From positions 1 through 38,605 of the forward strand of contig CAIVJW010000161.1 of assembly GCA_903906315.1 (NCBI GenBank): DNA of 38,605 nt. The letters run 5' to 3'. Positions 1-38,605 of this stretch are shown one piece after another. The position numbers and the translations under genes were made by a program. The notes under the pieces are model-generated. The model saw nothing but the letters and a program-made list of their open reading frames with translations, had not been told where the DNA came from and did no database searches. The stretch is from an uncultured delta proteobacterium (lineage in GTDB: Bacteria; Myxococcota_A; Polyangia; Polyangiales; Polyangiaceae). The first letter of the stretch is position 1. Each line of letters starts with the position of its first letter.

Positions 1-1032
1 ATGCCTGCTGCGCCGCCCGACGCCTCACCAGAGGCCTCACCGAGCGGGGCGCCGCCCCCGCGATCCCTGCCCGTGGAGCGCCGCTCGATCGACGACGCGC
101 GTGCGCTCGGCGGGCGGTTGCTCGCGAGGGCCGCCGCGGACGGCGCCGTGTGGGCCGCGGCGAGCGTGGTCGAGGAGGAGGCGGTGGTCCTCGGCGCCGC
201 ACAGCGCGCGGCGCGCGTCGTGGACCTCGACGCCTGTCGGGCCGCGGGCGTCCGCGTGGTCCGGCGCGCGACGGCAGGCACGGCGGCGCTCCTCGCCGGC
301 CGGTCGCTTTGGTTGACCCTCGCGCTGCCGCACGTCGCTGCGTTGGTCCCCGACGCGACCGCGCGCTCCCTGCTCAATCGCAACGTCCGCCCGCTGCTCG
401 AAGGCCTGCGCGGCCTCGGCTTTCCTGCTGCCTACTTCGGGCGCGAGTGGGTGTCCGTCGCGAAGCGGCCGGCCGCGGTGCTCGGCTTCGATGCGCTGCC
501 CGAAGGCGCGGTGTTGATCGAGGTGATCGTCGGCTGGGACGCGCCGGTCGCGCTGCCCGCGCGCCTCGCCTCCGCGCACGAGCGCGCGACCGACCGGCTG
601 CGTGGCAAGGCGCCCTGCGCCCTCGGCGAGCTCGCGCGCGGGCGCGAGCTCGCGGCGGTCGGCGAGCGACTGCTCGGAGCGCTGACGGCGTCGGCTGGGC
701 CGCCGGTCGTCGTTCCCGTGGCGGACCTCGGCCCGCTCGACCCGGGCGGCGACGTGGAGCGCGCCGACGACCCCGCGCCGCCCGGACTGATCGCCATCGA
801 TCCGCGGCCGTGCCCGATCGGCTGGATCGACGCAGCGGCGGATCGCGGAGGCGCCCGCGCGTGGGTGGGCGGCGACGGGCTCGTGCCGTCGTTCGTGCTC
901 GCGCGGGTCGCGGAGGTCGTCGCGCGCGGCGGGCCGATCGACGTCGAGGGCGCCCCGATCGACGGGCTCGCGATCGCCGATCTCGTCGCCGCGTGCGAGG
1001 CCGCCGTCGCGGCCGTGCGCGCGTCGCCCTGA
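1..1032 (+). CDS. Lipoate-protein ligase A-like (BPL/LplA fold) protein
   Basis: The 343-residue product looks like a divergent member of the biotin/lipoate ligase (BPL_LplA) fold, which attaches lipoate or octanoate to lysines of carrier domains. Visible signs in family order: a VVLG-x-x-Q segment at 62-68, a double Arg at 88-89 followed by ATAGTAALL where LplA enzymes have RRxTGGG, and WVSVAKRPAAVLGF at 150-163, whose Lys155 sits where LplA has its substrate-binding Lys (K-I-x-G-S-A). A predicted helix-rich C-terminal part (190-343) has no match I recognise. The first Gly of the glycine loop is Ala here, so activity is uncertain. The first base of the window is the A of the ATG, so a start further upstream cannot be excluded. 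The methyltransferase gene follows on the same strand after 58 bases. It could also be a non-catalytic octanoyltransferase relative. Confidence 0.6.
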   Translation: MPAAPPDASPEASPSGAPPPRSLPVERRSIDDARALGGRLLARAAADGAVWAAASVVEEEAVVLGAAQRAARVVDLDACRAAGVRVVRRATAGTAALLAGRSLWLTLALPHVAALVPDATARSLLNRNVRPLLEGLRGLGFPAAYFGREWVSVAKRPAAVLGFDALPEGAVLIEVIVGWDAPVALPARLASAHERATDRLRGKAPCALGELARGRELAAVGERLLGALTASAGPPVVVPVADLGPLDPGGDVERADDPAPPGLIAIDPRPCPIGWIDAAADRGGARAWVGGDGLVPSFVLARVAEVVARGGPIDVEGAPIDGLAIADLVAACEAAVAAVRASP

Positions 1033-1070
1033 TCCCGCTCGCGCCCCGCGTTGGTGCCGCGCGGGCGTTC

Positions 1071-1079
1071 TGCTAGGCG
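1071..1079 (+). promoter_or_regulatory. Possible extended -10 box of the 1091 methyltransferase
   Basis: TGC followed by TAGGCG ends 11 bases before the ATG at 1091. A GGGAGG Shine-Dalgarno follows it, so this gene, unlike others with the same box, also has a conventional ribosome site. No clear -35 box is visible. Confidence 0.25.
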
Positions 1080-1090
1080 CGGGAGGCGCC

Positions 1091-1702
1091 ATGACGAAAG
1101 CCAGCCGGACGCTCGCACCCGCCGCCTTCGACGCCGAATACTACGAGCGCTTCTACGAGCGCCGCGCGACGCGCGTGCAGGGTCCGAAGGAGGTCGCGCA
1201 CCTCGCTCGCGGGATCCTCGGCGTCGTCGAGTGGCTCGGCGGGCGCGTCGACACGGTGATCGACGTCGGCGCCGGTACGGGCCTGTGGCGCGACTGGTTC
1301 GCGGAGCACCGTCCCGCGGCGAGCTACCGATCGGTCGACGTGAGCCCGTACGCCTGCGAGCGCTACGGCCACGAGCGGCGCGACATCGCGACGTGGCGCG
1401 CCCGCGGTCGCTTCGACCTCGTCGTGTGCCAGGGCGTCCTGCCCTACCTCCCGGACGCCGCGGCGGCCGCCGCGATCGACAACCTCGGCGCGATGACGCG
1501 CGGCTTCCTCTACCTCGAGGCCGTCACCGCGTTCGATCTCGCCACGGTGTGCGATCGCGCGCTCACCGACTCCGCGCTCCTGCCGCGCGCGGGCGCGTGG
1601 TACCGCGATCACCTCGCCCCGCACTACGTGCCGATCGGCCTCGGCGTGTGGATGAGCCGCCGCTTCGACGCCCAGCTGTACGAGCTCGAGCGGGGGGCCT
1701 AG
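1091..1702 (+). CDS. Class I SAM-dependent methyltransferase
   Basis: A 203-residue Rossmann-fold methyltransferase. Motif I is VIDVGAGTG at 56-64 (SAM binding). The acidic residue closing strand 2 lies in SVDVSPYACERYG at 81-93, and the strand-4 region FDLVVCQGVLPYL (108-120) has the usual hydrophobic pattern of motif IV. Substrate cannot be told from sequence; many small enzymes of this kind act on metabolites or lipids. The ATG at 1091 is supported by GGGAGG seven to eight bases upstream. The gene ends at a TAG and converges on the lipoprotein gene ending at 1781, with a strong inverted repeat between them. The fold call is firm, the function open. Confidence 0.8.
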   Translation: MTKASRTLAPAAFDAEYYERFYERRATRVQGPKEVAHLARGILGVVEWLGGRVDTVIDVGAGTGLWRDWFAEHRPAASYRSVDVSPYACERYGHERRDIATWRARGRFDLVVCQGVLPYLPDAAAAAAIDNLGAMTRGFLYLEAVTAFDLATVCDRALTDSALLPRAGAWYRDHLAPHYVPIGLGVWMSRRFDAQLYELERGA

Positions 1703-1718
1703 GCCCTTCGAAACGCGA

Positions 1719-1747
1719 ACGCCGCGCCCCTCCTCGGAGCGCGGCGT
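1719..1747. terminator. Bidirectional hairpin between convergent genes
   Basis: ACGCCGCGC and GCGCGGCGT form a perfect 9-bp stem around an 11-base loop, 16 bases after the methyltransferase stop and 33 bases after the lipoprotein stop on the other strand. There is no clear T-run, as often in very GC-rich genomes. Confidence 0.5.
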
Positions 1748-1780
1748 CGTCCCGGCCGATCGGCCGTCGTCGTCAGCCGG

Positions 1781-3106
1781 TCACTTCGGCGTCGGGATCG
1801 GGTTCGTGCCGATCGCGACGGTGCCGCCGTTCGCGACCCACTCGAACTTGTCGAGCAGCACGGTCGAGTCGAGGTTCTGGTCACCGGTGTCCCAGATGGC
1901 GAACCGGATGGAGAACTGCTCGCCGCCCTTCACGGGGGACTCGGTCATGAGCCAGCTCGTCGCGCCGGCGTCGCCGTCCCCGCCGAAGCCGTTGTCGAAG
2001 CCCGTGCCCGCGAGCTCCTTCGGGCCGCTCGGGCAGTACGGGTTGGGCAGCCCGGGGCAGTTGCTCATCGGGTCGAAGCTGCAGAACTGGCCGAAGTTGC
2101 TCGCGCCCGCCGGGTCGCAGGCGTCGAAGAACGCGATGTTGACGCTGACGGGGTTCGACGCGCTGTCGAACGAGATGTTGCCGTTGATCGATCCCTGCGG
2201 CGGCGGGTTCACCAGCGCGATGAACTGATCGTTATACGAAGTGCAGACCCACTCCGGGAACTCGAACGATTGGAACTTGAACAGGAAGCGGTAGCCCGTC
2301 GCGTTCGTCGGCGCGCGCAGCGTGAGGTCGAGACCGACGTCGTCGTTGATGGCCTTGTCGCCCTGGCAGTTCGGCACGTCCTGCGGGAACCCGGGCGGGG
2401 CGTTGCCGTTCGCGTTGCTCGTGCACGACTCGCTGTCGCACGCGCCGGGCTGCCCGGGCAGGCGGGAGTAGCCCGAGGAGAGCACCAGCATGTGGGTGCC
2501 GCCCTGCACGTGCACGTTCGGTCCGAAGCCCGTCAGGAGGCCGACCTGCGCGGCGGGGTTCATCGCCGACCCGTCCGCGCGCACGTACCTCGCGGAGACG
2601 ACGCCCCACTTCTTGTCGTTCGCGCCCGCCACGTTGCACAGCTCGATCGCCTGCGCGCCGGCCATCGCGTCGACGCTGTCGAGCGCGACCGCGTCGTCGC
2701 AGGACTTCGGCAGCTCGGCCTTGCCGTCACAGTCGTTGTCCGTGACCGTGCCGGGGCCGCCGTCCGTCTCCATGAGCGCGTCGACCGCGCCGGGGTTCAC
2801 GTTCGCGTCGCAGTCGTTGCAGTCGCCCTGAGCGCCCGTGAAGCCGTCCGCGTCGCCGTCCTCGTCGGGCCCGTGGTTGCACACGGTGCCGGTCGGGTTG
2901 CCGCCGCCGCCGCCGGTGACGTTGAAGCCCCCCTGGCCGTCGTTGCCGCCGCCGGTGGTGCCGATGTTGGTGCCGCTGCCCCCGCTGCCGTTGCCGGCGG
3001 TGGTGCCGTCGTTGCCGAAGGTGCTGCCCTTGTCGACGGCGGAGCACGCGGTCGCGATCGCGACGGCGGAAGCGAGGCCGAGAAGTGAAACGAGGCGTCG
3101 AGACAT
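1781..3106 (-). CDS. MopE-motif / choice-of-anchor L domain lipoprotein (paralogue 3)
   Basis: A 441-residue exported protein. An N-terminal signal ends in IATAC with Cys21, a plausible lipobox. A Gly/Thr/Asn-rich linker (about 26-75) follows, then a MopE-type Cys/Asp motif (DEDGDADGFTGAQGDCNDCD, then NPGAVD and NDCDGKAE), known in metal-binding surface proteins. The rest matches the choice-of-anchor L layout: LTGFG, a LSSG segment, GNISFDS..NPVSVNIAFFDAC, and a C-terminal LAGTGFD ... SWLMTESPV ... FAIWDTGD..LDSTVLLDKFEW. It is the last of three tandem paralogues and shares these blocks with both. The ATG is supported by AAGAGGG upstream. It has its own 271-base leader region with a candidate sigma-54 site. 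Function beyond a secreted, perhaps calcium- or copper-binding surface protein is unknown. Confidence 0.8.
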   Translation of the reverse strand: MSRRLVSLLGLASAVAIATACSAVDKGSTFGNDGTTAGNGSGGSGTNIGTTGGGNDGQGGFNVTGGGGGNPTGTVCNHGPDEDGDADGFTGAQGDCNDCDANVNPGAVDALMETDGGPGTVTDNDCDGKAELPKSCDDAVALDSVDAMAGAQAIELCNVAGANDKKWGVVSARYVRADGSAMNPAAQVGLLTGFGPNVHVQGGTHMLVLSSGYSRLPGQPGACDSESCTSNANGNAPPGFPQDVPNCQGDKAINDDVGLDLTLRAPTNATGYRFLFKFQSFEFPEWVCTSYNDQFIALVNPPPQGSINGNISFDSASNPVSVNIAFFDACDPAGASNFGQFCSFDPMSNCPGLPNPYCPSGPKELAGTGFDNGFGGDGDAGATSWLMTESPVKGGEQFSIRFAIWDTGDQNLDSTVLLDKFEWVANGGTVAIGTNPIPTPK

Positions 3107-3377
3107 GGGCTAGCCCTCTTCGGTTAAGTCAGGGGTGCGCGACGTGGCGACTGGCCGACAACGATGGAGGCGCGCCGGACCGCGCGTCTCGGGGCCCGCG
3201 CGAGGCCCGAACCACCGAGGCGATGCAGGAACGCTGCCACAAGGTCGCGCGCTCGACTAGCGCGAATGCGCGGGCCACCTCCCGGCGGCGCCGGTGATTC
3301 CGCTGCGCGTGTGAGAGTGAAGTCCGGGCGCTATGAGCGGGTATGGCGGGGCGTTCCGCGTGCGCCACGGTGCGCCA
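3107..3377. other. Intergenic region between lipoprotein paralogues
   Basis: 271 bases between two same-strand paralogues. No credible gene is seen. The only notable element is a sigma-54-like sequence on the minus strand at 3222-3237. Confidence 0.6.
3222..3237 (-). promoter_or_regulatory. Candidate sigma-54 (-24/-12) promoter
   Basis: On the minus strand the sequence reads TGGCAGCGTTCCTGCA, with the invariant GG and GC in the right phase (consensus TGGCACGN4TTGCA). It lies about 116 bases upstream of the lipoprotein start at 3106. A match of this quality can arise by chance, and no enhancer site was identified. Confidence 0.3.
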
Positions 3378-4715
3378 TCACTTCGGGGGCGGGCCGGCGT
3401 CGCGGACGGTGATGAGCTTGCCCGGCTCCGCGGACCACTTGAAGTTGTCGATGATCGTCGTCGAGTCGACGTTGCCGTCGCTCGAGTCGTAGGTGACGAA
3501 GCGCAGGACGAACTTCTGGCCCTTCTCGACGGGCGCGCTCGTCTCGAGCCACCCCGAGGAGCCATTCGTGAAGCCGGGGTTCGAGTCGTCGTTCGCGAAG
3601 TCGGTGCCCGCGAGGCCCTTCGTGCCGAACGCGCAGTCGAACGCCTTCAGCGGCTTGTCGGGCGGCACGCTGCACGCGCCCGGCGGGCTGCCCGGGCAGC
3701 CGCAGATGTCGAGGAAGGCGTTGTTGACGCTGATCGGGTTGCCTAGCGCGTCGAACGAGATGTTGCCGTCCTTCTGGCCCGCGGGGAACGGGGACATGTT
3801 CGCGACGAAGAAGTCGTTGAACTCGGTGCAGATGTACTGCGGCCACTCGTAGGTGAAGAAGTTGAAGTCGAACGAGAAGCCCTGCGCGTTCGTCGGCGCC
3901 TGGATTTCGAGCTCCAAGCCCGCGGCGTCGTGCGGCTCCTTCGTCTTAACGCCCTGGCACGCCGGGCTCTCCTTGGGGAAGCCGAAGGGCGGGCCGCCGA
4001 CGTATCCCTTGTCGAAGTTGCGGTGCACGAAGCCCGGGTCGGTCGGCCGGCGCGCGGTGCCCGAAGAGAGCGCGAGCACGCGCTTGCCCTCGAGCGGCGC
4101 GTTCGACGCGCCGAAGTCCGGCAGGATGCCGTGGCCGAGGTGGAAGGCCGTGAGCTGCGCGGCGTCCGCGGGGGGCGGGGCGCCGTCGGCCTGGACCCAC
4201 TTCGCCGACTTCACCCACTTCGCGCAGAGGCCGCCGATCGCCTTGGCGCCGTCCATCGCGTCGGCGCTGTCGAGCGCGAGCGCGTCGTCGCACGGCTTCG
4301 GCAGCTCGGCCTTGCCCGAGCAGTCGTTGTCGGTGACGACGCCGGGGCCGCCGTCGGCCTCCTCGAGCGCGTCGACCGCTCCCGGGTTCACGTTCGGGTC
4401 GCAGTCGTTGCAGTCGCCTTGCTTCGGGCTGAACCCGTCCTTGTCCTGGTCGGCGTCCTCGTCGGTGATCTCGCAGACGCCGCCGTCGCCGTCGCCGGTC
4501 GTGGTCGTGATGATGTTGCCGCCGCTGCCGCTCGTGCCGGTCGTCGTCGCGCCGCCGGCGCCGCCGTCCTGCGCGCCGGTCGACGTGCCGCTGCCGCCGA
4601 AGCCTCCGCCGCTCGGCGTCTCGGTCGGGGGCGAGCAGGCGTTCATGCCGACGGCGACGAGGGCGGTGATACCGACCAACCCGAGCAATGGAAAGCGCGA
4701 CCGCGAAAGCACCAT
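3378..4715 (-). CDS. MopE-motif / choice-of-anchor L domain lipoprotein (paralogue 2)
   Basis: Start chosen at 4715 rather than the in-frame ATG at 4721: GGAGG lies only one base before the latter but six bases before the former. The 445-residue product has a signal ending VGMNAC (Cys27), a Gly/Thr/Ser-rich linker, a MopE-type motif with DQDKDGFSPKQGDCNDCDPN and NDCSGKAELPKPCDDA, and a choice-of-anchor L region (LSSGTARRPTDPG, GFPKESPACQ, GNISFDALGNPISVNNAFL, LAGTDF, GWLETSAPVEKGQKFVLRF, DSTTIIDNFKW). These blocks recur in the same order in the flanking paralogues. Only 52 bases separate it from the upstream paralogue, so co-transcription is likely. Probably an outer-surface lipoprotein; ligand and partner are unknown. 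Confidence 0.8.
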   Translation of the reverse strand: MVLSRSRFPLLGLVGITALVAVGMNACSPPTETPSGGGFGGSGTSTGAQDGGAGGATTTGTSGSGGNIITTTTGDGDGGVCEITDEDADQDKDGFSPKQGDCNDCDPNVNPGAVDALEEADGGPGVVTDNDCSGKAELPKPCDDALALDSADAMDGAKAIGGLCAKWVKSAKWVQADGAPPPADAAQLTAFHLGHGILPDFGASNAPLEGKRVLALSSGTARRPTDPGFVHRNFDKGYVGGPPFGFPKESPACQGVKTKEPHDAAGLELEIQAPTNAQGFSFDFNFFTYEWPQYICTEFNDFFVANMSPFPAGQKDGNISFDALGNPISVNNAFLDICGCPGSPPGACSVPPDKPLKAFDCAFGTKGLAGTDFANDDSNPGFTNGSSGWLETSAPVEKGQKFVLRFVTYDSSDGNVDSTTIIDNFKWSAEPGKLITVRDAGPPPK

Positions 4716-4767
4716 GAGCATCCTCCAGCGAACGAAGCGTACGAGCGGAGAGCGAGCGAGGTGAAGC

Positions 4768-6042
4768 CTACTTGGGGACGGGCACCGGGGCCGTCTTCGT
4801 CGGCGCGTCGCCGACCTCGAAGGTGAAGTTGTCGAGCAGCACGGTGGAGTCGAGCACGCCGTCGCCCGAGTCCCAGATCGCGAACTGCAGCGTGACCTCG
4901 CCGCCGGGCTGCTCGAGCGGCGCGGTCGTGACGAGCCAGCCGGTGGCCGCGCTGTTCCACGCGTCGAACTCGCTGTCGTCGAAGCCGGTGCCGAGGAGCT
5001 GATCGCGGCCGAGCGCGCACGAGAAGGTCTTGTTGCCCGCCGCGCAGGGCGGGCCGCCCTCGCAGCTGCAGACCTCGAGGAAGCCGGCGTTGACGCTGAT
5101 GGTGTTGCCCTTGGCGTCGAAGGAGATGTTGCCGTCGGGTTGGCCCGCGAGCTTCGGCGTCAGCAGCGCGACCATGAAGTCGTTGAACTCGCTGCAGGTG
5201 TAGTGCGGAAACTCGTACGTGTAGAAGTTCAGGTTGAAGGCGAGCGACTTGGCGTTGGTCGGCGTCTTCAGGGTGACCTCGAGGCCCGCCGCGTCGTGCG
5301 GTGCGCCCGTGACCACGTCGGGGCACGACGGCGACTCCTTGGGGAAGCCGGGCGGCGAGCCGGTGGTGTAGCCCTTGTCCCAGCCGCTGACCGACTGGTA
5401 GCCCGGGTCCCCCGGCAGGCGCGCGGTGCCCGAGGAGAGCGCGAGGAGCTTGGCGCCCTCCTGCGGCTTGACCTTCGCCCCGAACCCCGAGAGCACGCCG
5501 TGCCCGATGCCGGACGGATCCACCTGGACCAGCGGCTGGCCGTCGGCCGTGACCCAGCGCGCGCTGATCACGCCCCACCGCACGCCGTCCGCGGGCTTGC
5601 AGAGGCCGATCGCGCGCGCGCCGTCGAGGGGATCGGACCCGTCGATCGCGAGCGCGGCGTCGCAGCCGATCGGCGTGTCGTCGGGCGCTCCGCTGCAGTC
5701 CTCGTCGACGCCGTTGCCGGGGTAGTCGTAGGCGCCCGGGCTCATCTGCGCGGTGCAGTCGTTGCAGTCGCCCTGCGCGCCGGTGAAGCCGTCGCCGTCG
5801 TGGTCGTCGGCGGGATCGATGCCGTCGCAGGGGGGGGCTTCCTTGAGGATGCCGCTGCCCGAGCCGCCGCTGCCCGGCCCGATCTGGATGTCGCCGCCGC
5901 CCGCGCCCGCGCTCGTGGTCGCGTGGCCGCCGCCGCCTTCGCGGCCGTCGAACCCGCTGCTCCCATCGCGCGTCGCGCTGCAAGCCGCCACGGCGGCCGT
6001 GGTGAGCATCAGGGCCAGTCCGACCCGGGAACCTGTGCTCAT
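4768..6042 (-). CDS. MopE-motif / choice-of-anchor L domain lipoprotein (paralogue 1)
   Basis: First gene of the tandem trio, 424 residues. The signal ends AVAAC (Cys21), followed by a Gly/Ser-rich linker, then DDHDGDGFTGAQGDCNDC and a variant tail (NGVDEDCSGAPDD) closer to classical MopE repeats. The choice-of-anchor L region shows LSSGTARLPGDPG, GFPKESPSCP, GNISFDAKGNTISVNAGFLEVC, LLGTGFDDSEFD, GWLVTTAPLE and FAIWDSGDGVLDSTVLLDNFTF. It lies 169 bases downstream of metK on the same strand, with a small hairpin after metK, so it probably has its own promoter. Its linker and Cys spacing differ from the other two copies, suggesting an old duplication. Confidence 0.8.
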   Translation of the reverse strand: MSTGSRVGLALMLTTAAVAACSATRDGSSGFDGREGGGGHATTSAGAGGGDIQIGPGSGGSGSGILKEAPPCDGIDPADDHDGDGFTGAQGDCNDCTAQMSPGAYDYPGNGVDEDCSGAPDDTPIGCDAALAIDGSDPLDGARAIGLCKPADGVRWGVISARWVTADGQPLVQVDPSGIGHGVLSGFGAKVKPQEGAKLLALSSGTARLPGDPGYQSVSGWDKGYTTGSPPGFPKESPSCPDVVTGAPHDAAGLEVTLKTPTNAKSLAFNLNFYTYEFPHYTCSEFNDFMVALLTPKLAGQPDGNISFDAKGNTISVNAGFLEVCSCEGGPPCAAGNKTFSCALGRDQLLGTGFDDSEFDAWNSAATGWLVTTAPLEQPGGEVTLQFAIWDSGDGVLDSTVLLDNFTFEVGDAPTKTAPVPVPK

Positions 6043-6178
6043 CGCGGCGCCTCGTCCTGCAAGAGGTCCGAGACTACTCGACCCGATCCTCCGCTGTCAC
6101 CGGACAAACCGGCGCGGCCCGGGCGCCGCGCAGGAGCGGCGCCGGCGGAGCGTCGACGCGGGAGTGGAACGAAGGATC

Positions 6179-6200
6179 GGGGCGACGCGGAGGCCGCCCC
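6179..6200 (-). terminator. Hairpin after metK
   Basis: GGGGCG and CGCCCC pair around a 10-base loop, starting 11 bases after the metK stop; CCTTCGTT follows instead of a T-run. Weak but well placed. Confidence 0.35.
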
Positions 6201-6211
6201 GGCGGGCGAGA

Positions 6212-7477
6212 TCAGGCCGTGGTGCGCGCTTGCGCCTTCTTGCCCTTTTTCTTGTCCTTCTTCGCGGCGCCGTCCGTCGCGGACGAGCCGTTCGACGGCT
6301 TGGTGGCGGCCGGGAGCGCGGGGCGCAGCAGGTCGTCGGCCATCTGCGCCGCGCGGTCCGTCTTCTCCCAGGGGAACTCCTCGCGGCCGAAGTGACCGTA
6401 CGCGGCCGTCTTCAGGTAGATCGGGCGCAGCAGGTCGAGCGTCTCGATGAGCGCCTTCGGGCGCATGTCGAAGTTCTGCAGGATGTACTTCTCGAGGACC
6501 TCGTCCGAGACGCGGCCGGTGCCGAACGTGTTCACGTGCACGCCGACGGGCTGCGCGACGCCGATGGCGTACGCGATCTGCACCTCGCAGCGGGCCGCGA
6601 GCTTCGACGCGACGACGTTCTTGGCGACGTAGCGCGCGTAGTAGCAGGCCGACCGGTCGACCTTCGACGGATCCTTGCCCGAGAAGGCGCCGCCGCCGTG
6701 CCGGCCCATGCCGCCGTACGTGTCGACGATGATCTTGCGGCCGGTGAGGCCGGCGTCCGCGTACGGGCCGCCGTAGACGAAGCGCCCCGTCGGGTTGACG
6801 TAGATCTTGGTGTTGCGGTCGATGAGCTTGGCCGGGATCGTCTTCTCGATGACGAGGGTGCGAACCGCCTCGACGAGCTCCTTGTGCTTCACCGACTCCG
6901 AGTGCTGCGTCGAGACGACGAGCGCTGCCGCGCGCACCGGCTTGTCGTCTTCGTACTCGAGCGTGACCTGCGTCTTGCCGTCCGGGCGGAGCCAACCGAC
7001 CTTCTTCTGCTTGCGGATCTTGGCGAGCTCGCGCGCCATCTTGTGCGCGTAGCTGATCGGGCCCGGCATGAGCTCGATCGTCTCGTCGGAGGCGTAGCCG
7101 AACATGAGGCCCTGGTCGCCGGCGCCCTGCTCCTTGAACAGGCCCTCGCCCTCGGTCACGCCGCGCGAGATGTCGGGCGACTGCTGCGCGATGGCCGTCA
7201 AGATGGCGCAGGTCTCGTAGTCGAAGCCCGTCTCCGAGCCGACGTAGCCGATGTCCTTGATCGTGTTGCGGGCGATCGTCTGGTAGTCCACCTGGGCCGA
7301 CGTCGTGATCTCGCCGGCGAGGACGGCCATGCCGGTCTTGACCATCGTCTCGCAGGCCACGCGCGCCGTCGGATCCTGCGACAGGATGGCGTCGAGGACG
7401 GCGTCGGAGATCTGGTCGCAGACCTTGTCGGGGTGGCCTTCCGTCACGGACTCGGAAGTGAACTGGTAACGACGCAT
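6212..7477 (-). CDS. metK: S-adenosylmethionine synthetase
   Basis: Makes S-adenosylmethionine from methionine and ATP in the cytoplasm. The 421-residue product has the family signatures: GHPDK at 14-18, the adenine-loop [12 protein letters not shown] at 118-129, and the phosphate-binding [17 protein letters not shown]. It is about 35 residues longer than the E. coli enzyme because of a low-complexity tail rich in Lys, Ala and Thr (from about 390). The ATG is preceded by AAGGAG with six bases between. A sigma-70-like promoter with 17-base spacing lies just upstream. No SAM-sensing riboswitch fold was recognised in the short leader. Several methyltransferases in this window would use the product. 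Confidence 0.97.
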
Positions 7478-7516
7478 TGAGAAGGCTCCTTAGGACTTGC
7501 TCTGAAGGGAGGGGTA

Positions 7517-7545
7517 CGCATACGCCGCGGACGGCACATCGTCAA
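7517..7545 (-). promoter_or_regulatory. Sigma-70-type promoter of metK
   Basis: On the minus strand, TTGACG (7540-7545) and TATGCG (7517-7522) are separated by exactly 17 bases, about 40 bases before the metK start. It lies between the preceding gene's terminator hairpin and the metK Shine-Dalgarno. This is the best -35/-10 pair found in the window. Confidence 0.6.
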
Positions 7546-7578
7546 CGCGCTGCCGCGCGCCCGCGGGACAAAACCAAT

Positions 7579-7609
7579 GCGCCGGCGCCGCGGAATCGCG
7601 GGCCGGCGC
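7579..7609 (-). terminator. Terminator hairpin of the DctP-like gene
   Basis: A 13-bp GC-rich stem with one bulged base and a four-base loop begins about 35 bases after the stop at 7645. On the minus strand it is followed by ATTGGTTTTG, a short T-run. Confidence 0.55.
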
Positions 7610-7644
7610 CAGTTGCCGGGTGATCCCGGCCGAGCCCCGTCGGG

Positions 7645-8667
7645 CTACTTCGCGAGCGCTTCGAGTCGCGCCACGTAGTCGGCGTTGAACGTGCCCTGCG
7701 CGAGGCGCTGGCGCACCTGCTTGAAGATGCCCGCCCAGCGCGCCTTCTCGTCCGCCGTGAGCGAGACGACGGTCATCTTGCCCTTCATCCGGGCGAACGC
7801 GGCGTCGTCCTCGGCCCGGATGCGCAGGGTGAGCGCTCGCGCCGCGACGGCGCCGGTGTCGAGGAGGATCTTCTGGTGCTCGGGCGAGAGCGATCCGCGC
7901 TCGGCGTCGCTCTTGTCGAAGAGCTTGTGCGACATGACGACCGCGCCGACCGCCAGCGCCGTCACGTCCTCGTTCATGGTGTCCAGCTTGGACGACCACT
8001 GGAGCTGTTCGGCTGCGAGGGCGGGGCCGTTCACGATGTTGATGGCGCCCGTGTTCAGCTGCGGGAGCACCTCGGGGATGCTGAGCGGGACCGGGGTCAC
8101 CCCGCCGATCACCTGGAAGATGATCGGCTGCGTGTCGTCGTCGCGCCACATGTACGGCTTCTTGCCCTTCAGGTCGTCGGGCGTCTTCACGGCGAAGCCC
8201 TTGGAGAAGAGGTGCACGGCGCCGACGTCGCCCCAGCCGAGGATCTTGAACCCGGCATCTTTGGCGCCGGTCTCGAACTCGCCCTTGAGCGCGTCGCGGG
8301 CGGCGTCGAGCTTCGCCCAGCTCGCGAAGAGGCCGGGCATCTGCAGGGCGAGGATGGGCTTGTGGATCTTGCCGAGGCCGACGGCCGTGACGGCGGCGCC
8401 CTCGAGCTGGCCGGCCTTCATCTTGCCGACCATGAGGGCCTCGTCGCCCTGGATCCCGTTGTAGTGGAAGTTGAGCTCGAGATCGCCGCCGCTCTTCGCG
8501 CTGACGGCGTCGGCCCAGATCTTGAAGACCGCGCCCCACGGGCTCGATTTCGGGGCGAGCGTGCCGATGTTGACCACCGTCTTGGCGCTCGCCTCGCGCG
8601 GAGCCAGGCCGAGCGACAGCGCGCAGGCTGCCAGGAACGAAACGACCGCTCTTCTACCCAGCTTCAT
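7645..8667 (-). CDS. dctP: TRAP-type substrate-binding protein (DctP family)
   Basis: A periplasmic solute-binding protein of the TRAP transporter family, which captures organic acids for a DctQ/DctM permease. The start at 8667 is preferred over upstream in-frame starts because GGAGG lies seven bases before it and a clean signal peptide follows (MKLGRRAVVSFLAACALSLG, cleavage after ASA at about 28). The mature part has the family pattern: VNIGTLAPKSSPWG, an LFSKGFAVKTPDDLKGKK hinge region at mid-protein, then a conserved VTPVPLSIPEVLPQLNTGAINIVNG segment where DctP proteins discriminate ligand. The protein is 340 residues, normal for the family. No DctQ or DctM gene lies within the window, so it is either an orphan receptor or works with a permease encoded elsewhere. 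Confidence 0.85.
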   Translation of the reverse strand: MKLGRRAVVSFLAACALSLGLAPREASAKTVVNIGTLAPKSSPWGAVFKIWADAVSAKSGGDLELNFHYNGIQGDEALMVGKMKAGQLEGAAVTAVGLGKIHKPILALQMPGLFASWAKLDAARDALKGEFETGAKDAGFKILGWGDVGAVHLFSKGFAVKTPDDLKGKKPYMWRDDDTQPIIFQVIGGVTPVPLSIPEVLPQLNTGAINIVNGPALAAEQLQWSSKLDTMNEDVTALAVGAVVMSHKLFDKSDAERGSLSPEHQKILLDTGAVAARALTLRIRAEDDAAFARMKGKMTVVSLTADEKARWAGIFKQVRQRLAQGTFNADYVARLEALAK

Positions 8668-8810
8668 CGAATGGCCTCCATGCGTGCAAGAACCCCCTTC
8701 TATCCGAAGGGGTGGCGGGCCGGAAGGGCGACCCCGCAGAGCGCTTCGCGGGCCCGTGGGGTGGACGGCCGCGCCGATCGGCTCATTCACGAGGATGCGG
8801 GCTCGCGCCC

Positions 8811-8819
8811 TGATATGCT
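8811..8819 (+). promoter_or_regulatory. Extended -10 box close to the 8829 start
   Basis: TGA followed by TATGCT ends nine bases before the ATG at 8829, with no Shine-Dalgarno between. The mRNA would begin at or within a few bases of the start codon. Confidence 0.4.
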
Positions 8820-8828
8820 CCGCTCCCT

Positions 8829-9239
8829 ATGGACCTCGATGGGATCCGCGCCTGCCTCGAGTCGGACGGCTGGGCGGTCGAGGTGCTGTCGGAGTCGACG
8901 CTCCGCACGAAGTTCCGCTGCCGCGAGCACGTGCTGAGCCTGCTCGTCCACGAAGCGCCTCGGTTCGCGACGTTCGCCGTGGTGCCGTTCGTGCGGATGC
9001 CCGAGGACGCGGAGGCCGTCGAGGCGATCGCCGAGCGGCTCTTGCGGCTGAATCGCGAGCTCAACTTCGCCAAGTTCAGCCTCGACGAGGACGGCGACGT
9101 GCTCCTCAGCGTCGAGTACCGCTTGTCGCACCTCGACCCGAGCGAGGTCCGCGACGCGATCGACGTGCTGTCGTTCTACGCCGACAAGCACTACGCCGAC
9201 GTCCGCGCGCTCGTCACGGTCGAGGCCCCGCCCGGCTGA
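8829..9239 (+). CDS. YbjN-like domain protein
   Basis: A 136-residue cytoplasmic protein with the alpha/beta pattern of the YbjN / type III chaperone-like superfamily: an N-terminal helix ending GWAVEVL, strands TLRTKFRCREHVLSLLVHE and RFATFAVVPFVRM, a helix, then LNRELNFAKFSLDEDGDVLLSVEYRLSHLDPSEVRDAIDVL, the most typical part. YbjN-like proteins are thought to act as chaperones or stress regulators, but no substrate can be named here. It stands alone, divergent from the DctP-like gene and convergent with the adenine methylase. No ribosome site is seen; a TATGCT box lies nine bases upstream. Confidence 0.6.
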   Translation: MDLDGIRACLESDGWAVEVLSESTLRTKFRCREHVLSLLVHEAPRFATFAVVPFVRMPEDAEAVEAIAERLLRLNRELNFAKFSLDEDGDVLLSVEYRLSHLDPSEVRDAIDVLSFYADKHYADVRALVTVEAPPG

Positions 9240-9253
9240 CGTCCGCGCGCGTG

Positions 9254-9271
9254 GGCCGCGCGAGAGCGGCC
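9254..9271. terminator. Hairpin between convergent genes
   Basis: GGCCGC and GCGGCC form a 6-bp stem with a six-base loop in the 33 bases separating the stops at 9239 and 9273. It could serve both directions; no T-run. Confidence 0.35.
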
Positions 9272-9272
9272 G

Positions 9273-10163
9273 TCAGCGGATGATGAGCTCGGTGACCGGG
9301 CCCCGGCCGCTCGCCTTGCTGTTCACCGCGCGCTGCGCCGCGACGCGCTCGACGATGAAGCCCTTCGCGTAGAGCTCGACCACGGCGGGCGCCGACGAGT
9401 TCGACAGGAGCACGTGGACGCCGCGTCGCTTGAGGTCGAGCGCGACGTCGCGGAGCCGCTCGTGCGCGGCGAGGCCGAAGCCCGCGGAGGTGTAGCTCGT
9501 GAAGGACGACGACGCGGAGAGCGGCACGTACGGAGGGTCGAAGTAGACGAAGTCGCCCTTCCTCGCCCGGTGCACGACGGATCCGAAGTCCTCGTCGAGC
9601 GGCAGGTCCGTGTCCGCGAGCGCGCGCGAGCAGGCGCGCAGCGTGTCCTCGTCGCAGATGTTCGGCGAGGCGTAGCGGCCGAAGGGGACGTTGAAGCGGT
9701 CGTGCGAGTTGACGCGGTACAGGCCGTTGAAGCCCGTCTTGTTGAGGTAGACGAGCCACGCGGCGACCTCGGCGTCGCTGTCGCGGTCGACGTCGTGCTC
9801 GCGGAAGGAGAGGAAGAAGTCCTTGTCGTGCGGGTAGTCGCGCAGGAGCCGGATGACGCGCTCGACGCCGTCGCGCACGCCGCGGTACGCGCGGACGAGG
9901 CGCGCGTTGTTGTCGGACAGCACGGCGCGTGGGGGGGTGAGGTGAAAGAAGAGCGCGCCGCCGCCTACGAAGGGCTCGTGGTACGTGCCGTACTTCTCCG
10001 GCACGTAGCGCATGAGCTGGTCGAGCAGCTGTCGCTTGCCCCCGGCCCACTTCAGGAACGGCTTGGTGCGCGGGGCGTCCTCGCGAAGCTCGGCCTCGGC
10101 CGTACGCTCGGCCTTCCTGCGCGCGCGCGCGGGGCGATCGGGGCTCGTCGGGTCGGTCGACAT
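9273..10163 (-). CDS. Dam-type (D12 class) DNA adenine N6-methyltransferase
   Basis: A 296-residue enzyme of the Dam/MboIIA family that transfers a methyl group from SAM to adenine N6. Hallmarks: FLKWAGGKRQLL (36-47), EPFVGGGALFF (63-73, SAM pocket), an Asn-Asn following the acidic SDNN at 83-86, NKTGFNGLYRVN (141-152) and the catalytic DPPY at 209-212. A basic, charged N-terminal extension of about 34 residues precedes the domain and is not usual. No restriction endonuclease gene is nearby, so this looks like an orphan methylase for regulation or replication rather than half of a restriction system. Recognition sequence cannot be read from the protein. It is last in a run of minus-strand genes, 84 bases after the PDZ gene. 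Confidence 0.9.
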   Translation of the reverse strand: MSTDPTSPDRPARARRKAERTAEAELREDAPRTKPFLKWAGGKRQLLDQLMRYVPEKYGTYHEPFVGGGALFFHLTPPRAVLSDNNARLVRAYRGVRDGVERVIRLLRDYPHDKDFFLSFREHDVDRDSDAEVAAWLVYLNKTGFNGLYRVNSHDRFNVPFGRYASPNICDEDTLRACSRALADTDLPLDEDFGSVVHRARKGDFVYFDPPYVPLSASSSFTSYTSAGFGLAAHERLRDVALDLKRRGVHVLLSNSSAPAVVELYAKGFIVERVAAQRAVNSKASGRGPVTELIIR

Positions 10164-10247
10164 GGGGCCGGGACGGTGTCACGTCGGGCTGCGCGCGTCA
10201 CCCGCGGCGGAGCGGCCTCGCGGGCCGTGTGGACCGCGTCGCGGTCG

Positions 10248-10619
10248 TCAGGGAACGACGCGCTCTTCGCGCGGGCGGACCTCCGCGTCGCGGAGCGCCG
10301 TGCGGGTCACGCGGACGCGCCGGACCTCGCGGCCTCGCACGACGGTCAGATCGACGGTCGATCCGGGGTCGCCCCGGAGCAGGCGCTTGATGTCGCGGAC
10401 CGGGAGCTCGCGCGCGTAGATCCCGTCGATCATGACGATTTCGTCTCCGGGCACGAGGCCGGCGCGGTCCGCGGCGAGGCCGGCCGGGACCTCGCGCACG
10501 TGGAGGGCGCGGGACTCGTCGTCGCGGCCGAGCACCGCGCCGATCGATCCCGGCCCGGTCGCGCAGCCGACCGTCGCGGCGGTCGCGGCGATCAGGCCGA
10601 GGAAGCGGGCGCGGGGCAT
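10248..10619 (-). CDS. Small PDZ-domain lipoprotein
   Basis: A 123-residue protein starting at the ATG at 10619. The start is chosen because a signal with lipobox TVGC follows at once (Cys at about 18); upstream in-frame sequence is Arg-rich and overlaps the ferredoxin gene. The mature part is a single PDZ domain: VREVPAGLAADRAGLVPGDEIVMIDG, then REL.VRDIKRLLRGDPGSTVDLTVVRG, the usual peptide-binding fold seen in envelope proteases and type II secretion proteins. There is no protease domain. A TATCGT box lies six bases before the ATG. Its role, perhaps as a periplasmic adaptor, is inferred from the domain alone. Confidence 0.7.
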   Translation of the reverse strand: MPRARFLGLIAATAATVGCATGPGSIGAVLGRDDESRALHVREVPAGLAADRAGLVPGDEIVMIDGIYARELPVRDIKRLLRGDPGSTVDLTVVRGREVRRVRVTRTALRDAEVRPREERVVP

Positions 10620-10625
10620 GGGCGC

Positions 10626-10631
10626 ACGATA
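10626..10631 (-). promoter_or_regulatory. -10-like box close to the PDZ gene start
   Basis: TATCGT on the minus strand ends six bases before the ATG at 10619, the same hexamer and spacing as at mnmA. No Shine-Dalgarno sequence lies between. Confidence 0.3.
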
Positions 10632-10669
10632 CCGCATGCGTCCGGCGGCGCGAGGCTGCGGCGCGCGCG

Positions 10670-10978
10670 CTACCTCGCGCCGGCCGAGCGCAGCGTCACG
10701 GTGCCGTCGCCCGCGCGAAGCACGGCCTGGCAAGCGAGCCGCGCGCAGGGCGACGCGCCGACGCGAGCGAGGCGGTCGCGCTCCTCCGGGCGAGCGGGCT
10801 CGAGGTGCTCTGCGCCGGCGAGGACCTCGACGAGGCACGTCGCGCAGCGCGCGGACCGGCACGAGAAGCCGACCGGGGCGCGCGCCTCGTCGCAGACGTC
10901 GACGAGCAGGCCGCCCGCGGGTGCGTCGATCTCGGCGGCGGGGCCGTGAACGGTCTCGGTGAAGCGCACCGTGGGCAC
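10670..10978 (-). CDS. 2Fe-2S ferredoxin (plant/adrenodoxin-like fold)
   Basis: A 102-residue small electron carrier. The cluster ligands are plain: Cys40, Cys45 and Cys48 in FSCRSARCATCLVEV, and Cys83 in RLACQ, the C-x4-C-x2-C...C order of plant-type ferredoxins. The first strand pair (VRFTETVHGPAAEIDAPAGGLLVDVC) also fits. It starts with GTG. The gene lies 40 bases downstream of the TSPPY methyltransferase and ahead of the PDZ gene, all on the minus strand. No reductase or oxygenase partner is encoded nearby, so its redox partner is unknown. Confidence 0.88.
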   Translation of the reverse strand: MPTVRFTETVHGPAAEIDAPAGGLLVDVCDEARAPVGFSCRSARCATCLVEVLAGAEHLEPARPEERDRLARVGASPCARLACQAVLRAGDGTVTLRSAGAR

Positions 10979-11018
10979 GCCCTCGGACTAGCGTCGTCCG
11001 TGGGCGCGCGCCAGGTGC

Positions 11019-12533
11019 TCACCCGATGACGATGCGGCGCCTGCGCGGGGCGGGCGGGACGGGCGCCGGCGGTGTCGGAGGCGGCGGCTGCGGCGGCTGC
11101 GGCGGCAGGAACGCGCGCGGCTCGGGCGGGTGGGGAAGGGGAGCCGAGTCGCGCGGCCTGGGCGGGGCGGGACGACGATCGCGCTGGCGAGGATCCGGCC
11201 GGCGCCGGTCGGGCGGCGTCGCGCGCGGGGCGAGCCCGGGCTTGCGGAGCAGGACGGCGTGCTCGCCCCGCGGGCGCCCCTCGAAGGCGCGCGCGGAAGG
11301 CCCGTGGAAGTACGGCCGCTCCTGGCTCGCGACGGCCGCGACGACGAGGCCCGCGTCCGGCGCGAGATCGTGCAGCACGTCGACCGCGTACACCGGCGCG
11401 CCCGCGACGACGCTGTCGGCGACGAGGAGCGCGGCCATGCCGCCGGGGCGCAGCGCGAGCTCGAGGGCGGCGAGGGCGTCGCCGAGGTCGGCCCGCCAGC
11501 GGGCGATGCCGGCGTGCGGGCCCAGCGGCTCGAGGCGGCGGCGCGCGCCCATCTCGCGGCGGTCGAAGCGCTCGGTCGGCAGTCGCAGCCAGCGGAGGCG
11601 CGCCTCGTGGTGCGCGAGGTAATCGTAGACGCCGGGGTAGGGGGGCGACGTGACCACGAGCGCGATCGAGCCGGGCCCGACGCCCTCGAGCGCGCGCGCG
11701 TCGCCTTCGAGGACGAGCGCGGGCGGCGCGGTGTCGAGCAGCGGCGCGGCCTCGGCGAGGCGCGCGGCGAGCTCCTGCGTCTTCTTGATGAGCAGGCGCG
11801 ACGGGTAGCCGGCGGCGATGCGGCGGGGCGCGTCCTGATCGGAGGTGTCGCTCGTCCGGCGGCTCACCTTCGTGAGGATGGCCGACAGCACGAGCTCGAC
11901 GTCGGCGCGGGCGCGCTCGTCGGTGGCGGCGTCGAGCCCGACGCGCAGGCCGTCGAGCTCGAGCAGCACGTGCGGATCGAAGAGCGCGACGTCCTCCGGC
12001 GGGTAGCGGCGGCTCGCGCCGACGCGCGCTTTGCGGCGGCCGTCGGCGGTCTCGGCCGCGGCGCGCGCGACCTCGACGAGCCGTTCGCGCTCGGGCTCGC
12101 TCGAGCCGCGCACCTTGAGGCGAGCGAGCCGTACGGCGAGCGGGTTGGCGTCGACGCCGATGGCGTGGCGCCCCGCGAGCCGGGCCTCGACGAGCACGGT
12201 GCCGCTGCCGCAGAACGGATCCAGCACCGCGTCGCCGGGCGCCGAGAGCGCACAGACGAGCCGGCGCGCCGTGACCGGGTGCATGCGCGCCGGGTAGCTG
12301 TGGAAGCCGTGCACGTGGGCGCGCGCGAGCTCCTCGACCTCGATCGACGGCGGCACGTCGAGCGCCTCGGCGAGCTTCGCCGCGAGCGCCGCGTCGCCCT
12401 CGAGCAGCGTCGGGCCGCCGACGTGGGTGAGGGCGCGCCGCTGCTTCTGGAGCGCAGCGAAATCGGCCTCGCGCTCGCGCGGTGCGCGCGTCTCGGGCCC
12501 CTGGTGGGGCGCTTTTCGGCGCTCGTCGTTCAC
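11019..12533 (-). CDS. TSPPY-type SAM methyltransferase (DNA or tRNA, Trm11-like)
   Basis: A 504-residue enzyme with an amino-methyltransferase core. HGFHSYPARMHP (75-86) and LDPFCGSGTVLVEARLAG (104-121) form the SAM-binding part, with GVDANPLAVRLARLK after it. TSPPYPGVYDY (295-305) is the catalytic loop typical of N4-cytosine and some N6-adenine DNA methylases. The HxYPAxxHP box is also seen in Trm11-like families, so DNA versus RNA cannot be settled. About 160 residues between the two motifs hold a variable region that may read the target. The last 70 residues are Pro/Arg-rich and probably disordered. A GTG start lies just after the stop of the zinc-ribbon gene, so the two are translationally close. 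No restriction nuclease is nearby. Confidence 0.75.
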   Translation of the reverse strand: MNDERRKAPHQGPETRAPREREADFAALQKQRRALTHVGGPTLLEGDAALAAKLAEALDVPPSIEVEELARAHVHGFHSYPARMHPVTARRLVCALSAPGDAVLDPFCGSGTVLVEARLAGRHAIGVDANPLAVRLARLKVRGSSEPERERLVEVARAAAETADGRRKARVGASRRYPPEDVALFDPHVLLELDGLRVGLDAATDERARADVELVLSAILTKVSRRTSDTSDQDAPRRIAAGYPSRLLIKKTQELAARLAEAAPLLDTAPPALVLEGDARALEGVGPGSIALVVTSPPYPGVYDYLAHHEARLRWLRLPTERFDRREMGARRRLEPLGPHAGIARWRADLGDALAALELALRPGGMAALLVADSVVAGAPVYAVDVLHDLAPDAGLVVAAVASQERPYFHGPSARAFEGRPRGEHAVLLRKPGLAPRATPPDRRRPDPRQRDRRPAPPRPRDSAPLPHPPEPRAFLPPQPPQPPPPTPPAPVPPAPRRRRIVIG

Positions 12534-12536
12534 GGG

Positions 12537-13343
12537 TCAGCCCTCGGCCTTTCCGGCGCGCGTCTCGGGGCGCCCGTCGGCGCGCGCCTCCGCGTGCGCT
12601 TCGGCTTCGCGTTGTGCGTCGAGCTCCGCGGCCGCATCGCCGCTCGGCTCGACCGGGACGTCGACTCGCACGCGCGGGGCGACCGTCGGTCGGAACGTCA
12701 GCTCGCCGTCCGCGCTGACGTCGCCACGCACGATGTCGGTGGCGTCGAGCAGCGCGAGGAGCTCCTCGGCGCGCGCTTCGTCGACGCGGAGCGCCCGCGC
12801 GAGGTCGGCCGCGCCGAAGCTCGAGGCCGCGCCCCGCGCGAGGTCGGCGGCGGCGGCCTGCCACGCGGCGTCGAGCGACGGGCGGAGGTCGTGCGTTCGA
12901 GCGCGGACGCGGCCCACGGCCGTCGCGAGCAGGAGGACGAGAGGCGTCGCCAGCAACGTCGCCGCGACCGCGAGCTTCACCCCCGCGCCAAACAGGAGCC
13001 CGGCGATCCCGAGCGTCCCGAGCGTCATCGCGAGCAGCGCGCTCGCGCCGAGGCCGACCGCGGTCCACCGTGCGCGCGAGCTGCGCGCCGCCTCCGCGCG
13101 TCGGAGCGCAGCGGTCTCGCCCCCCTTGCTCCGCAGGATCGCGTCGTCCTGCGGCACGCGCGGGCCGCCGCAGGCCTCGCAGGCGAAGATCAGCTCCGGG
13201 TGCGGCGCCGCGTCCGCGACCGCGCCGCAGTGCGGGCAGCGCACGTCGTCGCGCTGGAGCACCCCGCACCGGTGGCACTTGCGCGCGCCCTCGGCGAGCT
13301 CCGCCGAGCAGGCCCGGCACGGAACGGTGGCCGCTCTGCGCAT
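12537..13343 (-). CDS. Double zinc-ribbon membrane protein
   Basis: A 268-residue protein with two N-terminal zinc ribbons (Cys9, 12, 23, 26 and Cys36, 39, 55, 58). Then comes a hydrophobic block (about 93-145) long enough for two membrane helices, and a cytoplasmic C-terminal part. The segment LDAAWQAAAADLARGAASSFGAADLARALRVDEARAEELLALLDATDIVRGDV resembles a winged-helix-like or helical bundle, followed by a charged tail. The family is not recognised; similar zinc-ribbon-plus-two-helix proteins are common in myxobacteria and of unknown function. It is 121 bases downstream of purQ and three bases ahead of the methyltransferase gene, which suggests co-expression with the latter. Confidence 0.6.
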   Translation of the reverse strand: MRRAATVPCRACSAELAEGARKCHRCGVLQRDDVRCPHCGAVADAAPHPELIFACEACGGPRVPQDDAILRSKGGETAALRRAEAARSSRARWTAVGLGASALLAMTLGTLGIAGLLFGAGVKLAVAATLLATPLVLLLATAVGRVRARTHDLRPSLDAAWQAAAADLARGAASSFGAADLARALRVDEARAEELLALLDATDIVRGDVSADGELTFRPTVAPRVRVDVPVEPSGDAAAELDAQREAEAHAEARADGRPETRAGKAEG

Positions 13344-13464
13344 GCGAGGAGCCCCTAGCCCGCCAGCTCGGGCCCGCGAAGCGGCCGCGTCGCGCGCCGG
13401 GGCTCCGGGTGCCCGAGCTGCCCCGGCGTCTCCGCCGAGGAACGCTGTCGGCCGGCGACCACCC

Positions 13465-14157
13465 TCAACCGGCCGCGACGCTCTGGACGAGCGCCTCGAA
13501 GAGGGCCCGGCCGTCCTCGTTGCCGTGCAGCGGCTCGCTCGCGCGCTCCGGGTGCGGCATCAGCCCGAGGACGTTGCGGCGAGGCCCGCCGTACACGCCG
13601 GCGATCGCGTCGAGCGACCCGTTCGGGTTCGCCTCCGGCGTCAGCTCGCCGTCGCGGTCGCAGTAGCGCAGGGCGACGCGCTGCTCGGCCTCGATGACCT
13701 CGAGCTCGTGCGGCGCGGCCTGGAAGCGCCCCTCGGCGTGCGCGATCGGGAGCCGCAGCACCCGAGGCAGCCCGCGCGTGAACGGCCCGTCCGACACCGG
13801 GGTGACCCACGCATCGCGGCACTCGAAGCGCAGGTGCGCGTTGCGGGTGAGGGCGCCGGGCAGGAGCCCGGCCTCCGTGAGGATCTGGAAGCCGTTGCAC
13901 ACGCCGAGCACGTAGCCGCCACGATCGGCGTGCCGCCGGATCGCGGCCACGAGCGGGCTCGTCCGCGCGATCGCGCCGCATCGCAGGTAGTCGCCGTACG
14001 AGAACCCGCCCGGGATCGCGACGAGATCGGTGCCCGCGGGGAGCTCCGTGTCGCGATGCCAGGCCGTGAGGGTCGTCACGCCGACGACGTCGCGCAGCGT
14101 GCGGATCATCTCGGCGTCGGCGTTGGAGCCGGGGAAGACGACGACGGTGGCCTGCAT
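13465..14157 (-). CDS. purQ: Phosphoribosylformylglycinamidine synthase, glutaminase subunit
   Basis: PurQ is the class I glutamine amidotransferase that supplies ammonia to PurL in step four of purine synthesis. The 230-residue product has the normal length and all catalytic landmarks: FPGSNAD at 8-14, IPGGFSYGDYLRCG at 48-61, nucleophile Cys87 in GVCNGFQ, and the His202/Glu204 pair in MPHPERA. PurS and PurL, with which it forms the FGAM synthase complex, are not in the window. The ATG at 14157 gives the standard family start, MQATVVVFPGSN. It is the first gene of the minus-strand run and divergent from the CPBP protease. Confidence 0.95.
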   Translation of the reverse strand: MQATVVVFPGSNADAEMIRTLRDVVGVTTLTAWHRDTELPAGTDLVAIPGGFSYGDYLRCGAIARTSPLVAAIRRHADRGGYVLGVCNGFQILTEAGLLPGALTRNAHLRFECRDAWVTPVSDGPFTRGLPRVLRLPIAHAEGRFQAAPHELEVIEAEQRVALRYCDRDGELTPEANPNGSLDAIAGVYGGPRRNVLGLMPHPERASEPLHGNEDGRALFEALVQSVAAG

Positions 14158-14233
14158 GCCCGGCCTGTACCCCGCCTGCGCCGGCCCGCAAAGGGGCGAG
14201 ACCGCGGCGGCGGGTGGACGTGCGCGGGGGTCG

Positions 14234-14242
14234 TGCCAAGAT
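14234..14242 (+). promoter_or_regulatory. Possible extended -10 box of the CPBP gene
   Basis: TGC followed by CAAGAT ends six bases before the ATG at 14249. A weaker match than others of this type in the window. Confidence 0.25.
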
Positions 14243-14248
14243 GCGGCA

Positions 14249-14896
14249 ATGCATGGCCGGGAGCCGCTGGCGTTCGCCCCGCGACGCCGGGGCTTCGGAC
14301 CGACCGACGTGTCGGCGGCGTTGCGGCGCGTAGTCGGCGGCTATCTGCTGCTCGCGATCCTCGCGACCGCGCTCGTCCTCGCGCTCCGCGACGGGCTGCC
14401 GTGGGTCCACCCGGCGCCGTGGCTGGCGCTCGGCGGCGCCGGCGCGGCCTTCACGAGCGCCGCCATGGGGCTCTCGTTCTCGATGGCGATCGTGCTCGCG
14501 ACCCGCGTCGCGGTGCCTCGCTTCCGCTGGGCGCGGCGCCTGCACGGCGAGCTCCGGCCGGTCGCGCGAGGGCTGTCGCCCGCCCACGTGCTCCTGGTCG
14601 CCGGCCTCTCGAGCCTCGGCGAGGAGCTCGTCTTCCGGAGCTTGCTCACGCCGATGGTCGGCGTCGTCGGATCCGCGGTGCTCTTCGGCCTCGCCCACCA
14701 GATGAAGGGGCCGAGCCGCTGGGTCTGGGTCGCGTGGGCGACGGTCGTCGGCCTGGGCCTCGGGGCGATCTTCGCGCTGACGGGATCGCTCGTCGGGCCG
14801 ATCGTCGCCCACGCGGTCGTGAACGCCGTCAACCTCGCGTTCCTTCGCGCCTACGATCCCGACGCGGATCCGGTCGCGCGCGGCGACGTCGCCTAG
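14249..14896 (+). CDS. CPBP-family intramembrane metalloprotease
   Basis: A 215-residue multi-pass membrane protein of the CPBP/Abi (CAAX protease and bacteriocin-processing) family. The family motifs are Glu125-Glu126 with Arg130 in GEELVFRSLL, FGLAH with His150, and His188/Asn192 in HAVVN; these are the active-site residues expected of a zinc-independent or metal-assisted glutamyl protease. Hydrophobic helices occupy about 28-48, 56-88, 112-124, 134-150, 158-176 and 180-200. The start at 14249 is chosen because upstream sequence is antisense to purQ. Bacterial members often process peptides or confer self-immunity, but no bacteriocin gene is seen here. Confidence 0.88.
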   Translation: MHGREPLAFAPRRRGFGPTDVSAALRRVVGGYLLLAILATALVLALRDGLPWVHPAPWLALGGAGAAFTSAAMGLSFSMAIVLATRVAVPRFRWARRLHGELRPVARGLSPAHVLLVAGLSSLGEELVFRSLLTPMVGVVGSAVLFGLAHQMKGPSRWVWVAWATVVGLGLGAIFALTGSLVGPIVAHAVVNAVNLAFLRAYDPDADPVARGDVA

Positions 14897-15246
14897 CGCG
14901 CCACACGGCTTGACCGGCGCGCGCTCGAGGGGCTCGGTCGGGCCAGCGCGCGCTCGGGCTTCGGCGGACGCCGCGCCGCTGCGACATCGGACCGTCCCAA
15001 GGCGCGACGACCCCAGGGAAGTTCTCGCGACCCGCGGCCTCTGCGTGCTCCCGATCCGCGCGACCCCGTCGGCGCCCGGGAGGTCGGCGTTTCCTATCGG
15101 CTGCTTCCGGCGCCGCGCGCGGTCTCGACGCCGCTCTTCGTCGCCCGCCGCCCCACGGCCCTGCATGGCGCGCCGCAAGCGGGAGCCCCCCGGGCAATTC
15201 GGCTGCGCTCCCCTCGACTGCGCGTGTCCGATGCTATCGTCGACCC
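14897..15246. other. 350-base intergenic region
   Basis: No open frame on either strand looks like a protein, and no RNA gene was recognised. Only the -10-like box at 15232-15240, just before mnmA, stands out. Confidence 0.5.
15232..15240 (+). promoter_or_regulatory. Extended -10 box close to mnmA start
   Basis: TGC followed by TATCGT ends six bases before the GTG start of mnmA, and there is no Shine-Dalgarno. Fits a leaderless mRNA. Confidence 0.4.
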
Positions 15247-16374
15247 GTGACGGAGCGCGGACGAGCGCTGGTGGCCATGAGCGGGGGCGTCGACTCCTCG
15301 GTGGCCGCGGCGCGCCTTCGCGACGAGGGCTGGGACGTCGTCGGCGTCACGCTCCACCTCTGGGACTATCCCGACGACGTCGGCGAGAAGGGCCGCTGCT
15401 GCGCGCCCGAGGACCAGCACCTCGCGCGGCGCGTCGCCGACCAGCTCGGCATCGCGCACTACACCTTCGACCGGCGGGAGCTCTTCCGGCGTCACGTCGT
15501 CGACCCCTTCGTCGGGGCGTATCTCGACGGCGAGACCCCGAGCCCGTGCGTCGCGTGCAACCGATCGGTCAAGCTGCGCGAGCTGCTGCCGCTCGCCCAC
15601 CGCCTCGGCGCGGACGTGGTCGCCACCGGCCACTACGCCCGCGTCGTGCGCGAGTCCGGCAAGGCGCGCCTCCACCGGGGTCGCGACCCGCACAAGGACC
15701 AGAGCTACTTCCTCCACATGCTCGACGAAGCCGAGGTCGCGCGCCTGGTCCTGCCGCTCGGTGACTCGACCAAGGACGAGGTGCGCGCCGAGGCGGTCGC
15801 CCGCGGCTTGCCCGGCGCCGGGCGTGGCGAGAGCCAGGAGCTCTGCTTCGTCCCGACCGGCCGCTACGACGCCTTCGTCGCCGCGCACGCGGACGGGCGC
15901 GTGCGGCCCGGACCGATCCTCGACCGCGAGGGCCGCGAGGTCGGCCGTCACGCCGGCCTCCATGCGTTCACCGTCGGCCAGCGCAAAGGCCTCGGCGTCG
16001 CGCTCGGCAAGCCCGCGTTCGTCGTCGGCCTCGACCCGGGGACGGGCGCCGTGCGGCTCGGTGACGAGGGCGACCTGCTCGCCGGCGGCGCCGTGCTCGA
16101 CGCGGGCACCTGGTGCGACGACGTCGTGCTCCCCCGTGACGCCACCGTGCGCGTGCGGGCCCGCCACGAGGGCGAGATCGCGCGGCTCGAACGCGGCCGT
16201 GACGCGGGCGGGGCCGAGGTCGTCCGCGTCCGGTTTCGCACGCCCGTCCGCGCCGTGTCGCCCGGGCAGATAGCCGTGGCCTACGACGGCGACCGGGTGC
16301 TCGGCGGCGCGCGCATCCTCGCCGCCCTGCCCGTCGGCGACGCGGTGGCTCGCGGCGGCGAGGTCGGCACATGA
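15247..16374 (+). CDS. mnmA: tRNA-specific 2-thiouridylase
   Basis: MnmA thiolates U34 of tRNA-Lys, tRNA-Glu and tRNA-Gln, using sulfur relayed from a cysteine desulfurase and ATP. The 375-residue product shows the PP-loop SGGVDSS at 12-18, the catalytic Cys104 in CVACNRSVKL and the partner Cys200 in ESQELCFV, RDPHKDQSYFLHML in the middle, and HAFTVGQRKGLG leading to the C-terminal beta-barrel. Length is normal. The GTG at 15247 gives the standard family start. Its TGA overlaps the ATG of the next gene, so the downstream secreted protein is translationally coupled to it. The other anticodon-modifying enzyme in the window is tilS. Confidence 0.96.
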   Translation: MTERGRALVAMSGGVDSSVAAARLRDEGWDVVGVTLHLWDYPDDVGEKGRCCAPEDQHLARRVADQLGIAHYTFDRRELFRRHVVDPFVGAYLDGETPSPCVACNRSVKLRELLPLAHRLGADVVATGHYARVVRESGKARLHRGRDPHKDQSYFLHMLDEAEVARLVLPLGDSTKDEVRAEAVARGLPGAGRGESQELCFVPTGRYDAFVAAHADGRVRPGPILDREGREVGRHAGLHAFTVGQRKGLGVALGKPAFVVGLDPGTGAVRLGDEGDLLAGGAVLDAGTWCDDVVLPRDATVRVRARHEGEIARLERGRDAGGAEVVRVRFRTPVRAVSPGQIAVAYDGDRVLGGARILAALPVGDAVARGGEVGT

Positions 16375-17024
16375 GCCGCGCCGCGGTCGCCATCGCGCTC
16401 GCGTTCGGCTTCGCGTCGAGCGCCTGCTCGCTCGGTCAGGGCGAGGGCAGGGTCTACAGCGAAAAGCTCTACGCCGAGGACTGCTGGTTCGACGAGTACG
16501 ACCTTGGCCCCGACTTTTTCGCCGCGGTCCCGTTCCGCGACACGCAGCAGATCCGCATCCAGCGTGGGAGCGATCTCGAGGAGGTCAGCGACGGTCTGAT
16601 CGTGCTCGTCGACGACACCGCAAAGGTGCGCTCGATGCTCGGCGAGCCGCTCTGCGTGTCGCTCCCGCCCGACGTGCGCCCGCCCGGCTCGCCGATCGGC
16701 GTCGACCCGGGGCAGGGCTGCGCCGACGGACCGCTCGTGCACATGGCGCTCTACCTCCAGCGCTCGTGCCACAACCAGAACATCGTCCTTTACTCCGTGG
16801 GCGGGCACATCACCTTCCAGCACCTCTTCGACGGCGACCCGAACGAGCCGAGCGCCGAGGAGAAGTACACGGACGCCACCTTCGACGACGTGATGGTCGG
16901 CGACCCGCGCGACGTGAAGCTCGGCGCGAAGGCCTACGAGATCCCGGCGGACAAGCAGTCGCGCCTGTCGGGCAACTTTCGCTTCTACTTCCAGCGCGGC
17001 CGTCCCGGGCAGGCGTTTCCCTAG
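16371..17024 (+). CDS. Secreted protein of unknown function, coupled to mnmA
   Basis: A 217-residue product whose ATG overlaps the mnmA stop (ATGA). The N-terminus is a signal peptide (AAVAIALAFGFASSAC) with a Cys at 19 that may be a lipid anchor, although the lipobox is imperfect. The mature part has Cys residues at about 38, 100, 121 and 132, and is rich in Asp, Phe and Tyr, with no repeat and no domain that I recognise. The segment GGHITFQHLFDGDPNEPSAEEKYTDATFDDVMVGDPRD is the most distinctive. Myxobacterial genomes carry many such orphan lipoproteins. Coupling to a tRNA thiolase probably reflects convenience of expression rather than function. Confidence 0.7.
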   Translation: MSRAAVAIALAFGFASSACSLGQGEGRVYSEKLYAEDCWFDEYDLGPDFFAAVPFRDTQQIRIQRGSDLEEVSDGLIVLVDDTAKVRSMLGEPLCVSLPPDVRPPGSPIGVDPGQGCADGPLVHMALYLQRSCHNQNIVLYSVGGHITFQHLFDGDPNEPSAEEKYTDATFDDVMVGDPRDVKLGAKAYEIPADKQSRLSGNFRFYFQRGRPGQAFP

Positions 17025-17080
17025 TCGCGTTCGCGGACGGCGTCGTGGACGCGCGATGGACAAGGCGATCCCGGGTTGGG

Positions 17081-17086
17081 TAGGCT
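17081..17086 (+). promoter_or_regulatory. -10-like box close to the 17095 start
   Basis: TAGGCT ends eight bases before the ATG at 17095, with no ribosome site between. Confidence 0.35.
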
Positions 17087-17094
17087 GCGTCGCG

Positions 17095-17994
17095 ATGCCT
17101 CCTCGCCCCGTCGTCGGCCTCGTGGCGGCGCTGCTCCTGCTCGGAGCGCCGGCCCGCGCGCTCGCCCAGGAGACGCCCATCTCCCAGGCCACCGAGGCGT
17201 GGGAGATGGGCAAGGTCGCCCAGGCCGGCAAGCTCTATGAAGCCGCGCTCGCCGGGGGCGGGCTGACGCCGTCCGACACGCTCGCCGCGTTCGTCCGCGT
17301 CGGCGCGTGGCGCGCCACGGTCGGAAAGAACGAGCTCGCCCTCAACGCGCTTCGCAACGCGGCCATCATCGACCCGGAGTTCGAGTGCCCCGCCCTCGGC
17401 GGCCCGCGCGCGAAGGCGCTGTGCGAGAAGGCTCGCAAGGAGGCCGCGGGCCTCGAGAAGCTCACACTCTCCGTCGAGGCTCCCGAGGGGGTGAAGACCG
17501 ACACCGACCTCGTCCTCGCCGCGACGCTCCCTGAGTCGCTCGCGCCGCTCTTCGAGGCCATGTCGCTCGCCGTCGAGGACCGCCCCGGCCACGTCGTCCA
17601 CGCCGAGGAGCGGCCCCTCGGCGACGTCGGCGGCAGCGCCGGGAAGGGCGCCTCCGCGCGGCTCGAGTTCACCATCCCGGCGGCCGAAATCCCCGTCGGA
17701 TCGACGCTGCGCGTGCGCGTCGCCGTGCTCGACGCGCAGAAGAACGAGTGGGCCCGCGCCAGCTCCAACGTCCGCGTCGCGGCGCGTTCGCTCCCTCCGC
17801 CGACGGTCGAAGCGCCGTCTCCCCCGCCGCCCCCTCCGTCGAGGGGCTTCTGGCACGGGCCCTGGCCGTACGTCGTCGGCGGCGCGATCCTCGCTTCCGC
17901 GGTGGTGACGATCGCGGTCGCCGCGTCGGCGGGTGGCGGGGATACCGTCACCCTCCACGCCCCGACGTGGCAAGCGGCCTCGTTCTCGCGCTAG
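17095..17994 (+). CDS. Secreted/membrane-anchored repeat-like protein upstream of a kinase
   Basis: The start at 17095 is preferred to the in-frame ATG at 17056 because a clean signal peptide begins there (MPPRPVVGLVAALLLLGAPA, cleavage after ALA at 24). The 299-residue product then has a helical, TPR-like region (30-110) with alternating Leu/Ala heptads and two Cys, a beta-rich region resembling an immunoglobulin-like or carbohydrate-binding fold (120-240), a Pro-rich stretch (245-260), a membrane helix (WPYVVGGAILASAVVTIAVA) and a short tail. This suggests a periplasmic sensor anchored at its C-terminus. It lies 17 bases ahead of the Ser/Thr kinase gene. Myxobacterial kinase loci often carry a protein of this build; the ligand is unknown. 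Confidence 0.7.
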   Translation: MPPRPVVGLVAALLLLGAPARALAQETPISQATEAWEMGKVAQAGKLYEAALAGGGLTPSDTLAAFVRVGAWRATVGKNELALNALRNAAIIDPEFECPALGGPRAKALCEKARKEAAGLEKLTLSVEAPEGVKTDTDLVLAATLPESLAPLFEAMSLAVEDRPGHVVHAEERPLGDVGGSAGKGASARLEFTIPAAEIPVGSTLRVRVAVLDAQKNEWARASSNVRVAARSLPPPTVEAPSPPPPPPSRGFWHGPWPYVVGGAILASAVVTIAVAASAGGGDTVTLHAPTWQAASFSR

Positions 17995-18011
17995 ACTGAG
18001 CGTCCCGGAGC

Positions 18012-20561
<2,550 letters not shown>

Positions 20562-20580
20562 CGTGCCCGCGGGAGGCAGC

Positions 20581-22326
20581 GTGAACGCCGGTCGAAGGAT
20601 CTCCTCCGTACGAGCGAGGCGCCGACGCGGCACGCTCGCCGTCCTCGTCGCGGTCGCGCTGCCCGCGGTCGGGGCCTCGCTGCCGGCCGCGTGCACGGGC
20701 TCGGGCGTCGACGTCGTGCTCTCGGACGTCGCGGGCCTCCGCAAGTCGGCCGCGTTCGCGGAGATCCTCGTCTACGACCAGGCTTGTCCGTCGCTCGACC
20801 TGCTCTCGCGCGGCGTCGAGGGCAGCCCCAAGGTGCGCCGGGTCGCGGGCGCGTCCGGCGACCTCCCCGACCTCGGCGACCTCCCGCAGGGGCCGCACGG
20901 CGTCGCCGCGCTTCTGCGCGACGAGGGGTGCGCCGTGATCGCGAGCGGCTGCGCCGACGCCGACTTCTCGACCGTGCGCAGGGTGGTCGTCCCGCTCGGC
21001 GCCGTCGTGCCGCCGCAGGGCCCGTGCGCGGGCGGCGCCACGTGCGTCGACGCTGCGTGCGTCGGCGGGAACGACGCCGGCAAGGCCGACGCCGGCACGG
21101 TCGACGCCGGCACGGTCGACGCCGGGGCCGCCGACGCGGGCGGCGATGCCGGTCACGCGGACGCCTCGGCGCCGGACGCCGGCGGCTCGTCGTGCACGCT
21201 CGCCGTGGTGAAGGCCGGCCCGCTCCCCGGGCTCGTCGACGCGAGCGGCGGCACCATGACCGGCCCCGGTGTCACCGCGACCGAGGACGGCTTCCTGGTC
21301 GCGTACCGTGAAGGGACGCACGATGGCGCCTCGGCGAGCGCCGCGCTTCTCCACATCGGCGACGATGGCAAGGTCGGCCTCCCCTCGCGCCAGCCGCTGC
21401 CGACTTGTCCCGGCGCTGCGGCCTCGGACGGAGTGGGCGTCGCGGAGAGCGGCGGCTCCGGGCTGGTCGTCGTGTCGCGCGCGGCCTGCGCGCCCGCCGG
21501 CGCCGGACTCACGATCCTCGCGTTCGACGCCGCGCACCAGCTCGGCGCGGCGGCTGCGTCCGTCGACCTCGGCGCGGCGGTCTCCGTGCCTCGCTCGCAG
21601 GCGCTCACGGCGCGCAAGGGCGGGTTCGATGCGGCGCTCGTCGTCGACGGCGTCGCGCAGCTGGCGTCGATCGGCGCCGGCTCGATCACGAAGCAAGCCT
21701 ACTTCGCCGAGGGGACGACCTCGCGCTTCGCCGGCGTCGCGCAGACGTCGGCCACCCGCGCCACCTTCGCCGACCGGCCGAACCTGCTCGGGGGCGAGAC
21801 CGTGCTCACGATGACGTCGCTCGACCCGCCGGTCGGCGACGCCGGCGCGCTCGCGGCCCTCGTTGCGGTGCGGCCGCCGAGCGCGTGGGGCGCGCTCGCG
21901 GCGTGGACGTCGCCGTCGGCCGACCGAGCTGCGGCCGTGACGCTCGAGCCGAATGGCGCGATCGCCTGGGGCGCCGTCGATCGGGATGGCACCACGCGAG
22001 GCGCGGGCAGCGTCCCTGCGGGCGATGGCTCCGCGTACGCCGCGGGGGACGTCGCGGTGATCGCCGATCGGCTGCTCGTCGCCCTCGCCGAGCCGGCCGG
22101 GCTGCGCGTGCAGCGGCTGGTCGGCGCGCGAGGAGACGCCCTGTCCGCCGAGGGGCTCCCCGTCCCGATTGCTGGTGCCGGCGTCGTCGCCCTGGCCGCC
22201 TTCGACGGTGCGCGTGTCGCGATCGCCGCGGCGCGCAACCGGGTGCTCGTCGTCTGGGTCACGAAGAACGAGCTCGGTCCGACCGATCCGACCGGCGGCT
22301 ACGCCATCCTCGCCTGCGGCGACTGA
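20581..22326 (+). CDS. Large exported protein downstream of the kinase, with Asp-Ala-Gly linker
   Basis: The start is set at the GTG at 20581: a GGGAGG ends four bases before it, while the in-frame GTG at 20563 has no ribosome site. The 581-residue product has an N-terminal Arg-rich signal region and hydrophobic helix ending LPAAC, then a Cys-containing globular part (about 40-165). A low-complexity linker made of GTVDAG/DAG repeats (about 168-200) follows. The remaining ~380 residues of beta-strand-like segments (DGFLVAYREG, GLVVVSRAACAP, DRLLVALAEPAGLRVQRLV, ARNRVLVVWV) look like a propeller or sandwich. I do not recognise the family. It is probably displayed in the periplasm or on the surface. 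Confidence 0.65.
   Translation: MNAGRRISSVRARRRRGTLAVLVAVALPAVGASLPAACTGSGVDVVLSDVAGLRKSAAFAEILVYDQACPSLDLLSRGVEGSPKVRRVAGASGDLPDLGDLPQGPHGVAALLRDEGCAVIASGCADADFSTVRRVVVPLGAVVPPQGPCAGGATCVDAACVGGNDAGKADAGTVDAGTVDAGAADAGGDAGHADASAPDAGGSSCTLAVVKAGPLPGLVDASGGTMTGPGVTATEDGFLVAYREGTHDGASASAALLHIGDDGKVGLPSRQPLPTCPGAAASDGVGVAESGGSGLVVVSRAACAPAGAGLTILAFDAAHQLGAAAASVDLGAAVSVPRSQALTARKGGFDAALVVDGVAQLASIGAGSITKQAYFAEGTTSRFAGVAQTSATRATFADRPNLLGGETVLTMTSLDPPVGDAGALAALVAVRPPSAWGALAAWTSPSADRAAAVTLEPNGAIAWGAVDRDGTTRGAGSVPAGDGSAYAAGDVAVIADRLLVALAEPAGLRVQRLVGARGDALSAEGLPVPIAGAGVVALAAFDGARVAIAAARNRVLVVWVTKNELGPTDPTGGYAILACGD
21088..21117 (+). repeat. 15-bp tandem repeat in coding sequence
   Basis: GACGCCGGCACGGTC occurs twice in direct tandem and a partial third copy follows. 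It encodes the DAGTV units of the low-complexity linker and is prone to slippage in steps of five residues. Confidence 0.7.
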
Positions 22327-22342
22327 TCGTTCGCCGCAGGCG

Positions 22343-22364
22343 CGCGCGCGGCGCCCCGCGCGCG
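22343..22364 (+). terminator. Hairpin after the exported-protein gene
   Basis: A perfect 9-bp stem (CGCGCGCGG / CCGCGCGCG) with a four-base loop, 16 bases after the stop at 22326. No T-run. Confidence 0.35.
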
Positions 22365-22373
22365 ACGCGGCGG

Positions 22374-22382
22374 TGCTAGGAC
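22374..22382 (+). promoter_or_regulatory. Extended -10 box close to the 22390 start
   Basis: TGC followed by TAGGAC ends seven bases before the ATG, with no ribosome site between. Confidence 0.35.
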
Positions 22383-22389
22383 CTCGCCC

Positions 22390-23679
22390 ATGCGAGCGCG
22401 TGGGAGAGGCGGACCGGGCAAGGTCGCGGAGACGCTGCGGGTGGAGCGGATCGCGGCCGGCGGGGACGGCGTGGGGCGCCTGTCGGACGGCGTGGTGGTG
22501 TTCGTGCCGAGCGTCGCGGCCGGCGAGCTCGTCGAGGCCGAGGTCGACCGCTCCCGCAGGCCGGCGCGCGGGCGGCTGCTGCGCGTCGTCGAGCCTTCGC
22601 CCTCGCGGGTCGAGCCTGCGTGCGCCCACGTGCGCGAGTGCGGTGGCTGCGACCTGATGCACCTCGCCGTGTCGGCGCAGCAGGACGCCCACGCGGCCAT
22701 CGTCCGCGAGGCGGTGGCGCACGCGACCGGCGTCGCCGAGCCCCCGGCCGTGCGGGTCCACGCCGCGGAGGCGGCGCTCGGCTACCGCACCCGCGCGCGG
22801 CTGTTCGCGCGCGCCGATCGCGGTCGCGTGCGGGTCGGCTACCGCGCCGCGGGATCGCACGCGGTCGCCGCCGTCGACGCGTGCCTCGTGCTGGACGCGA
22901 CGCTCGCGCCGCTCGTCGGCGAGCTCCCGGCGCTGCTTGCCGGCGCGAAGGGTGAGGGCGACCTCTCGATCGCGCGGGGCGAGGGCGCCCGCCCCGTGCT
23001 CGACGTGGCCTGGCGCGGCGACCTGCCGCCCGCGTTCTGGTCGCGGATCGACGAGCGCGTCGCCTCCGGCGCGTGGGCCGGCGCGCGCGTTCGCCTCGAA
23101 GGGGTCGCCACCCCAGCCAACTTCGGCGACCCGCGCGCCGTGCTCGCGGGCGTGGACGGCGCGCCGCTGCGGCTCGCGGCCGGGGCGTTCGCTCAACCTT
23201 CCGAGGCCGGTGCCGTCGCGCTCGCGCGGCGCGTCGCCGATCTTGCCGCGCCGCGCGACCGTCACGTGCTCGAGCTCTTCGCTGGCAGCGGCACGCTCTC
23301 GGTCGCGCTCGCTCCGGGCGCCGCATCCTTCACCGCCGTCGAAATCGATCCGGAGGCGGCCGCTTGCGCGCGAGAGAACCTCGCCTCGCGTGCGCTCGCC
23401 GGCAAGGTCTTCGCCGCCGACGCCGACGCCCACGTCATCCCGCCGCGCGCCGAGGTGGTCGTCCTCGATCCGCCCCGCACCGGAGCGGTCGGCGCCGCCC
23501 GGGCCCTCGCCGCCTCGCGCGCGAAGGTCGTCGTCTACGTCGCGTGCGACCCTCCCACGCTCGCGCGCGACCTCGCCGTCCTCACCGAGCGGACCTTCGT
23601 CCTGACCGACCTCGAGACGTTCGAGCTGTTCCCGCAGACGAGCCACGTCGAGACCGTCGCCCGCCTCGTCCGCCGCTGA
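22390..23679 (+). CDS. RlmD/TrmA-type RNA uracil-C5 methyltransferase
   Basis: A 429-residue enzyme of the RumA/TrmA family that methylates C5 of a uridine, most likely in 23S rRNA. A TRAM RNA-binding domain covers about 13-65. Four Cys placed as in RlmD (Cys78, 84 and 87 in CAHVRECGGC, and Cys165) should hold a 4Fe-4S cluster. The C-terminal domain has the SAM loop LELFAGSGTLSVAL, DPPRTG, the nucleophile Cys386 in YVACDPPTLARDL and the base Glu421 in HVETVA. The family is certain; the exact uridine is not. It is a free-standing gene after the kinase operon. The cluster suggests sensitivity to iron supply, which is known for the family rather than shown here. Confidence 0.9.
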   Translation: MRARGRGGPGKVAETLRVERIAAGGDGVGRLSDGVVVFVPSVAAGELVEAEVDRSRRPARGRLLRVVEPSPSRVEPACAHVRECGGCDLMHLAVSAQQDAHAAIVREAVAHATGVAEPPAVRVHAAEAALGYRTRARLFARADRGRVRVGYRAAGSHAVAAVDACLVLDATLAPLVGELPALLAGAKGEGDLSIARGEGARPVLDVAWRGDLPPAFWSRIDERVASGAWAGARVRLEGVATPANFGDPRAVLAGVDGAPLRLAAGAFAQPSEAGAVALARRVADLAAPRDRHVLELFAGSGTLSVALAPGAASFTAVEIDPEAAACARENLASRALAGKVFAADADAHVIPPRAEVVVLDPPRTGAVGAARALAASRAKVVVYVACDPPTLARDLAVLTERTFVLTDLETFELFPQTSHVETVARLVRR

Positions 23680-23785
23680 CCGTCGGCCCCGTCGCGCGGA
23701 CCGGCGCCTTGCGCGCGCGTCGGTCGATCGCGGGATGCGCCGGACCGGTCGCAAGGATTGCTTTCAGGTCCGTCCTCGCGCCCAG

Positions 23786-23794
23786 TGCTACGCT
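23786..23794 (+). promoter_or_regulatory. Extended -10 box close to the 23805 start
   Basis: TGC followed by TACGCT ends ten bases before the ATG. No Shine-Dalgarno sequence is present. Confidence 0.4.
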
Positions 23795-23804
23795 CCTGCG
23801 CCGA

Positions 23805-23999
23805 ATGATCCACCGCGTCGACGACCGCCTCCGAGACGAGGTGCGCCGCTTCCGCCTGGTCTTTCTCTGCACTGACTGCTCGCAGTTCGACCCGGACGGA
23901 CAGCGCTGCTCGCTCGGCTACCCGAACCACGACCACCTTCGCTGCGATCTCGACCAGCAGGACGAGCTCGTGTTCTGCAAGTCCTTCGAGCTGACGTGA
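23805..23999 (+). CDS. 64-residue Cys-rich protein overlapping tilS
   Basis: A small basic-to-acidic protein with Cys at 22, 25, 35, 47 and 58, opening with a helix (DDRLRDEVRRFRLVFL) and followed by CTDCSQFDPDGQRC and HLRCDLDQQDELVFCKSFEL. The CxxC...C...C...C pattern suits a zinc or iron site. Codon use (nearly all third positions G or C) matches real genes here. Its TGA overlaps the GTG of tilS (GTGA), so the two are translationally coupled. I know no named family; a role in metal handling or tRNA modification is only a guess from position and Cys pattern. Confidence 0.65.
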   Translation: MIHRVDDRLRDEVRRFRLVFLCTDCSQFDPDGQRCSLGYPNHDHLRCDLDQQDELVFCKSFELT

Positions 24000-24916
24000 C
24001 CGGCGGGGGGGGCGCTCGCGACCGAGCGAAGCGGAGCCACCCCCCGGCGCTGCTGCGCCTCGTCGAGACCACGCTGCGCGAGGAGGCGCTCGTCGCGCGC
24101 GGGGACGCGGTCCTTTGCGCGTGCTCCGGTGGCCCCGACTCGACGGCGCTGCTCCACGTGCTCGCGCGCCTGCGAGCCCCGCTCGGCTTCTCGCTCGTCG
24201 CGCACGGCGTCGACCATGGTCTCCGTCCGGAGGCCGCGGGGGAGCTGCGCCTCGCCGAGCGCCTCGCGGCTTCGCTCGAGGTGCCCTTCGCGGTGACGCG
24301 CCTCTCGCTCGAGGCTGGCGCGGCGGTGCAGGAGCGCGCGCGCGCCGCCCGGCTCGATTCGCTCGCCGCGGCGGCGCGTGCGTGCGGGGCCGCGGCGGTC
24401 GCGACCGGCCACACGGCCGACGACCGCGCAGAGACCTTCCTGTTCCGCCTCCTCCGGGGGGCCGGCCCGCGCGGGCTCGCGGTGCTGCCGCCGCGCGCTC
24501 CCCTTCCGCGTCCGGGCGGCGAAGCGGGCCCTTCGCTCATCCGCCCTCTGATCCGCGCCCGCCGCGCCGACGTGATCGCGCACGTGCGCCGCCACGGCCT
24601 CGAGGTCGCCGAGGACCCCTCGAACCGGGACGCGCGCTTCGCCCGCGTGCGCCTTCGCCGAGAGGTGATCCCCTTGCTCGAGGAGCTGTCGCCGCGCGTG
24701 GTCGAGCACCTGGTCGACCTCGCGGACATCCTCGCCGCGGCCCTCCCCGATCCCGCCCCGCTCGCCGCCCTCGGTCGCGCACAGCGCCTCGCGGTCGCCC
24801 GGGCCCAGCGGCTGGGGCGGCCGAGCGTCGCGATCCGGCTCCGCGGAGGCCGCGAGGCCGTCGTGACCTTCCCAGACGGGCGCATCGTGCTTAACGAACC
24901 AGACGAGCTCCCGTGA
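23996..24916 (+). CDS. tilS: tRNA(Ile)-lysidine synthase
   Basis: TilS joins lysine to C34 of the minor tRNA-Ile using ATP, switching it from reading AUG to AUA. The 306-residue product has the PP-loop SGGPDSTALLH (44-54), HGVDHGLRPEA, the TGHTADDRAETFLFRLLRGAG segment that closes the active site, and RPLI..RRADV..HVRRHGLEVAEDPSN..ARFARVRLRREVIPLL. It ends shortly after the catalytic domain and lacks most of the C-terminal tRNA-grip domains of the 432-residue E. coli enzyme, like many short TilS. It begins with GTG inside the stop of the Cys-rich protein. ftsH follows, a common neighbour, but the hpt gene often found between them is absent. Confidence 0.93.
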   Translation: MTGGGGARDRAKRSHPPALLRLVETTLREEALVARGDAVLCACSGGPDSTALLHVLARLRAPLGFSLVAHGVDHGLRPEAAGELRLAERLAASLEVPFAVTRLSLEAGAAVQERARAARLDSLAAAARACGAAAVATGHTADDRAETFLFRLLRGAGPRGLAVLPPRAPLPRPGGEAGPSLIRPLIRARRADVIAHVRRHGLEVAEDPSNRDARFARVRLRREVIPLLEELSPRVVEHLVDLADILAAALPDPAPLAALGRAQRLAVARAQRLGRPSVAIRLRGGREAVVTFPDGRIVLNEPDELP

Positions 24917-25157
24917 CGCGCCGTTTGCCTCTGGTGTCATCGTGCGGCATCACCGTACGAAGTGCCGGCGGGGCGGGCGCCGAACGCTCCGCTTCGGGGG
25001 ACCGCTCGGAAGAGACGCGGCCTCCGACGTGACGGTTCACGGTCTCGATGGCATGCTGGTGTTCGTAACGGTAACTGGTGAGGTCGGCTCTGATCGTCTC
25101 GGCGTCGTGGCCGACGAGCAGGGCGATACGCGGCGCGGTCCTCCGCGCGTGGCGCAC
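24891..25157 (-). CDS. Doubtful 88-residue antisense reading frame before ftsH
   Basis: A GTG-started frame on the strand opposite tilS and ftsH. Its first 48 codons favour G or C in the third position, as real genes here do, and the product begins [20 protein letters not shown], faintly like a strand-helix start of a receiver domain. There is no ribosome site, the second half has ordinary codon use, and the end runs antisense into tilS. The plus strand is open here too (24942-25178). Most likely not a gene, but the region is otherwise empty. Confidence 0.15.
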
Positions 25158-25174
25158 CGTGGAGAGGGTCGCTC

Positions 25175-27118
<1,944 letters not shown>

Positions 27119-27125
27119 GCGTGCT

Positions 27126-27143
27126 GGGGCCGCGAGAGGCCCC
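27126..27143 (+). terminator. Hairpin just after ftsH
   Basis: GGGGCC and GGCCCC pair around a six-base loop, seven bases after the ftsH stop. No T-run follows; a second hairpin lies 37 bases further on. Confidence 0.3.
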
Positions 27144-27180
27144 CAAGTCCGGGCCGTTGCTGCCCTGACGACGTGGGCTC

Positions 27181-27213
27181 GAGGGCCCCTTCTCCGCGAG
27201 GGGAGGGGGCCTC
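27181..27213. terminator. Hairpin between convergent ftsH and barrel genes
   Basis: A long stem of about 14 pairs with one mismatch and G-U pairs, closed by a GCGA loop. It is followed by GTCGTTTCG on the plus strand. It lies 29 bases from the barrel-gene stop. Confidence 0.45.
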
Positions 27214-27241
27214 GTCGTTTCGAATGGTCGCGAGGCGCTCG

Positions 27242-28747
27242 CTAGGGCAGCCGCAGCGTCGTCTGGAAGAAGCCCCAGTGCTGCGCGTCTGTGGTCGCGC
27301 GCTTCGCCTCGGCGAGGATGTTCTTCGCGGCGTCGCCGAGCGCGAGCACGCCGTAGCCCGCGCCGAGGGCGAGCGCCTCCCACGGCGTCCACTCGACCAC
27401 GAGGTCGACCGCGTGGCCGAGGAGCTTGGACCCGTTCGTCGGAGCCGCGCCGATCGGTGCGAGCGATCCCGACGTCCAGCGTCCGGCGGCGGAGGCCAGC
27501 GCGGCCAGCCGATAGCCGGCCCCGATGGTGACCTCTTCGGCGGGCCGGAGCGACACGTTGCCGCCGAGCTCCATCAGGTTCGACCACGCGTAGGCGTCGA
27601 GCACCCCGTGGTTCCGGTGCTCGTCGGGCAGGATGGGGTCGAAGCGCCGCTCGGTGCCGTGCAGGTCCTTGCCGTCGCCGCCGCCGCTCGCGTACGCGCC
27701 CTGCACGCCAAAGGTGAGGTGCGCGGGCAGCGCCGTTTCGAGCGCCACCTTGCCCGCGAGCGCGAACGCGCTGAGCTGCCTCGTGCCGCCGTACGTCGCG
27801 AGGCGGCCGGCCTCCCAGGCGCCTTCGACCGCGTAGCGCAGGCCTCGCCAGTCGCCGAACGCGCGGCCGTCGGCCACGAAGGTGTCGCCTGGCGTGAGCG
27901 TCGTCGGGATCGGCTCGCGGACGATGCGCGCGAGGCCCGTGGCTTCGAGGTTGAGCAGCGGCCAGAGGTGCCAGACGGCGTTCAAGCCGTAGAGCTGCGC
28001 GCCGGTGCCCTCGGGCGCGGGCGCGCGCGACCCGACGACCGACGGCGGCATCGCGCCCGGCGCCGCGAGGAGCACCGCCATCGCCTCGAGGTCGACGTCT
28101 CCGAGCTGCAAGCCGCCGCGCAGCGCGTCGAGCGATCGCCCCGTGTGCGACCAGTCGTTGGCCCCGACCAGGCGCCCGTCGCCCCACGAGACTCGCTGGC
28201 GGCCGATGCGGACGAACGCGCGGCGACCGGTGCGCGTGTGCGCGTCCGCGTACGCCTCGTAGGGCGCGATCGACGGGAGCGTCGGCTGGCCCGGGCCGAG
28301 GACCGCGGTGTCGGCGTTGCCGAGTGATCGCGCGTCCTGCATCGTGACGGCGGCGGTGACGGGACCGCGGTCGATCGCGAGGCCGAGGCGCGTGCGCTCG
28401 GCGACCAGCCACTGCGCTCGCACCGGCGCCTTCACGTCGACCACCGTCGGCACCGCGGCGCCGTAGCCGTTCGACAGCACGGCGCTGGAGCCGTACACCG
28501 CGCCTCCCGTGTCGAACGGAGCGCTGCGACCCTCCCCGCGCACCCGGACCTCGACGAGCGGTCGGAGAGTGAAGCCCCCGACCGTGAACCCCTCGGCGGG
28601 CGTCTGCGGGGCGGCCTGCGCGTGAGCTTCGGACGACGCGCACGCGAGCGCGGCGGCGGTGAGCGCGGCCGACGCGAGGCGCGCCAGGTCGGGCGCGCAC
28701 CCGCGTCGCGTGGCGGTGGAACGGGACGGCACGGTCGGCACCCCCAC
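27242..28747 (-). CDS. Outer-membrane beta-barrel, alginate-export-like
   Basis: A 501-residue exported protein. An N-terminal signal ends EAHAQ (about 43-44). The rest has alternating aromatic and polar residues of a barrel. A central RIGRQRVSWGDGRLVGANDWSHTGRSLDALRGGLQLGDVDLEAMAV block matches the alginate-export (AlgE-like, Alginate_exp) family. A late FDPILPDEHRNHGVLDAYAW segment and a terminal FFQTTLRLP, with the C-terminal hydrophobic pattern of barrels, agree with this. No alginate genes are near, so the substrate is open. It starts with GTG three bases after the stop of the coiled-coil lipoprotein gene, so the two are co-translated, and the GYF_2 gene heads the same run. Confidence 0.8.
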   Translation of the reverse strand: MGVPTVPSRSTATRRGCAPDLARLASAALTAAALACASSEAHAQAAPQTPAEGFTVGGFTLRPLVEVRVRGEGRSAPFDTGGAVYGSSAVLSNGYGAAVPTVVDVKAPVRAQWLVAERTRLGLAIDRGPVTAAVTMQDARSLGNADTAVLGPGQPTLPSIAPYEAYADAHTRTGRRAFVRIGRQRVSWGDGRLVGANDWSHTGRSLDALRGGLQLGDVDLEAMAVLLAAPGAMPPSVVGSRAPAPEGTGAQLYGLNAVWHLWPLLNLEATGLARIVREPIPTTLTPGDTFVADGRAFGDWRGLRYAVEGAWEAGRLATYGGTRQLSAFALAGKVALETALPAHLTFGVQGAYASGGGDGKDLHGTERRFDPILPDEHRNHGVLDAYAWSNLMELGGNVSLRPAEEVTIGAGYRLAALASAAGRWTSGSLAPIGAAPTNGSKLLGHAVDLVVEWTPWEALALGAGYGVLALGDAAKNILAEAKRATTDAQHWGFFQTTLRLP

Positions 28748-28750
28748 GCG

Positions 28751-29662
28751 CTACGGCTCGAAGTCGTCGGAGGGCTTGCCCTTGCGCGCGGGCTTCGCGG
28801 CCGGCGCGGGCGAGGCGGCCGGCGCGGGGGCGGAGGCTCGTGGTTGGCTCGCCGGGGGCTTCGGCGCGCGACCGCGCGGCAGCGACGCGGCGCCCTTCTT
28901 GGCATTCTTCGCGCTTGGCGGCGGGCACGCCTCGGTCGGCGGCGGGCCCTCGGCGTCCGTCGCGCCGGTTTCGACGGCGCGCGCGAGATCCACGAGCAGG
29001 CGGGACGCAGCGCCCGCGACGCGCACGCTGGTGCCGCTCGTCTCCTCGAGCACGGCCTTCGACCCGTCGAGCTCCTTCTCGATCTCGGCGCGCTTGCCGG
29101 ACGGCGCGCCCTCGAGCTTCTGCGCGGTGCCCTCGCGCAGCTCGACCCGCTGCTTGTCGAGCTTCGCGGTCTGCGCGCCGATCTCGGCGACGCGTCGCGC
29201 GAGCGCCATCGACTTGCCCGCGGCGGTTTCGACGCTGCGCGTGAGGCTCTCGGCGTCGCCACCCTCGGGCGCGTCGCCGCTCTTCTTCACGAGCAGGCGC
29301 GTCGACGGCAGGAGCTGCAGGTGCATCAGCACGCCGTAGTCGTGGAGCTTCTTCGCGCGCTCCGCCGCCTTGTCGATCATCGCGTCGGCGTCGGCGCCGA
29401 GGGCGCGGGCGAGCTCCTGCCGCGCAGCGGACTCTTCCTCCTCCGCCTTCTTGGCCTCGTCCCGCGCCTTGAGCACCGCCGTGAAGAAGTCGTCGTACGC
29501 GGCCTCCCCGGTGCTCGGTGACTCGCCCGCCTCGATCTTGGTTGCGGCGCGGCCGAAGCAGCCGGCCGTGGCAAGCGCGATCGCGATCGCGACCGCGGCG
29601 AGGGGGGCACGCGGGCGCGCGGGCCGGGGGCCTTTCGAGCCGCGCGATCGCAGAGGATTCAT
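28751..29662 (-). CDS. Coiled-coil lipoprotein in the GYF/barrel operon
   Basis: The ATG at 29662 overlaps the stop of the upstream gene (ATGA), which settles the start; ATG at 29668 is the alternative. The 303-residue product has a lipobox-like ATAGC (Cys35), then a long helical region rich in Lys, Glu and Ala (about 55-235: FFTAVLKARDEAKKAEEEES, AAERAKKLHDYG, QTAKLDKQRVELREGTAQKL, EIEKELDGSKAVLEET). A Pro/Ala/Ser/Lys-rich tail follows. It resembles a periplasm-spanning coiled coil, perhaps bridging the membranes or the wall. No family is recognised. It sits between a membrane protein with a cytoplasmic GYF_2 domain and an outer-membrane barrel. Confidence 0.75.
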   Translation of the reverse strand: MNPLRSRGSKGPRPARPRAPLAAVAIAIALATAGCFGRAATKIEAGESPSTGEAAYDDFFTAVLKARDEAKKAEEEESAARQELARALGADADAMIDKAAERAKKLHDYGVLMHLQLLPSTRLLVKKSGDAPEGGDAESLTRSVETAAGKSMALARRVAEIGAQTAKLDKQRVELREGTAQKLEGAPSGKRAEIEKELDGSKAVLEETSGTSVRVAGAASRLLVDLARAVETGATDAEGPPPTEACPPPSAKNAKKGAASLPRGRAPKPPASQPRASAPAPAASPAPAAKPARKGKPSDDFEP

Positions 29663-31953
29663 CCGCATTGCAGGATAGCCCCCCAGAGCTCGTAGCTCGA
29701 CCGGCCCTTCGAGAGGAACACGGTCGCCGCGTACGCGCCCGAGATCGCGACGATCCCCTGGCCGAAGTTGCCGGCGGGCGGCGAGAGGGCGATCGGGTCG
29801 CCCACGGGGGTGAAATCGGCCGCGAGCGTCTGCGCGCGGATGGCGCGGCCTCCCGCCGCACCCTCGGTCCACACGAGCAACCAGCGCCCGTCCGGCAGGC
29901 CCGCGATCCCCGGCGCGAACGCGTCTCCGCCGGGGCCGCCTTTCGGCAGCGCGACGACGACCGTCGACGCAGGCGGAACCGGGGGCTTCGCGCGGCCGAG
30001 CCGGATCTGCCAGGGCGCGTCCTCCGCCGGCCGATCGGCAAACACCACCGCGAGCTCCCGGCCGTTCCAGCCCGTCATCGGCTTGCCGACCGGGCCGCCG
30101 GAGCCGGCGATCTTCCCGAGCGCGCCCGCAGGCTTGTGCTCCGCGCCGAGCCACCCGCCCCAGACGGCCCCTCCTCGCCGCATCACGAGGCCGAAGCCGG
30201 CGGTCCCCGCGCTCTGGGCGCGCAGCGCCTCGACGCCCGCGTCCTCGCCGAGCGAGAACAGCGAGGTCGGCGCCGCGTCCGGCCGGTCGAGCGTGGCCAG
30301 CGACCCCTGGTGAACGCCGACGAGGCCGCCTCGATCGTCGGGGAGCTGGAGCGCGCCTCGCAGCACGGACTCGGAGCCGGATGCCATCACCGCGAAGGCC
30401 TTCCCGCCCACGGGCAGTGGCGTGACGCGCTCGACGTCCGCGCGCGTGGGCTCGGCGAGCTGCTCGGTGAGCACGCCCGACGTCGGATCGACGCTCACAC
30501 CGACGGCGTCGCGGGCGCCGCGAGCGAACCCGACTGCGAACGAGCCGTCCTTGGTCGCGACGACGTCGAACGGGACGCCCTTCTCGACTTCCGGTGCCCA
30601 GCGCACCGGTTGTCGCGCGACCCAGCACGGCTTCGGCGCGGGCGGCACCGCGTCTCGCGCCGCCATCGCGGCCCGTCCGACGCCCGCGCGCGCGTAGAGC
30701 GCACCCGCGCGCCCGAGCCCGCCGGCGGTCGTCGCGCGTCCGGCCAGGAACGCCGCGACGACCATGACGATCAGCGCGCCGCCTGCGCCGACGAGCGACG
30801 ACACCGGCACGGTCACTGAGCCGGCGAGGCGCCTCGAGCGCGCGGGCGCCGGGTCGTCCTCGACGAGGGACTCGACAGCCTCGTCGGGCAGCAGGGTCGC
30901 CGTGATCACGCCCGCCTCGAGGGACGCGAGCGCCTCGGCCACGTCGCTGCGCGGGGGCTTGAGCGACGCGGCGAGGAGCGGGATCGACGGCTGCGACCGC
31001 CTCGCGGCGGAGGCCTCCGGCGGCGCGCTCGGCGCGGTCGCGGCCTCGCGTCCCGTTTCCTCCCCATCGAGCAGCTCCGAGATCGGCAGCTTCGCGGTCG
31101 GCTCGACCCGGTCGTTCGGGCCGGTCGTCGGCGACGCGAGCCTGGCGCTCGCGAGCGCCAGCAGCGACGGGGCTGCGCTGATCGGCGCCTCGTTCGGCCG
31201 GAGCCCGCTCGTGAGCGTCGGCTTCGGCGTCGGCGTCGGCGGCCTCCCGTGCGCGGCCTCCGCCCCCTTCCTCGGTGGCGGCGTCGTCGGCCCCGCCTTC
31301 GGCGGCGGAGGCGGCGGCTTCGTCGTGCCGCTCGACGCGAGGCCCTTCGCGCCCCCGTAGGGCAGCGTGAGCGGCGGCCGGTCCGTCAGCTTCGGCGGCG
31401 CCTTCAGCGGCTTGCCGGTGACGGGCCCGCGGCTCTTCGGCGGCCCGCCAGCGCGTCCACCGGCGGCCGACGTGCGGCTCGACTCCCGCCGCACCTGGGT
31501 CTCGAGCGCGTCGTCCTCGAAGATCGAGTCGTCGTCGAGGTCGCGCGCCTCTTTCCTTCCCGGCTTCGACCCCGCCGCCTCGTGCGCCAGGATCGCGGCG
31601 CGCGCGGCCGACACGCGCGGGTCATTGCCGCCGAGCCCGAGGAGCGTCGGCATCTTGCCCTTCGGCAGCGGCTCCGGCAGCGTCGAGTCCATTCTCGGCG
31701 GTGCGCGCACGTCGGTCTGCTCGTCGGTCGTCGTTGGATCCATCGTCGGTACGTCCGTCGGCCCTTCGCGCTCGCTCCCGCTGGCCAGCTCGGAAAACGT
31801 GGAGGCAGCGGCCCAGTCGTCCATTCCCTCGCGCCGGACGAGCGCCGTCGCCGGGATGGCGCCGTTCGCGATCACCCGCCGTAGCTCCGCGATGCCGCCG
31901 GTTCGCGGCTTCCCGCGCTCGTCGGTCCAATTCCACTGGTCGGCGGCGCTCAC
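29659..31953 (-). CDS. GYF_2-domain single-pass membrane protein
   Basis: The GTG start at 31953 is chosen because GAGGAG lies five bases before it; upstream in-frame sequence has no ribosome site. The 764-residue product begins with a GYF_2 (DUF4339) domain: QWNWTDERG..GIAELRRVIANGAIPATALVRREGMDDWAAA (6-52), a fold that binds Pro-rich peptides. A long low-complexity cytoplasmic stretch follows, rich in Pro, Ala, Ser and Lys with a polyproline run. Next is one membrane helix near 380-405 (LVGAGGALIVMVVAAFLAG), then an external region of about 350 residues whose repeated strand pattern (SFAVGFARGARD, FAVMASGSESVLRG, RELAVVFADRP, RWLLVWTEGA, YAATVFLSKG) suggests a beta-propeller. It overlaps the next gene by ATGA. 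It is divergent from the comF-type gene. Confidence 0.78.
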   Translation of the reverse strand: MSAADQWNWTDERGKPRTGGIAELRRVIANGAIPATALVRREGMDDWAAASTFSELASGSEREGPTDVPTMDPTTTDEQTDVRAPPRMDSTLPEPLPKGKMPTLLGLGGNDPRVSAARAAILAHEAAGSKPGRKEARDLDDDSIFEDDALETQVRRESSRTSAAGGRAGGPPKSRGPVTGKPLKAPPKLTDRPPLTLPYGGAKGLASSGTTKPPPPPPKAGPTTPPPRKGAEAAHGRPPTPTPKPTLTSGLRPNEAPISAAPSLLALASARLASPTTGPNDRVEPTAKLPISELLDGEETGREAATAPSAPPEASAARRSQPSIPLLAASLKPPRSDVAEALASLEAGVITATLLPDEAVESLVEDDPAPARSRRLAGSVTVPVSSLVGAGGALIVMVVAAFLAGRATTAGGLGRAGALYARAGVGRAAMAARDAVPPAPKPCWVARQPVRWAPEVEKGVPFDVVATKDGSFAVGFARGARDAVGVSVDPTSGVLTEQLAEPTRADVERVTPLPVGGKAFAVMASGSESVLRGALQLPDDRGGLVGVHQGSLATLDRPDAAPTSLFSLGEDAGVEALRAQSAGTAGFGLVMRRGGAVWGGWLGAEHKPAGALGKIAGSGGPVGKPMTGWNGRELAVVFADRPAEDAPWQIRLGRAKPPVPPASTVVVALPKGGPGGDAFAPGIAGLPDGRWLLVWTEGAAGGRAIRAQTLAADFTPVGDPIALSPPAGNFGQGIVAISGAYAATVFLSKGRSSYELWGAILQCG

Positions 31954-32099
31954 GTGGGCTCCTCGCGATTCCGCTCGGCCGCGGCGAAGCCACGACCCGC
32001 ACGGATCGTAGCCTGCCGAACGGGCATTGCGGGTCACTATTTGGCCTCGCGCTCTGCCCAGCGCGCAACTGCGCAGGTCGTCGGGTCGACGATCCCATC

Positions 32100-32780
32100 A
32101 TGCACTTCCTGCTCCTCGTGCTCTCCATCGTGTCTCGCGCCCTCGCGTCGCTCGCAGCCGGCCTCCTCGCGCCGCCGCGGTGCGCCGCTTGCGACGCTCC
32201 GCTCGGTCGCGCCACCGCGCTCTGTCCGACCTGCGCCGGGACGGTGCGGCGGGCGCCGGTCGCGGCTGCCCGCGGCCCGATCGAGGTCGTCGTCGCCGCG
32301 GCCCTCTACGGCGGCGCCGTCGAGGTCGCCGTGCGCCGGCTCAAGTACGACAAGCGCCCCGACCTCGCGCGCCCGCTCGGTCACCTCGTGCGCGCGGCCC
32401 TGCGGGACGCCGGGGTGCGCGCCGACGTCGTCGTGCCGGTGCCGCTTCACCCGCGTCGCCTCGCGGAGCGCGGCTACAACCAGGCCGCGCTGCTCGCCGC
32501 GCACGTCGCCGACGAGCTCGACGCGCCTCACGCCGCGAGGGCCCTCGCGCGGGTGCGTCCGACGCTCCAGCAGGCTCGGTGTGACCGCGACGCGCGCCTC
32601 GCCAACGTCGACGGCGCGTTCGCCGCGCGGCCCGGCGCCGTGCTGTCCGGGCTGCGCGTCGCGCTCGTCGACGACGTGATCACCACGGGCGCCACCCTCT
32701 CCGCGTGCGCGGGCGCGCTGCGGGCCGCCGGCGCGGCGAGCGTCGTGGCCGTGGTCCTCGCGCGCGCCGACCCCGAGTAG
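32100..32780 (+). CDS. ComF-family phosphoribosyltransferase
   Basis: A 226-residue protein with a zinc-binding Cys pair of pairs (CAAC at 28-31 and CPTC at 42-45) and a type I phosphoribosyltransferase domain: LKYDKRPDLARPL, VVPVPLHPRRLAERGYNQAALLA and the PRPP-loop LVDDVITTGATL (189-200). This is the ComFC/GntX layout, linked in other bacteria to DNA uptake or salvage; the substrate is not known. The ATG at 32100 is the first in frame and no ribosome site is visible. It is divergent from the GYF_2 gene with a 146-base shared region, and ends ten bases before the convergent EEP-family gene. Confidence 0.9.
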   Translation: MHFLLLVLSIVSRALASLAAGLLAPPRCAACDAPLGRATALCPTCAGTVRRAPVAAARGPIEVVVAAALYGGAVEVAVRRLKYDKRPDLARPLGHLVRAALRDAGVRADVVVPVPLHPRRLAERGYNQAALLAAHVADELDAPHAARALARVRPTLQQARCDRDARLANVDGAFAARPGAVLSGLRVALVDDVITTGATLSACAGALRAAGAASVVAVVLARADPE

Positions 32781-32790
32781 CCCCCGGGGA

Positions 32791-33726
32791 TCAGGCCTCC
32801 GCGACGCGGCAGCGCCCGATGAGCGGGACGTGGTCCGACAGCCCCTGGAAGCGCCCCTTCTCGCCGAAGGCGTGCGTCCCCGCGAAGTCGAGCCACTGCA
32901 GCGTCGGCGACGAGTACACGTGGTCGAGGTGCATCCGCAAGTTGAGGAACCCCGCGGTCGCGAAGCCCCGCGCGTCGCGCTCCGAAAGCCCCAGCACGCT
33001 CGGCAGCGCGTCGACGAGGCCGCGCTCCTCGCGCAGGTACCGGTCGACGGGCGACCCCGGCAGCGAGTTGAAGTCTCCGAGCACGACGAAGTGGTCGCTG
33101 CGCCGCTCGCGATCGACGAAATCCGCCAGCGTCTGGGCCTCGACGAGCTGGTTCGGCCCGAAGCCCATGCGCGCCTCGCCCGTCCAGAACGCCTTGGAGA
33201 ACAGGCTCGGCAGGCTCAAGTGCGTGTTGAACACGTCGAACGTGTGCCCGCTCTTGTGGTGAAACGAGAGGTGCGCGCAGATCCGCGTCTGCTTCAGGTT
33301 CTTCACCCGAGCGCGGTGGGTGATGTCGTGCGGACGCCCCGCGTTGTGGTGCGCGACGTGAAAGCCCCTCTTCGCGAGGATCGCGAGCCCGGTCGTGTAG
33401 ATGTTCGTGCGCGCCGTGAGCCGGTACTCGTGCGCGGGGAAGTAGTACGCCGTGTACTGCTCCTCCTTGCCGGCGACCGCGAGCGCCGCCGCGAGCTCGG
33501 TCGACAGCCGGTCGAGCTGCGTCTCGCCCGGGTGCCATCGCGGCGCGATGGTGTTCGACCGCAGTGACTGCGTCTCGACCTCTTGCAGGCAGACGAAGTC
33601 CGGCAGCGGGTCGAGCGCCGCCACGGACCGGGCGATCCGCGTCACGGCCTCGGCGGTCGTCGCGAGGCCCCGCGTCCCGTGGCCGAAGTACCGCACGTTG
33701 TACGTCATCAGCCGTAGTGCCGGCAT
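32791..33726 (-). CDS. Endonuclease/exonuclease/phosphatase (EEP) family hydrolase
   Basis: A 311-residue metal-dependent phosphodiesterase of the EEP superfamily (relatives are DNase I, Exo III and sphingomyelinases). Landmarks: MTYNVRYF with Asn10, CLQEVE with Glu49, NTHLS in mid-protein, [22 protein letters not shown] and the final SDHVPL with its catalytic His near 299. No signal peptide is seen, so it acts in the cytoplasm. The ATG has GAGG seven bases upstream. Substrate may be nucleic acid or a phospholipid or inositol phosphate; the sequence does not decide. It converges with the comF-type gene and diverges from the 33789 gene. Confidence 0.88.
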
Positions 33727-33774
33727 CTCACCACCTCGCTCGCGCGGCGCTTCCGGGCGGCCGTCCGCCTCGGA

Positions 33775-33780
33775 TATCCT
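33775..33780 (+). promoter_or_regulatory. -10-like box close to the 33789 start
   Basis: TATCCT ends eight bases before the ATG at 33789, with no Shine-Dalgarno. A TTCCGG lies 18 bases upstream of it as a weak -35 candidate. Confidence 0.35.
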
Positions 33781-33788
33781 GCCCTGCC

Positions 33789-34217
33789 ATGGGGAAGAAC
33801 GTCATCGTTTCCGAGGAGACCGTCCGCGACCTCCTGGAGGCGCACGCCTCCCTGTCCGCATGGTACTACGAGCTGTCGTCGGCGCTCCGGGCCGCCAACG
33901 CGGTCGCCGCCACGCCCGACGACGCGAAGCGGGCGGCCTTCGTCGAGCGGCTCGCGACCGACTTCCCCGAGATCGCGCAGGTCGCTCGTTCGATCAAGGT
34001 GCCGCGGATGTACGTGCCGCCTCCGCCCGCGGTGTCGCAGGTCGTCTCGCCCGCCCGCGGCGAGGCCGCGAGCCTCGTCGAGCCCGCCGCGTCGCACGCG
34101 CGCGAGCTGGAGCCGGCCCCCCCGTCGCCTGTCGCCGCGCCCGCCGCGCCTCCGCCCGAGGCCCCCGCGTCGCCGCAGATGCCCGCGCTCGTGGACCGTT
34201 CGAAGCTCAAGTTCTGA
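33789..34217 (+). CDS. Hypothetical protein with Pro/Ala-rich tail
   Basis: A 142-residue product. Residues 1-75 form an amphipathic helical domain ([62 protein letters not shown]). The remainder is a Pro/Ala/Ser-rich, probably disordered tail ending in the basic and hydrophobic RSKLKF. No signal peptide or membrane segment. I do not recognise the family. It lies 71 bases ahead of kbl on the same strand and may be co-transcribed, but nothing links their functions. Confidence 0.6.
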
Positions 34218-34288
34218 CGCAGACCCTGCGCGGGCGTTCGCGCGGCGCTCGGGCTCGCTGCGGCTTCTCCCCGCCCGGCGATCGTTCT

Positions 34289-35488
<1,200 letters not shown>

Positions 35489-35492
35489 CGTC

Positions 35493-35509
35493 GGCCGGAA
35501 CTTCCGGCC
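35493..35509 (+). terminator. Hairpin after kbl
   Basis: GGCCGGAA and TTCCGGCC are a perfect inverted repeat separated by one base, four bases after the kbl stop. C-rich sequence follows, not T. Confidence 0.4.
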
Positions 35510-35625
35510 CCCTCGAACGACCAAGCGCTCACGCGGCCCGGGCGCGGTTGCGGCCCCCTCGCTTCGGGGCGACCATGCCCGGGCGACGCCGCGACCGATC
35601 CGCAGCGCCGCGCGGGGAGCCCATC

Positions 35626-36189
35626 ATGGACCACGAAGGTTATCCGCCGGGTCAGCTCGGCCAGCTCGCGCGCCGGCTCGTGCGGATCAGCGCGCTCACG
35701 CGCGTCTTTGGCGTCCTGGCGATCCTCGTCGGCGGCCTGTTCATGATGTACGGCCTCTCGCGCATGGACCGCCGCATGGACGACGCGGTCGGGTTCGGCT
35801 CGGTTGGCCTCACGGCGGCGTGCGTCGGCGCGATCGTGTGGGGCATGGGCGCGTACCACGCCGCGTTCGGGCGCTCGCTCACGATGGTCGCGAGCATCGA
35901 CGACCGCCTCGGCGATCTCCTCGCCGTCTTTCGTCGCCTCGAGCAGCGCGCCGCTCAGCCGGTCGTCGCGGCGCCGCCCACCCCGGTCGGATCGCCCGGC
36001 GACGCCCGCGTCGCGGCGCACCCGGAGAATGGCCAGGCGTCCGCGCCCTCCGTCGCCGTCCGCGCCCCCGAACCGGCGCCCCCGCCGAGGCCGATCGTGC
36101 CCGAGGCGCGCCTCTGCCTGCGCTGCGGAGAAACGCTCCGCCCCGACGTGACCCGCTGCCGGGTCTGCATGACGAAGGTCGACGCCTGA
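35626..36189 (+). CDS. Two-helix membrane protein with C-terminal zinc ribbon
   Basis: A 187-residue product. The ATG at 35626 has GGGGAG six bases upstream. Two membrane helices (about 27-46 and 58-78) are joined by a short charged turn (SRMDRRMDDAVG). Then comes a helix (ASIDDRLGDLLAVFRRLEQR) and a Pro/Ala-rich linker. The protein ends in a zinc ribbon with Cys164, 167, 179 and 182. The layout mirrors, in reversed order, the zinc-ribbon membrane protein at 12537-13343. Both termini are probably cytoplasmic. Family and function unknown. It converges on the tiny membrane-protein gene ending at 36221. Confidence 0.65.
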   Translation: MDHEGYPPGQLGQLARRLVRISALTRVFGVLAILVGGLFMMYGLSRMDRRMDDAVGFGSVGLTAACVGAIVWGMGAYHAAFGRSLTMVASIDDRLGDLLAVFRRLEQRAAQPVVAAPPTPVGSPGDARVAAHPENGQASAPSVAVRAPEPAPPPRPIVPEARLCLRCGETLRPDVTRCRVCMTKVDA

Positions 36190-36220
36190 GACCCGCTGGC
36201 GCGCGCCTTCCCTCGCGTCG

Positions 36221-36430
36221 CTACCGCCTGCGGCTCCGCAGGTGGTCCATCCCCCAGGCGTTCGACATCACGACGCCGACCAGCGCAGAGAAGACGATGG
36301 CGCTCGTCGGGGCCGATCCCTTCGCGCACGCGCGGCAGCCCCAGGCGAACCACCACGCGAGCGCGCCCGCGAGCCCGACCACGGCGCCGACCGTCGTGAG
36401 CAGCAGCCGGTCGCGCACGCGGCGGATCAC
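36221..36430 (-). CDS. 69-residue membrane protein coupled to tdh (DUF6132-like)
   Basis: A GTG start overlaps the tdh stop (GTGA), so translation is coupled. The product has two membrane helices (about 11-30 and 43-60) around a GCRACAKGSAPTS turn, and a basic end (DHLRSRRR). Size, the Gly/Cys turn followed by a Pro-Thr/Ser step, and the second helix ending in a small-residue pattern resemble small DUF6132-type membrane proteins, in which a conserved GCxxxxC turn is common. That link is from memory and needs a search. Its position in the tdh transcript gives no clear functional hint. Confidence 0.55.
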   Translation of the reverse strand: MIRRVRDRLLLTTVGAVVGLAGALAWWFAWGCRACAKGSAPTSAIVFSALVGVVMSNAWGMDHLRSRRR

Positions 36431-37596
36431 ACCCCGTGGCGGATGACGACCTTCGGGAAGGTCTTGATGGCCTTCTCGAACGCCGCGGGCTCGAAGTCCG
36501 AGAAGTTCACCATCGTGCCCTCGCCGCGGTTCAGGATGACCTCCCAGACGAGGTCGTGGATGTTCGGGTCGCGCGACTCGAGCAGGTGGCGGGTGATGTG
36601 CCACGTCTCGAAGATGCGCCGGCCGATCACGCTGTGCAGTGAGATGCCGTCGACGATGAGCCGGTCGAAATTCTCGATGACCGCGTCGCCGCTCTTGAGG
36701 CCGAAGAGGATGACGTCGCCGCCGCGCCGCACGCAGCGGAGCGCGTTGTTCACGCTCGAGTTCACGCCCGTCATCTCGAGCGCGACGTCGACGCCGACGC
36801 CGTCGGTCAGCTTGCGGATGCGGTCGGTGAGCTCCTTGTCGCTCGCGTGCGACTTGCCGCTCATCTCGGGCGTGAGCACCACGTCGGCGCCGAGGCGACG
36901 GGCCATCTCCGCGTGGTTCTCCATCGGCTCGACGCCGATGACGTAGTTCGCGCCCATCGCGCGCGCGATCGCGACCGCGAACAGGCCGATCGTCCCGCAG
37001 CCGACGATGGCGACGCGCTTGCCGCGCAGGTTCACCTTCGTGCAGGCGTGCACCGCGTTGCCGAAGGGCTCCTGCACGGCGGCGACCTCGGGGCGGATCT
37101 TGTCGAGGTTCGTCCGCCAGAGCGCCTTCGCCGGCAGCTTCACGAGCTCCGAGAAGCAGCCGTCCTGGCTGATGCCGATGATCTTGTCGTCGGCGCAGAC
37201 GTGCGTGTCGCCGATCCGGCACTGGTAGCAGGCGCCGCAGACGATGTGGCTCTCGGTCGAGACCACGTCGTCGACGTCGATGCCGTACGTGCGCTTCGCG
37301 TCGGTGCCGACGGCGACGACTTTGCCCAGCAGCTCGTGCCCGATGACGCGCGTGCTCTTCTTCTCGCGGTCGAGCGAGCCGAAGATCATGTCCTTGAACG
37401 CCGACCGGAACCAGATGCCGCGGTCCGACCCGCAGAACCCGGTCATCATCGGCTGGATCAGGACGTTCGACCGATCGTGGTAGTCCTTCGACTCGTCGAG
37501 GACGGGACGCTCGACCTCCGACTTGCGGAGGCCCGTCGTCGTCTCCCAGGGATCGGTCTCGCGGCTGTACGTCAGCGCCAGCATGCTGTCGGCCAT
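36427..37596 (-). CDS. tdh: Threonine 3-dehydrogenase (zinc MDR family)
   Basis: Tdh oxidises L-threonine to 2-amino-3-ketobutyrate with NAD+. The 389-residue protein has the medium-chain dehydrogenase layout: catalytic zinc residues Cys55 (FCGSD), His87-Glu88 (GHE) and Glu176 in QEPFGNAVHA; structural zinc Cys120, 123, 126 and 134; a Rossmann loop GCGTIGLFA (199-207) with Glu223 (GVEP) favouring NAD. GVDVALEMTGVNSSV and GRRIFETWHITRHLL in the C-terminal half are characteristic of threonine dehydrogenase. The N-terminal 45 residues are longer than usual, so another MDR dehydrogenase is possible. AAGGAG lies seven bases before the ATG. kbl, next in the pathway, is nearby on the other strand. 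Confidence 0.85.
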   Translation of the reverse strand: MADSMLALTYSRETDPWETTTGLRKSEVERPVLDESKDYHDRSNVLIQPMMTGFCGSDRGIWFRSAFKDMIFGSLDREKKSTRVIGHELLGKVVAVGTDAKRTYGIDVDDVVSTESHIVCGACYQCRIGDTHVCADDKIIGISQDGCFSELVKLPAKALWRTNLDKIRPEVAAVQEPFGNAVHACTKVNLRGKRVAIVGCGTIGLFAVAIARAMGANYVIGVEPMENHAEMARRLGADVVLTPEMSGKSHASDKELTDRIRKLTDGVGVDVALEMTGVNSSVNNALRCVRRGGDVILFGLKSGDAVIENFDRLIVDGISLHSVIGRRIFETWHITRHLLESRDPNIHDLVWEVILNRGEGTMVNFSDFEPAAFEKAIKTFPKVVIRHGV

Positions 37597-37708
37597 CGGT
37601 GCGCTCCTTCAGCGCCCGCGCGGCCCGCCTCGAGGGCGGGCGGTCGGGGCGCGATCGCGGACGCCGGCGGGGGGACCGGAGCCTCGCGTGGACGCGGTCT
37701 ACCATGGC

Positions 37709-37741
37709 GGCCGGCGCGCGGGGGGGGGAGGCGCGCCGGCC
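37709..37741 (-). terminator. Perfect 11-bp hairpin after the SH3-like lipoprotein gene
   Basis: GGCCGGCGCGC and GCGCGCCGGCC pair perfectly around an 11-base loop that includes nine consecutive G on the plus strand. It starts 35 bases after the lipoprotein stop at 37776. T-rich sequence (CTTTGATC) lies on the plus-strand side only, so a minus-strand terminator role rests on the stem. Confidence 0.45.
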
Positions 37742-37775
37742 TTTGATCGCGCTGCGGACGGTCGCCCGCGCCGCG

Positions 37776-38300
37776 CTACTTCCGCTTCGGGACGATGATC
37801 GCGGGCTTCGTGGGCGCGGTCGCCTTCGCGGACGTCGCCGGCTTCGCGGAGGTCGTGGTGGCCGGGGGTGCGGTCGGCACGGGCGGAGGCGGCGGCACGG
37901 TCGTCTGCGCGGCCGTCGGGTTCTGGATCTCGCGCATCTCGACCCAGCCGGGGCCGAGCTGGCCGACGCCGATCGGGTACTCGATCTTCATGCAGTTGCC
38001 GCAGCTCGCCTTCAGGTTGACGAACGTGCCGGGCCCGAGGTTCGTCAGGCGCGGTGACAGCGGGTCCGGCGCCTGCTTGACCGAGAAGGAGTGCAGGAGC
38101 TTCACCGTACCGCCCATCGGCACCTCGGCACCCTGGCAGGGGGCGACCTCGCCGGCGGCTACCGGGGCGGCTGCGCCGGGCGCGGCGGCGCCCTCCTTGC
38201 CGCTCGTGGCGGCGGCCGGCTCTTCCTTCTTGGAGCAGCCCGCCAGCAGCGCGAGCGACGCGACGGCACCGAGCAGCATGAGCGAAGTCTTGGTCATCAT
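37776..38300 (-). CDS. SH3-like lipoprotein
   Basis: A 174-residue lipoprotein. MMTKTSLMLLGAVASLALLAGC has a canonical lipobox (LAGC, Cys22). GGGAGGAAGG upstream supports the ATG at 38300 or the adjacent one at 38297. After an Ala/Glu/Gly-rich linker, a compact domain (about 60-125) carries SFSVKQAPDPLSPRLTNLGPGTFVNLKASCGNCMKIEYPIGVGQLGPGWVEMREI, reminiscent of a bacterial SH3 domain with a CxxC that could be a disulfide. A Pro/Thr/Ala/Lys-rich tail follows. Bacterial SH3 domains bind cell wall or partner peptides. It is free-standing. Confidence 0.75.
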   Translation of the reverse strand: MMTKTSLMLLGAVASLALLAGCSKKEEPAAATSGKEGAAAPGAAAPVAAGEVAPCQGAEVPMGGTVKLLHSFSVKQAPDPLSPRLTNLGPGTFVNLKASCGNCMKIEYPIGVGQLGPGWVEMREIQNPTAAQTTVPPPPPVPTAPPATTTSAKPATSAKATAPTKPAIIVPKRK

Positions 38301-38480
38301 GCGAGCCTTCCTCCCGCGGACCGCCCGGCGGCCCGACATGTCGCCGCGACGGTACACGACCCCGCCCGGTTTCGCACCAGCCATCCGGGCGCGCGCGCGC
38401 CCCATCCGCGGCGCGAGCCGCCGGATCCGCGGGGGCCCAGCGCCGGGTTTTCGGCCGCGCGCGGCCCCATCGCGAGCGGA

Positions 38481-38605
38481 TAGCGGTCCGCCGGACCGCG
38501 GGGTTTGCGGTCGCGCGCGGCCCCCACGCGACGCGCTAGCGGTCCGCCGGACCGCGGGGTTTGCGGTCGCGCGCGGCCCCCTCGCGACGCGCTAGCGGTC
38601 CGCCG
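38481..38605. repeat. 56-bp tandem palindrome-containing repeat array, truncated by window end
   Basis: Units start at 38481, 38537 and 38593. The first two differ at one base in 56; the third is cut after 13 bases. Each unit opens with TAGCGGTCCGCCGGACCGC, a 7-bp dyad with a three-base centre, followed by GGGGTTTGCGGTCGCGCGCGG. A degenerate copy sharing the second half of the unit (GGTTTT..GGCCGCGCGCGGCCCC) lies just upstream at about 38421-38480. The array continues past the window. Not coding in any frame. Confidence 0.85.

Follow-up and report, generated by a model that had tools for sequence, protein, structure and literature searches.

A predicted beta-propeller/lipoprotein gene pair with a conserved lipoprotein C-terminus in Polyangiaceae

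The window analysed here is a stretch of 38,605 nucleotides from an uncultured delta proteobacterium of the family Polyangiaceae. Three consecutive genes lie on its minus strand. The first (31953-29659) encodes a 764 aa GYF_2/propeller protein, predicted to be a bitopic inner-membrane protein. The second (29662-28751) encodes a lipoprotein of 303 aa with Cys35, a predicted helical domain containing a beta-hairpin, and a Pro-rich tail. The third (28747-27242) encodes an Alginate_exp (PF13372) outer-membrane beta-barrel of 501 aa and is a clade-specific third gene. The first two genes share a 4-base ATGA overlap (10 bases when counted from an ATG two codons further upstream) and the barrel gene follows after a 3-base gap, so the head-to-tail arrangement described in an earlier note on this DNA is confirmed by the coordinates. 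Since relatives of all three products are present in other genomes, a chance reading is excluded. Neighbouring genes gave no functional clue: Pfam scan returned housekeeping or ordinary genes, some of which carry names that we presume from their sequence. Gene calling relied on our own codon-usage script, with which starts and some absences are uncertain; calls are short or missed at loci L103, L105, L108, L110 and L156.

The N-terminal part of the first product (residues 21-56; 31786..31893, minus strand) matches the GYF_2 domain (PF14237) with 35.4 bits against a gathering cut-off of 25.8, over profile positions 15-50 of 50. The same match (E up to 0.01) was obtained in 17 of 21 aligned relatives; the N-terminus is absent from the gene calls of L101, L105 and L117. 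The domain is followed by a putatively cytoplasmic Pro-rich linker (residues about 63-386; 30796..31767, minus strand) in which basic residues precede a single T-L-x-G motif (KGKMPTLLGL, residues 98-107). This motif occurs 34 times in 60 proteins, compared with a shuffle mean of 9.9 (maximum 20 in 500 shuffles), and its density is 1.87 per 1000 aa versus 0.88 in other proteins, kinship being ignored. It is missing from many members of the propeller-protein family and may serve as a lead only. Hydropathy scan predicts a transmembrane helix at residues about 387-405 (30739..30795, minus strand).

The remaining part (residues 438-764; 29662..30642, minus strand) is predicted with high confidence to be a periplasmic beta-propeller, a closed ring of blades that we take to be seven in number, as in the matching folds. 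Its model is all-beta (pLDDT 91.4, pTM 0.91) and fold search retrieved CylK (7fh7) at Z 24.8 (rmsd 3.3, 303 aligned residues), PLL lectins at Z 20-22 and G-beta at about Z 20. The earlier claims of a GYF_2 domain, a single helix and a propeller-like outside are thus all borne out. The only cysteines of the protein, Cys443 and Cys763, bound the propeller domain and do not vary among the 21 sequences aligned. A profile of these 21 sequences has no match among PDB sequences at E up to 1, and at the same limit the protein itself matches no NCBIfam family. As PLL-type lectins and glycan lyases are among the nearest solved structures by fold, the propeller might bind envelope glycans in the manner of a lectin or an enzyme, with the lipoprotein only as a spacer. 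Identity to these structures is 6-14%, however (10-14% over the fold for PLL lectins and CylK), propellers of many functions score alike, G-beta proteins among them, and a fold by itself does not reveal function; we regard this explanation as very unlikely.

The plan of cytoplasmic GYF domain, Pro-rich linker and one helix is common to the window protein and GltJ (AgmX), which belongs to the Agl-Glt gliding machinery of Myxococcus. GltJ-like GYF proteins also occur in the window's own genome (L002, L003 and L006). The GltJ model (NF033761) aligns to the GYF part of the paralogue L002, and the MJ0042 zinc ribbon (TIGR02098) matches L003 and L006; two GYF proteins of this genome have the GltJ-like zinc ribbon and one has an AgmX/PglI tail. 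The window protein carries neither and ends in a propeller instead. It has no match to NF033761 at E up to 1, none to TIGR02098 (its cysteines both lie in the propeller domain) and none to the AgmX/PglI C-terminal domain NF033768, the C-terminus being predicted beta-propeller. The window protein could still be a GltJ relative that couples a motor to gliding or surface machinery, which would fit the cytoplasmic plan shared with L002, L003 and L006. Against this, GltJ, GltG, zinc ribbon and AgmX/PglI all remain without a match (NCBIfam, E up to 1) and the scan of neighbouring genes revealed no recognisable motor gene; we consider such a role highly improbable. As to the earlier statement that no described system is known with this composition, the cytoplasmic plan has a described relative in GltJ, and the periplasmic half differs.

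In the literature, AgmX/GltJ is given as a potential integral membrane protein with no Pfam domain listed (PMC3169522). Bdellovibrio Bd0075 is, like the window protein, a membrane protein with a cytoplasmic GYF-like domain; it is proposed to bind Bd0474 on the basis of an AlphaFold-Multimer ipTM of 0.619, in the "grey area" according to its authors (PMC12034629). Its extra-cytoplasmic region apparently includes TPR domains, as against the propeller here, and the main text of that study mentions no lipoprotein, as against the pair here (PMC12034629). Within the accessible literature on GYF domains, GltJ/AgmX/GltG and Sorangium, a scope that leaves most subscription papers outside, the pair is not treated. 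As for GYF_2, all matches listed concern human GIGYF2, proteins related to it or the gene encoding it.

The second product has a lipobox-like sequence, ATAGC, with Cys35 and with Thr at -3 where Leu is the usual residue, in support of its earlier designation as a lipoprotein. Its model (pLDDT 84.5) shows a pair of helices, then a beta-hairpin and a second, longer pair of helices; the C-terminal tail of some 70 residues is modelled at low confidence. The "about 180 residues of coiled coil" proposed earlier are replaced by a predicted helical domain with a hairpin, and a plain coiled coil was rejected. No solved relative stood out: the best Foldseek E was 0.2, VIA matches with Z up to 11.3 fall inside the tool's warning range for helical bundles, and the best profile match (E 0.0014) was to a designed protein. 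When 22 lipoproteins were compared with Pfam (E up to 0.1), no OmpA family was among the matches. A simple pattern fails to find a lipobox in 9 of 57 lipoprotein gene calls, in part because the calls are short, and Asp is present at +2 in 4 of the remaining 48; the presumed outer-membrane placement rests on the +2 rule. Similarity to distant relatives from other families of the class is mostly confined to the N-terminal part, and these relatives lack the tail.

A periplasmic beta-propeller acting with an outer-membrane lipoprotein is familiar from TolB-Pal, in which a soluble protein, TolB, works with Pal, a peptidoglycan binder of the OmpA-like type. In contrast, the propeller studied here has its own predicted membrane anchor, and its lipoprotein combines a predicted helical domain with a tail.

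We then consider how the genes are distributed. In 69 genomes of the family, counted by hand, 46 have both propeller and lipoprotein, 7 the propeller only, none the lipoprotein only and 16 neither (Fisher p=1.3e-10, without tree correction). The 7 of 53 propeller-positive genomes are without the lipoprotein at the search sensitivity used; two of them have weak partial propeller matches and five full-length ones. Among 54 distinct propeller loci (the window, 49 and 7 others, minus L175, where the propeller gene is uncalled, and two duplicates), 44 have the lipoprotein gene as the next one downstream; the two genes are apart at L168, L171, L210 and L207/L208. When 50 deduplicated loci with both genes adjacent were inspected, separated loci being left out, the genes overlap in 34, 29 of these by 10 or 4 bases. 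Judged by these patterns, the conserved unit is a two-gene propeller/lipoprotein module and not the trio.

Distances between propeller and lipoprotein sequences correlate at 0.74 (partial 0.66 given ComF, n=34; 0.44 given FtsH), those between propeller and barrel at 0.85 (partial 0.67 given FtsH, n=17). Distance correlation was rejected as evidence of partnership, since it does not separate a partner from a neighbour.

The third product scores 101.4 bits against the Alginate_exp gathering cut-off of 25.2, so that the alginate-export-like barrel of the earlier note is a genuine member of this family. Scanning of the neighbouring genes revealed no recognisable gene for alginate synthesis. The three-gene order is not unique to the window's genome. 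At 43 distinct loci the propeller and lipoprotein genes are adjacent and the gene beyond them could be called; it encodes the barrel at 17, including those of Sorangium cellulosum and Polyangium, and something else at 26. All 17 belong to one clade, in which the fetched stretch contains a barrel at 20 of 24 loci.

These counts, with a lipoprotein-barrel gap of at most 3 bases in 7 of 21 cases and the propeller-barrel distance correlation, would speak for an obligate complex of all three products across the envelope, in which the barrel is the pore, as supposed in the earlier note. Nevertheless, the remaining 14 of 21 gaps measure 27-234 bases, none of 31 loci outside the clade has a barrel in the fetched stretch, and in another clade the barrel gene follows a gene of the poly(A)-polymerase family. 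Co-occurrence is also weak: of 37 genomes, 18 have both propeller and barrel, 10 the propeller only, 2 the barrel only and 7 neither (p=0.05). The trio as a unit was rejected on co-occurrence and tree, and we consider the obligate complex improbable. Co-expression remains likely for at least the first two genes. The barrel beside the pair is a clade-specific addition.

The lipoprotein ends with D-F-E-P-COOH (residues 300-303; 28754..28765, minus strand). This conserved end is absent from the earlier note. In 55 of 57 distinct relatives the C-terminus is (D/V)F-x-(P/M/F); F at -3 is present in 55 of 57, with entropy of 0.25 bits versus 1.8-2.9 at -5 to -15. Of the motif matches in the window's genome, only that of the lipoprotein precedes a stop. 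The tail is kept in genomes with no barrel match (G013, G021) or a weak one only (G006), and also in diverged lipoprotein copies that are separated from the propeller gene (L205, L207 and L210).

The idea that the tail is private to the pair lipoprotein was rejected on inspection of the matching genes. The same tail is present on a VWA lipoprotein in 6 genomes (6 of 30 loci read) and on a 475-aa lipoprotein in one genome, G030, while similarity among the three types is not detectable. A further 1143 proteins were called at these loci and none of them ends with (D/V)F-x-(P/M), yet two other lipoprotein types do; the tail is a module carried by at least three otherwise dissimilar lipoprotein types.

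Nineteen genomes were further searched for the pattern DF(E/D/N/K)P. Pattern and reversed-control counts (window's genome 2/1; G019 3/4; G003 2/1; G014 5/5; G077 3/3; G020 9/1; G034 1/0; G013 4/4; G060 2/1; G023 5/4; G030 2/0; G150 0/3; G011 3/2; G074 2/3; G004 6/0; G012 3/2; G028 0/2; G065 8/5; G017 2/1) alone show nothing. Leaving out short uncalled frames and matches ending in TGG, 16 called genes end with the pattern. Thirteen of them encode Pro-rich-tailed lipoproteins, namely 9 of the pair type (one a diverged copy), 3 of the VWA type and one of 475 aa; the other three are other proteins (L227, L239 and L304).

Where the propeller is present and the pair lipoprotein undetected, two of five genomes (G023 and G030) have the tail on another lipoprotein. 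No tailed lipoprotein was found in the other propeller-only genomes (G150, G011 and G074) by this pattern, which covers one variant set. All six genomes with the tailed VWA lipoprotein have the propeller protein, a weak overlap because 43 of 60 searched genomes have it anyway.

Since the tail is common to several lipoproteins, its receptor could be a general factor of the envelope, such as an assembly or sorting machine, peptidoglycan or a common partner; the pair would then act in one process without contact through the tail. Its presence on dissimilar lipoproteins and its retention in copies with a distant propeller gene are in line with this possibility. On the other hand, the pair lipoprotein never occurs without the propeller gene in the family (0 of 46), and the pattern finds no tailed lipoprotein in the five genomes, admittedly few, that lack both genes. 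This disfavours a universal machine, because its clients are expected in such genomes as well, and we hold the general factor to be rather unlikely.

Our preferred reading, held tentatively and at a little less than an even chance, is that the pair makes an envelope-spanning contact in which the tail is a docking peptide and its receptor is most likely the propeller. The propeller protein would sit in the inner membrane, exposing its GYF domain and linker to the cytosol and its propeller, probably closed by a disulphide between the two conserved cysteines, to the periplasm. The lipoprotein would be held in the outer membrane, its helical domain and flexible tail extending into the periplasm. 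The C-terminal (D/V)F-x-(P/M) peptide could then dock on the receptor, and the resulting contact might be readable by cytosolic GYF/poly-Pro contacts. Other lipoproteins with the same tail could use the same receptor. The barrel, having joined the pair in one clade, may be an optional third part or merely a co-transcribed porin. A broader proposal, which we consider unlikely, is that (D/V)F-x-(P/M)-COOH is a docking tag of Polyangiaceae on the Pro-rich tails of several unrelated outer-membrane lipoproteins, that the inner-membrane GYF propeller is its receptor, and that tethering across the periplasm reports envelope spacing or integrity to the cytosol.

If the propeller is not bound, the shared tail still demands another receptor. 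If the peptide does bind the propeller, the pair would represent a new way of connecting the inner with the outer membrane in Polyangiaceae, a family that includes the natural-product producer Sorangium, and a new use of the GYF/Pro-rich/one-helix plan known from gliding proteins.

The window is the whole of contig C161, from an 8.79 Mb genome (completeness 98.55%). On its minus strand, the genes for the propeller protein (764 aa, 31953-29659), the pair lipoprotein (303 aa, 29662-28751) and the barrel (501 aa, 28747-27242) are arranged head to tail. The first two share an ATGA overlap, or overlap by 10 bases with the upstream ATG, the start preferred by the gene caller, and three bases separate the second from the third; the layout of the earlier note was thus recovered from the coordinates. 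The trio is flanked upstream by a divergent phosphoribosyltransferase (ComF-like) gene and downstream by a convergent FtsH gene. Elsewhere in the window (1781-6042, minus strand), three tandem paralogous lipoprotein-like genes (424-445 aa) are located. The first two are 46% identical across 377 residues, with an Asp-rich stretch, and the third gives a weak match to the MopE metal-binding motif.

As proposed previously, the propeller protein carries a GYF_2 domain; residues 21-56 score above the curated cut-off, and the domain was also matched in 17 of 21 relatives. It is followed by a Pro-rich linker of ~320 residues, a hydrophobic helix (~387-405) and a propeller domain of 327 residues. A T-L-x-G motif recurs in the linker about threefold over shuffles and may be taken as a lead on cytosolic output. 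Alignment of 21 propeller domains reveals 19 invariant columns, including one cysteine near either end. These are the only cysteines of the window protein, and exactly two occur within the last 330 residues in 44/50 loci. In another clade (L111, L114 and relatives), a DsbD-like gene located beside a TPR gene is convergent on the pair. Its link to the two cysteines is possible, although gene orientation favours chance.

The propeller-like outside part suggested earlier is borne out by the AlphaFold2 model based on the same alignment, which predicts a beta-propeller (pLDDT 91.4, pTM 0.91). Its best structural match is CylK (Z 24.8, rmsd 3.3, 303 aligned), followed by rhamnose-glucuronate lyase (23.3), PLL lectins (20-22) and G-beta proteins (~20). 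With identity of 7-13% to the best matches, the modelled domain has a common type of fold, and no function is assigned by these similarities. No solved sequence matched the domain profile at E up to 1. The closest named relatives of the domain come from Polyangium, Minicystis, Byssovorax and Sorangium (near-identical records may be omitted), which makes a Polyangiaceae bacterium the very probable source.

The cytoplasmic plan of the propeller protein is the same as that of GltJ-like proteins; GltJ itself belongs to the gliding machinery and is a potential membrane protein (PMC3169522). Nine GYF_2 matches occur in the host genome. Among the proteins concerned, an AgmX/PglI C-terminal domain is present in L002 and an MJ0042 zinc ribbon in both L003 and L006; all three are encoded on other contigs and score far below the GltJ equivalog cut-off. 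Since the propeller protein lacks both the zinc ribbon and the AgmX/PglI domain, and gives no match to the GltJ model at E up to 1, we do not file it as a GltJ member. Bdellovibrio Bd0075 is likewise described as a membrane protein that bears a GYF-like domain (PMC12034629). Nothing on the propeller-lipoprotein pair was found in the literature covered by our search, outside which most subscription papers lie.

The second product was previously called a lipoprotein, and a lipobox-like ATAGC with Cys35 predicts the same. No Pfam match above cut-off and no NCBIfam match was obtained for it, and no Pfam match is common to at least two of 22 relatives. Its model (pLDDT 84.5; residue 36 being the start of the count) contains helices 19-53, 57-73, 100-147 and 153-197, a hairpin at 76-92 and a low-confidence tail of ~70 residues.

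The search across the taxonomic order covered 144 genomes, 69 of them from the window's family. Matches to the propeller profile were obtained in 53 family genomes, weak ones in G026 and G029, and in 16/75 others, where each was partial (best E 1.5e-20). For the lipoprotein profile there were 46 family genomes with a match, every one propeller-positive, and nine others with a weak one (best E 7e-11). Within the family, both proteins thus occur in 46 genomes, the propeller alone in 7, the lipoprotein alone in none and neither in 16 (p=1.3e-10, uncorrected for kinship). The lipoprotein gene directly follows the propeller gene in 44 of 54 distinct propeller loci. Adjacent pairs overlap in 34/50 cases, the rest having gaps of 4-136 bases; the genes lie apart in L168, L171, L207/L208 and L210. 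Some genomes have an additional, diverged propeller and lipoprotein, also encoded apart (L168, L171, L206 and L210); there the lipoprotein gene precedes one of 649-662 aa and the DFEP end is kept. Distant lipoprotein relatives without the DFxP tail occur in other families of the class (L192-L196), adjoining conserved 150-, ~329- and ~475-aa genes in L192-L195 and present as several copies in L196.

The third gene product matches Alginate_exp, and its relatives were found in 26/59 genomes, own included. Among the 37 genomes G000-G036 (barrel E below 1e-29), 18 contain both propeller protein and barrel, 10 the propeller only, 2 the barrel only and 7 neither (p=0.05). In 17 of 43 readable loci the next gene in the same direction is the barrel, and all 17 fall within one supported 24-row set of a quick propeller tree (SH-aLRT 98). 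It lies within the fetched stretch in 20/24 loci of this set versus 0/31 outside, stretch lengths being different. On this tree, strict adjacency requires no fewer than four changes. If the gene arrived once, with losses or insertions afterwards, about five would be needed by our reading; one arrival beside the pair is plausible. The lipoprotein-barrel gap is 3 bases or less in 7/21 loci and 27-234 in 14/21. In another clade, the barrel adjoins a poly(A)-polymerase-family gene. The earlier proposal of one trio therefore holds in that its order recurs, and falls short in that it is confined to a single clade with weak co-occurrence. We conclude that the pair forms a genuine envelope module of two proteins, family-wide and so far uncharacterised, to which the barrel is a clade-specific addition. 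Still, the barrel may have a real role beside the pair in that clade, because its distances correlate with those of the propeller (partial correlation given FtsH 0.67, n=17) as strongly as the lipoprotein's do (0.66 given ComF, n=34; 0.44 given FtsH).

The pair lipoprotein stands out by its C-terminal end. Among distinct relatives with bits 100 or more, 55/57 end in (D/V)F-x-(P/M/F), the exceptions being L173 at a contig end and L204, a diverged copy. Entropy is 0.25 bits for F at -3, ~0.8 at -1 and -4, 2.0 at -2 and 1.8-2.9 from -5 to -15. In eight relatives, DF(E/D/N/K)P counts mostly equal the reversed control; in the own genome, the pattern followed by TRR has two sites, the pair lipoprotein with a stop and another with TGG.

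Genome G020 encodes a lipoprotein of 397 aa whose VWA domain scores 34.1 bits against a cut-off of 23.8. It has a Pro-rich tail, ends in QDFNP and, without its last 60 residues, does not match the pair-lipoprotein profile. Its relatives, a family separate from the pair (L242 1501-2694, minus strand; L247-L251, L283, L301), occur in 35/60 family genomes. DFNP, preceded by a Pro-rich or low-complexity tail, ends six of 30 loci with ends read (G020, G080, G016, G030, G023, G015). These are the closest relatives with readable end (identity 59% or more); L252 (73%) is truncated by the contig end, and the remainder (52% or less) end differently. We further searched, by the DF(E/D/N/K)P pattern, five propeller-positive genomes with no detected pair lipoprotein and five with neither. 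Of the former, G023 and G030 carry the tailed VWA lipoprotein, and G030 a third tailed lipoprotein (L291 88-1515, plus strand; 475 aa, end RPDDFNP) with no match to the pair-lipoprotein profile, while no tailed lipoprotein was found in G150, G011 and G074. None was found in the latter five, where one unrelated 282-aa protein ends in DFEP. Since the tail occurs on dissimilar lipoproteins and (D/V)F-x-(P/M) ends 0/1143 distinct other proteins (pair, barrel, neighbouring loci), it is a recurring lipoprotein module, not private to the pair lipoprotein, and is consistent with a docking peptide.

By anatomy, the GYF domain and linker would lie in the cytosol, where poly-Pro stretches of the linker itself could serve as GYF ligands, and the propeller in the periplasm. 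The pair lipoprotein would reside at the outer membrane, presumably by the usual +2 rule, its Pro-rich tail giving reach. A carboxy-terminal peptide conserved on several dissimilar lipoproteins would be required by a shared docking site. Short peptides are commonly bound by propellers; since, in addition, the two genes show tight coupling and G013, G021 and G006, genomes without close barrel relative, retain the tail, we favour the propeller as its candidate receptor. The main rival is a general envelope factor binding the tail. A C-terminal peptide common to other lipoproteins, beside a dedicated propeller, is the most interesting feature of this module and is directly testable.
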